Shown here: piece after piece, positions 1 to 41,720 of the stretch
Position numbering within the stretch: position 1 is the first letter of the stretch
How the letters are laid out: every line of letters starts with the position of its first letter
Source: Myxococcales bacterium
GTDB taxonomy: Bacteria > Myxococcota_A > Polyangia > Polyangiales > Houyiibacteriaceae
Assembly (NCBI GenBank): GCA_029862185.1
Contig: JAOTXX010000034.1
Span: forward strand, 1 to 41,720
Direction of reading: 5' to 3'
DNA: 41,720 bases
Notes under the pieces: model-generated
Told to the model about the DNA's origin: nothing
The model's database searches: none
What the model saw: the letters and a program-made list of their open reading frames with translations, nothing else
Position numbers and translations under genes: made by a program

Positions 1-1596
1 CTGCGCTATCACGTCGCCGTTCAAGCAGACGGCTGGCTCGGCTTTGGAGTCGGTGTCGAAGGCGAAGGCGACGCGCCTTTCGCGATTGAGGTGACGGCCG
101 ACGGGCAGCCGACGATCGAAGTCCTGACCGGGACGGCTTCGGGTGCATGGACCGACCACAAGGTCGACTTGGGCCGCTTCGCAGGCGAGACGATGAGGAT
201 CGACCTTCGCGCCAAAGGCCGGGGATCGGGGCGTCTGGCTTGGAGCTCGCCGCGAATCGTGGTGCCCCAACGGCAGGAAAGAAGCCTGGCGCCTGCGAAG
301 AACGTGATCGTGCTCGTCATCGACACTCTTCGCGCCGACAAGCTCCGGCCGTTCAACCCGCAGACGCGCGTGAAAACGCCAGCCATCGATGAGCTCGCCT
401 CCGAAGGCGTGGTCTTCGAGCTCGCGCAGTCGCCCGAGAACTGGACCAAGCCGGCGGTGGCTTCGATCCTCACCGGGCTTCACCCACAAACCCATCAGCA
501 GAAGACCGGTGATGCGGCGCTGCCGAGCTCGGCCGAGCTCTTGAGTGAGCACTTGCAGCGTGAAGGGTTTGCGACCGGAAGCTTCATCGCGAACGGCTAT
601 GTGTCTGACCGTTTTGGATTCGACCAAGGCTGGGATGACTACAGCAACTACATCCGCGAGGGGAAGAGCACCGAGGCCAAGGACGTCTTCGAGAAGGCTG
701 GCAATTGGATCGACGAGCACAAGGACGGACGGTTCTTCGCATACATTCAGACGATCGATCCACACGTGCCCTACGACCCGCCCGGGGAGTATCTCCGGAA
801 GTACGACCCGAGCGAGTATTCGGGGCAGGTCAAGCCGAGGATGACCGGTGACTTGCTCGAAAAGGCCAAGCGCAACCCACCGCAAGTCGTTTTCGACGCA
901 AGCGACAAGCGGAGATTGAAGGCGCTTCACGACGGTGAGATCACCAAACACGATCACTTCTTCGGCGCATTCTTGGAGCGCTTGAACGAGCTGGGACTCA
1001 GTGAGGACACGCTGATCGTCGTGACTTCGGATCACGGCGAGGAGTTCGATGACCACGGCTCCTGGGGACACGGCCACTCGGTGTATCAAGAGCTCCTTCA
1101 CGTGCCCCTGATGTTTCGCCTCCCGAATCGGCTCCCGGCTGGCACCAAAATCGGCGACGCGGTCAGCACGCTCGACATCTCCGCGACGGTGACCGAGCTT
1201 CTGGGCGTTTCGGAGATGGCCAGGAATGAAGGGCATGCACTCGTTGGCCTGATGCTCGGCGACGCGGCGACCCGACCGGCGGTGGCATTCAGCGACTTCC
1301 AAGACGACCGCCGCGTGATCACCAGCAGCCGATGGAAGCTGATCCTCCGCGGCAACCTGACTTCGACCATGTTCGACCTCGTGGCGGACCCCCTGGAGAC
1401 GAATCAGCTCGACGCATCCGCATTTCCCATCGCGCGGCGCTATTCACGGATGTTACTCGGTCAGTTCCTCGGAGCGACCAACCGCGGGGACTGGTTGAGC
1501 GCCGAGCAGAAGGGCGGTACACAGCTGAAGCGAGAGAACGCCGAAATGGACGACACGATTCGCGATCAGCTACGCGCGCTCGGCTACGCGCACTGA
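1..1596 (+). CDS. Sulfatase/alkaline-phosphatase superfamily hydrolase, 5' end cut by window
   Basis: The reading frame is open from base 1, so the true start lies upstream; 531 residues are visible. The first ~95 residues look like a beta-sandwich accessory region. The sulfatase fold follows: a metal-binding motif VIDTLRAD near codon 107, a nucleophile region NWTKPAVASILTG and a second metal site TSDHGEEF at codon 344. In classical sulfatases the nucleophile motif is C-x-P-S-R, with Cys converted to formylglycine. Here Thr (codon 149) sits at the Cys position and Val replaces Arg, so it is probably not a formylglycine sulfatase; Thr-nucleophile phospho-transferases or phosphodiesterases of this superfamily are closer in logic. 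The protein ends with DQLRALGYAH, a tail shared with the sulfatase-like protein at 11535-13025. The DUF3604 gene follows after 6 bases, so the two are probably co-transcribed. The substrate is unknown. Confidence 0.85.
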   Translation: MRYHVAVQADGWLGFGVGVEGEGDAPFAIEVTADGQPTIEVLTGTASGAWTDHKVDLGRFAGETMRIDLRAKGRGSGRLAWSSPRIVVPQRQERSLAPAKNVIVLVIDTLRADKLRPFNPQTRVKTPAIDELASEGVVFELAQSPENWTKPAVASILTGLHPQTHQQKTGDAALPSSAELLSEHLQREGFATGSFIANGYVSDRFGFDQGWDDYSNYIREGKSTEAKDVFEKAGNWIDEHKDGRFFAYIQTIDPHVPYDPPGEYLRKYDPSEYSGQVKPRMTGDLLEKAKRNPPQVVFDASDKRRLKALHDGEITKHDHFFGAFLERLNELGLSEDTLIVVTSDHGEEFDDHGSWGHGHSVYQELLHVPLMFRLPNRLPAGTKIGDAVSTLDISATVTELLGVSEMARNEGHALVGLMLGDAATRPAVAFSDFQDDRRVITSSRWKLILRGNLTSTMFDLVADPLETNQLDASAFPIARRYSRMLLGQFLGATNRGDWLSAEQKGGTQLKRENAEMDDTIRDQLRALGYAH

Positions 1597-1602
1597 GATC
1601 CC

Positions 1603-3477
1603 ATGCCCCTCATCGAACAGACTCCGGAGCGGTACCTGCGAAGCCCGCGCTTGGAGGCAGTGGCCGATGGAGGCGCGCTCTTGCACGTCTTCGCCTGGGG
1701 AGGGAGCGACGAAGAATGCGTCCTGCGATTCGACTTGGCGGACGACGGCGCGGTACAAGGCGAGGCAGGCTCAACGGATCATAGCGCTGCAATCATGACT
1801 TGGGCCCCGGGTGTCTCGCATCCCATCAACGACCCATGCGCCGAGCTCGCGGCGGAACATCAGGGCTGGCGCGTCGAGGTGCGGCATGAAGGCCCGCGGT
1901 CGAGTGTCGTGGTCGCGCCTCCGTCGGGTGGCGAGTTCGTCGTCTGGACGGCATTCGGAATTGCGGCCGCACCCTGCATCAGCGCTGCACCCGGCGGCTC
2001 CTGGGTCGGATTTCACCACGACGTTCGGGAAGACACGGGGGTTCCCGACATCGCGAAGTGGATCGCCGTTCGCTTCGTCGACATGGAGGGCAGGGTCTTC
2101 GAGCCGGCGGGGCCGATGACCGATCGAGACCGGGACCTCGGGGGCGAAGAGCAGGGCTTCGAGTTCCCCGCCATCGTGGTCGGCGACGATGGCGCGATCG
2201 ATCTCTTTGGGCGCGGCTCCCATACGATGTACCGCCAGCGGCTCAACGCGGATGGCTTCGCCGCCCGTGTTCGGATCGATGATGCCCAGTGGGGGTGTCG
2301 CGGAAGGCGGGTGACCGCGGCTCGCCTCGCGAGCGGAACGACGCTGGCTGCCTGGCGCAGTCGCAGGGGCATTCGAATCGAATCGTTCGCTGGACCTTCC
2401 GGCGGCGCGCCCGAGCTCGTCGACGCGAAAATTGAAGCTGGCGAATTTCAACCGGCGCCGGCACACGTGACGGCATGGTCGGGGCCACAGGTCTTGTTTG
2501 GTGACATCCAGCAGCACAGTGCCCATTCGGACGGCGTGGGGAGTGCGGACGAAGCCTATCTTCGCGCGCGCTACCGGTACGGCGACGACTTCGCGGCGCT
2601 CACCGATCACGAGTCGTTTCTCGGCAAACGAATCGGGCCCGGCGAGTGGGCATACCTGCAGGCCGTTACCGAACGGCACGATGAACCCGGCGAGTTTGCC
2701 ACGATCGTTGCGTACGAATGGACAGGCAAGTCGTTTCCGGGGCCGGGACACAAGTGTATTTACCTTCCGGGCCCTGGATTTCCGATCATCTCTCGCGACG
2801 ACGTTTCCGAGGGGCGGGACATCGTCCAGCAGATCAGCGCGCAGGGTGCGTTTACAGGGCCGCACCACATCGGTTGGACGGGCGCCGACGTTCCCGGACA
2901 CGACCCCGAAGGGCAACCAGTTTGGGAGATCTGCTCGTGCCACGGCTGCTACGAGCACCCCGATCATCCGCTCGGGTACCGTGGCGAGCTCAACGACCAG
3001 TTCGCCAAACCGCTGCTCGACGCGGGCCTGCGCTTCGGTTTCATCGCAAACTCGGACAGCCACGGGCTCCTTTGGCATCACGGCGAATGCCGAAAGCGCG
3101 ACCCGTTTCGAACAGGGCTGACAGCGGTCATCTGCGCAACCCGCACGCGGGAGGCGATTCTCGAAGCGATTCGCGATCGCCGATGTTACGCAACCAGCGG
3201 CGCCAAGATTCTGCTCGACGTGCACGTCGCCGGGTTCCCGATGGGGAGCGAGCTCGACATCGATGGGTCGGTCGAGGTCCATGCGCGAGCGCTTGGGACG
3301 ACCGACATCGAACGCATCGAGCTGGTGACGCCCGATGGTGTGGTGGCGTCGGACGAGCCGAAGTCTCCATCCGCGTCGTTCGCTGGCGAGGTCGATGCCA
3401 CGTACGTGTACTGTCGCGTGACCCAGGCCGACGGCGAGATGGCCTGGTCAAGCCCCATCTTCTTCAACCGCGCCTAG
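1603..3477 (+). CDS. DUF3604/PHP-like metal-dependent hydrolase
   Basis: 624 residues in two parts. Residues 1-290 are beta-rich, without a recognisable catalytic motif, and may be a propeller or sandwich domain. From 299 the protein resembles DUF3604, a PHP-like metallohydrolase group: FGDIQQHSAHSDG (H305, H308), LTDHES (D335, H336) and NSDSHG (D485, H487) are the expected metal ligands. Residues ~535-620 are beta-rich again. No signal peptide is evident, so it looks cytoplasmic unless the start is elsewhere. The ATG lies 6 bases after the sulfatase-like gene, suggesting joint action on one phosphorylated or sulfated compound. That link is inference from proximity. The stop codon lies inside the stem of the following terminator. 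Confidence 0.8.
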   Translation: MPLIEQTPERYLRSPRLEAVADGGALLHVFAWGGSDEECVLRFDLADDGAVQGEAGSTDHSAAIMTWAPGVSHPINDPCAELAAEHQGWRVEVRHEGPRSSVVVAPPSGGEFVVWTAFGIAAAPCISAAPGGSWVGFHHDVREDTGVPDIAKWIAVRFVDMEGRVFEPAGPMTDRDRDLGGEEQGFEFPAIVVGDDGAIDLFGRGSHTMYRQRLNADGFAARVRIDDAQWGCRGRRVTAARLASGTTLAAWRSRRGIRIESFAGPSGGAPELVDAKIEAGEFQPAPAHVTAWSGPQVLFGDIQQHSAHSDGVGSADEAYLRARYRYGDDFAALTDHESFLGKRIGPGEWAYLQAVTERHDEPGEFATIVAYEWTGKSFPGPGHKCIYLPGPGFPIISRDDVSEGRDIVQQISAQGAFTGPHHIGWTGADVPGHDPEGQPVWEICSCHGCYEHPDHPLGYRGELNDQFAKPLLDAGLRFGFIANSDSHGLLWHHGECRKRDPFRTGLTAVICATRTREAILEAIRDRRCYATSGAKILLDVHVAGFPMGSELDIDGSVEVHARALGTTDIERIELVTPDGVVASDEPKSPSASFAGEVDATYVYCRVTQADGEMAWSSPIFFNRA

Positions 3478-3505
3478 TGTGCGGATCTTTTCTCTCGCAC
3501 ACTAG
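3474..3505. terminator. Bidirectional hairpin terminator between convergent genes
   Basis: A perfect 10-bp stem: CTAGTGTGCG (3474-3483) pairs with CGCACACTAG (3496-3505) around a 12-base T-rich loop. It lies between the DUF3604 gene (+) and hisS (-), which converge here. The TAG stop of the + gene (3475-3477) is part of the left arm. There is no clean T tract after the stem on either strand, so the efficiency and type of termination are uncertain. Confidence 0.65.
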
Positions 3506-3515
3506 TGTGACGGGG

Positions 3516-4775
3516 TCAGTCGGATAGCAGAGATTTGGCGCGGGCTGCGGCATCGGTGCGGGGTACCTGCTCCTGGGTCTTGTTCTTCAGATCCTTGAGC
3601 TGGACGACGCCTTCTTCGACCTCGGACTCTCCGAGGATCATCGCGATCCGAGCGTCGATCTTATCGGCTCGGCGCAGCTGGCTCTTGAGCGAGCCGCCGC
3701 GAAGGTCGCTCTCCACGCGAAGCCCGGCGTCTCGAAGCTCGCGCCCGAGCAAGGTTGCCTGGCCACGGACGCTGGCTTGTGCGGCCACGATGAAGACGTC
3801 GACGTGCGATTCGGTGTCCGCTTCGGGCATGGCCATCAGCAAGCGCTCGAGTCCCATCGCGAAGCCGATCGCCGGGGTGTCCGGCCCGTCGAAGCTCCTC
3901 ACCATTTGATCGTATCGGCCCCCTCCGAGCAACGCGTTTTGAGCGCCTAGCCCTTCACCTTTGCCAAGCACTTCGAAGAGCGTCCGGCTGTAGTAGTCGA
4001 GCCCTCTCACGAGGGAGCCGTCTACGCGGTATGGTGTCCCGAGGATGGTCAAGGTCTCTTGAAGCCCATCGAAGTGGGCCCGGTCTTCGTCGGTAAGGTG
4101 CTTCAAGATCGACGGCGCTCCCGCTGCGATCTCAGAGCAGCGCGGCACCTTGCAGTCCAGCACTCGAAGCGGGTTCGCATCCATGCGACGCTGACAGTCC
4201 GGGCAGAGCTCGGCGCGATACGGCGTAAGATATCCGAGCAGCGCGTCGCGATAACTCTCGCGCGTCTCCGGTCCGCCGATCGAGTTGACCAGCACTTCGA
4301 CGTCGCTGATGCCGAGGCTTGCGATGAAACCGACGACCATGTCGATCACTTCGGCATCGACGTAGGGGCCCGGATCGCCGAAGACTTCGATCCCGGCTTG
4401 GTAGAACTGCCGGAAACGCCCCTTGGCAGGCCGCTCGCGCCGATACATCGGGCCGATATAGTACCACTTGGTGACCGGCTCGCGGGCCTGCACGCTGTGC
4501 TGCACGTACGCGCGGACCGACGACGCCGTGCCCTCGGGGCGCAGCGTGAGCGATTTCTCACCCCGGTCGGTGAACGTGTACATCTCTTTTTCCACGATGT
4601 CGGTCGTTTCGCCGATCGAGCGTACGAACAGGGCGGTCGGTTCCAAGATGGGGAAGCGCACTTCCCGGAAACCATAGCCTTCGACTCGCGTGCGGAACGC
4701 GTTCTCGAGGCGGTGCCATTTCGAGATCTCGTCCGGCAGGATGTCTTTCATCCCCTTGACGGCGCGGAGGCTCAT
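3516..4775 (-). CDS. hisS: Histidyl-tRNA synthetase
   Basis: Class II aminoacyl-tRNA synthetase, 419 residues, the usual length. It charges tRNA-His with histidine in the cytoplasm. Visible motifs are the N-terminal VKGMKDILPDE, class II motif 2 in YYIGPMYRRERPAKGRFRQF, the histidine-specific GLDYYSRTLFEV, and the motif 3 region AIGFAMGLERLL. The C-terminal anticodon-binding domain begins near residue 325. It is the last gene of a minus-strand run, 113 bases after the exported AMIN-like gene. That spacer holds a 15-base palindrome (4828-4842) and a small GC hairpin (4853-4865). Confidence 0.97.
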   Translation of the reverse strand: MSLRAVKGMKDILPDEISKWHRLENAFRTRVEGYGFREVRFPILEPTALFVRSIGETTDIVEKEMYTFTDRGEKSLTLRPEGTASSVRAYVQHSVQAREPVTKWYYIGPMYRRERPAKGRFRQFYQAGIEVFGDPGPYVDAEVIDMVVGFIASLGISDVEVLVNSIGGPETRESYRDALLGYLTPYRAELCPDCQRRMDANPLRVLDCKVPRCSEIAAGAPSILKHLTDEDRAHFDGLQETLTILGTPYRVDGSLVRGLDYYSRTLFEVLGKGEGLGAQNALLGGGRYDQMVRSFDGPDTPAIGFAMGLERLLMAMPEADTESHVDVFIVAAQASVRGQATLLGRELRDAGLRVESDLRGGSLKSQLRRADKIDARIAMILGESEVEEGVVQLKDLKNKTQEQVPRTDAAARAKSLLSD

Positions 4776-4827
4776 GGCGTCCGGTTACTCGATGCGACCC
4801 CTTCAAGCAAGGACGCAACCCCGCGGG

Positions 4828-4842
4828 CGATGCCAGGCATCG
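4828..4842. repeat. 15-base palindrome upstream of hisS
   Basis: CGATGCC-A-GGCATCG, two perfect 7-base arms around one central base, about 53 bases upstream of the hisS start. A second hairpin, GGGCC-TTC-GGCCC, lies at 4853-4865. Either could be an operator or a weak RNA hairpin; there is no T tract. No function can be assigned. Confidence 0.4.
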
Positions 4843-4888
4843 GCTTCACGTTGGGCCTTCGGCCCGTGGGCGACGCGAAGCGACGGTT

Positions 4889-5368
4889 TTACGGGCTGAA
4901 CTTGACGAAGACGTAGTTGAACCCGTCTTTGCCCATCTTCTGAGTGATACTCGGGGTGACGTCTTCACGCATCTCGAAAATCATCACCAAGTCCTTCTTG
5001 CCTTTGCGCTGCACGGTCGCCCGAGTCACCGGCGTGTCGAAGAACTGAGTTTCGAGCGGCAGGAAGTTATTTTTGAGATGAACCTGCGTGTGGTGCAGGA
5101 CCAACTCGAGGCGTCCGCCGGACTTCTTGGTACCGAACTTCACTGGTTTCGATGTTTGGATGAAGAACGACGAGCCGTCCTCCAACATCATGAAGCCGGG
5201 CCAGGTGAGCATGATCGCCCCTTCGGGAATCTCGTCCGCCTTGGGCGGCAAGTTCTCGGACGTCTCCGAGCCCGGGGTCACGCCGGCGTACGAGGACTCC
5301 TCCGCCGCGGCAATGCCGGCCGAGCTGGCGAACAAGACGATGAACGCGATGATGGATCTCTTCCCCAC
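4889..5368 (-). CDS. Small exported protein, AMIN-like
   Basis: The chosen GTG start at 5368 gives 159 residues beginning VGKRSIIAFIVLFASSAG, a clear signal peptide with probable cleavage after AIAAA-type residues. The longer frame up to 5617 overlaps the VWA gene and is Arg/Pro-rich shadow sequence. The mature part is beta-rich, with alternating hydrophobic residues and the segment PVTRATVQRKGKKDLVMIFE. This is the pattern of AMIN domains, which bind cell-wall or envelope components in amidases and secretins. The assignment is by pattern only. A GGGAG ribosome-binding site is present but unusually close to the GTG. It lies 68 bases after the VWA gene; the spacer contains an inverted repeat (5403-5428). 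Confidence 0.65.
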   Translation of the reverse strand: MGKRSIIAFIVLFASSAGIAAAEESSYAGVTPGSETSENLPPKADEIPEGAIMLTWPGFMMLEDGSSFFIQTSKPVKFGTKKSGGRLELVLHHTQVHLKNNFLPLETQFFDTPVTRATVQRKGKKDLVMIFEMREDVTPSITQKMGKDGFNYVFVKFSP

Positions 5369-5402
5369 GCTCCCAGGGTACGCGACCCTGCGGCCGGGGC
5401 CC

Positions 5403-5428
5403 AAATTTCGCTCTGGGACCCGAAATTT
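5403..5428. repeat. Inverted repeat AAATTTCG/CGAAATTT
   Basis: Two perfect 8-base arms, AAATTTCG at 5403-5410 and CGAAATTT at 5421-5428, separated by 10 bases, in the gap between the VWA gene and the AMIN-like gene. The AT-rich arms stand out in GC-rich DNA. The site is just upstream of the AMIN-like start on the minus strand, so an operator or an RNA hairpin are both possible. Confidence 0.45.
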
Positions 5429-5436
5429 CAAGCGCC

Positions 5437-6609
5437 TCAGTGGCCCTTGCCGCCCTTGAGCAAATGGCCGACGCCTTCGCCGAGCCCTTCCAGGGTGAGC
5501 GGGAACATGTCGAACGCCTGTCGGACGTACTCGATGGTGTTTCCGGTCCAGTAGCGCTGCGGCTCCGGGTTGAGCCATATGCTGCGGTGATAGTGCTGGC
5601 TCAGCATCATGAGCCACTGCAGGCCTTCGATGCCCCGGTCGTCGCCGAGGTCGAGTGAGCCGCCCGCCGCAAGAAGCTCGTAGGGCGCCATGAGCGCATC
5701 GCCGACCATGATGAGCTTGTAGTGCGGCCCCGTCTCGTGGAGCAGGTCACGAATCTTGATGGGTGTGTCGAAGCGCTCGGTTTCGTAGACGTGGCCGTAG
5801 ACGCAGTTATGGAAATAATAGGTGCGCAGCTCTTTGAAGTGGGTCGACTTCTTGGCCGCCGAAAATAGCCGAGAGCACAGGTGGGCGAAGGGGTCCATCG
5901 AGCCGCCGACGTCCATCATCAAGATGATGCGGGTGTTGTGGCGCCGGGGAGGGCGGGTGACCACCTCCAGCTCTCCGGCGTTCTGTGCCGTTGCATCGAT
6001 GGTGCCTTCGAGGTCCAGCTCTTCCTCGCCACCTTCGCGCGCAAAGAGACGGAGCTTACGGAGCGCGACCTGCATTTGGCGAACGTCGAGGGTGAGGTCC
6101 TGGCGGTACGGGCGATAGAGACGCGCATCGGCAACCTTCACCGCGCTTCGGCCTCCACCGGTGCCTCCAATTCGGAAGCCTTTGGGCGCGCGGCCGCTGT
6201 GACCAAAGGGTGAGGTGCCTCCGGTGCCGATCCACTTGTTCCCGCCGTCGTGCTGCTCGTCCTGCTCAGCGAGACGCTCTTCGAAGAGCTTGCGAAGCTC
6301 GTCGAGGTCGAGGTTTTCGACGAACTCGCGTTGCTCGTCGGTGAGCTCGGCCATGTTCTCTTTGGCCTGCTGCAGCCAGTCCCAAAGCTCGTCCTTGAGC
6401 TTCTTGGATTCGATCTCGATGCCCTTGAAAAACGAAAGAAAGGCTTCGTCGAATGAATCGAGGTGCGCCTCGCTGTGAATCATCACCGAGCGGGCAACAT
6501 TGTAAAAACCGTCGAGCGAGCTGTCGTGAAGTCCAGCTTTCAGTGCTTGAGCGAGCGCGATGACCTCTTGCGTCCCAACCGGGACGCCGCGGCCGCGAAG
6601 CTCATACAT
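5437..6609 (-). CDS. VWA-domain protein, CoxE family
   Basis: 390 residues, with no signal peptide or membrane segment. The N-terminal half is helical and charged (about 60-120 is coiled-coil-like), then a Gly-rich linker (~127-155), then a von Willebrand A domain. The MIDAS motif is DVGGSMD at 233-239; Gly replaces the first Ser of the usual DxSxS, a variant I associate with CoxE-like VWA proteins. The gene starts 16 bases after the MoxR gene on the same strand. MoxR-VWA pairs act as chaperone machines that mature or remodel partner proteins, for example in metal-cofactor insertion. The client here is unknown. The ATG at 6609 has no strong ribosome-binding site, so coupling to the MoxR gene is likely. 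Confidence 0.88.
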   Translation of the reverse strand: MYELRGRGVPVGTQEVIALAQALKAGLHDSSLDGFYNVARSVMIHSEAHLDSFDEAFLSFFKGIEIESKKLKDELWDWLQQAKENMAELTDEQREFVENLDLDELRKLFEERLAEQDEQHDGGNKWIGTGGTSPFGHSGRAPKGFRIGGTGGGRSAVKVADARLYRPYRQDLTLDVRQMQVALRKLRLFAREGGEEELDLEGTIDATAQNAGELEVVTRPPRRHNTRIILMMDVGGSMDPFAHLCSRLFSAAKKSTHFKELRTYYFHNCVYGHVYETERFDTPIKIRDLLHETGPHYKLIMVGDALMAPYELLAAGGSLDLGDDRGIEGLQWLMMLSQHYHRSIWLNPEPQRYWTGNTIEYVRQAFDMFPLTLEGLGEGVGHLLKGGKGH

Positions 6610-6625
6610 GAAAGGGACTAGGATG

Positions 6626-7468
6626 TTAGCTTCTCCATTGTCGGCCGCCCGACAGCTGATCTGCGAAGGCGACGAGGTCTTGTTCTTTCTTGAGCAAGGC
6701 GCCCAAGAACGGAAGATTCTCTTCGAGCTTCACGCTCTCGATGCCGGCGCGCTGAAGAACCGCGATCCAGTCGACGAGCTCGCTGGTGCTCGGACGCTTG
6801 CGGAGCCGTCGCATGCTCCGGATTTCGTAGAAGGTTTTGAGCGCTTGCTCGGCGAGGCTTTCGTGGACTTTGGGGTGATGGACCTGGACGATCTCAGTCA
6901 TCAGCTCCGGCGTTGGGAAATCGATGAAGTGAAATACGCAGCGTCGAAGGAACGCGTCGGGCAGCTCCTTCTCGGCGTTGCTGGTGATGATCACGATGGG
7001 ACGCTGCGCGGCGACGATGTCCTGCTGTGTTTCGTCGACGTGGAACTGCATCCGATCGAGCTCGTTGAGAAGATCGTTCGGGAACTCCACGTCGGCCTTG
7101 TCGATTTCGTCGATCAGTAGAACCACGCGCTCTTTGGCGTCGAAAGACTCTCCCATCGGGCCGAGCTTGATGTACTGGCTGATGTCGTTGACGTCCTTGT
7201 CTCCAAACCGGGAGTCGTAGAGACGCTGCACCGTGTCGTACACGTAGAGGCCGTCTTGAGCGCGGGTCGTGCTCCGGATGTTCCAACGAATCAGGGGGAG
7301 GCCGAGTGATTGGGAGACCGCGTCGGCGAGAAGGGTCTTGCCGGTGCCCGGCTCGCCTCGAATCAGGAGCGGCCGCTCGAGCACGACAGCGCAGTTCACG
7401 GCAGATTCGAGTGCCTCGCTTGTGAGATAAGTAGAAGTGCCCGAAAAACGTCGAAAATCGTCAGCCAT
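6626..7468 (-). CDS. MoxR-family AAA+ ATPase
   Basis: 280 residues from the ATG at 7468 (a GTG at 7486 would add six). Walker A is GEPGTGKT at 38-45, Walker B is VVLLIDEID at 115-123, sensor 1 is the IITSNAEKELPDAF segment, and the Arg finger region is FLRRCVFHF. Length and motifs fit MoxR ATPases, which hydrolyse ATP in the cytoplasm to remodel partners together with a VWA protein. The partner is the next gene downstream (5437-6609). No promoter was clearly recognised in the 310 bases upstream. Confidence 0.92.
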   Translation of the reverse strand: MADDFRRFSGTSTYLTSEALESAVNCAVVLERPLLIRGEPGTGKTLLADAVSQSLGLPLIRWNIRSTTRAQDGLYVYDTVQRLYDSRFGDKDVNDISQYIKLGPMGESFDAKERVVLLIDEIDKADVEFPNDLLNELDRMQFHVDETQQDIVAAQRPIVIITSNAEKELPDAFLRRCVFHFIDFPTPELMTEIVQVHHPKVHESLAEQALKTFYEIRSMRRLRKRPSTSELVDWIAVLQRAGIESVKLEENLPFLGALLKKEQDLVAFADQLSGGRQWRS

Positions 7469-7549
7469 GGAGCCGAAATGTATCACGCTCCGGCAGATTG
7501 GCGACCGAGAGGGCGGCGGGCAGGCGGATGCTGCAGGGGTGCAGGGACA

Positions 7550-7629
7550 GTGTCAGCGCCAGTGTCAGCGCCAGCGCCACCCCGTAAAGTCGATGCTTCG
7601 CATCGCCCACGGGGCCAGGTGTCAGCGCC
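7550..7629. repeat. Short direct repeats GTGTCAGCGCC
   Basis: Copies at 7550-7560, 7562-7572 and 7619-7629. The first two are in tandem with a 12-base period. Similar GTCAGCGTCAGTGCC-type low-complexity DNA occurs inside the coding region at 31565-31610, where it encodes an acidic linker. Slippage-prone microsatellite-like DNA is the simplest reading. Confidence 0.6.
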
Positions 7630-7700
7630 GGTGACCGTGGCCAGGACCGCGTCGGAAAGCAGGCACATTACGCCGAGTTAACTAGCCGCGCGGGTGGATT

Positions 7701-7768
7701 GCGACCCTCCTTGACAGTCCCCAGACCACAACGAATAGTAGCGCGTTATTGTGGCCTGGGAGGGTCGC
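7701..7768. promoter_or_regulatory. Nested inverted repeats enclosing the fab-operon promoter
   Basis: Outer arms GCGACCCTCC (7701-7710) and GGAGGGTCGC (7759-7768) are a perfect 10-base inverted repeat. Inner arms CCAGACCACAA (7721-7731) and TTGTGGCCTGG (7749-7759) match in 10 of 11 positions. The -35 box lies between the left arms and the -10 in the central loop, so a dimeric regulator could cover or bridge the promoter. A hairpin in an RNA started further upstream is the alternative. Confidence 0.5.
7711..7739 (+). promoter_or_regulatory. Candidate sigma-70 promoter for YceD-rpmF-fab operon
   Basis: TTGACA (7711-7716, perfect -35), a 17-base spacer, then AATAGT (7734-7739, four of six matches to the -10). 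Transcription would start near 7746, giving a leader of about 50 bases before the ATG at 7797. Confidence 0.6.
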
Positions 7769-7796
7769 TTGGTCGTCGCCTATCCCGCTGAATTCA

Positions 7797-8348
7797 ATGT
7801 CTACCTTCGTCCTAAAGATCCAGGACCTCGACGAGGCCGGGAAGGATTGGAACTTTGCCATCGGCACGGATTGGTTGGCGTCCGCGCTTGCCGACACTGA
7901 GCTGAGCGCCGGGGCACAGGACGGCCGGCTGACCGTGCATGCGCAGCGAACGGGCATGGATGTGCTCGTTCAGGCGCACGTCGAGGCGGAGCTCGCCGCG
8001 ACCTGTGCGCGTTGCCTGGCCGACGTTCCAATCACCGTCGACCTACCGCTCACCGGACTATTCAGTCCGGAGCACATGCGCCCGCACGGGAGCGATGAGA
8101 TCGACGTTCAGTTGCACGAAGTCAATCGGGATTACTTCGGCGGAGCCGAGGTCGTGTTGGACCCGATGGTACGCGAGTATTTGCTGCTCGAAGCGCCCAT
8201 GAAACCGCTCTGCTCCGATGCATGCGAGGGAATCGCAATTCCGGATCATCTTCGGCCGCCTGCCGAGGTCTTTGGGGATGCGGCGCCCGATTCGCGCTTC
8301 GCTCCCCTACTCAAACTCAAAGAAGCACTTACGAAGAACGAGGAATGA
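7797..8348 (+). CDS. YceD/DUF177 family protein
   Basis: 183 residues from the ATG at 7797; the frame is open 48 bases further upstream, but that part overlaps the inverted repeat and does not look coding. The family signature is the CARCL stretch in TCARCLADVP followed by an acidic beta-rich region and a C-x-D-A-C pair (CSDACEG). DUF177 proteins almost always sit directly before rpmF, as here (4-base gap), and in E. coli YceD has been linked to 23S rRNA or ribosome biogenesis. This is the first gene of the operon. No strong ribosome-binding site is visible before this ATG. Confidence 0.85.
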   Translation: MSTFVLKIQDLDEAGKDWNFAIGTDWLASALADTELSAGAQDGRLTVHAQRTGMDVLVQAHVEAELAATCARCLADVPITVDLPLTGLFSPEHMRPHGSDEIDVQLHEVNRDYFGGAEVVLDPMVREYLLLEAPMKPLCSDACEGIAIPDHLRPPAEVFGDAAPDSRFAPLLKLKEALTKNEE

Positions 8349-8352
8349 TTCC

Positions 8353-8547
8353 GTGGCAGTACCGAAACGCAGAACCAGCCCGATGAAGCGCGACCAGCGG
8401 CGCGCCAATCACGACAAAGTCACCGCCCCGAACGTGAGCGCATGCCCCAACTGCGGTGATGTGATGCTTCCGCACCGGGCGTGCCCAGCCTGCGGCTTCT
8501 ACAAGGGCCGGCAGGTGATCAAGGGCAAGAACGAAGAGCTCGAGTAG
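8353..8547 (+). CDS. rpmF: 50S ribosomal protein L32
   Basis: 64 residues from a GTG at 8353, reading VAVPKRRTSPMKRDQRRANH, the typical basic L32 N-terminus. A zinc-ribbon follows: CPNCG and CPACG, the Cys4 (zinc-binding) form. The AGGA at 8341-8344, eight bases before the GTG and overlapping the end of the YceD gene, fixes the start. It is a structural protein of the large ribosomal subunit. fabG starts 3 bases after its stop. Confidence 0.96.
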   Translation: MAVPKRRTSPMKRDQRRANHDKVTAPNVSACPNCGDVMLPHRACPACGFYKGRQVIKGKNEELE

Positions 8548-8550
8548 CTC

Positions 8551-9297
8551 GTGTTCGATCTGGCCGGGAAAATCGCCATCGTGACTGGGGGGTCACGAGG
8601 CATCGGCCGGGCGACCAGCATTGCACTCGCGCAGGCCGGCGCCCTCGTCCTCGTCAACTACCGCTCGAACGAAGAGGCTGCACGGGAGACCGTGCGGCTC
8701 ATCGAAGAGGCCGACGGGCAAGCTGAGGCCGTCGCCTTCGATGTTGCTGACCCCGATTCAGTAGACCGAAGCATCAAAGAGGCCGTGAGGCGTCACGGGC
8801 GAATCGACATTCTCGTCAACAACGCTGGAATCTCGATCGACCAGTTGTTGTTGAGAGTGTCTGCGAAGGACCTCGAGATGACGTGGGCGACGAATGTGAA
8901 TGGAGCGGTGTACTGCGCAAAGGCTTGCATCCTCCCGATGATGAAGAAGCGCTGGGGGCGCATCATCAACCTTTCGAGCGTGGTGGCGGAGTCCGGCAAC
9001 GCCGGCCAGGCGGTCTATTCCTCGTCGAAGGCGGCTCTCTTGGGCCTCACGCGCTCGCTCGCTCGAGAATACGCCTCTCGGGGGATCACGGTGAACGCCG
9101 TGGCCCCGGGCTTCATCGAGACCGATATGACTGCAGATCTGCCGCCGGCAGCCAGGCAGGGTATCGTGGATCAGACGCCGTTGGGCCGAATTGGTCGTCC
9201 CGAAGAGGTCGCCGCTGCAGTTGTGTTTTTGGCAAGCGAGGAAGCGGGCTATATCACCGGGCAAGTCGTCCGGGTCAACGGAGGCATGCACGTCTAG
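8551..9297 (+). CDS. fabG: 3-oxoacyl-[ACP] reductase
   Basis: 248 residues, GTG start, a short-chain dehydrogenase of the usual FabG length. It reduces beta-ketoacyl-ACP with NADPH in fatty-acid elongation. Visible: the cofactor motif TGGSRGIG, NNAG, the catalytic triad S143, Y156 and K160, and the C-terminal GQVVRVNGGMHV. It sits between rpmF and acpP. In many bacteria plsX, fabH and fabD lie between rpmF and fabG; here fabG follows rpmF directly. Confidence 0.95.
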   Translation: MFDLAGKIAIVTGGSRGIGRATSIALAQAGALVLVNYRSNEEAARETVRLIEEADGQAEAVAFDVADPDSVDRSIKEAVRRHGRIDILVNNAGISIDQLLLRVSAKDLEMTWATNVNGAVYCAKACILPMMKKRWGRIINLSSVVAESGNAGQAVYSSSKAALLGLTRSLAREYASRGITVNAVAPGFIETDMTADLPPAARQGIVDQTPLGRIGRPEEVAAAVVFLASEEAGYITGQVVRVNGGMHV

Positions 9298-9320
9298 GGC
9301 GCGCATGACGGAGGAAGCAG

Positions 9321-9554
9321 ATGGACATCGCGGAGAAGGTCAAAGAAATTGTGTCGGACAAGCTCGACGTCGACGGGGCCGACATTCAAGAAGGGCAAGA
9401 CTTCATCGAAGACCTGAAGGCCGACTCACTCGCGATCGTCGAAGTGGTGTTGGCCCTCGAGGAGCAGTTCGAGATCGAGATCCCGGACGAGGACACGGAG
9501 AAAATCAAAACCGTCCGCGACGCGATCGAATACATCAAGGCGCACAAGGGCTAG
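9321..9554 (+). CDS. acpP: Acyl carrier protein
   Basis: 77 residues, acidic. It carries growing acyl chains on a phosphopantetheine arm attached to Ser36 in the motif [15 protein letters not shown]. The more usual sequence is DSLDTVE; Ala-Ile replaces Asp-Thr here, while the Asp-Ser-Leu core is intact. A strong GGAGGA lies five bases before the ATG, matching the high expression expected of ACP. It lies between fabG and fabF. Confidence 0.95.
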
Positions 9555-9587
9555 CAGTCCACTGCGCCCCCTTCACAGGGCGGGTTG

Positions 9588-10826
9588 ATGCGGCGAGTAG
9601 TCATCACAGGCTTGGGCACCGTAAGCCCGTGCGGCGCGGATGTCGCGACCACTTGGAAAAGCGTTTCTGAGGGGCGGAGTGGCATCGCGCGCATCACCGG
9701 ATTTGACCCGAGCGACTTCGCTTCGCGGATCGGGGGCGAGTGCACGGACTTCGATCCGCTCCAGTACATGCCCAAGCGCCGCCTCCGTGAAGCCGCGCGA
9801 TTCATTCAACTCGCCATTGCGGCAAGCGCACAGGCGATTAAGAGCTCGGGCTTCAGTCCGAGCGATGAAGACAAGGAGCGGGTCGGCACGTTTATCGGCG
9901 TGGGCTTCTGCGGGCTCGAGGTCTTCGAGGACACCTGCAAGACTCTCTTCGACAAGGGGCCGCGCCGGGTATCGCCGTACTTCATCCCCTCGGTGATTTC
10001 CAATCTTGCGCCCGGCCAGGTCACCCTGGACTGGGGGTTCAAGGGGCCTAGCTACACGCACACGAGCGCCTGCGCGTCGGGCGCGCATGCGATCGGGGAT
10101 GCGTTTCGCTGGATTCAGCGAGGCGAAATCGACGCTGCCATTGCGGGTGGCGCCGAGGCTGCGGTGACGCCAATCGGCGTGGCCGGGTTCACCTCGATGC
10201 GCGCGCTGTCGCGGCGCAACGACGAGCCCGAGCTTGCGAGCCGCCCCTTCGACGCCGATCGGGATGGCTTCGTGATCGCCGAGGGCGCCGGCGTGCTGCT
10301 CCTCGAAGAGCGCGAGGCTGCGATGGCGCGCGGCGCCGAGATCATTGCTGAGATCGTCGGCTACGGCGCGACGTCGGATGCGCACCACATGGTGCAACCC
10401 GCGCCGGAGGCCGAAGGCGCGCAGCGCGCGATGAAGCTCGCACTGGCCGACGCCAAGCTCAATCCGGCCGACATCGACTACATCAACGCGCACGGGACTT
10501 CGACACCGCAGGGCGACGTCGGGGAGCTTCAAGCGATACGCAAGGTCTTTGGTGCGCATGCCAGCGATGGGCTCGCCGTTTCGAGCACCAAGAGCATGAG
10601 CGGGCACTTGCTCGGTGCGGCAGGTGGGCTCGAGCCGGTTCTGTGCGCGCTCTCGATGCGCGATGGCCTCTTGCCGCCGACCATCAACCTGGTCAAGCCC
10701 GACCCGGAGGCAGACGGGATGAACTTGGTGCCCAACGAGGCGCAGGAGCGACCGATTCGCGCCCTGATGAACAACTCGTTCGGCTTCGGCGGTACCAATT
10801 GCGCCCTCGTGCTAAAGGCCCCTTAG
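9588..10826 (+). CDS. fabF: 3-oxoacyl-[ACP] synthase II
   Basis: 412 residues from the ATG at 9588 (a TTG one codon earlier is possible). It condenses malonyl-ACP with acyl-ACP in the elongation cycle. The catalytic triad is C162 (SACASG), H302 (INAHGTSTPQGD) and H340 (SMSGHLLGAAGG), the spacing of FabF. The C-terminus has the NNSFGFGGTN signature. It follows acpP by 33 bases and is followed by rpiB after 2 bases, so rpiB is likely co-transcribed. Confidence 0.95.
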   Translation: MRRVVITGLGTVSPCGADVATTWKSVSEGRSGIARITGFDPSDFASRIGGECTDFDPLQYMPKRRLREAARFIQLAIAASAQAIKSSGFSPSDEDKERVGTFIGVGFCGLEVFEDTCKTLFDKGPRRVSPYFIPSVISNLAPGQVTLDWGFKGPSYTHTSACASGAHAIGDAFRWIQRGEIDAAIAGGAEAAVTPIGVAGFTSMRALSRRNDEPELASRPFDADRDGFVIAEGAGVLLLEEREAAMARGAEIIAEIVGYGATSDAHHMVQPAPEAEGAQRAMKLALADAKLNPADIDYINAHGTSTPQGDVGELQAIRKVFGAHASDGLAVSSTKSMSGHLLGAAGGLEPVLCALSMRDGLLPPTINLVKPDPEADGMNLVPNEAQERPIRALMNNSFGFGGTNCALVLKAP

Positions 10827-10828
10827 CC

Positions 10829-11266
10829 ATGGCCAAGACTCTCATCGTCGGTTCGGATCACGCAGGCTTGGAGCTCAAGCGCGAGCTGTCGGCCGTGGCC
10901 TCCGAGCTTGGTTACGAAGTCGTCGACCTCGGCACGAACAGCAGCGATTCCACGGACTACCCGGACTACGCGCACCGGGTCGCAAGCGCCGTGGCGCGCG
11001 GGGATGGGCTTGGGCTACTGGTTTGTGGCACGGGAATCGGGATGTCGATGGCGGCCAATCGTCACGCGGGGGTGCGAGCAGCGCTCTGCGGGGACGTCTT
11101 CAGCGCGTCGATGAGCCGGCAGCACAACGACGCCAACCTTCTTTGCGTCGGCGCGCGGGTCGTCGGACCGGGCCTTGCCGGGGCAATCCTCAAGGCCTTC
11201 TTGAGCCACGGCTTCGAAGGCGGCCGCCACGAGCGCCGCGTCAAAAAGATCGAACCTTCTTCATGA
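10829..11266 (+). CDS. rpiB: Ribose-5-phosphate isomerase B
   Basis: 145 residues from the ATG at 10829. It interconverts ribose-5-phosphate and ribulose-5-phosphate in the pentose-phosphate pathway. Visible motifs are GSDHAG near the N-terminus, CGTGIGMSMAANR (active-site Cys and anion-binding loop), and the conserved SRQHNDANLLCVGARVVG. The start lies 2 bases after the fabF stop. The stop overlaps the next gene in an ATGA arrangement. Confidence 0.94.
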   Translation: MAKTLIVGSDHAGLELKRELSAVASELGYEVVDLGTNSSDSTDYPDYAHRVASAVARGDGLGLLVCGTGIGMSMAANRHAGVRAALCGDVFSASMSRQHNDANLLCVGARVVGPGLAGAILKAFLSHGFEGGRHERRVKKIEPSS

Positions 11267-11457
11267 AGGTCGAGCAGGACGAACGCTTTCGAGAGCAACG
11301 AGAACGATTTCGGCTCAAATGGAACTGCGAGGATTGCGTCTTGTTCGATCCGGCGAGAGGCTGTGCGCACGGCTTTCCGACGCACCGGCATCGGAAGTCG
11401 CGCTACGATGATTCGAGTGCCGCGCTGCTGTTCTGCAAAGACTTCGAGCTGACTTAG
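11263..11457 (+). CDS. Small Cys-containing protein of unknown function
   Basis: 64 residues. The ATG overlaps the rpiB stop codon (ATGA), so it is probably translated by coupling and is the last gene of the fatty-acid/rpiB operon. After a charged helix (residues 1-19) comes NCEDCVLFDPARGCAHGFPT and near the end FCKDFEL. The four Cys (22, 25, 34, 58) and nearby His could bind zinc or an iron-sulfur cluster. I do not recognise the family. The operon fusion and dense conserved-type residues make it a credible real gene. Confidence 0.7.
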   Translation: MKVEQDERFREQRERFRLKWNCEDCVLFDPARGCAHGFPTHRHRKSRYDDSSAALLFCKDFELT

Positions 11458-11534
11458 CTGCGCCGGAGCCGATTGGAGAGCGGCTATGCGACCGATTGTT
11501 GGTGATCCGCAGAGCCTCGCCCTAGGCTTGCGTC

Positions 11535-13025
11535 ATGGGTTGGTTTGACCTGCATGCTTGTTTGCGCCTCAGCGCTGTCTTGCTTTGCATGGCCGCATGC
11601 CAAGATGGGGGCACCTGTAACCGTGGCGGCACGGAGCAGCCGGGCGCAGCAGCAGAGCCAGAGGTCTTTGGCAACATGGGCGGCGGCATCTACGAGGTCA
11701 TCCCCCGCGGTCCGTTTCACCTAGACGAAGCCTTGAAAAACCAGGCGCCGGAGCCTGCAACGGCGACACCCAAAGGGCCTACGGTGGTCTTGGCTGTGCT
11801 CGACACGGTTCGAGCGGATCACACCTCGCTCTGTGGATACCCGCGCAAGACCACGCCTTACCTCGAGTCGCTGAAGGAGCGCGGCGCGGTGCATAGCTGC
11901 CGCGCCTATACGCCTGGGGACTGGAGTCTGCCAACGCACGCTAGTTACTTCACGGGCGTCTCTGTCGCGCGGCACGGCGCCCACTACGCCCACGACGCCA
12001 AGGACGAGAGCGGAGAGCGCATACGTTCGCTCTATGTCTATCCGCTTCGCGAGGATGTGCGCACCTTGGCCGAAGACATGCGAGACCGCGGCTATCAGAC
12101 CGTGCTCGTGAGCGACAACGGGCTCCTCGGCGAGGCCGGTTTGCAGCGCGGGTTTTCGGTGATCGCAACACGCCCGAGGAAACACGACCCACGGGCCGAC
12201 TGGGTTCCGCCCACGCTCCAACGTGTCCTCGCACAGGACGTCGACCCTTCGAAGCCATTGTTTCTCGTCCTGAACTACCTTCAGGCACACGACCCCTGGG
12301 TCGCACCCGACCGAAAGTTGGGTTGGGACCTGCTCGAACCGCAAATGGTGCCTGCGGACTTCAAGACGGGTTTCAGTCTCTATTTGCGAAACAGCTTGGA
12401 TCCAGGCGACGAGGGCCGACTGCGCCGTCAACTCACCGACCTCTACGACTATGGCGTCTATCGCGAGGATCAGGCTTTGCAGCGCTCGCTCTCGATGCTC
12501 GAACGCACGGGTTGGTTCCGAGCGGGTTATCGAATCGGCATTACGGCGGACCACGGCGAGATGCTCATGGAGCACGGCATGTGGCGGCACCTCTTCGTCT
12601 ACGAGGGTAACGCCCGCGTTCCGTTCCTGTACTGGACCGACGGCGATTCGCCTGCGCTCCCCGAGCCGCTCCCGGCCATCGCCGTGCACTCCCTGTTGCG
12701 CAACGGCAGGCTTCCCGATCCCATGCCGGCGGTGGAGTTGGTTGCGATTCCAAACCCCGATGCAGGACGGCGGAAAGGACCCGGTTCGATGCCGGCGGCG
12801 GCCATGTGGTTTGGCGATGAGAAGCTCGTCTGGATTGGCGGGACATACATGCGGATCGATCTCGCCGCGGATCCCGACGAGCTTGCGCCGAAGCCCCTCG
12901 GCCATCACCCCAAACGCGCAGAGCTCGAGGCTCTGGTTGCGGCGATCGAGGCCGGAAAGAACCGGCGGGGAGAGGTAGACCCCGCCGTGGTCGAGCAACT
13001 CCGGGCGCTCGGCTACGTGGAGTGA
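11535..13025 (+). CDS. Sulfatase-like hydrolase, predicted lipoprotein
   Basis: 496 residues. The N-terminus is a lipoprotein signal, LSAVLLCMAAC, with C22 as the probable lipid-modified residue, so the enzyme should be anchored to the envelope. The sulfatase fold carries VLDTVRAD (D90), the nucleophile region WSLPTHASYFTG and ITADHGE (D339, H340). Ser131 occupies the position of the catalytic Cys in C-x-P-S-R, and His replaces Arg. Some sulfatases mature a Ser to formylglycine, but the Arg loss argues for a different mechanism. The C-terminus EQLRALGYVE repeats the tail of the protein at 1-1596. The last 13 bases overlap the convergent P450 gene. Confidence 0.85.
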   Translation: MGWFDLHACLRLSAVLLCMAACQDGGTCNRGGTEQPGAAAEPEVFGNMGGGIYEVIPRGPFHLDEALKNQAPEPATATPKGPTVVLAVLDTVRADHTSLCGYPRKTTPYLESLKERGAVHSCRAYTPGDWSLPTHASYFTGVSVARHGAHYAHDAKDESGERIRSLYVYPLREDVRTLAEDMRDRGYQTVLVSDNGLLGEAGLQRGFSVIATRPRKHDPRADWVPPTLQRVLAQDVDPSKPLFLVLNYLQAHDPWVAPDRKLGWDLLEPQMVPADFKTGFSLYLRNSLDPGDEGRLRRQLTDLYDYGVYREDQALQRSLSMLERTGWFRAGYRIGITADHGEMLMEHGMWRHLFVYEGNARVPFLYWTDGDSPALPEPLPAIAVHSLLRNGRLPDPMPAVELVAIPNPDAGRRKGPGSMPAAAMWFGDEKLVWIGGTYMRIDLAADPDELAPKPLGHHPKRAELEALVAAIEAGKNRRGEVDPAVVEQLRALGYVE

Positions 13026-14395
13026 ACCCGCGACGACGGCTTCGCGGCCCTTGCTGGTTCCGCGCCCCGGGCCACGAGTCGCATTTGCAAGTCCTGCGCC
13101 GCGCGTAGCGTGACCGCGGGTTGGAGCTCGAGTGCCTGACCGGGAAGCAGCTCGAATCGGTATGCGCGGATCAGGGTCGCAAGAACCAGGACCGCTTCCA
13201 TCATGGCGAAGTGGTTGCCGATGCAGATGCGTGGGCCTCCGCCGAAGGGGAAGTACGCGTACTTGTGCATCGACTTCGCACGTTCGGGAAGCCAACGGTC
13301 GGGGTCGAAGCGAAGTGGGTCGGGGAAACACTGCGCGCTTCGGTGCGTGACCCACTGGACGAAGAGCAGGGTGTCGCCCTTCGTAAGGGTGTAGCCACCA
13401 AGCTCGATGTCCTCGAGAAGCTGACGGCCGATCGTGTACACCGGGGGGTAGAGTCGCATCGACTCCTTGATGACTCGCTCGGTGTACCCGAGGCGGTCGT
13501 AGTCGTCGGAAGTCGCGCGACGGTCAGCAAGCAGGTTGGCCGCCTCTTCGTGCACCCGTGCTTCGATCTCGGGATGCTCCGAAAGGAGATAGAGCGTATT
13601 GGCAAGCGCGATTGAGGTGGTTTCATGCCCGGCAAGAAACAGCGTGATGCACTCGTCGCGGAGCTGCTGATCGCTCATGGCAGTGCCATCATCATCTTGC
13701 GCGTGGAGCAGCGCGCTCAAGAGATCGCCCCGGTCCTCGCCGCTCCGCCGACGATCGTCGATGATGCCCGACACGATGCGATCGACGTTTCGGACGGCTT
13801 TTCGAAAACGGAACATTCGAGGTGAGGGCCACCACTGTGGCGGTTGAAATGGGCTCTCGAGCACATCGGAGTAGAAGTCGCTGATGACCTTGAGCGCTGC
13901 GCCGACCTCCCGCGCCGTCCCCCGGACGTCGGCATCGAACAGCGTGCGCCCGACGATGTCGAGGGTCAGCTCCGCCATCGCTTTGTGAATCGGGATCACG
14001 CTCCCGTCGCTCCAGTCGTCGAGGGAACGATGCGCGGCCGCGACCATCGAATCGGCGTAGGTTCGAATCCGGCGCGGGATGAAAGCATGCGCGACCAGCT
14101 TCCGCTGGGTCCGCCAAAGCGCACCTTCGCTCGTCACCAACCCCTGCCCGAGCACACGTGCCAGCTCGTGCGTGAAGCGATCCTTTTGCATGACGCTGTG
14201 GCCCTGGGCCAAGCTCTGCTGAATGAGCTCCGGGTCGAGAACCAAGACGTAGGGTTGGAACAGAATCGGAAGATCGACGAGTGGGCCGTACTTTGCCGCC
14301 GCCGTCATGTACCGGAGCTGGTCGCGCATCATACCACGCAGGTTCCCGAGGCCGAGGCGGTTCGGGGGGCCTGGCGGACGCCGGTGCTTAGGCAT
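13013..14395 (-). CDS. Cytochrome P450
   Basis: 460 residues, the usual bacterial length. A haem-thiolate monooxygenase: the I-helix oxygen-activation motif is FLAGHETTS, the K-helix ExxR is ESMRLYPP, and the haem ligand is C391 in FGGGPRICIGNHFA. There is no membrane anchor. It is the third gene of a minus-strand operon after HMG-CoA lyase and the M18 aminopeptidase, overlapping the latter by 8 bases. No ferredoxin or reductase lies nearby, so electron partners must be encoded elsewhere. The substrate cannot be told; self-sufficiency is excluded by length. Confidence 0.95.
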   Translation of the reverse strand: MPKHRRPPGPPNRLGLGNLRGMMRDQLRYMTAAAKYGPLVDLPILFQPYVLVLDPELIQQSLAQGHSVMQKDRFTHELARVLGQGLVTSEGALWRTQRKLVAHAFIPRRIRTYADSMVAAAHRSLDDWSDGSVIPIHKAMAELTLDIVGRTLFDADVRGTAREVGAALKVISDFYSDVLESPFQPPQWWPSPRMFRFRKAVRNVDRIVSGIIDDRRRSGEDRGDLLSALLHAQDDDGTAMSDQQLRDECITLFLAGHETTSIALANTLYLLSEHPEIEARVHEEAANLLADRRATSDDYDRLGYTERVIKESMRLYPPVYTIGRQLLEDIELGGYTLTKGDTLLFVQWVTHRSAQCFPDPLRFDPDRWLPERAKSMHKYAYFPFGGGPRICIGNHFAMMEAVLVLATLIRAYRFELLPGQALELQPAVTLRAAQDLQMRLVARGAEPARAAKPSSRVHST

Positions 14396-15647
14396 GGAAG
14401 AAGCGCTTCATGACGTCGATCATCTGCGGAACGTCGGAGGCAGCGGCGACTTCTCGGCACGAGTGCATGGAGAGCATCGGGTTGCCGACGTCGACCGTGC
14501 GAATGCCAAGCTCGGCGGCCGTGATCGGGCCGATGGTACTGCCGCATGCGAGGTCGGAGCGCACGACAAAACGCTGCGTGGTCACATGGGCCTCTTTGGC
14601 CCAGCGTTCGAAGCTTGCCCAGCTTTCGCCGTCGGTGGCGTACGACTGATTGACGTTGATTTTCACGACTGGGCCGCCGCCAAGCACGGGTTGGTGCATG
14701 GGTTCGTGGAGGTCGGCGTAGTTCGGGTGAAGGGCGTGGGACATGTCGGCCGAGATCAAGAACGACTTGGCAACGGCGCGGTGGAAACTCTCGGTCGACT
14801 CGCCCGAGAGCCGCTGCAAACAGCTTCGCAAGAAGTCCGAGGCGGCTCCCTGCGCGCTTCGGCTTCCGACCTCTTCATGATCGTACAAGACGATCCCCCG
14901 GCTCATCGCGGCGTCGCGTTCCGCGGCTAGCAGGGCGCTTAGGCCTGCATGACAACTGGCGAGGTTGTCGATGCGACCCGCATGAATGAACTCCCGGCTC
15001 ACGCCGCTTCGCTTGGCCGGCTGCACGTCGTACGCCATCAAGTCCCATCCGATCACGTCCTCGGTCTTGACGTCGCCGAGCTCTTCGGCGATCAACGCGC
15101 GGAGGTTGATTTCTCCCAGCTCGTTCAGGGCGAGGATCGGCGCCATGTGCGTCTGTGAGTTCAGCTTGAGTCCCTCGGTGTTCACCGTGCGGTTCAGATG
15201 AATCGCCAGCGATGGAACCCGCAGGAGCTCGCGCCGAAAGTCGACGAGCCTCGCGCCCCCGTCCGCGAGCGATACCCGCCCAGCGAGCGAGAGGTCGCGG
15301 TCGAGCCAGGTGTGCAACAAGACCCCGCCGTACGGCTCGACGCCAAGCTGCCCGTACCCTGCCTTCTTCAGCTCGGGGTTTGGTTTGACCCGGAGGTTGG
15401 GTGAATCGGTATGCGCGGCGACGAGGTGAAAGCCAGCGTCCCGCGGTGGAGCGCTTCCCATATGAAACGCCGCGACCGACCCGCCGCCGCGGACGACGTA
15501 GACCTTGTCTCCGCCGTCGACTTCCCAGGCCTCCGCTTCGTCGAGGCGGCGATAGCCTTGCGCTTCCAGGCGCGCGACCGTTTCAGCGACCGCGTGGAAC
15601 GGCGTGGGGGAGCGGTTGACGAACTTGAGGAGATCCTGAACTGGCAC
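14388..15647 (-). CDS. M18-family aminopeptidase
   Basis: 419 residues from a GTG at 15647, preceded by AAGGGA. This is a zinc-dependent aspartyl-aminopeptidase type enzyme that removes N-terminal, often acidic, residues from peptides in the cytoplasm. Motifs: HTDSPNLRVKP (first metal His/Asp), DHEEVGSRS (catalytic Glu and metal ligand) and SADMSHALHPNYADLHEP. It lies 9 bases after the HMG-CoA lyase gene and overlaps the P450 start by 8 bases. Confidence 0.93.
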   Translation of the reverse strand: MPVQDLLKFVNRSPTPFHAVAETVARLEAQGYRRLDEAEAWEVDGGDKVYVVRGGGSVAAFHMGSAPPRDAGFHLVAAHTDSPNLRVKPNPELKKAGYGQLGVEPYGGVLLHTWLDRDLSLAGRVSLADGGARLVDFRRELLRVPSLAIHLNRTVNTEGLKLNSQTHMAPILALNELGEINLRALIAEELGDVKTEDVIGWDLMAYDVQPAKRSGVSREFIHAGRIDNLASCHAGLSALLAAERDAAMSRGIVLYDHEEVGSRSAQGAASDFLRSCLQRLSGESTESFHRAVAKSFLISADMSHALHPNYADLHEPMHQPVLGGGPVVKINVNQSYATDGESWASFERWAKEAHVTTQRFVVRSDLACGSTIGPITAAELGIRTVDVGNPMLSMHSCREVAAASDVPQMIDVMKRFFHA

Positions 15648-15656
15648 GTGATTCCC

Positions 15657-16577
15657 TTACTTTGCAAGCGAGCGGACGCCGGCGCGGTGCACTTTGCCCG
15701 GCAGCTCGCGGCCGACGATGGCTTCGGCGACCTGGCCCGCTTGCCAGAGCTTCTCGAGGTCGATTCCGGTTTCGATTCCCATCCCCTCGAGGGTGTACAC
15801 CAGATCCTCAGTCGCGAGGTTGCCGGCCGCGCCTGGCGCGTACGGGCAGCCACCAAGCCCGGCCACCGATGCGTCAAAGGTGGTGATGCCAGCCTGCAAG
15901 CCGACCAAAACGTTGGCGAGCGCGGTGCCTCGGGTGTCGTGCAGATGAAGGGCGATCTGCTCGAGCGGCAGCTCGGCCGCGAAGAGATCGAGGATTTTTT
16001 CGGTTTGAACTGGTGTGCCGACGCCGATCGTGTCGCCGAGCGAAACCTGATAACAGCCCGCACCGAGCAAGTGCTTGGCCAGCTCGAGGCCGCGCTTCGG
16101 GTCGATGTCTCCTTCGTAGGGGCAACCCCACATCGTGGAGACGTAGGCGCGGACGTTCAGCCCGGCTTCGACGGCCGGCCCGATGACCGGTTCGAACGCC
16201 TTGAGCGTTTGCTCGATCGTCTTGTTGACGTTCTTGCTGTTGTGAGTTTCGCTCGCGCTCACGAAGACCGCGATCTCATCGACCTTCGCCGCAAGCGCGC
16301 GATCGAGACCGCGCGCGTTGGGGCAAAGGCCAGCGTAGGTGACGCCCGGACGACGCTCGATCATGCGGCAGACCTCATCCGCATCGACCATTTGGGGGAC
16401 CCACTTCGGTGCCACGAAGCTTCCGACCTCGATCCGGCTGATACCGGCATCGACGAGCGCTTCGATCAGCCTGACCTTCGCATGGGTTGCCACCTGGGCG
16501 CTCTCGTTCTGGAGGCCGTCTCTCGGGGATACCTCGTACACCGATACGCGGCTCGGGAGCTTTGAAGCGGGGGACAT
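15657..16577 (-). CDS. mvaB: Hydroxymethylglutaryl-CoA lyase
   Basis: 306 residues. It splits HMG-CoA to acetoacetate and acetyl-CoA, the last step of leucine breakdown. The HMGL-like TIM barrel is marked by SPRDGLQNE near the N-terminus, the metal-binding HLHDTRGTALAN and the GGCPYAPGAAGN loop with the catalytic Cys. The start is fixed by AGAGGAAAGAT before the ATG. It heads an operon with an M18 peptidase and a P450. A divergent gene starts 97 bases away at 16675. Related acyl-CoA lyases or citramalate-type synthases are less likely given the Cys loop. Confidence 0.93.
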   Translation of the reverse strand: MSPASKLPSRVSVYEVSPRDGLQNESAQVATHAKVRLIEALVDAGISRIEVGSFVAPKWVPQMVDADEVCRMIERRPGVTYAGLCPNARGLDRALAAKVDEIAVFVSASETHNSKNVNKTIEQTLKAFEPVIGPAVEAGLNVRAYVSTMWGCPYEGDIDPKRGLELAKHLLGAGCYQVSLGDTIGVGTPVQTEKILDLFAAELPLEQIALHLHDTRGTALANVLVGLQAGITTFDASVAGLGGCPYAPGAAGNLATEDLVYTLEGMGIETGIDLEKLWQAGQVAEAIVGRELPGKVHRAGVRSLAK

Positions 16578-16674
16578 ATCTTTCCTCTACAGCGCCTCGG
16601 GCCTGGTGAAAAGCCGTCGGCGACCCGTCAGAGACCTAGCCCTGGCGGCGGATTTGATAGATACTCCGGCCGCC

Positions 16675-17367
16675 ATGGCCACCCTGACCGCCTTGATGCT
16701 CGCTACGCCCCTGTTTGGTCTGTCCTTGCACGTCGATGCCTCGATGCTCGAAGCCCCGTCCGCCGCGATCGAGCCCGGGGCGGTCCTGGCCATCGAGGTT
16801 TCTACGGACCTCGGAGAGCCGAACGAACCGACCACCGCCGATCTCGTTCGGAAGCGCAACAAGATCAAGAAGGTCCACAAATGGTTCGGGATCGCGACCT
16901 GGTCGCTGATGACATTGTCGGTCGTGTCGGGATTCATTCAATTCCACAACCAATACGGGTGGTGGCAGAGTCAGGCGACCAACCCCTGCGTCCAAGGGAA
17001 CGCGATCTTCACCCAGGACGCGTGCAGTGGGGTGCCGACCGCCCATGTGACCCTGATCGCGCTCACGTCCGCCGCCTACTTCACGACCTTTGGACTCTCG
17101 TTCGCCATGCCGGACCCGCTCAAAGTCAGCGAAGGCAACAGCGATTTCGCGAGAAAGCTCCGGACACACAAGGTGCTCCGCTGGGTCACGTTTGCGGGGA
17201 TGATCGCCCAGATCGGCCTTGGCGTCGTTTCGGCGAATTCCGGGCGCTTCGGCCTCGATCGGGCTAACGATTACAAAGCCGTACGCGGGATCGCGACCGC
17301 TCACCTGGCGGTCAGCCTCGTGACCTATGGCGCCCTGACCTGGGCCGGCGCGATCATGATCTTCTGA
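16675..17367 (+). CDS. Four-helix membrane protein, cytochrome b561-like pattern
   Basis: 230 residues from the ATG at 16675. An N-terminal hydrophobic stretch looks like a signal peptide. Then come four transmembrane helices (roughly 67-87, 121-143, 163-183 and 201-228), with His residues at or near helix ends (KVHKWFG, TAHVTLIAL, RTHKVLRW, ATAHLAVSL). The two Cys in the loop NPCVQGNAIFTQDACSG could form a disulfide on the outer face. Paired His in a four-helix bundle is the pattern of cytochrome b561-type haem proteins, but I cannot name the family. It is divergent from the HMG-CoA lyase operon and followed after 141 bases by the giant repeat gene. Confidence 0.75.
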   Translation: MATLTALMLATPLFGLSLHVDASMLEAPSAAIEPGAVLAIEVSTDLGEPNEPTTADLVRKRNKIKKVHKWFGIATWSLMTLSVVSGFIQFHNQYGWWQSQATNPCVQGNAIFTQDACSGVPTAHVTLIALTSAAYFTTFGLSFAMPDPLKVSEGNSDFARKLRTHKVLRWVTFAGMIAQIGLGVVSANSGRFGLDRANDYKAVRGIATAHLAVSLVTYGALTWAGAIMIF

Positions 17368-17508
17368 GAGCAGGCTCACCAAGCTCCGCTTTCCAACGAA
17401 TTTCTCGGAAATCGGGGCTTGCCCATCCAATCGTCGCGCCGCTAACATTCAAGGCACCTGCGCTGTGGGGACCTTAGGTCGCAGGATCCTTTTGCTTTTG
17501 GGGGTTTA

Positions 17509-20500
17509 ATGAGATCACCGAAGGGTGCGAAAATCCTTCCGAAACGGCTCGCTGGGGGGCAGATGTCTGAGCGGACTTTAGCGAAGTATCTGGGCCTCTT
17601 GCTGGAGGACCCGTACGACACGGAGCTCGTCGACGGCCTGCGCGAGCTCCTGAAGAGCCCGAACCCCGCCAACGACGACCAAGACCCACTTCGGTTGCTC
17701 GAGGCCGCCCGGGGTGGACACGAGCGCCGTGGCGAGTTTTTGGCCGCATCCTGGTTGATGGAGCTCGAGACCGAGTTGGTCGCCGATGATCCCGATTTTC
17801 AGAAAGTGCTGGTCAAAGAGCTCGGCCGCGTGCGCCGCGACGAGCTGATGGACGACCGGGGCGCGCTGGTTGCTTACCAGAAGCTCGGTGGTCTCGAGTC
17901 GGACGACCCCGAGGTCGCCCTTGCGGTCGATCAGATTCAACAGGTCGAAGAGAAGTGGGCCGAAGTCGCGCGCCGCTTCGTCGAGGAGGCGCGCGAAGCG
18001 GTCGACCCGCGCCTCAAGACGTCTCTTCTCACCCGCGCCGCGTCTCTGATGTGGCAGTACGGTGGTGAGTCGACCGTCGAGGAGGCCGACGCGATCTTCG
18101 ACGAAGCCCTGGCCGCCGATCCGTCGCACATGTGCACCGCTCGGCAGTATGCACTGAGTCTTCGCGCGCGCGGCCGTTGGGAAGACGTGGTCTCGGTCTT
18201 CGTTCGCTCGGCCACTGCGGCTCGGACACGCGAAGAAAAGGCCAGCGCATGGTTGCAGGCTGCGCGCGTGTTGCGTCGTCCGCTCCAGGATTCGGAGCGC
18301 GCTGCCGACGCCTATCGCAAGGTTTTGAAGTTCTCACCCACGGACGCCGAGGCGCTCGGTGCGCTGGTCGAGCACCACACCGAGCTCGAGGCCTGGGACG
18401 AGCTCGCCGAGATGTACGAGAGTGCGCTTCGTTCGCGTCAGACGCTCGAGGCCGAGAAGGGCATGCTCCTGCAGCTGGCGATGGTCCATTGGCGATTTCG
18501 CGATGACCCTGAATCAGCAGAGCCATTTTTTGCGCGGCTCCGAAAAATCGATGCGGCGCACCCGGGCATGCTCGACTTCTACCGTGGGCGCATCGGGAAC
18601 GACGATCCGAACGGCCGGTTCCTGACGATCCTGGGCGACGCGCTTCGTACGACGACGGACCCGAAACAACAGCTCGCCTTAGCACGAGAGCTTGGTCATC
18701 GCGCGCAGACGGCGGACCGCCCCGAGCGCGCGCTCGAAGCGTGGAAGCTGGTGGAACGGCTTGCGCCCGGCGACGTGGACGCGCGCGCTGCGCTTCAGCA
18801 GCTGTACCAGCACAGTGGCAAGTGGAACGCTCTGTCCGAGTCGATCCGCGGCGAGGTCGAAGCCCTCTCGCCCGATGCCAAGGAAGAGAAGCTGCGCCTG
18901 CTTCGCGATTTGATCCCGATCTACCGTGACGCGCTCCAGCTCGATTCGATGCTCATCCAGGTCTACGGGGAGATTCTCGCCGTCTCGCCCTACGATTCCG
19001 AGGCGCTGAGCTCGCTGTCGGAGCTCTACGAGGGCGCGGGCCGATGGAACGAGCTCATACTGATTCTCGATCGCCAAGCCGAGGTCGCCTCAGACACCGA
19101 GGTCAAAGTCGCGCTCTACGTACGCATCGCCGGCCTTTGGCTCGAACGCTTTGGGAACCTGAAGCAAGCGACGGAGCCGCTCGAGCGAGTTCTGCGGTTG
19201 CAGCCCACTCACCATGAGGCGATCGCGCAGCTCAAGGACATCTATTCGAAGAAGCGCAACTGGGAAGCCTTGCTCGCGATCCTCGGTCGCGAAGCTGATC
19301 TCGCTGACGATCCGGTCGTGCGTCTCGACAAGAAAATGGAAATGGCGCAGCTGTGCGCGGAGCGACTTCACAAAAACGCCGGCGCGATCACGCTTTGGAA
19401 AGAGATCCTCGACGAAACCCCCGACCCCGCTCAAGCGCTCGATGCGCTCGAGAAGCTTGCCGAGCGAGAGAAGGATTGGGACACGCTTGCCGAGGTCTTG
19501 CGGAGCCGCGCAGAGGCGGCCCCGACCGAGCCCGAACAGGTCGAGCAACTCCATCGGCTCGGAGTTCTCTACATGGAACGCCTGGACCGTCCGGCCGAGG
19601 CCGTCGCGGTTTGGGTGCGCTTGCTCGAGCTCGATCCGGACAACAGCCGTGTCCGGCGCATGCTCAAAGACGCGTATCTGAGGCTGAACGATTGGGAGTC
19701 CTTGGAGGCGCTCCACGCGGAGGCCGACGACTGGGCGGGCTTTGCCGAGCTGCTTGGGCATACGGCGGAGCAAGCCGAGGACCCGGAGTCGATCGTGCAA
19801 TTGAGCCTGCGGGCAGCCGCGCTCTACGGCGAGCGCGTTGGAGATCTCCATCGCGCCGCGCGCTACTACGAACGCGCGCTCGCAACCGACGCTACCAACA
19901 TCCAGGCCGCCAAAGGGCTATTGCCGATCTACGAAAAGGATCAAAAGTGGCCGGACTACGCCAGGAGCCTCGAGGTCGTCGTAGCGGGCTCTGACAAAGA
20001 CGAGGACCTCGACGTTCGGATCGAACGACTGGTTGCCCTACGCAGCGTTCACTTGAATCGGCTCCGTGATCCAGAGGCCTCGCTCGGTTGGGCTACTCGA
20101 GCGTACCTTCTGTCCCCGGCCGATCCGGCGATCGTCGCCGGGCTCGAGGAATCGGCCGAGGCGTCTGGCGCCTACGCCGACCTCGTCGCCCTGTTTCGTG
20201 ATCGGTTGGAAACCGCATCGGTTTCGGATGCCGAACGCCTGGACCTACAGCGACGCATCGCTTCGATCGCGGGCGAGCGGCTCGGCGAGTCGCTGGAGTC
20301 GATCCGGCAGCTCGAAGCCATTCTCGAGGTCGTCCCCAACGACGCCGAGGCGATCGCAGTCCTCGATCGCTTGTACCGCGGGGAGCGCCGATTTGCCGAC
20401 CTGCGCACCCTCTATGAACGCCGCCTCGAAAACGTAGCCGACCCGGCCGAGGAGTGGGTGCTTCTGAATGAAGTCGCGCAGGTCGAGGAGGAGCAGCTCG

Positions 20501-23500
20501 GGGACCTTCCGGCGGCCGCCGAGCGCCATTGGAAGATCTTGGCGAAGAATCCGCACGACGTCGACGCACTACGGGCGGTCGAACGTCTTTCGCAGCAACT
20601 CAAGCAGTGGGACCGATTGGACTCCGCGCTTGCCCGGCGGCTGCAGTCGAAGGTTGCAGATGAGGACCGGCTTTCGGTCTATCTGCAACTAGCGGATCTG
20701 CGACGAATCTATCTCGAAGATTCGACCGGTGCGCTCGAGTGCTACCGTAACGCCCTGGCGTTGGACGGCCGAAACGAAGTCGCGATCGGCGGCCTCGAAG
20801 CGCTCTCGGCACAAGGAGGGCCCCTCGGCATCGAGGCGATCGATCTCCTGGAGCCGGCGTATGCGAAGCGAGGACATTTCGCCAAGCTTGCGGCGCTTCT
20901 GCGCGCACGGCTCGAAAAGACGGAAGACGCCGACGAGCAGCGCGCGCTGAAATTGCGCCTGGCCGATCTATCCTCCTCCGAGCTCGATGATGCGACGGGC
21001 GCCTACGAGGCGCTCGAATCGGTATTCCTCGACAACCCGCAGGATTTGGATCTGCTCGACCGTTTGACGGGAGTCGCGGAGTTATCGAACCAGCAAGATT
21101 CCCTCGCCAAGGCCCTGGTGCTCGTGTTGGATGGAGGCGACGTTGGAGGCGAGGTGGAGCTGACCCTCTGCCGGCGCACAGCGGAGCTCCACGACGTCGC
21201 CCTGGGCACTCCCGAAGAGGCCGCGCGCTTCCATCGGCGTGTCTTGGAGCTCGAGCCTGACGATGGAGCGGCATTCGCAGCCTTGAAGCAGGTCTACACC
21301 AAGCACGAGCACTGGGACGATCTCCGCGCGCTCTACCAAGGACGCATCGAGGCCACCACCGATGCAGGCGCCAAGCTCGATTTGCTTCTTCAGCTCTGCT
21401 TCCTGTTCGAGGAGATCCTCGACGAACCCAAGCATGCGATCTCGACTTACGAGCAGGCGCTCGAGCTCGACCCAACCCACACGCCGTCGCGAAGAGCGTT
21501 GCAAAGGCTTTACGGCCGACTCCAACGTTGGCCGGAGATGGCCGAGCTTCTTCGGAGAGACCTCGACGAGGCGAGTGGACAGGAAGCGATCGATCTCGCG
21601 TACGAGCTCGGCACGATCTACGAGACCCGACTCCACCGCGCGGTCGACGCCGTGGACCACTTCGAGCTCGTTCTGGAGTCGAGCCCAACCCATCTCCGCG
21701 CCCAGGAGGCGCTCGAGCGGCTGATGAGCAATCGCGATGAGCGGCAGCGCGTTGCCTCCATCCTTCAGCCCATCTTCGAATCACAGGGCGCCTGGGGCGA
21801 GCTCTCCAAGGTCTTGGAGGTGCAGCTGGAGGATCTCAGCGATCCGAGCTCCCGGGCGGCGCATCTCGTGCGGATTGGCGAGCTGAGCGAAACCAAGCTC
21901 CGAGACGACGAGCTGGCCTTCGATGCCTACGCGCGGGCTGTTCGCGAGGATGTTGCAGATGGCGTCGCACGCTCGGATCTAGCGCGGCTCGCCGCGAAGC
22001 TGGCACGTCATCGTCAGCGCGCCGAGCTGCTCGAAGGGGGCCTTGCCACGGTCGGTGACGACTTCGTCAAGACAGAGCTGCTCCTCGAGCTGGCCGAGCT
22101 CTGGGATGTTTCCGAGCCCGAGCCAGAGGAGGCGGAGCGAATCTATCAGCAGCTCATCCGATTGGAGCGGGACAACCCGGAGATCGTTCTCAAGGCCTCG
22201 CGCGCCCTCGAGCGCATTCACGTCGGGTCCGGGGATCACGCTGCGCTCGCGCGGGATCTTCGACGACAGCTCCAGTTCGAAGAAGATGGGGCACGTCGCG
22301 ACGAGCTCTTTCCGAGGTTGGCGGAGCTGCTCGAGACGACCTTGCACGACGCAGACGCCGCGATCGAGGTTCACCAGGAGCGTCTCGAAAACGACCCCGC
22401 GCAGGCCGATGCGCTCTTGGCCCTCGAGCGCCTCTACGAATCGCAGGGGCGCTGGGAGTTGCTTGTCGAGGTGCTCGAGCGCCGCGCCGAGCTCAGCGAC
22501 GAGGAGCAGGAGCAGCTGAGCCTGGCGAGGCGCGTCGCGGAGGTTCACGAACAGCGGCTCGGCAGTGTAGAGAACGCGATTTTGGCACATCGCGATCTGA
22601 TTTTGCGCTTTGGCTCCGACGAACCAAGCCTGGCCGCGCTGACGCGGCTCTACCGACAGACCGAGCGTTGGCGAGAGCTCCTCGAAATCACCGAAATGCG
22701 GGCCGCGGCCGCGGACGACCCGGAACAACGGGTGGGCTTTCGATTCGATGCTGCCGAGCTCATGCGCACGCAGACCGGCGAGGGCGAGCGCGCATTCGAG
22801 CTCTATCGAGAGCTTCTCGATTCCGTGCCGGGGCATCCGCCCAGTGTGGCCGCGCTCGAGGAGTTGGCGGCGGGTTCGGATGCCCATCTGCGGGTGGCTG
22901 CGGCCAACCGGTTGCTCGACCAGTATGCGACCGATGGTCGACCTGGCGAGCAGGTTCGAATGCTCGAAATCATGGCGGCCGCGGACGACCCGAGCGAACG
23001 GGTTCGTGCCTTGCTGCGTGCTGCCGAGATCACCGAAGTCGACATCAACGATGTTGACGCCGCATTCGAGCTCACGGGACGCGCGCTCCGCGAAGGGGTC
23101 GACCTCGATGATTTCGAACGGGTTTTGGGAGACTACGAGCGCCATGCCGAGTCGACCGGGCGTTTCTCGCAGCTGATGGCCACGCTCGGAACAATCGCGC
23201 CCGAGTTACTCGACGCCGACTTGCGAACGCAGGTGCGCATGCGGGCCGCCAGCATTGCCCAGGAGCGGCTCTCCGACGCGGAATTCGCCCGCGCGCAGTA
23301 CCAATGCGTCCTCGAAGAACAGCCGGACCACCGGGCGGCTCTCGATGCGCTCTTGACCCTGGTCGAGGATGCGGGCGCGACCCGCGAGCTGGTCGAGCTA
23401 CTGCGGCGCAAGGGCGAGCTCTGCGAGGACCGGGAAGAGCGCGCGGCGCTCCTCGTGCGGCAGGCACACCTCTACCAGAGCGAGCTCGATGATCCGGAGT

Positions 23501-26500
23501 CGGCGATCGATGCGCTGGACCGGGCGCTCGGCGAGAGCGATCATCCTTTGGCCTACGAAGGCCTCGAGCGCCTCTATCGTCGAACCCAGCGATGGGAGGA
23601 TTTGGCCACGCTCTACGAGCGAGAAATCGACCAGCGCATCGGTGATCCGGCCGCCGTCCGATACGAGCTCGGCGAGCTCTGCATGAAGCGCCTCGGGGAG
23701 CCCTTGCGCGCCTTGGACCAGTTCCGCGAGGCCCTGAGCCAGAACCCGGACCACGAGCCGACGGTCCGCGCACTCGAAGCGCTGGTCGAGCAGTCCGAGC
23801 ACCGCGGACCGGCTGCCGAAATGCTCGAGCCTTTGTACCTGCGCAGGATGGACTGGGCCAAGGTCACCGAGATTCTCGAAGTCCGCCTCGATGCGGAAGT
23901 CGATCCAAGTCAGCGGCTCGAGCTCTTGCGACACCTCGGTGACGTACAAGAGTCACACCTCGAAGACCTCGATGGTGCGCTCGAGACCTATGGCCGGCTG
24001 TTTGCCGAAGACCCGCACGACCCGCACAGCCTCGAGACCCTCACTCGATTGGCGCGTTCGCTCGGCCGCTGGGATCGACTCGCTGCGATTCTCGATGCGA
24101 CGCTTCGTGCCGTCGAGGTGGATGACGGCGACACTGCGGCGATCGCGCTGACGACCGCGAAGCTCTACGACCAGCGCCTCGAGGAGCTCACCCGGGCAGG
24201 CTATTTCTACCAGCGCGCACTCACCTATGATCCGAGCAACCAGGAAGCCGGCAAGGCGTTGGCTTCGGTCTACGCGCGGAGCGGGAGATGGGAACCGCTG
24301 CTCGACCTGGATCGCGAGCGCGAAAGCTTCGCAGAGAGCGACGACGACCGGGTCGCCATCCTGCACGAAATCGCGCGCACCGAGGTCGACGAGCTCGAGG
24401 CACCGCAGAACGGCATCCTCACGTACAGACGCATCCTCGAAATCGATCCAGCCAATGGCGAGGCGGTGACCCGGCTCGACGAGCTGCTCGAAGGCGCAGC
24501 CCAATGGGCAGAGCTCGCTGCCCACATCGAGTTCCAGATCGGAAATGCGACGGACGCTCGGCGCGGGCTCGAGCTTCGGCAGCGTCTGGGTGCGCTCACG
24601 GAGACCAAGCTCGACAACCCGGCGGGGGCGCTCGACATCTTCGAGGATGTCCTGGCCGACCGAGCCGACTATGCGCCGGCAATCGAGGCGGTGTCGCGCT
24701 TCGTCGAGGATGAGGAGCACGGGCCGAGGGCCGTTCAGATTCTCGAGCCGATCCATCGGCAGAGCGGCGACTGGCAGGCGCTGGTCAGCCTTCTCGAGGC
24801 GAAGGCACGGCAGGTGGAGGATCACTTCGAGCAGGCCGAAACCTGGCGGGAGGTCGGGCGCCTGCACGAGGGGCCAGGCCGCGATGCGGAGAAGGCGTTC
24901 GACGCCTGGGGCAAGGCACTGGTTGCCGAGCCTGCCGACGAGGCCACACGTGCGGAGGTCGACCGGTTGGCGGAGGCGCTCGACCGCTGGGAGGCCTACA
25001 TCGAAACCTGCGAGCAGGCGGCGGTCGCTGCGGAAGAGCCCTCGCTTCGCGGTTCGTTTCTGAGAAGCGTCGCCGAGACCCAGGACCGGGAGCTGGGGGA
25101 TCCTCGGGCTTCGATCATGACCTACCGGCGAATCCTCGAGGCCGATCCCGAGGCGGAGCAAACCCTCGACGACTTGGAAGGTCTTCAAGTGATGGTCGGA
25201 GATTGGGAAGGCCTTTCATGGGTTTACGAGCAGAAGCTCGAACGCTCTCACGAGCCGGACCCCCGCGCAGAGCTCCTTTGCCGACTCGGCGGGCTCTGGG
25301 AGGAGCAGCTGTCGAACACGGAGCGCGCCGTCGAATACTACCAACGCGCGGCGGATGAGAAGCCCGATGACGGAGCGGCGTACGAGGCGCTCGACCGGCT
25401 CTTTGCATCGGCCAACGACTCCGAGCGGCTGGCGGACGTGCTCGAGCGGCGCGTGCAGCTCGAAGATGAGCCCGAGGTCCAAGTCGAGGTGGGTATGCGA
25501 CTCGCCGAGCTCTACGAGGCTCAACTCGGCCGTCCCGATGCGGCCTGTGATGCCCTGCGAACCGTTGCGGAGGCCGACCCCGAGCATCGCGGCGCCTTGC
25601 AGGGCTTGAGCCGGCTCTACGAGCGGCAAGGGCAGTGGCCAGAGCTGGTCGACGTGCTCCAGCGCCGGACCGATGCCGCCGTGCATGAATCCGAGCGGGT
25701 CGAGCTCACCCATCAGCTTGGCAACATCATGGAGCGCGAGCTCGACGACGAGCTCAGTGCCATCGCCGTGTACGGCCAGATTCTCCGAATCGACGCAGGG
25801 CATGAGCCCTCGGTTCAAGCTCTGCTTCGAATCACCAAGCTCGCCGACTACCGCGAAGACGCCGCTTCCATGCTCGAGCCCTACTTGCGAACGCAGGAAC
25901 GCTGGAACGACCTGGCCATGCTGCTTCGGCTCCGTGCCGATGCCATGACCGACCCGCAGGACAAGGCCGAGCAGTTGGTTGCCCTGGCCGAGGTGCACGA
26001 GCATGGGCGCAAGGACCCGAGCTCGGCGCTCGACGCGCTGCTGCAGTCGATTGGAGAGCGCCCAGAGGATGAGGAGATTCTCGAACGGGCCGAGACCTTG
26101 GCTGCGGCGCTTCTGCGCTGGTCGGACCTGGTCGAAGTTCTGTTCGCGGAAGCCAGCGCGAGCCTCGATTCGGGGCGGGGCGCAGCCCTCTATGGGCGCG
26201 TGGCGCGGATTTGCGAAGACGAGCTCGAGGATCTGAGCAAGGCGATCGACGCGCACGAGCGAGCGCTTTCGTTGCTGGGCGACGATTCGTCAACCCTCGA
26301 GACGCTCGACCGGCTGCTTCAGCAGACGCAGCAATGGGACCGGGTGCACGAGGTCATCTCGCGCCGATTGGAATTGCAGGGCGCCGACCGGCCGACGCTC
26401 CTATTGCGGCAAGGGAGGCTTCGCGCTGATCACCTTGGCGACTACGAAGGAGCGCTCGGCGCGTACGAGAAAGCGATGGAGCAGGAGCCGGGGCGCGACG

Positions 26501-28746
26501 ACACGCTCGCCGCGGTGCGGAACCTGGCCGCAAAACCACAGGTCGCTGCGAGCGCGCTCGACCTACTCGAAGCGTACTACCGGGGCGCCGGCAACCTCGA
26601 AGAGGTGGTTCGGCTCTACGAGCAGCGCGTCGAGCTCGCGGCCACCGATTCGGATCGCGTCGCGCTCCTCACCGAGGCCGCCGCGATTTGGGAAAACGAC
26701 ATCGGGCGCCCCGAGCAGGCCTTGAAGGCCCTTCGCGACGCGGTGCGAACGGACCCGCGCGACCTGACCCTCATCGATTCCCTCGAGCGCCTCGCCGAGG
26801 TATCGGAACATTGGTCGGAGCTCGATGGGCTGGTCGAAGAGATCGCCGCGCACGGCGACCTCGATCGACGCGAGATGTACGCGCTGCGTCTCCGATCGGC
26901 TGGCTGGTACCGCGACCGCTTGTCCGACCCGCGCTCTGCCGAGCGAGCGCTCACCGAAGCGCTCGAGCTCGACTCCGAGCCACTCGAAGCACACTCTCAA
27001 CGCGTCGACTTGATTCGCTCCCAGGAACGAACCGGGGACTTGGTGAACGCGCTTCGCGCCTGGGCGGAAGTCGATCCAAGCAGCGATCGGCGCATCGGGC
27101 TCCTGCGCGAAGCGGCCGAGCTGGCGCGCGCGGAGCTTGCGGAGCCAGAGCTTGCAGCGGATTGCTACCAGGAGCTGATCGCCATCGAGCCGGACGACCT
27201 CGATGCGCTGCGGGCTCTGTCCGAGATTCGACGGGATCAATCGCGATGGAACGAGCTCGTTGGGCTGCTCGAGAGGCAAATGGAAATCGCGGCTGGCGAG
27301 GAACGTGCCCAGGTGGCGCGGGCAACCGGGCAAGTGTACCGGGATCAGCTCGACGACCCGCGGGCCGCCATTCGCGCCTACGAGGTCGCTCTTGATATCG
27401 ACGAGAACGACGCGAGCACCATGGACGCGCTCGAAGTGCTCTACCGCGACAACGACCGGCTCGAAGCGCTTCGCACCTTACTCGAACGCCGGGCGAATTC
27501 CGCCAGCGGCGAAGACCGCATCGCCATGCAGCTTCGCCTCGCGCAGCTCTACGAGCGCTCGTTCCGCGACGAGGCCGCTACGATCGACATGTTTGGGCAG
27601 GTTCTGCTGGCCGATCCGAACAACGAAGTTGCCAACGCCAACCTCGACAGGCTCTACCAGGCGACGGGCGCATGGGATGACCTCATCGCGCTGCTTCTTT
27701 CCAGGGTCGCTCACGCGTCGGACGAGGCGCAGCGCGACTTGCTCGCGCGCATCGCGGACTTGCACCTCGACAAGCGCCATGACGAGGACGCCGCGATCGT
27801 GATCTACGAGCGCATCAACACCGAGCTCGGCGCGGACGAGGACTCCCTTCGCGCGCTGGCTGGGCTGTACGAACGCAAAGGGAGCTGGACCCGAGTCGCC
27901 GACGCCCTCGAACGGCTCGTCGGTCGCCTGGACGGGGACGCCGCCATCGAGCTTTCGCATCGCGTTGCGGACGTCTGGGAGCAGCAGGTCGGCGATGTTG
28001 CACAGGCGGGACGGGCGCTTCGCGGGACCTATGAACGCTTCCCCGAGGACCGGGCGACCCGTGAAAGGCTCAAGGCCTACTACGAGACTGGCGGTGACTA
28101 TCCGGCGCTGGTCGAGGTCATGGACGCGGAGCTTCGAGCAGCGAGCTCCGACGCCGGCCGCCTGACGCTTCTGCGGGCGATTTCCGATGTCTACCGCGAT
28201 AAGCTCGATTCTCCCGGCGAAGCGGCGAGCTATCTCGAGCGCGCGGTCGAGCTCGACGGCTCCGATCGGGGCGCATTGGTTCCGCTTTGCGATCTGTACA
28301 TCGCTGCGGGCCGCCAACAGGACGCGGTGCCCGTCCTGCGCCAGATCATCGAGAGCTACGGCCGGCAGCGAAGCAAGGAGCTCGCCACACATCAGCACCG
28401 GCTCGGCCAAGCGCTGGCGGCGATGGGCGATGCAGAGGGTGCGCTCGCTGCGTACGATGCGGCCTTCAAGATCGATCTCACCAACGTCGCGATTCTCCGG
28501 GACCTCGGGAAGCTCACCCATTCGGCCGGCGACCTCGACCGTGCGCAGAAGAGCTTCCGCGCGCTGCTGCTCCAAAAGCTGGAACCGGACTCGGGCATCC
28601 AGAAAGCGGATGTCTATTTCTACCTGGGCGACATTGCCGCCAAGACCGACGACAAGCGCAAAGCGATCACGATGCTCGAGAGGGCCCTTGCCGAAGATGC
28701 CAGCCACGCGCAGGCTGCAGAGCTCCTCGCAGAGCTGAAGGGTTGA
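17509..28746 (+). CDS. Giant TPR-type helical repeat protein, 3745 residues
   Basis: One uninterrupted frame of 11.2 kb. No signal peptide or membrane helix is visible, so it is predicted cytoplasmic. After ~80 residues the whole chain is built of a degenerate unit of about 76 residues, roughly 48 copies. Each unit has the pattern L..LY...GRW..L...L.RR.E, then a second helix pair rich in RLAEL.E..L.D...A...Y...LE.DP. Each unit probably forms two TPR/HAT-like hairpins stacked into a superhelix. The last ~120 residues are more canonical TPRs. Six variant units carry an LEP-type motif at prolines 1116, 1421, 2108, 2414 and 2791 and Ala 3022. Composition is very acidic and Arg-rich. The ATG at 17509 follows TGGGGG; a second ATG at 17563 also has a purine-rich site. 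TPR solenoids scaffold complexes; giant TPR proteins are known in myxobacterial gliding (AgmK/GltI, from memory), but no motility genes adjoin. Confidence 0.92.
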   Translation: MRSPKGAKILPKRLAGGQMSERTLAKYLGLLLEDPYDTELVDGLRELLKSPNPANDDQDPLRLLEAARGGHERRGEFLAASWLMELETELVADDPDFQKVLVKELGRVRRDELMDDRGALVAYQKLGGLESDDPEVALAVDQIQQVEEKWAEVARRFVEEAREAVDPRLKTSLLTRAASLMWQYGGESTVEEADAIFDEALAADPSHMCTARQYALSLRARGRWEDVVSVFVRSATAARTREEKASAWLQAARVLRRPLQDSERAADAYRKVLKFSPTDAEALGALVEHHTELEAWDELAEMYESALRSRQTLEAEKGMLLQLAMVHWRFRDDPESAEPFFARLRKIDAAHPGMLDFYRGRIGNDDPNGRFLTILGDALRTTTDPKQQLALARELGHRAQTADRPERALEAWKLVERLAPGDVDARAALQQLYQHSGKWNALSESIRGEVEALSPDAKEEKLRLLRDLIPIYRDALQLDSMLIQVYGEILAVSPYDSEALSSLSELYEGAGRWNELILILDRQAEVASDTEVKVALYVRIAGLWLERFGNLKQATEPLERVLRLQPTHHEAIAQLKDIYSKKRNWEALLAILGREADLADDPVVRLDKKMEMAQLCAERLHKNAGAITLWKEILDETPDPAQALDALEKLAEREKDWDTLAEVLRSRAEAAPTEPEQVEQLHRLGVLYMERLDRPAEAVAVWVRLLELDPDNSRVRRMLKDAYLRLNDWESLEALHAEADDWAGFAELLGHTAEQAEDPESIVQLSLRAAALYGERVGDLHRAARYYERALATDATNIQAAKGLLPIYEKDQKWPDYARSLEVVVAGSDKDEDLDVRIERLVALRSVHLNRLRDPEASLGWATRAYLLSPADPAIVAGLEESAEASGAYADLVALFRDRLETASVSDAERLDLQRRIASIAGERLGESLESIRQLEAILEVVPNDAEAIAVLDRLYRGERRFADLRTLYERRLENVADPAEEWVLLNEVAQVEEEQLGDLPAAAERHWKILAKNPHDVDALRAVERLSQQLKQWDRLDSALARRLQSKVADEDRLSVYLQLADLRRIYLEDSTGALECYRNALALDGRNEVAIGGLEALSAQGGPLGIEAIDLLEPAYAKRGHFAKLAALLRARLEKTEDADEQRALKLRLADLSSSELDDATGAYEALESVFLDNPQDLDLLDRLTGVAELSNQQDSLAKALVLVLDGGDVGGEVELTLCRRTAELHDVALGTPEEAARFHRRVLELEPDDGAAFAALKQVYTKHEHWDDLRALYQGRIEATTDAGAKLDLLLQLCFLFEEILDEPKHAISTYEQALELDPTHTPSRRALQRLYGRLQRWPEMAELLRRDLDEASGQEAIDLAYELGTIYETRLHRAVDAVDHFELVLESSPTHLRAQEALERLMSNRDERQRVASILQPIFESQGAWGELSKVLEVQLEDLSDPSSRAAHLVRIGELSETKLRDDELAFDAYARAVREDVADGVARSDLARLAAKLARHRQRAELLEGGLATVGDDFVKTELLLELAELWDVSEPEPEEAERIYQQLIRLERDNPEIVLKASRALERIHVGSGDHAALARDLRRQLQFEEDGARRDELFPRLAELLETTLHDADAAIEVHQERLENDPAQADALLALERLYESQGRWELLVEVLERRAELSDEEQEQLSLARRVAEVHEQRLGSVENAILAHRDLILRFGSDEPSLAALTRLYRQTERWRELLEITEMRAAAADDPEQRVGFRFDAAELMRTQTGEGERAFELYRELLDSVPGHPPSVAALEELAAGSDAHLRVAAANRLLDQYATDGRPGEQVRMLEIMAAADDPSERVRALLRAAEITEVDINDVDAAFELTGRALREGVDLDDFERVLGDYERHAESTGRFSQLMATLGTIAPELLDADLRTQVRMRAASIAQERLSDAEFARAQYQCVLEEQPDHRAALDALLTLVEDAGATRELVELLRRKGELCEDREERAALLVRQAHLYQSELDDPESAIDALDRALGESDHPLAYEGLERLYRRTQRWEDLATLYEREIDQRIGDPAAVRYELGELCMKRLGEPLRALDQFREALSQNPDHEPTVRALEALVEQSEHRGPAAEMLEPLYLRRMDWAKVTEILEVRLDAEVDPSQRLELLRHLGDVQESHLEDLDGALETYGRLFAEDPHDPHSLETLTRLARSLGRWDRLAAILDATLRAVEVDDGDTAAIALTTAKLYDQRLEELTRAGYFYQRALTYDPSNQEAGKALASVYARSGRWEPLLDLDRERESFAESDDDRVAILHEIARTEVDELEAPQNGILTYRRILEIDPANGEAVTRLDELLEGAAQWAELAAHIEFQIGNATDARRGLELRQRLGALTETKLDNPAGALDIFEDVLADRADYAPAIEAVSRFVEDEEHGPRAVQILEPIHRQSGDWQALVSLLEAKARQVEDHFEQAETWREVGRLHEGPGRDAEKAFDAWGKALVAEPADEATRAEVDRLAEALDRWEAYIETCEQAAVAAEEPSLRGSFLRSVAETQDRELGDPRASIMTYRRILEADPEAEQTLDDLEGLQVMVGDWEGLSWVYEQKLERSHEPDPRAELLCRLGGLWEEQLSNTERAVEYYQRAADEKPDDGAAYEALDRLFASANDSERLADVLERRVQLEDEPEVQVEVGMRLAELYEAQLGRPDAACDALRTVAEADPEHRGALQGLSRLYERQGQWPELVDVLQRRTDAAVHESERVELTHQLGNIMERELDDELSAIAVYGQILRIDAGHEPSVQALLRITKLADYREDAASMLEPYLRTQERWNDLAMLLRLRADAMTDPQDKAEQLVALAEVHEHGRKDPSSALDALLQSIGERPEDEEILERAETLAAALLRWSDLVEVLFAEASASLDSGRGAALYGRVARICEDELEDLSKAIDAHERALSLLGDDSSTLETLDRLLQQTQQWDRVHEVISRRLELQGADRPTLLLRQGRLRADHLGDYEGALGAYEKAMEQEPGRDDTLAAVRNLAAKPQVAASALDLLEAYYRGAGNLEEVVRLYEQRVELAATDSDRVALLTEAAAIWENDIGRPEQALKALRDAVRTDPRDLTLIDSLERLAEVSEHWSELDGLVEEIAAHGDLDRREMYALRLRSAGWYRDRLSDPRSAERALTEALELDSEPLEAHSQRVDLIRSQERTGDLVNALRAWAEVDPSSDRRIGLLREAAELARAELAEPELAADCYQELIAIEPDDLDALRALSEIRRDQSRWNELVGLLERQMEIAAGEERAQVARATGQVYRDQLDDPRAAIRAYEVALDIDENDASTMDALEVLYRDNDRLEALRTLLERRANSASGEDRIAMQLRLAQLYERSFRDEAATIDMFGQVLLADPNNEVANANLDRLYQATGAWDDLIALLLSRVAHASDEAQRDLLARIADLHLDKRHDEDAAIVIYERINTELGADEDSLRALAGLYERKGSWTRVADALERLVGRLDGDAAIELSHRVADVWEQQVGDVAQAGRALRGTYERFPEDRATRERLKAYYETGGDYPALVEVMDAELRAASSDAGRLTLLRAISDVYRDKLDSPGEAASYLERAVELDGSDRGALVPLCDLYIAAGRQQDAVPVLRQIIESYGRQRSKELATHQHRLGQALAAMGDAEGALAAYDAAFKIDLTNVAILRDLGKLTHSAGDLDRAQKSFRALLLQKLEPDSGIQKADVYFYLGDIAAKTDDKRKAITMLERALAEDASHAQAAELLAELKG

Positions 28747-28749
28747 ACC

Positions 28750-29628
28750 ATGGCCATCGGAAAGGTTGCAATCGATGGCGAGGTCGTCGATAGCGACGAG
28801 GCACGCGTGTCGGTCTTCGACCGAGGTTTCCTCTATGGGGACAGCGTGTTCGAGGTGTATCGGACCTACGCTGGCATCGCCTTTGCCGAAACCGAGCATT
28901 TGGAACGGCTCGCTCGTTCGGCGGCCCGCCTCATGATTCCAATGCCGGTATCGATCGAGACGCTCTCGTCGGAGGTGCGCGCGACCCTGGACGCTGCAGG
29001 CGAGGGCGACTGGTATGTTCGCGTCATCGTGACGCGGGGGACCGGCCCGCTCACCTATGATCCGACCACCGCCAGGGCTCCGCTTCGCGTCATCATCGCA
29101 GCCCCCGTATCGGTGCCGCCCGCCGAGCACTACGAGCGCGGCATTGCGGTCGCGCTGCTCGAGGCGTCACGGCCGACGGATGACGCGCGGGCGTCGGGCG
29201 CCAAGGCGTCGAACTATCTGGCAAACCTGCTCGCGGTCCACGAGGCCAAGCAAAAGGGGGCGCAGGAGGCGCTCATGCTTGGACGCGACGGCCAGATACT
29301 CGAAGGCGCATCGAGCAACCTCTTCATCGTGAAGGACGGCACGGTGCGCACCCCCGAGCCGCAGCCGGGAATCCTGGTCGGCATCACTCGGGCGACGGTC
29401 ATGGCCGCGGCCGCCGATGAAGGCATCGAGGTCATCGAGGGTGAAGTGCGCCCCGACGATCTCTACGGCGCCGACGAAGCCTTCCTCACGAGCAGCATCC
29501 GAGAGGTGATGCCAGTTGTCGCCGCCGAAGGGCGAACGATCGGGGCTGGGGTGCCAGGTCCGGTCACAAAACGCCTCCACGCGGGCTATTTACGAGCCGT
29601 GGCCCTTGCCACCGGGGCGGGGGTTTGA
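28750..29628 (+). CDS. Class IV PLP aminotransferase (BCAT / D-amino-acid transaminase type)
   Basis: 292 residues, starting 3 bases after the giant repeat gene. It belongs to the fold-type IV PLP family that includes branched-chain aminotransferase, D-alanine transaminase and aminodeoxychorismate lyase. The PLP lysine is K152 in GAKASNYLANLL; the ILEGASSNLF motif carries the conserved Glu; LTSSIREVMPV is the C-terminal family signature. The FDRGFLYGDSVFEVYRTY region shapes the substrate pocket but does not decide between the three activities. No other amino-acid biosynthesis gene adjoins. Confidence 0.9.
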   Translation: MAIGKVAIDGEVVDSDEARVSVFDRGFLYGDSVFEVYRTYAGIAFAETEHLERLARSAARLMIPMPVSIETLSSEVRATLDAAGEGDWYVRVIVTRGTGPLTYDPTTARAPLRVIIAAPVSVPPAEHYERGIAVALLEASRPTDDARASGAKASNYLANLLAVHEAKQKGAQEALMLGRDGQILEGASSNLFIVKDGTVRTPEPQPGILVGITRATVMAAAADEGIEVIEGEVRPDDLYGADEAFLTSSIREVMPVVAAEGRTIGAGVPGPVTKRLHAGYLRAVALATGAGV

Positions 29629-29673
29629 CCGCCCGGCCGGGGCGCAGTACACGCAGCGGCCAGGACGAGTTGA

Positions 29674-29817
29674 ATGTCGGATACAGGTAAGACAAAGGCA
29701 AAACGGCGCCGCAAGGTCGCCGCTCAGGGCAAGGACCGGAAAAAGAAGCTGGCCAAGCTCGGGACCACCCCGAAGTTCCCGCTCGATCCGGACAAGGCAC
29801 CCGCCGCCAAGGCCTGA
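29674..29817 (+). CDS. 47-residue basic protein
   Basis: MSDTGKTKAKRRRKVAAQGK begins a very basic protein with about 14 Lys/Arg, then LAKLGTTPKFPLDPDK. AGGACGAG before the ATG gives a plausible ribosome-binding site, 45 bases after the aminotransferase. The basic head could bind nucleic acid or be ribosome-associated; the LGTTPKFPL segment looks conserved-type. I do not recognise a named family. It is short, so confidence rests on composition, start signal and fit in an otherwise empty gap. Confidence 0.6.
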   Translation: MSDTGKTKAKRRRKVAAQGKDRKKKLAKLGTTPKFPLDPDKAPAAKA

Positions 29818-29841
29818 GAGCCGCCCGCCGGTTTTTCGGAG

Positions 29842-30930
29842 CTAGTGCAGGGTGTGCGATTCGCCGTCGTGCTCGACGATCGGGATGCCTGTATCCGCAG
29901 CCATGTCCGTTGGCGCGAGCGGAGCAGGGGGCGGCTCGGTCGTGAGGCGCAGCGCTTCGAGCTCTTCGCGATGGGCCATTTGTCGGAGCTTGGTGTGGTG
30001 GTAGTGGCGCCGACGTCGGTACGCGAACACGACGAGGATCGCGGCCGCGACCCAAATCGTGGAGCCGGCAAAAAGGGCAGGGAGGATTCGATACCTCGTC
30101 CGGAGGCTTTCCCGCCACTGGCGCTCGAGGCCGATTCGCGTCCAGCCGTAGGCGACCGCGAGCGCCGTATCGAACGTTTCGCCTTCGCGGAGAGACTGAA
30201 TCAGTCGATGGAAGCGGCGCTGGTCGTTGTCGGTGCGGCGCAGGAAACCGACCACGTCCGCGCTCTGGGCATAGGCGACGTTCACTTCATGCGGGCGATT
30301 GGGAAAGCGATCGTCGATCTCGGAGAGTCGCAGCATGGAGCGCTGGGCGGCCGCCCGTAGCAGCGACTCCATGCGTGGGAGCAAGCGCACCTCGGATTGG
30401 TGAATCGCGACGCCTTCGTTGAACCAGCGCGGAACCGAATTGCCGAGAACCGCACGGTAGAGCGCGACGTGCGAGAGCTCGTGGACGAGGACCACCTCGA
30501 GATCCGGGGGCTGCCAGGTCTCCGGGGCAGACATCGTCAAGAGGATCACGCCCCACTGCGAGTAGGCGACACCGGTCGCGTAGTCGGGCGGCGGATAGCC
30601 AAAGGGCGCCATCGCCTTCATCTCGCGAGGGTTTCGCGCGACGCGGATGATCAGCTCGTCATCGATGGGGACGCCGAAGTTGTCGACCAACTCTTCCCAG
30701 TGCTCCTCGACGCCATTTATCAGCGCATCGACGCGAGCTCGCTCGGACTGGGGGAAGGTCCAGGTCACCGGTCCGATGCGCTCGGTTTCGTAGCCATCGA
30801 GCGGCGAGGGCAGCGAGAGCTTGGGCGCTTCTTGGGGCGCAAGCTGAGCCGCGGCGCCGACCGACACCGACGTGATGCCGATTGCGCAAAGGAGTGCCGC
30901 GAACGAAGCTAGAGGGGGTCTACTCTTCAC
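29842..30930 (-). CDS. Membrane-anchored gluzincin metallopeptidase (peptidase MA-like)
   Basis: 362 residues from a GTG at 30930. The signal peptide is residues ~1-28 (AALLCAIGITSVSVGAAAQ). The active site is HELSH (H150, E151, H154), with the third zinc ligand E172 in PRWFNEGVA, the gluzincin arrangement of the peptidase MA family. One transmembrane helix lies near residue 285-307 (FAGSTIWVAAAILVVFAY), followed by an RRRRHYHH stop-transfer and a ~50-residue cytoplasmic tail. The catalytic domain should face the periplasm. The start overlaps the end of the upstream gene by 11 bases, so the two are probably coupled. Confidence 0.88.
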   Translation of the reverse strand: MKSRPPLASFAALLCAIGITSVSVGAAAQLAPQEAPKLSLPSPLDGYETERIGPVTWTFPQSERARVDALINGVEEHWEELVDNFGVPIDDELIIRVARNPREMKAMAPFGYPPPDYATGVAYSQWGVILLTMSAPETWQPPDLEVVLVHELSHVALYRAVLGNSVPRWFNEGVAIHQSEVRLLPRMESLLRAAAQRSMLRLSEIDDRFPNRPHEVNVAYAQSADVVGFLRRTDNDQRRFHRLIQSLREGETFDTALAVAYGWTRIGLERQWRESLRTRYRILPALFAGSTIWVAAAILVVFAYRRRRHYHHTKLRQMAHREELEALRLTTEPPPAPLAPTDMAADTGIPIVEHDGESHTLH

Positions 30931-31702
30931 CGGGTCTAAATCTTAGCAGCGGCGGTCCCGGCTCGTTAGTGCGACGTCGATCAATGATGAGGTAGGTTAC
31001 ACCTCCGGCGAGGAGCGCCCCGGCGACCAAATACGGCCAGGCCTTTTTGATCCTGCGTTTCGCCCTGGATTCGTCCGCAGGTTGCTTGGGCTCGTTCACT
31101 TTTACAGGAGCGCTTGCTGGAGGCGGCGGAGGCGGTTCGGACCAACGTAGCTGCGCCTGTGCTGCGCGGCTCTCGATGAACTTCAGCCGTTGCGCTGCGC
31201 TGCTGTCGTCGAACGCGAGCGTGCCTTCGTAGAACTGCGCCGCACTCACGTCGAAGACCTCCAACTTGATAGCGCCTTCGCGATGCACGACCAGCAGGGC
31301 ATCGGCACCGGCAATGATCCCGATGCGCTTGTACGACGCGAGGTCTTTGCGCGGGTCGAAGCCGAGGCCGCGACGGAGGGCGCGAAGGCTTTCAAGCCCA
31401 TCGTCGTTGGTCGCGGGCTCGCCGCGCATGGCGGCGCGGAGCGCGGGGTCGGTCGGGGCGCGCAGGCCCGAGAGGGTAGCTTCTCTTTCGATGAAGGCAG
31501 CGGTCTCCCGGAGCGTCTCGTCGGGATCACCAGCAACGACGGTAGCGATTTTGGGGGAGGGTTTGTCAGCGTCAGCGTCAGTGCCCGTGTCAGTGCCCGC
31601 GCCGGCCTCGGAATCGGCCTCGGCCTCGGCCTCGGAATCGGCCCCGGCCACCGCCGCCGACCCGCTCGCCAGCAACACCGCCACCATGATTACGCACCGC
31701 AT
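30920..31702 (-). CDS. Single-pass envelope protein with acidic linker, unknown function
   Basis: 260 residues from the ATG at 31702 (a TTG at 31720 would add six). The signal peptide is RCVIMVAVLLASGSAAVAGA. A low-complexity acidic linker follows (residues ~23-48, Glu/Asp/Ala/Thr/Gly), then a globular region of about 140 residues, a PPPPPP hinge, a basic segment, one transmembrane helix near 222-240 (YLVAGALLAGGVTYLIIDRR) and a short tail. The DNA of the linker is repetitive. I do not recognise the globular part (GLGFDPRKDLASYKRIGIIA, ADALLVV). It lies upstream of and overlaps the metallopeptidase gene, with the same one-anchor topology, so they may act together. Confidence 0.75.
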   Translation of the reverse strand: MRCVIMVAVLLASGSAAVAGADSEAEAEADSEAGAGTDTGTDADADKPSPKIATVVAGDPDETLRETAAFIEREATLSGLRAPTDPALRAAMRGEPATNDDGLESLRALRRGLGFDPRKDLASYKRIGIIAGADALLVVHREGAIKLEVFDVSAAQFYEGTLAFDDSSAAQRLKFIESRAAQAQLRWSEPPPPPPASAPVKVNEPKQPADESRAKRRIKKAWPYLVAGALLAGGVTYLIIDRRRTNEPGPPLLRFRPGEE

Positions 31703-31758
31703 CGGCGGAACGATAGGCAACGCGGCGCATCCGCGCTAGCGTGCGGCGCGTTTTTGTG

Positions 31759-32643
31759 ATGGGTGACAAGCCTCAGTTCATGCACGGTGTTTGCGTCTGC
31801 CTCGGGTACGACGGGACGGGTTTTCACGGCTGGCAGGCCCAGCCGGGGCTTCGCACCGTCCAGGGGATGCTCGAGGAGGCCATCGACGAGATGGGGATCG
31901 AGCACGGCGCGGTGCGGGGCTGCAGCCGGACCGACGCGGGCGTCCATGCGCTCGGCCAGATCGCGAGCTTTGCTGCGGCCATCGAGGTTCCGCCGGACGG
32001 TTGGACCAGTGGGCTCAATGCGCGCTTGCCCGAGGACATCGTCGTTCACGACACGCAGGCCTGCTACCGCCGCTACAATCCGCGCTTCCACGCGGCCCAC
32101 AAGCGCTACCGCTACCTCGTGCGGTGCGGCCAGCAGCGCGATCCGTTGATCCGGAAGCAGGCTTGGCAGCTCGGTCCCAAGGGAATGCGGAAGGACGTCG
32201 AGCGCCGGGGCGTGCGCATCGACGACTACCTCGACGTAGCGGCCATGAAGGCAGCCGCGGCGCATTTCCTCGGCACGCACGACTTCCACGCCTTCCGGCA
32301 GTCCGGGGACCAGCGCGAAATCGTCGTCCGCGAAATGTTCGAGGTCAATGTGCTCCCCGAGTGGAACGGTCGGCCAGACTTGATCGCGCTCGAGGTCGTC
32401 GGCAACTCCTTCATGAAGAACATGGTCCGGATCATGGCTGGCACACTGGTCGACGTCGGACGGGGCTGGCTCTCCCCGGACGATGTCCCCGCCATGTTGC
32501 AGCAGGACGCCGATCGATCTCAGGCAGGTCAAACCGCGCCGGCCCACGGCCTCACGCTCGTGGAGATCGAGCTCGCGCGTTTCGACGGCGCAGGCGATGC
32601 GTTCGATCGCCCCACGGCAGCGACGCCGCCACGCCGGCCCTAG
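31759..32643 (+). CDS. truA: tRNA pseudouridine(38-40) synthase
   Basis: 294 residues from the ATG at 31759; a GTG at 31741 and an ATG at 31780 are alternatives, and none has a clear ribosome-binding site. It isomerises uridines 38-40 in the tRNA anticodon arm. The N-terminal YDGTGFHGWQ and the catalytic D59 in GCSRTDAGVHALGQ are diagnostic; NSFMKNMVRIMAGTL is the C-terminal signature. An insertion of about 20 residues (LGPKGMRKDVERRGVRIDDY) is longer than in E. coli TruA. Its TAG stop shares a CTAG with the convergent gene. Confidence 0.95.
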   Translation: MGDKPQFMHGVCVCLGYDGTGFHGWQAQPGLRTVQGMLEEAIDEMGIEHGAVRGCSRTDAGVHALGQIASFAAAIEVPPDGWTSGLNARLPEDIVVHDTQACYRRYNPRFHAAHKRYRYLVRCGQQRDPLIRKQAWQLGPKGMRKDVERRGVRIDDYLDVAAMKAAAAHFLGTHDFHAFRQSGDQREIVVREMFEVNVLPEWNGRPDLIALEVVGNSFMKNMVRIMAGTLVDVGRGWLSPDDVPAMLQQDADRSQAGQTAPAHGLTLVEIELARFDGAGDAFDRPTAATPPRRP

Positions 32644-33341
32644 AACGTCAAGCCAAGGCCACCGGTGAAGTAGAGCTTGTCGCCTACCGGCGCACGATTG
32701 TTCGCATCGGAGCCTGCGAGCTCGAAAAAGAAGAACGAGCTGTTGATGCCCCAGTCTTCGTCGAGCGCGTTCGCGCGCCGCGGATTGATGAAGTTGAGCT
32801 CGAGCGCGAGTTGCGCAGCCCAGCCAAAGCCATGGCTGCGGCCGGTGCCTTTCCCGGATCCAACGGTCTCTTTGAAAAAGACGGTGTTGTACCCAACTTT
32901 GCCGCTGAACACGAACGGCACGGGCGTCCGGCGAGCCAGTGCGTCGATCCGCAAGACGACCATTGCATTGATCGGAAACAGGCTGAACTTGGCACCATCG
33001 CTTGAGGGGACACAAGTCCCGGGCGGCGAGCTCGCGAGACAAGCCGTCCCCTTGTACCCCGCCCAGCCTCCGGCAATGCCGATCCCGAGCGGCCCCAAGA
33101 ACGGGATTCGGTAAATAAAGAAGTCAAACTCGGGCAACAATAAAGGGCCGTTGCCGGAGTACACCACGTCGAACGCCGAGCTTCCCGGATCGGGGCGATA
33201 GGCGCCAATGCCAAGCGAGAGCAGGTACCCCTCGGGGCTCCAGCTCTCCTTCGACGCATAGCTTACGTCCTCGGCGCGAGCGAGATCGGGGCTGACCCCG
33301 ATCACCGTCATGAGGACGAGTGCCGAGGCAAAGGTTTTCAC
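32640..33341 (-). CDS. Predicted outer-membrane beta-barrel protein
   Basis: 233 residues from a GTG at 33341, chosen because GGAGG sits 8 bases upstream and a signal peptide follows (VKTFASALVLMTVIGV, cleavage near LARA-ED). The mature protein has alternating aromatic and glycine residues and ends in Phe (YFTGGLGLTF), the C-terminal sign used for barrel insertion. A loop has two Cys (ACLASSPPGTCVP). I recognise no named family. The GTG overlaps the stop of the MYXO-CTERM gene (GTGA), so translation is coupled. The stop overlaps the truA stop. Confidence 0.7.
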   Translation of the reverse strand: MKTFASALVLMTVIGVSPDLARAEDVSYASKESWSPEGYLLSLGIGAYRPDPGSSAFDVVYSGNGPLLLPEFDFFIYRIPFLGPLGIGIAGGWAGYKGTACLASSPPGTCVPSSDGAKFSLFPINAMVVLRIDALARRTPVPFVFSGKVGYNTVFFKETVGSGKGTGRSHGFGWAAQLALELNFINPRRANALDEDWGINSSFFFFELAGSDANNRAPVGDKLYFTGGLGLTF

Positions 33342-34324
33342 CGACGAAGCCTCCAAATGCCGAGGGCCGCGAACAGCAATCCGAGCGTCCACGCCGCGGA
33401 GCTTTGGGCGCCGCTGATCATCGAAAGAGGGGAAACCGAGCAACCCGTGCACGCGCCACTGGCGTCACAGAATCCAGCGGTCTCTGCCGCCGTGACCATC
33501 CAACCCGCAGACTTGTCGCTCTCATTGCCATTACCCGGAACGGCCGAGGCCTTGTCGACCGCCGTGGCGTATAGATAGGTGCTTTCGTCTTGCTCCAGCC
33601 CTAGACCGGTTGCGCTGAAGTTTTGACTGGTCGCATTCAGATCCGCGGTTACCCCTTCGATCAGAGTGGCCGTATCCGGGTCGTCTTCGACGTCGTTCCG
33701 ATAGAAACGATAGAGCTGGAGGTCATCGGTCGGCTGTGGCCAGGTCATCGTAAAGGATTCGCCGAGGCCTGGCGGTTCGGTGCTCACGTTGGGAGGATTC
33801 GGAGCGGTGACGTCGACTTTAAAAAGCGCAATGCCAAAATTTTCTGGGAGGACGTCTATTGCGCCCGGAGGAGACGAACGGAATGCGTACAGCTCGTACG
33901 GCTGTCCCTGGAGGGCGGTGTTGGCGCAGTCGACGAGGCCGGTCTCGGTCAGGTCCGCCAAGGTCAGGCCTAGTACCAGGTTGTTGATATCCAAGGTCTG
34001 GGCGGCTTCGCCTGCCACCGGCTGGCAACGGTTGGCGGTGATATCCGTGCGGTTCCTCTCGAGGTCGCATTGGCTGTTCTGGCCACCTACCCAAAGATAG
34101 ACCTGGTCGACCGCGGTCCCGGAGGTCGTGTCGATTCTGTCCTCGAACGTGGTTCCCGCGGGGTCCGCACAGTTCGCCGCGTTGAAGAAGCGCTCCTGGG
34201 TATCCGACAGGAACCCTTCTCCGCCAATGGAGGTGATCAGGTCTGCCGCCTGGGCGAACGTCGTCGGGCCAAACGCCGTGAGCGCCGCGCCAAGCGAGAA
34301 AAGGAATAAGAATCGATTGCGCAT
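33338..34324 (-). CDS. Surface protein with FN3-like domain and MYXO-CTERM-like tail
   Basis: 328 residues from the ATG at 34324; upstream in-frame starts add basic residues without a signal peptide and are rejected. Signal peptide RNRFLFLFSLGAALTAFG, cleavage near AQA-AD. Residues ~25-190 are Cys-containing and unassigned; ~192-285 resemble a fibronectin III domain (PNPPNVSTEPPGLGESFTMT onward). The C-terminus has the tripartite sorting form: Cys cluster CDASGACTGC, a hydrophobic helix (WTLGLLFAALGI) and RLRR. In myxobacteria MYXO-CTERM proteins are processed and displayed on the cell surface. The next gene, a beta-barrel, is translationally coupled and could be its partner; that is inference. 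Confidence 0.78.
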   Translation of the reverse strand: MRNRFLFLFSLGAALTAFGPTTFAQAADLITSIGGEGFLSDTQERFFNAANCADPAGTTFEDRIDTTSGTAVDQVYLWVGGQNSQCDLERNRTDITANRCQPVAGEAAQTLDINNLVLGLTLADLTETGLVDCANTALQGQPYELYAFRSSPPGAIDVLPENFGIALFKVDVTAPNPPNVSTEPPGLGESFTMTWPQPTDDLQLYRFYRNDVEDDPDTATLIEGVTADLNATSQNFSATGLGLEQDESTYLYATAVDKASAVPGNGNESDKSAGWMVTAAETAGFCDASGACTGCSVSPLSMISGAQSSAAWTLGLLFAALGIWRLRR

Positions 34325-34445
34325 GGCTTTGCTTCCGTGCAATCCCCGGGCCAACGGCGGGCGGCGGAAAACCGAGTATTTTCGGGAGCGCCGCGGACAA
34401 ACTGACATGATCCGCCCCTCTTCTACGCCAAGCCCTGACATTTCG

Positions 34446-35456
34446 TCACTTTAATAGAACTTTTTCTGCGATTTGGACGGCGTTGAGGGCGGCGCCTTTC
34501 CGGAGGTTGTCCGAGACGACCCACATCTGAATGCCGCCGGGATTTCCGACATCCGCGCGGATGCGCCCGACGTAGACGGGGTCCTTGCCCGCGGCGTCGA
34601 TGGGCTGGGGGTAGATTCCGTTGACGAAATCATCCACCACCACGACGCCTTCGGCTTGGCTCAGAAGCTCGCGTGCACGGGCCGCCGTGATGGGCTTGTG
34701 GGTCTCGACCGTGACGGCTTCGCTGTGCGCGGTGATGACCGGGACGCGGACCGCGGTGGGCGAGACAGCGATGTCAGGGTCCCCGAAGATCTTGCGCGTC
34801 TCCGATACCATCTTGAGCTCTTCTTCTTGGTAGCCGGTTTCGGCATCCACCGTCCAATGCATCAGAAGATTGCGGCTCAACTGACCGGAAAGCTTGGTCT
34901 TGTCGACTTCGCCGCCTCTGGCTGTTGCCCGCTCCTGGGCTTCAAAAGCGGCAACCGCCGTCGCGCCCGAACCGCTGATCGCCTGGTACGTGGCGACGAC
35001 GACGCGCTTGAGGCGACCCTCGTCGTGGAGTGGCTTGAGGGCGACGACCATCTGGATGGTCGAGCAGTTGGGATTGGCGATGATGCCCTTCGGCCGGTTC
35101 GCGGCCGCGGCGGCGTTCACCTCGGGCACCACGAGAGGGCAATCGGGGTCCGAGCGGAAGGCCGAGGAGTTGTCGACGACCAGGGCGCCCTTGCTCGCAG
35201 CGATCGGCGACCACTCTCGGGAGGTTCCCCCGCCGGCCGAGAAGAGGGCCAGGTCGACGCCTTCGAAGACTTCGGGGACGATCTCGATGACGGTATGCGC
35301 GACTCCCTTGAAGGTGACGGTCTTGCCGGCGCTACGAGCCGATGCCACGGGCACCAGCTTGGCTACTGGAAAGTCGCGCTGCTCGAGCACACGCAACATC
35401 TCCGCGCCCACCATTCCGGTGGCTCCAACCACCGCAACTTTGAGTCCCTGAGCCAT
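34446..35456 (-). CDS. asd: Aspartate-semialdehyde dehydrogenase
   Basis: 336 residues, the usual length. It reduces aspartyl phosphate to aspartate semialdehyde with NADPH, feeding lysine/diaminopimelate, methionine and threonine. Visible: VVGATGMVGAEMLRVLEQR (cofactor loop), SAGGGTSREW, VDNSSAFR, and the catalytic C131 in NPNCSTIQ; VRVPVITAHSEAV holds the active-site region of the second domain. It is divergent from the TolC-family gene with an 85-base gap. No lysine riboswitch-like structure fits in that gap. Confidence 0.97.
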   Translation of the reverse strand: MAQGLKVAVVGATGMVGAEMLRVLEQRDFPVAKLVPVASARSAGKTVTFKGVAHTVIEIVPEVFEGVDLALFSAGGGTSREWSPIAASKGALVVDNSSAFRSDPDCPLVVPEVNAAAAANRPKGIIANPNCSTIQMVVALKPLHDEGRLKRVVVATYQAISGSGATAVAAFEAQERATARGGEVDKTKLSGQLSRNLLMHWTVDAETGYQEEELKMVSETRKIFGDPDIAVSPTAVRVPVITAHSEAVTVETHKPITAARARELLSQAEGVVVVDDFVNGIYPQPIDAAGKDPVYVGRIRADVGNPGGIQMWVVSDNLRKGAALNAVQIAEKVLLK

Positions 35457-35541
35457 AGGCGACGGCTATAGATTAGCGTCGCAGGCGCGGCAAGCTGGCC
35501 CGAAGGCCGCTCGCGTATCATGCCTTCGGCAAGGAGCATTC

Positions 35542-37014
35542 ATGGCTAGTCATCGGTTCTCAGTTTTCTTTGGCGTCGCGAGCGTCTTCCTCGGCCTCAA
35601 AACGGCCCCCGTCCATGCACAGGCACCGCCCGAGGTGGCGTCGGAGACAGCGAGGCAAATGCAGGGTTCTCCCTTGGCCGAGCAGAAGGACGACGCTGCG
35701 GCGGAGGCCCTTCGGTCGCTCTACGTCCCAGGCGGGCTGACCTCGACTCAAGCGGTTACTCAGATCGCGGCGACCTCGCCGGATCTCGATCGGGCCAAGA
35801 CTCTGTTGCTCGATGCCAAGGGAGGGGCGATGCAAGCGATGTCCGCCCTGGTCCCACGCCTCGAGCTCCTCGGCCGCTATTCGCGACTCAGTCCGGTCGA
35901 CAACAGCACGACCTTCGAGGGAGAGTTCGATATCCCGGGGTTGGGCGTTGGCACCTTCTCAATCCCGGTCGACTTCCCCGCTTTGACTCAGCAGATCGCA
36001 AGCGATGCGACGCTCATCTACTCGTTCACCAATTCACTAGCCGAAGCGTTGCCCGCTTATCGGGCCGCAAAGAAGAACAAGATCTCGGCGGCTTATCAAA
36101 TTGAAGCGGAGCGGAACAATGTCGCCTTTGCGGCGAGGCAGGCCTACTACGAGTTCGCACGCGCTGAGGCAGGTCTCGGGGTAGCCAACTTCGCGCTCGA
36201 GGCGGCCGTCTCCCAGCGAAAGGAGACCGAGGCGCTCGTCGAAGCAGGGTCGGCTGCCCGCGTGGATTTGATGCGAGTTCAAGCGCAAGAAGAGGCGGCC
36301 AAAGTCGCGGTCGAACGCGCCAAGTTCGGTTTGCAGGTTGCCACCCGATCGCTGCAAGCCCTGATGCATACCGAAGAGCTTCCAACCCTGGGAGAGGACC
36401 TCTCCGAACCAGTGGGCGGCGTCCCGACGGAGCCGGAGAGTGCGCTAAAGGAGCGAGCATTCCGAGAGCGACCGGATCTGCGTGCGTTGCGCGCCTACGT
36501 CGAGGCGAGCAAGCATCAGCTTCGGTCAGCGATCGGGGGTAAGCTCCCTGACTTGCTCATTCGAGGGAGTGCCCAGTACTCGAATCCGAACCTCCGAGTC
36601 TTTCCGCAGCAAGAGCGATTCGCGGCGACTTGGGAAGCGGGTGCAGTCATCCGATGGGCGCCGAACGATACCGTCCGTGCGCAGGGGCGTTCCAAGCAAC
36701 TCCAGGCAGAGCTGGAGCGAGCCCATGCGGATGTCGACCAGCTCGAGATCGCGATTCGGGTGGAGGTCGCTGAGGGCTATCATGGGATGCTCGCTGCTCG
36801 GTCGGCGATGGATTCCGCCAGGCTCGGCCTCAGCGCGGCGCGAGAAGGCTACCGTGTCACGCGCGAGCAGCTTCAGGCCGGCATCGTGAACACTACGACG
36901 CTCTTGCAGGCGCAGTCCGAGCTCATTCGCGCACAGGTCGATGTCGTCGAGTCCGCGATCGGGCTTCGGATTGCAAAAGCAACGCTGCTCCGCGCCATCG
37001 GGGAGACGCCCTGA
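35542..37014 (+). CDS. TolC-family outer-membrane efflux protein
   Basis: 490 residues, ATG preceded by AAGGAG. Signal peptide ~1-27 (FGVASVFLGLKTAPVHAQ). Two internally similar halves of long helices joined by short beta segments fit the OEP/TolC trimer, which forms an outer-membrane and periplasmic tunnel: LVEAGSAARVDLMRVQAQEE in the first half and REQLQAGIVNTTTLLQAQSE in the second are the matching helix motifs. No inner-membrane pump or adaptor gene is adjacent, so the transported compound is unknown. A Nudix gene starts 1 base after the stop. Confidence 0.92.
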   Translation: MASHRFSVFFGVASVFLGLKTAPVHAQAPPEVASETARQMQGSPLAEQKDDAAAEALRSLYVPGGLTSTQAVTQIAATSPDLDRAKTLLLDAKGGAMQAMSALVPRLELLGRYSRLSPVDNSTTFEGEFDIPGLGVGTFSIPVDFPALTQQIASDATLIYSFTNSLAEALPAYRAAKKNKISAAYQIEAERNNVAFAARQAYYEFARAEAGLGVANFALEAAVSQRKETEALVEAGSAARVDLMRVQAQEEAAKVAVERAKFGLQVATRSLQALMHTEELPTLGEDLSEPVGGVPTEPESALKERAFRERPDLRALRAYVEASKHQLRSAIGGKLPDLLIRGSAQYSNPNLRVFPQQERFAATWEAGAVIRWAPNDTVRAQGRSKQLQAELERAHADVDQLEIAIRVEVAEGYHGMLAARSAMDSARLGLSAAREGYRVTREQLQAGIVNTTTLLQAQSELIRAQVDVVESAIGLRIAKATLLRAIGETP

Positions 37015-37015
37015 G

Positions 37016-37453
37016 GTGGCGGGCGAAGGCGACGCTACGCATCGCTCGCGGAGCTTCGGGCCGATCGTCGTTGCGGCGGCCGTGGTCATTCGGGAGGGCC
37101 GGGTGCTTCTCACCCGTCGCGCCGAGGGGCAGCACCTTGCGGGGATGTGGGAGTTCCCCGGGGGAAAGCTCGAGGAGGGGGAGTCGCCCGAAGAAGCGCT
37201 CGTGCGCGAGTGCCGAGAGGAGTGCGGGATCGACGTCGACGTGGGGGCGATCCTCGACGTGACACACCACCGCTTCCCCCAAAAGAACGTGCTCCTACTC
37301 TTCTATCGCTGCCGGCTTCGCGGCGGCGAGGTTCGTCATCTCCAGGTCGCCGACCACGCATGGGTCGCACCCGCAGAGCTCGATCGCTATCCGCTCCCGC
37401 CGGCGGATGATCGTGTGGTCGCCCGAATTCAGGCGCTCGGGCTTGGCGCGTAA
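37016..37453 (+). CDS. Nudix hydrolase, MutT-like
   Basis: 145 residues from a GTG at 37016, one base after the TolC-family stop, with GGGAG upstream. The Nudix box is GKLEEGESPEEALVRECREE followed by CGI, matching G-x5-E-x7-RE-U-x-EE-x-G-U except that Cys fills the first U position. WEFPGGK before the box and the short size are typical of MutT-like enzymes, which hydrolyse oxidised nucleoside triphosphates such as 8-oxo-dGTP. Substrate specificity is not proved by sequence. It converges with the lipoprotein gene, one base apart. Confidence 0.9.
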   Translation: MAGEGDATHRSRSFGPIVVAAAVVIREGRVLLTRRAEGQHLAGMWEFPGGKLEEGESPEEALVRECREECGIDVDVGAILDVTHHRFPQKNVLLLFYRCRLRGGEVRHLQVADHAWVAPAELDRYPLPPADDRVVARIQALGLGA

Positions 37454-37454
37454 T

Positions 37455-37976
37455 CTAGCGGCCGCGCGCGCGCCGGACGATGATGCGGCGGACCAAGCTG
37501 CTTTCTTCGGCTGGCGTCGACACCGGCTCCGCCAAGATGTGAATCCTGGCGCCGGTCGAGCCGGACGACTGCTCATAGAGCATGCCTTTGGCGACCTCGC
37601 TCGGCGTCCCAAAAGCTTCGGTCATTTGCCGCATGCTGGGCTTTGCTTCGATGAGGTCGAAGGTGACCTGTGTGACTTGATCGCCGGGCGTGACGAAAGT
37701 CACCCGATATCCTTCGTAGTGAATCAAGGCCTGGCTTTTGGTTCGCGCCTTGATCACGCCTTCCATTTCGGCGGCGACATAGTCCAAGTTCCGATCCGGC
37801 TGCGCCATGGCGCGCACCGCCGCGCGGACTCGATCTAGCGCTGCGTCGTTTCCGCCGGGGCCCGAGCGCTCGGATTGCTGCTCGGCGATGTCTTCGAGTG
37901 AGTCGCCGCGCGTGCATGCAGCCATGGCGCAGACGATCACGAGTAACGATGAGGCGAGGCGAGGGTACTTCAACAC
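37455..37976 (-). CDS. Predicted lipoprotein of unknown function
   Basis: 173 residues from a GTG at 37976. The lipobox is in LLVIVCAMAACTRGD, with C21 the probable lipidated residue. A helical region follows (25-65), then an alpha/beta part containing KPSMRQMTEAFGTPSEVAKG, which resembles the small repeat-like folds of periplasmic lipoproteins such as SmpA/BamE. That comparison is weak. The start is unusual: AGGAG sits in the loop of a hairpin and the GTG at its base (37975-37995). Confidence 0.7.
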   Translation of the reverse strand: MLKYPRLASSLLVIVCAMAACTRGDSLEDIAEQQSERSGPGGNDAALDRVRAAVRAMAQPDRNLDYVAAEMEGVIKARTKSQALIHYEGYRVTFVTPGDQVTQVTFDLIEAKPSMRQMTEAFGTPSEVAKGMLYEQSSGSTGARIHILAEPVSTPAEESSLVRRIIVRRARGR

Positions 37977-37995
37977 ATCAGCTCCTGGCTGATGT
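37975..37995 (-). promoter_or_regulatory. Hairpin holding the lipoprotein start and its ribosome-binding site
   Basis: On the minus strand: ACATCAGC-CAGGA-GCTGATGT, a perfect 8-bp stem with a 5-base loop. The loop plus next base reads CAGGAG, a Shine-Dalgarno sequence for the GTG at 37976-37974, whose first two bases are the last two of the stem. The site is just inside the 5' end of the message for the gene at 37455-37976. Confidence 0.6.
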
Positions 37996-38042
37996 TTGTA
38001 CCGCGAAACGGCCCGGCGCCAAAAAGAACGCCGACGTCGGCG

Positions 38043-38606
38043 TCAGTGCTTGGCGAGGGCGTCCGCGACGGAGCCGCTCGCGCCGGTGCGGATTCGAACG
38101 GCAAACGGCTCGCGCTCGGTGCCGACTCGCTCGAGCGACGGCGCGGCGCCGAAAAACGCGGTCGATGTTTGCTCCAGCGCGGGTTTGTACGCCGCGTAGG
38201 TCGCGTCGCCGTTCGGGGCGTTGAGCCGGTCCTGAACTCGAAACAGCACTTCGTCCGTTGCAAACTCGAGGTCGAGGCTGCTCTCCGCTTCCAAGAGCTC
38301 GCATGCCCTGAGCGCACGCTGAAAGGCATCGTCGATGCCGGCCTGAAAGTCGCCGTCGAAACCACGTTTGCGGCTGTAGAGAAGGCCCGGCCGGTCATCG
38401 GCCACATCGAGGTAGTAGTCCGACTGATGACCGATCAGAACCACACCGGGCCCCTGGGGAACGTGTGCGTAGTCCGCGACGTCGATCAGGAGCTCGTCAG
38501 AGATCTTTTTGTTGCGAATCCACTCGTGAAAGACGGGGACGAGCTTTTCGAGCTCGATGCCGCCCGCTCTGGTGTAGAGCTTCACCTGAAACTTCGTTGC
38601 TTGCAT
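38043..38606 (-). CDS. Sulfite/nitrite-reductase-associated protein, unknown function
   Basis: 187 residues from the ATG at 38606; the frame extends 17 codons into the reductase gene but that part is not coding-like. It starts 5 bases after the reductase stop. Sequence blocks that look strongly constrained are KFQVKLYT, LVPVFHEWI, LLIDVADYAHVPQGPGVVLI, YYLDVADDRPGLLYSRKRG and DRLNAPNGDAT. There is no signal peptide or metal motif. I have the impression of a recurring family beside ferredoxin-type nitrite/sulfite reductases but know no function. A role in reductase assembly or regulation is inference from the tight operon. Confidence 0.8.
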   Translation of the reverse strand: MQATKFQVKLYTRAGGIELEKLVPVFHEWIRNKKISDELLIDVADYAHVPQGPGVVLIGHQSDYYLDVADDRPGLLYSRKRGFDGDFQAGIDDAFQRALRACELLEAESSLDLEFATDEVLFRVQDRLNAPNGDATYAAYKPALEQTSTAFFGAAPSLERVGTEREPFAVRIRTGASGSVADALAKH

Positions 38607-38611
38607 GGCCC

Positions 38612-40855
38612 TTACTCCGCTGCGGCGGCTGCTGCCTGGGTGAGACGCTCGTAGCACGCGTGCGCTGCCTCGAGAAACAACTGGGCTTCGTCGAGCGCTC
38701 GGTGGGCGATTTCGTCGTTGGCGTTCTCGTAGGACTGCTCGCCGTGCATCTTCAAGAGGTACGCCGCGAACTTGCCCTTCGCGAAGGGGTCATGAAAGAG
38801 CGTGGTGTCGTGAAGGTGCGTCTTGAAGTTTGCGACCACGTCGTCCGCGTCGTCTTTGACCTGCACTTCGAGGTGGCGGACCAGGGCCTTGGCCGCCGTG
38901 ACCATCGCCGTGAAGCCCCCGAGGGCGGCAGCCCCAGCCTGCCCGGCTTCGAGCGCGTCCTGCGCATCGTGGAGCTGCTGCTCGGCTTGTTGGAGGCCAA
39001 ACTCGACGAAGGGGACGATCTCGCCAGCGCACTCGCCCACGCCAATGTCGCCGATGGTGTACTCCCGAGGATTGCCCCAGTCGCTGTAGTAGCTCGGGTC
39101 TTCTTCATAAGGGGGCGGCTTCTGAATTGGCGCCAAAACCTTCCGAAATTCCCTCTTGCCAACCCGCGCGATGAACGCCTGGAAGCTCTCCTCGCCCTCG
39201 CGGTTGGTGAGGTAGTGTTGGGTGATCAGATCGACGGCTTTCGGGATGTTCTTGGACGGAACCGCGCCCACCACCAGGCCGTAGCTCTTGGCGTTCTCGG
39301 TCCACTGTCCGCCGAGGACGATGTTGAAGTGCGGAACCTTTCGGCCGCCCACCTGCCGGCTCACGCCGGTGAACCCGATGTCGGCGGCGTGGTGTTGGCC
39401 ACAGGAGTTGAAGCAGCCGCTCGCCTTCATGCGAAGCGCTCTGACCGCAGGGTCGAGCTCGCCTTCGACGAGGGTGAGCCGCTTGCGGAGCTCACCGGTC
39501 AGGCCCCGTGACGCGGAGATGCCGAGCTTGCAGGTGTCGGTGCCAGGGCAAGACGTCATGTCGGTGATCGTGCCTGCGCCGGCCGCAGCCATCTGCAGCG
39601 CGACGAGGCCATCGTAGAACGCCACGGCGTCTACGCCGCTGAGCCAGCGGAAGGTGAGGTTTTGCTCGACCGTGCAGCGAATCGAATCCCCGGTGTACTT
39701 CCGCGCGAGGTCGGCCAGCGCGCGGCCCTGGGTGGCGGTGAAGTCACCGAGCGGAAGCGTCACAATGGCGGAGTAGTAGCCCTCCTGTGCTTGCGGCTTG
39801 AGATTGTGCTCCGCCCAGGCGCGGAACCCAGCCGGAGCGTCGCTGGGAATCGCGCCTGGGTCGCGCACGGGCTTCTCGTCGGTGGCGTGAAGGTCATCGA
39901 GGAAGGCCGTCCAGCGCTCGTCCGGACGGAGCCCTTCGCGCTCCTCGGCGACGAGCTTTTTGAACTCGTCGATGCCTACTTTCTGAACTAGGAACTTGAT
40001 GCGTGCGCGGGCGCGGCTCTGCTTCTCACCAAGGCGGGCAAAGACGCGGGAGACGGCTTGCGCAAGAGGAAGAAGCTCTTCTTCGGGGCAGAATTCGGCA
40101 AGAACCTTGGCCTGCACCGGCACGGCGCCGAGCCCTCCACCAACGACGACGCGGAAGCCGCGCTTGCCATCTCGGACATGGGCGACGGCACCAAGATCGT
40201 GAAACGTGACGAGCCCACAGGGATTGTCTTCACAACCAGAAAACGCGATCTTGAATTTGCGCCCGAAGTCTTGAACGTCGGGGTGACCCAAGAGGAACTT
40301 CGTAATCGCATTGGCGTAGGGGGTGACGTCGAACGCCTGCGTCTTGCAGACACCGGCGTACTCACAGGCCGTCACGTTGCGAACGCTGTTGCCGCAAGCT
40401 TCCCGGGTGGTGATCCCGACGCTGGCGAGACGGCGCATCATGTCGGGCGCCTCTTCGATATGAATGAAGTGAAGCTGGATGTCCTGCCGCGTCGTCACGT
40501 GCAGGATCGAATCGGAGTTCTCTTCGGCGAGCTCGCTCAGCACCTCGAGCTGCTTGGCGGTGAGCTTCCCGAACGGGATCTTGATCCGCATCATGCCCGG
40601 TGCGTCCCACACCGTGTCCGGCCCCTTGGTCAGGTCGCCGCAGGGGAATGCAAGCGTCTTTTGGCCGGTGCCGTCGTCGCGAAGGCCGTTGTCGTAACGC
40701 TGCCCGTAGACACCTCGACGAAGCCGGGTCTCGGCGAAGATCTTGTCGTCGAGCTTGCGCTGCTTCTTGAGCTCGATTTGGCCCTCGAACAGATCCACCT
40801 CGCCCGCGAGCTGCTCTGGAATCCGATCACCAAGCTGTTCTTTCCACGAAGTCAT
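38612..40855 (-). CDS. Siroheme nitrite/sulfite reductase with extra C-terminal helical domain
   Basis: 747 residues; AGGAG lies before the ATG. Two ferredoxin-like half-domains and two siroheme/4Fe-4S domains cover residues ~1-590. The cluster-siroheme ligands are C436-x5-C442 (SCPGTDTCKLG) and C481-x3-C485 (GCFNSCGQH). It performs six-electron reduction of sulfite to sulfide or nitrite to ammonia; sequence alone does not settle which. No flavoprotein subunit adjoins, so ferredoxin is the likely donor. Residues ~600-747 are an additional all-helical segment, absent from ordinary enzymes of ~550-640 residues, with HEPN-like amphipathic pattern. The companion gene 38043-38606 follows immediately. 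Confidence 0.93.
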   Translation of the reverse strand: MTSWKEQLGDRIPEQLAGEVDLFEGQIELKKQRKLDDKIFAETRLRRGVYGQRYDNGLRDDGTGQKTLAFPCGDLTKGPDTVWDAPGMMRIKIPFGKLTAKQLEVLSELAEENSDSILHVTTRQDIQLHFIHIEEAPDMMRRLASVGITTREACGNSVRNVTACEYAGVCKTQAFDVTPYANAITKFLLGHPDVQDFGRKFKIAFSGCEDNPCGLVTFHDLGAVAHVRDGKRGFRVVVGGGLGAVPVQAKVLAEFCPEEELLPLAQAVSRVFARLGEKQSRARARIKFLVQKVGIDEFKKLVAEEREGLRPDERWTAFLDDLHATDEKPVRDPGAIPSDAPAGFRAWAEHNLKPQAQEGYYSAIVTLPLGDFTATQGRALADLARKYTGDSIRCTVEQNLTFRWLSGVDAVAFYDGLVALQMAAAGAGTITDMTSCPGTDTCKLGISASRGLTGELRKRLTLVEGELDPAVRALRMKASGCFNSCGQHHAADIGFTGVSRQVGGRKVPHFNIVLGGQWTENAKSYGLVVGAVPSKNIPKAVDLITQHYLTNREGEESFQAFIARVGKREFRKVLAPIQKPPPYEEDPSYYSDWGNPREYTIGDIGVGECAGEIVPFVEFGLQQAEQQLHDAQDALEAGQAGAAALGGFTAMVTAAKALVRHLEVQVKDDADDVVANFKTHLHDTTLFHDPFAKGKFAAYLLKMHGEQSYENANDEIAHRALDEAQLFLEAAHACYERLTQAAAAAAE

Positions 40856-40903
40856 GATGCTCCTGTCCCCCGGCTGCCAATGACGCCACGAAGGGGAATT
40901 CTC

Positions 40904-40931
40904 ACTATTCCTCAGTTTTACCCCGGGTCAA
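40904..40931 (-). promoter_or_regulatory. Candidate promoter for the nitrite/sulfite reductase operon
   Basis: On the minus strand TTGACC (40931-40926), a 16-base spacer and AATAGT (40909-40904). An overlapping TTGACT lies five bases upstream. The surrounding 40880-41020 is AT-rich compared with the window. The spacer carries a partial palindrome around CCCGGG (40922-40927) that could be an operator. Confidence 0.5.
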
Positions 40932-41033
40932 GTCAACAATCCAGAAAATGAAGAATTGCTGTCGATTTCATTGGCGAAAACACCAAAATATACATGAGTG
41001 AAATGATAAAGAACTTGCGGACCGAGCCATTGC

Positions 41034-41061
41034 TTGCTGAGCGAAGCCTTGCCGCTATAGT
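41034..41061 (+). promoter_or_regulatory. Candidate promoter for the tRNA pair
   Basis: TTGCTG (41034-41039), 16 bases, then TATAGT (41056-41061), followed by GC-rich DNA. The predicted start near 41068 is about 32 bases before tRNA-Gln. Confidence 0.55.
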
Positions 41062-41099
41062 GCCGCCGCTCGACACCCCAACTAAGGTATCGGGACCAT

Positions 41100-41170
41100 T
41101 CGGGGATCGTCTAACGGCAGGACTCCAGTTTCTGGTACTGGCTATCTAGGTTCGAATCCTAGTCCCCGAG
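41100..41170 (+). tRNA. tRNA-Gln (anticodon CUG)
   Basis: Acceptor arms TCGGGGA (41100-41106) and TCCCCGA (41163-41169) pair perfectly. The anticodon stem is CCAGT/ACTGG with loop TTCTGGT, giving anticodon CTG, which reads CAG (Gln). The T arm is CTAGG-TTCGAAT-CCTAG. The discriminator is G and CCA is not encoded; the next bases are CTA. Confidence 0.95.
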
Positions 41171-41216
41171 CTAGTTAGCTGTTAAAGGAACGCAGCCGAC
41201 GCGCAGATTAGCTTTC

Positions 41217-41291
41217 GGCCCCATCGTCTAGTGGTTAGGACATCGGCCTCTCACGCCGGTAACACGAGTTCGAATCTCGTTGGGGTCACCA
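41217..41291 (+). tRNA. tRNA-Glu (anticodon CUC)
   Basis: Acceptor arms GGCCCCA (41217-41223) and TGGGGTC (41281-41287) pair with one G-U. The anticodon stem is TCGGC/GCCGG with loop CTCTCAC, giving anticodon CTC, which reads GAG (Glu). The T arm is ACGAG-TTCGAAT-CTCGT. The 3' ACCA is encoded (41288-41291). It lies 46 bases after tRNA-Gln and is probably co-transcribed with it. Confidence 0.96.
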
Positions 41292-41299
41292 ACATCAGG

Positions 41300-41314
41300 C
41301 CGGGCTTCGCCCGG
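41300..41314 (+). terminator. Hairpin after the tRNA pair
   Basis: CCGGGC-TTC-GCCCGG, a 6-bp GC stem with a TTC loop, nine bases after tRNA-Glu, followed by GCTTCTTCT, a weak T-rich run. A 12-base palindrome GCCCGGCCGGGC lies just beyond (41332-41343). Confidence 0.5.
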
Positions 41315-41393
41315 GCTTCTTCTATCGCCGAGCCCGGCCGGGCGATTCTATCTTTGCTTGCAGGGCTGTCGCAATTGCGAACACGGATCAAGG

Positions 41394-41433
41394 AAATGTC
41401 TACGGACGCAGCAGTGCAAAATGTCTACGGACG
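41394..41433. repeat. 15-base direct repeat, possible mobile-element remnant
   Basis: AAATGTCTACGGACG occurs at 41394-41408 and 41419-41433, a 25-base period. The stretch 41292-41550 has no supported gene, and its composition differs from the coding neighbours. Spaced terminal repeats of this kind occur at ends of IS21-type elements, but no transposase is present, so this can only be suggested. Confidence 0.4.
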
Positions 41434-41550
41434 TACCAGGCGTGCGGGCACATGGCGGGGCCATAGGGCGTCGTCGCAACTACGAAGCCGACGGAGGTGC
41501 CGACTGCGGTTACGGCTTCAGTAAGACTTCGCGCCCGTATCGACTGGGGG

Positions 41551-41720
41551 TTATGGCGCGGACGCAGCGGGAGCACGCTTGCGCAAGCGCGGAAAGAAGG
41601 CGCCAGTGTTTCTGCGGTACGCGCGGTAGGCGTCGCCAAAATGCTCGAGCATCATCTTTTCCTCGGAGCGGCTGTAGATCACGTACGCCGGAATCACGTA
41701 ACCGACCGTAATCAGCCCAG
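41551..41720 (-). CDS. PEMT/ICMT-type membrane methyltransferase, 3' end only
   Basis: The minus-strand frame is open from the window edge to a TAA at 41553-41551; only the last 55 residues are visible. They read GLITVGYVIPAYVIYSRSEE, then KMMLEHFGDAYRAYRRNTGAFFPRL and a short basic tail. The E-E-x-x-L-x-x-x-F-G-x-x-Y-x-x-Y-x-x-x-x-x-x-x-x-P pattern is the C-terminal signature of isoprenylcysteine carboxyl methyltransferase and phospholipid N-methyltransferase relatives. The start and the membrane helices lie beyond the window. Confidence 0.75.
   Translation of the reverse strand, partial: GLITVGYVIPAYVIYSRSEEKMMLEHFGDAYRAYRRNTGAFFPRLRKRAPAASAP

Follow-up and report, generated by a model that had tools for sequence, protein, structure and literature searches.

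We describe a giant protein of 3745 amino acids, encoded by a myxococcal genome (referred to as the source genome), that is built from 48 tandem double-TPR units, a number that neither increased nor decreased in 53 orthologues. Judged by sequence, this protein (family A) is a paralogue, arising from an early duplication, of a second giant TPR protein (family B) that is GltI by its position behind gltG. Family A was found only in genomes that also encode family B and GltG, and we consider it somewhat more probable than its competitors that it is a soluble cytoplasmic scaffold, probably serving a GltI-type envelope machine or a sister machine, a reading in which location, partners and process are all inferred.

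Results

A single giant reading frame

The gene lies on the forward strand at positions 17509–28746 of the window (i.e. the whole stretch of DNA analysed, 41 720 nucleotides) as one open reading frame with no internal stops and an even codon-position GC throughout. The preliminary description had read this stretch as a single giant frame, naming frameshifts or several separate genes as what would speak against it; both were looked for and are ruled out, as the 53 named orthologues are single frames that align end to end. Many family A orthologues start at residue 19 (MSER..., nucleotide 17563) and a G-rich stretch lies immediately 5′ of this start codon, so that the product is probably 3727 amino acids long, starting at nucleotide 17563. 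In GC-rich relatives, codon bias has produced antisense open frames opposite the giant gene, 4944 codons long at L044:2376-17210 and 4593 at L050:767-14548, a trap for gene callers.

Forty-eight double-TPR units

Self-similarity of the protein was highest at a lag of 72 amino acids (z = 18 against shuffles), with further peaks at lags of 89, 216, 233, 305 and 377. A unit HMM, applied iteratively, gave 54 matches, 48 of them near-complete units with starts from residue 104 to residue 3639 (17818–28593, forward strand), an array also seen in the AlphaFold2 helices. Unit spacing had a median of 72 and a mean of 75.2 amino acids, the latter being a mixture of 72-amino-acid units and a few of 87–91 amino acids with an extra helix. 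These values agree with the about 48 units and the mean period near 76 residues that had been proposed beforehand, and the search for an internal repeat of 70–80 residues, on which that proposal depended, returned the 72-amino-acid period. Each unit had been suspected to be a double hairpin and does consist of two TPRs, with four helices per 72 amino acids in the models described below.

The protein belongs to the TPR superfamily, with Pfam matches to TPR_7 (E = 1.1e-33), TPR_8 (E = 2.5e-27) and others above cut-offs, and with the tandem 34–38-residue helix pairs of this superfamily visible in the models. Membership in named TPR families is excluded, as scores fell under the NCBIfam equivalog cut-offs for PrsT (XrtA/PEP-CTERM; 220.6 bits vs. 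312.2), MamA (172.3 vs. 200), PilW, Tgl (31.5 vs. 225) and other named families; no NCBIfam GltI model matched the family A protein. The units of one family A protein are 24% identical among themselves, which, together with their frozen number (see below), rules out a recent repeat expansion.

LEPxY inserts and a four-unit super-repeat

Seven units (14, 18, 23, 27, 31, 36 and 39) are 87–91 amino acids long and carry an insert of 17 amino acids each, with an extra helix and the signature R..A..LEPxY. All lie on the forward strand: unit 14 (88 amino acids, 20683–20946) has its LEPxY insert helix at residue 1114; unit 18 (90 amino acids, 21595–21864) its LEPxY insert at residue 1419, visible in the model as a helix at 121–135 after a short one at 105–114; unit 23 (87 amino acids, 22750–23010) an insert near residue 1806; unit 27 (87 amino acids, 23662–23922) and unit 31 (91 amino acids, 24574–24846) LEPxY inserts at residues 2106 and 2412, respectively; unit 36 (90 amino acids, 25705–25974) a LEP insert at residue 2789; and unit 39 (89 amino acids, 26398–26664) an insert at residue 3020. 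The resulting spacings are 305, 387, 300, 306, 377 and 231 amino acids, most being about 305, and all seven inserts are kept in every one of the 53 orthologue rows.

After subtraction of the common TPR signal, units 14, 18, 23, 27 and 31 were mutually alike (r 0.26–0.49), units 36 and 39 paired with one another, and the units directly following inserts also resembled each other. Because both the insert units and their followers are alike, the middle of family A is, on sequence grounds, a series of modules of four double units (305 amino acids), sometimes of three or five. Eight TPRs make up about one turn of the canonical TPR superhelix, and the spacing of ~305 amino acids combined with this turn length suggests one LEPxY insert per superhelical turn.

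Predicted fold

Structure prediction, proposed beforehand as a check, was carried out with AlphaFold2 on residues 19–760 and 1292–2447 using 40 orthologues (mean pLDDT 90.1 and 89.5, respectively). Both models contain helices only, four per 72 residues, and we read the whole protein as an alpha-solenoid of 48 double TPRs and about 200 helices. The closest PDB folds were CTR9, SKI3, TTC21B of IFT-A, OGT and LGN, all scaffolds or hubs of large complexes, with poor superhelix alignments (TM 0.1–0.3). As had been stated from the sequence, neither a signal peptide nor a membrane helix nor a catalytic domain was detected with Pfam, NCBIfam and hydropathy, the highest 19-residue Kyte–Doolittle mean being 1.29 (0.47 at the N-terminus), i.e. 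no hydrophobic segment.

Frozen length and uneven conservation

The orthologue set comprised 53 full-length proteins on named contigs, aligned end to end at 27–88% identity, from Myxococcales bacterium SG8_38 and relatives, Sandaracinus, Kofleriaceae, Lujinxingia and others. Over this whole range of identity no unit was gained or lost, and indels of at least 30 amino acids from residue 400 to residue 3740 were limited to three insertions of 31–41 amino acids and one frame cut at the end. A second, overlapping set of 28 genomes, drawn in another way, gave the same picture of fixed length with three deviations, i.e. a 145-amino-acid insertion at one locus, insertions of 45–84 amino acids near residue 370 at another, and deletions of up to 88 amino acids in one diverged row. 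In an orthologue of 46% identity, 43 of the 48 units had their counterpart of equal number as best match, and in the most distant orthologues 20–29 of the 48 still did so, compared with one expected by chance; this implies that the units are not homogenised and that each has its own identity.

Conservation was uneven, peaking at residues 289–360, 433–580 and 3600–3745. The most conserved N-terminal part (residues 289–600; 18373–19308, forward strand) contains the motifs LLQIAMVHWR, KWNAL and IYRD in both profile and alignment and proved diagnostic for family A in profile searches of genomes, while the C-terminal peak falls in a module of canonical TPRs (residues 3560–3744; 28186–28740, forward strand; FRALLLQKL...KADVYFYLG). 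These peaks are the best candidates for partner-binding sites. Plasmid-borne homologues of family A were searched for and none was found.

A paralogue in the position of GltI

The source genome encodes further giant TPR proteins, including a family B giant that is split by contig ends across contigs C49 and C57. The gene order around it is GltC, GltD-like, GltE-like, GltG, a TPR protein of 289 amino acids and giant B, with matches to GltG (E = 1.4e-115), GltC (2.3e-87) and GltE (3.1e-32) that all stay under the strict NCBI equivalog cut-offs, and with the GltD-like protein (1205 amino acids), which lacks a dedicated model, named from its size and place in the order. In 40 of 61 places across the phylum, GltG and the C-terminal domain of B were encoded on the same strand no more than 20 kb apart, the remaining places being on separate contigs or in distant families. 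In Myxococcus xanthus, gltI (agmK, MXAN_4863) comes after gltG and gltH and encodes a TPR protein of 4132 amino acids without a signal peptide (PMC3169522). According to the same paper, a set of glt genes that includes gltI is in some cases present in more than one copy. A review portrays GltI as a large scaffold by which, together with GltG, the Agl motor is linked to MreB (PMC13104615). The place behind gltG and the glt order in the source genome make family B the positional GltI/AgmK, an assignment drawn from gene position.

With the units of A and B all in phase, ungapped diagonals between the two proteins carried no information. Compared unit by unit after removal of the common TPR signal, the two giants showed co-linear blocks (units 7–18 of A with 1–12 of B, 31–40 with 12–21 and 47–48 with 35–36). 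In a tree of the shared region A and B stood apart (support 100/99), each side comprising Polyangia and Bradymonadia, so that the duplication predates these two classes. On this sequence evidence A and B are paralogues from an early duplication, and common ancestry of A with GltI/AgmK is found by way of family B. The two form distinct clades present side by side in one genome, so A itself is not the positional GltI.

Family A ends in canonical TPRs and lacks the C-terminal non-TPR domain of B (~250 residues; DWGLHxKK...PAPxVYLxxD...ELAFxIxKxLxxMRPEHYL). This domain has no match in Pfam and looks like a new one. It also occurs in smaller TPR proteins of the same genomes (frames of about 500–2400 amino acids), in many genomes, e.g. 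at L064:5882-6700 and L069:3640-4398, both on the reverse strand. Other giant TPR proteins (3316–3861 amino acids) are encoded in the f21 genomes (L168, L169, L170 and L171), where the B-type domain was not found. Two of these giants share with family A only the C-terminal third, and the f21 proteins were not upheld as clear orthologues.

Distribution across Myxococcota

The comparison of presence and absence with gliding genes, also proposed beforehand, covered 141 genomes of the phylum. GltG was detected in 112, B in 71 and A in 60 of these with the N-terminal profile, rising to 63 when a C-terminal profile search added one diverged copy (G050) and two fragments. Thus A was present in 60–63 of the 71 genomes with B and in none of the 70 without it, and no genome of the 141 encoded A without B or without GltG. 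This nesting of A within B within GltG is strongly clade-bound, the counts being raw and uncorrected for phylogeny. About eight genomes encode B and lack A (G003, G034, G059, G060, G065, G092, G130 and G139), six of which have a completeness of 90% or more and low contamination, implying that A is dispensable for the Glt/GltI core. Both giants were absent from 41 genomes with GltG; when families of this kind were searched for a Myxococcus-type GltI, only TPR proteins of about 1560–2250 amino acids were found.

Gene neighbourhood

Directly downstream of A lies a class IV (branched-chain type) aminotransferase gene (28750–29628, forward strand; Pfam Aminotran_4, E = 8e-60). At 23 loci in the order it follows A, almost always in the same orientation, and is a conserved neighbour within the order and not beyond, so that we do not favour this enzyme as a functional partner. 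Upstream of A, close relatives encode a divergently oriented HMG-CoA lyase and an aminopeptidase, and outside the order the neighbours differ (e.g. phosphatidylserine decarboxylase or a methyltransferase). Elsewhere in the window, an AAA ATPase (MoxR-like) is followed by a VWA/CoxE-like protein (5440–7486, reverse strand), and tRNA-Gln(CTG) and tRNA-Glu(CTC) are in tandem (41100–41291, forward strand). A Peptidase_MA_2 protein and a 266-amino-acid protein without any family are encoded at 29845–31720 (reverse strand), and both genes are conserved on the downstream side of the giant gene in close relatives.

No GltC, GltD, GltE or GltG gene occurred in the flanks of A at any of the 53 orthologous loci, and A was near GltG in none of 40 places. 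A location beside gltG/gltJ is therefore a feature of B (40 of 61 places) and not of A. The preliminary description, which mentioned giant TPR proteins of the myxobacterial gliding machinery, had noted that no gliding gene adjoins, and this holds for the window and all 53 loci. It did miss the ancestry, A being a paralogue of the giant encoded behind gltG.

Discussion

A soluble solenoid of ~200 helices with no enzymatic part points to a scaffold, and the restriction of A to genomes with a GltI paralogue and GltG makes service to a GltI-type machine the most likely role. In the model that we moderately favour, A would be a scaffold of fixed length whose concave surface and two conserved ends (residues about 289–600 and 3560–3745) could hold several partners at set distances. 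The seven LEPxY helices, at intervals that mostly span four double units or eight TPRs, would mark equivalent positions along the rod, which may lie on the cytoplasmic side of a GltI-type envelope-spanning machine or of a sister machine derived from duplicated genes. Against a role in the gliding machine, A is never near GltG, no Glt gene is found in its flanks and its stable neighbour within the order is a metabolic aminotransferase. Further points against it are the B-containing genomes without A, the 41 GltG-containing genomes without either giant, the clade-bound and uncorrected co-distribution, and the absence from A of the C-terminal domain of B.

The best alternative, which we rate as possible and clearly second to a GltI-type role, is a giant scaffold serving some non-gliding process of these bacteria (e.g. 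cell polarity, predation or lipid/branched-chain metabolism), the GltI-like distribution reflecting shared ancestry in the same classes. Its absence from the glt cluster, the existence of B-containing genomes that lack A, the aminotransferase present beside it throughout the order, the HMG-CoA lyase divergently upstream and, in other families, the adjoining phosphatidylserine decarboxylase and methyltransferase genes all fit such a process. These neighbours vary between families, however, with no constant partner among them, and A, a true paralogue of a glt-linked giant, was not detected where B or GltG is absent. We regard it as unlikely that A is a molecular ruler whose LEPxY inserts are regular docking sites and whose fixed number of superhelical turns defines a distance within a large assembly. 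The unit number stayed the same in all 53 orthologues, even at 27% identity, and all seven inserts are kept with their spacings, but a fixed number would also be expected if every unit served a binding function of its own, or if divergence to 24% identity had left the units unable to recombine; moreover, the spacing of the inserts is not strictly regular and the turn length is taken from the canonical TPR superhelix. Equally doubtful is the more specific idea that, in Polyangia and Bradymonadia, a second GltI-type giant with a turn number locked by selection serves a motor-driven envelope machine as its cytoplasmic ruler or ladder, each turn offering one LEPxY docking position. We give almost no credence to an expanding, functionally loose TPR array that is a by-product of large GC-rich genomes: tandem repeats do often expand, and codon bias does produce very long antisense frames at this locus in relatives, yet the 53-orthologue alignment contradicts it, with unit count and order frozen across classes, conservation peaks at residues 289–600 and 3600–3745, and the gene kept in 60–63 of 71 genomes with B.

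Giant GltI-like TPR proteins are already known. We found no paper on a second GltI-like giant in the open-access literature searched, in which the division into two ancient groups of orthologues, the fixed architecture of 48 units, the four-unit super-repeat, the separate locus and the nested distribution are apparently undescribed. Few parts of the best-known bacterial gliding motor have been studied as little as GltI, one reason being its size as a single giant of more than 4000 residues, and an ancient pair of giants of near-constant length across classes offers a natural comparison of the features that A and B share and those private to each, with their co-occurrence as a testable rule. 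That a tandem-repeat protein has kept all its units without adding any suggests that the geometry of the scaffold is itself under selection.

Among known systems, family A most resembles GltI/AgmK, likewise a giant TPR protein of about 4000 amino acids without a signal peptide, whose positional representative, family B, shares unit order with A; it differs in lying outside the glt cluster and adjoining an aminotransferase gene, and, compared with the short B of the order, in having six extra N-terminal units and a different count of middle modules. GltD (AgmU), GltE (AglT) and GltC of the Glt system are TPR proteins too and are present in the source genome, but they are much smaller there (426–1205 amino acids) and are exported in M. 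xanthus (PMC3169522), whereas giant A has no signal sequence. A TPR protein of ~1690–2000 amino acids found across the phylum has the same kind of double-TPR unit as A but half its length and another locus, and this size class also occurs in every GltG-containing genome examined that has neither A nor B; its representative in the source genome, the third large TPR protein there (1690 amino acids, G000:C104:2385-7457, L063), adjoins dnaG and rpoD. The best fold matches, SKI3/TTC37, CTR9, TTC21B (IFT139) and OGT, likewise form extended TPR superhelices by which large complexes are held, although these eukaryotic scaffolds have several-fold fewer repeats, their sequence kinship with family A is only at the level of the TPR, and family A is without a catalytic domain.
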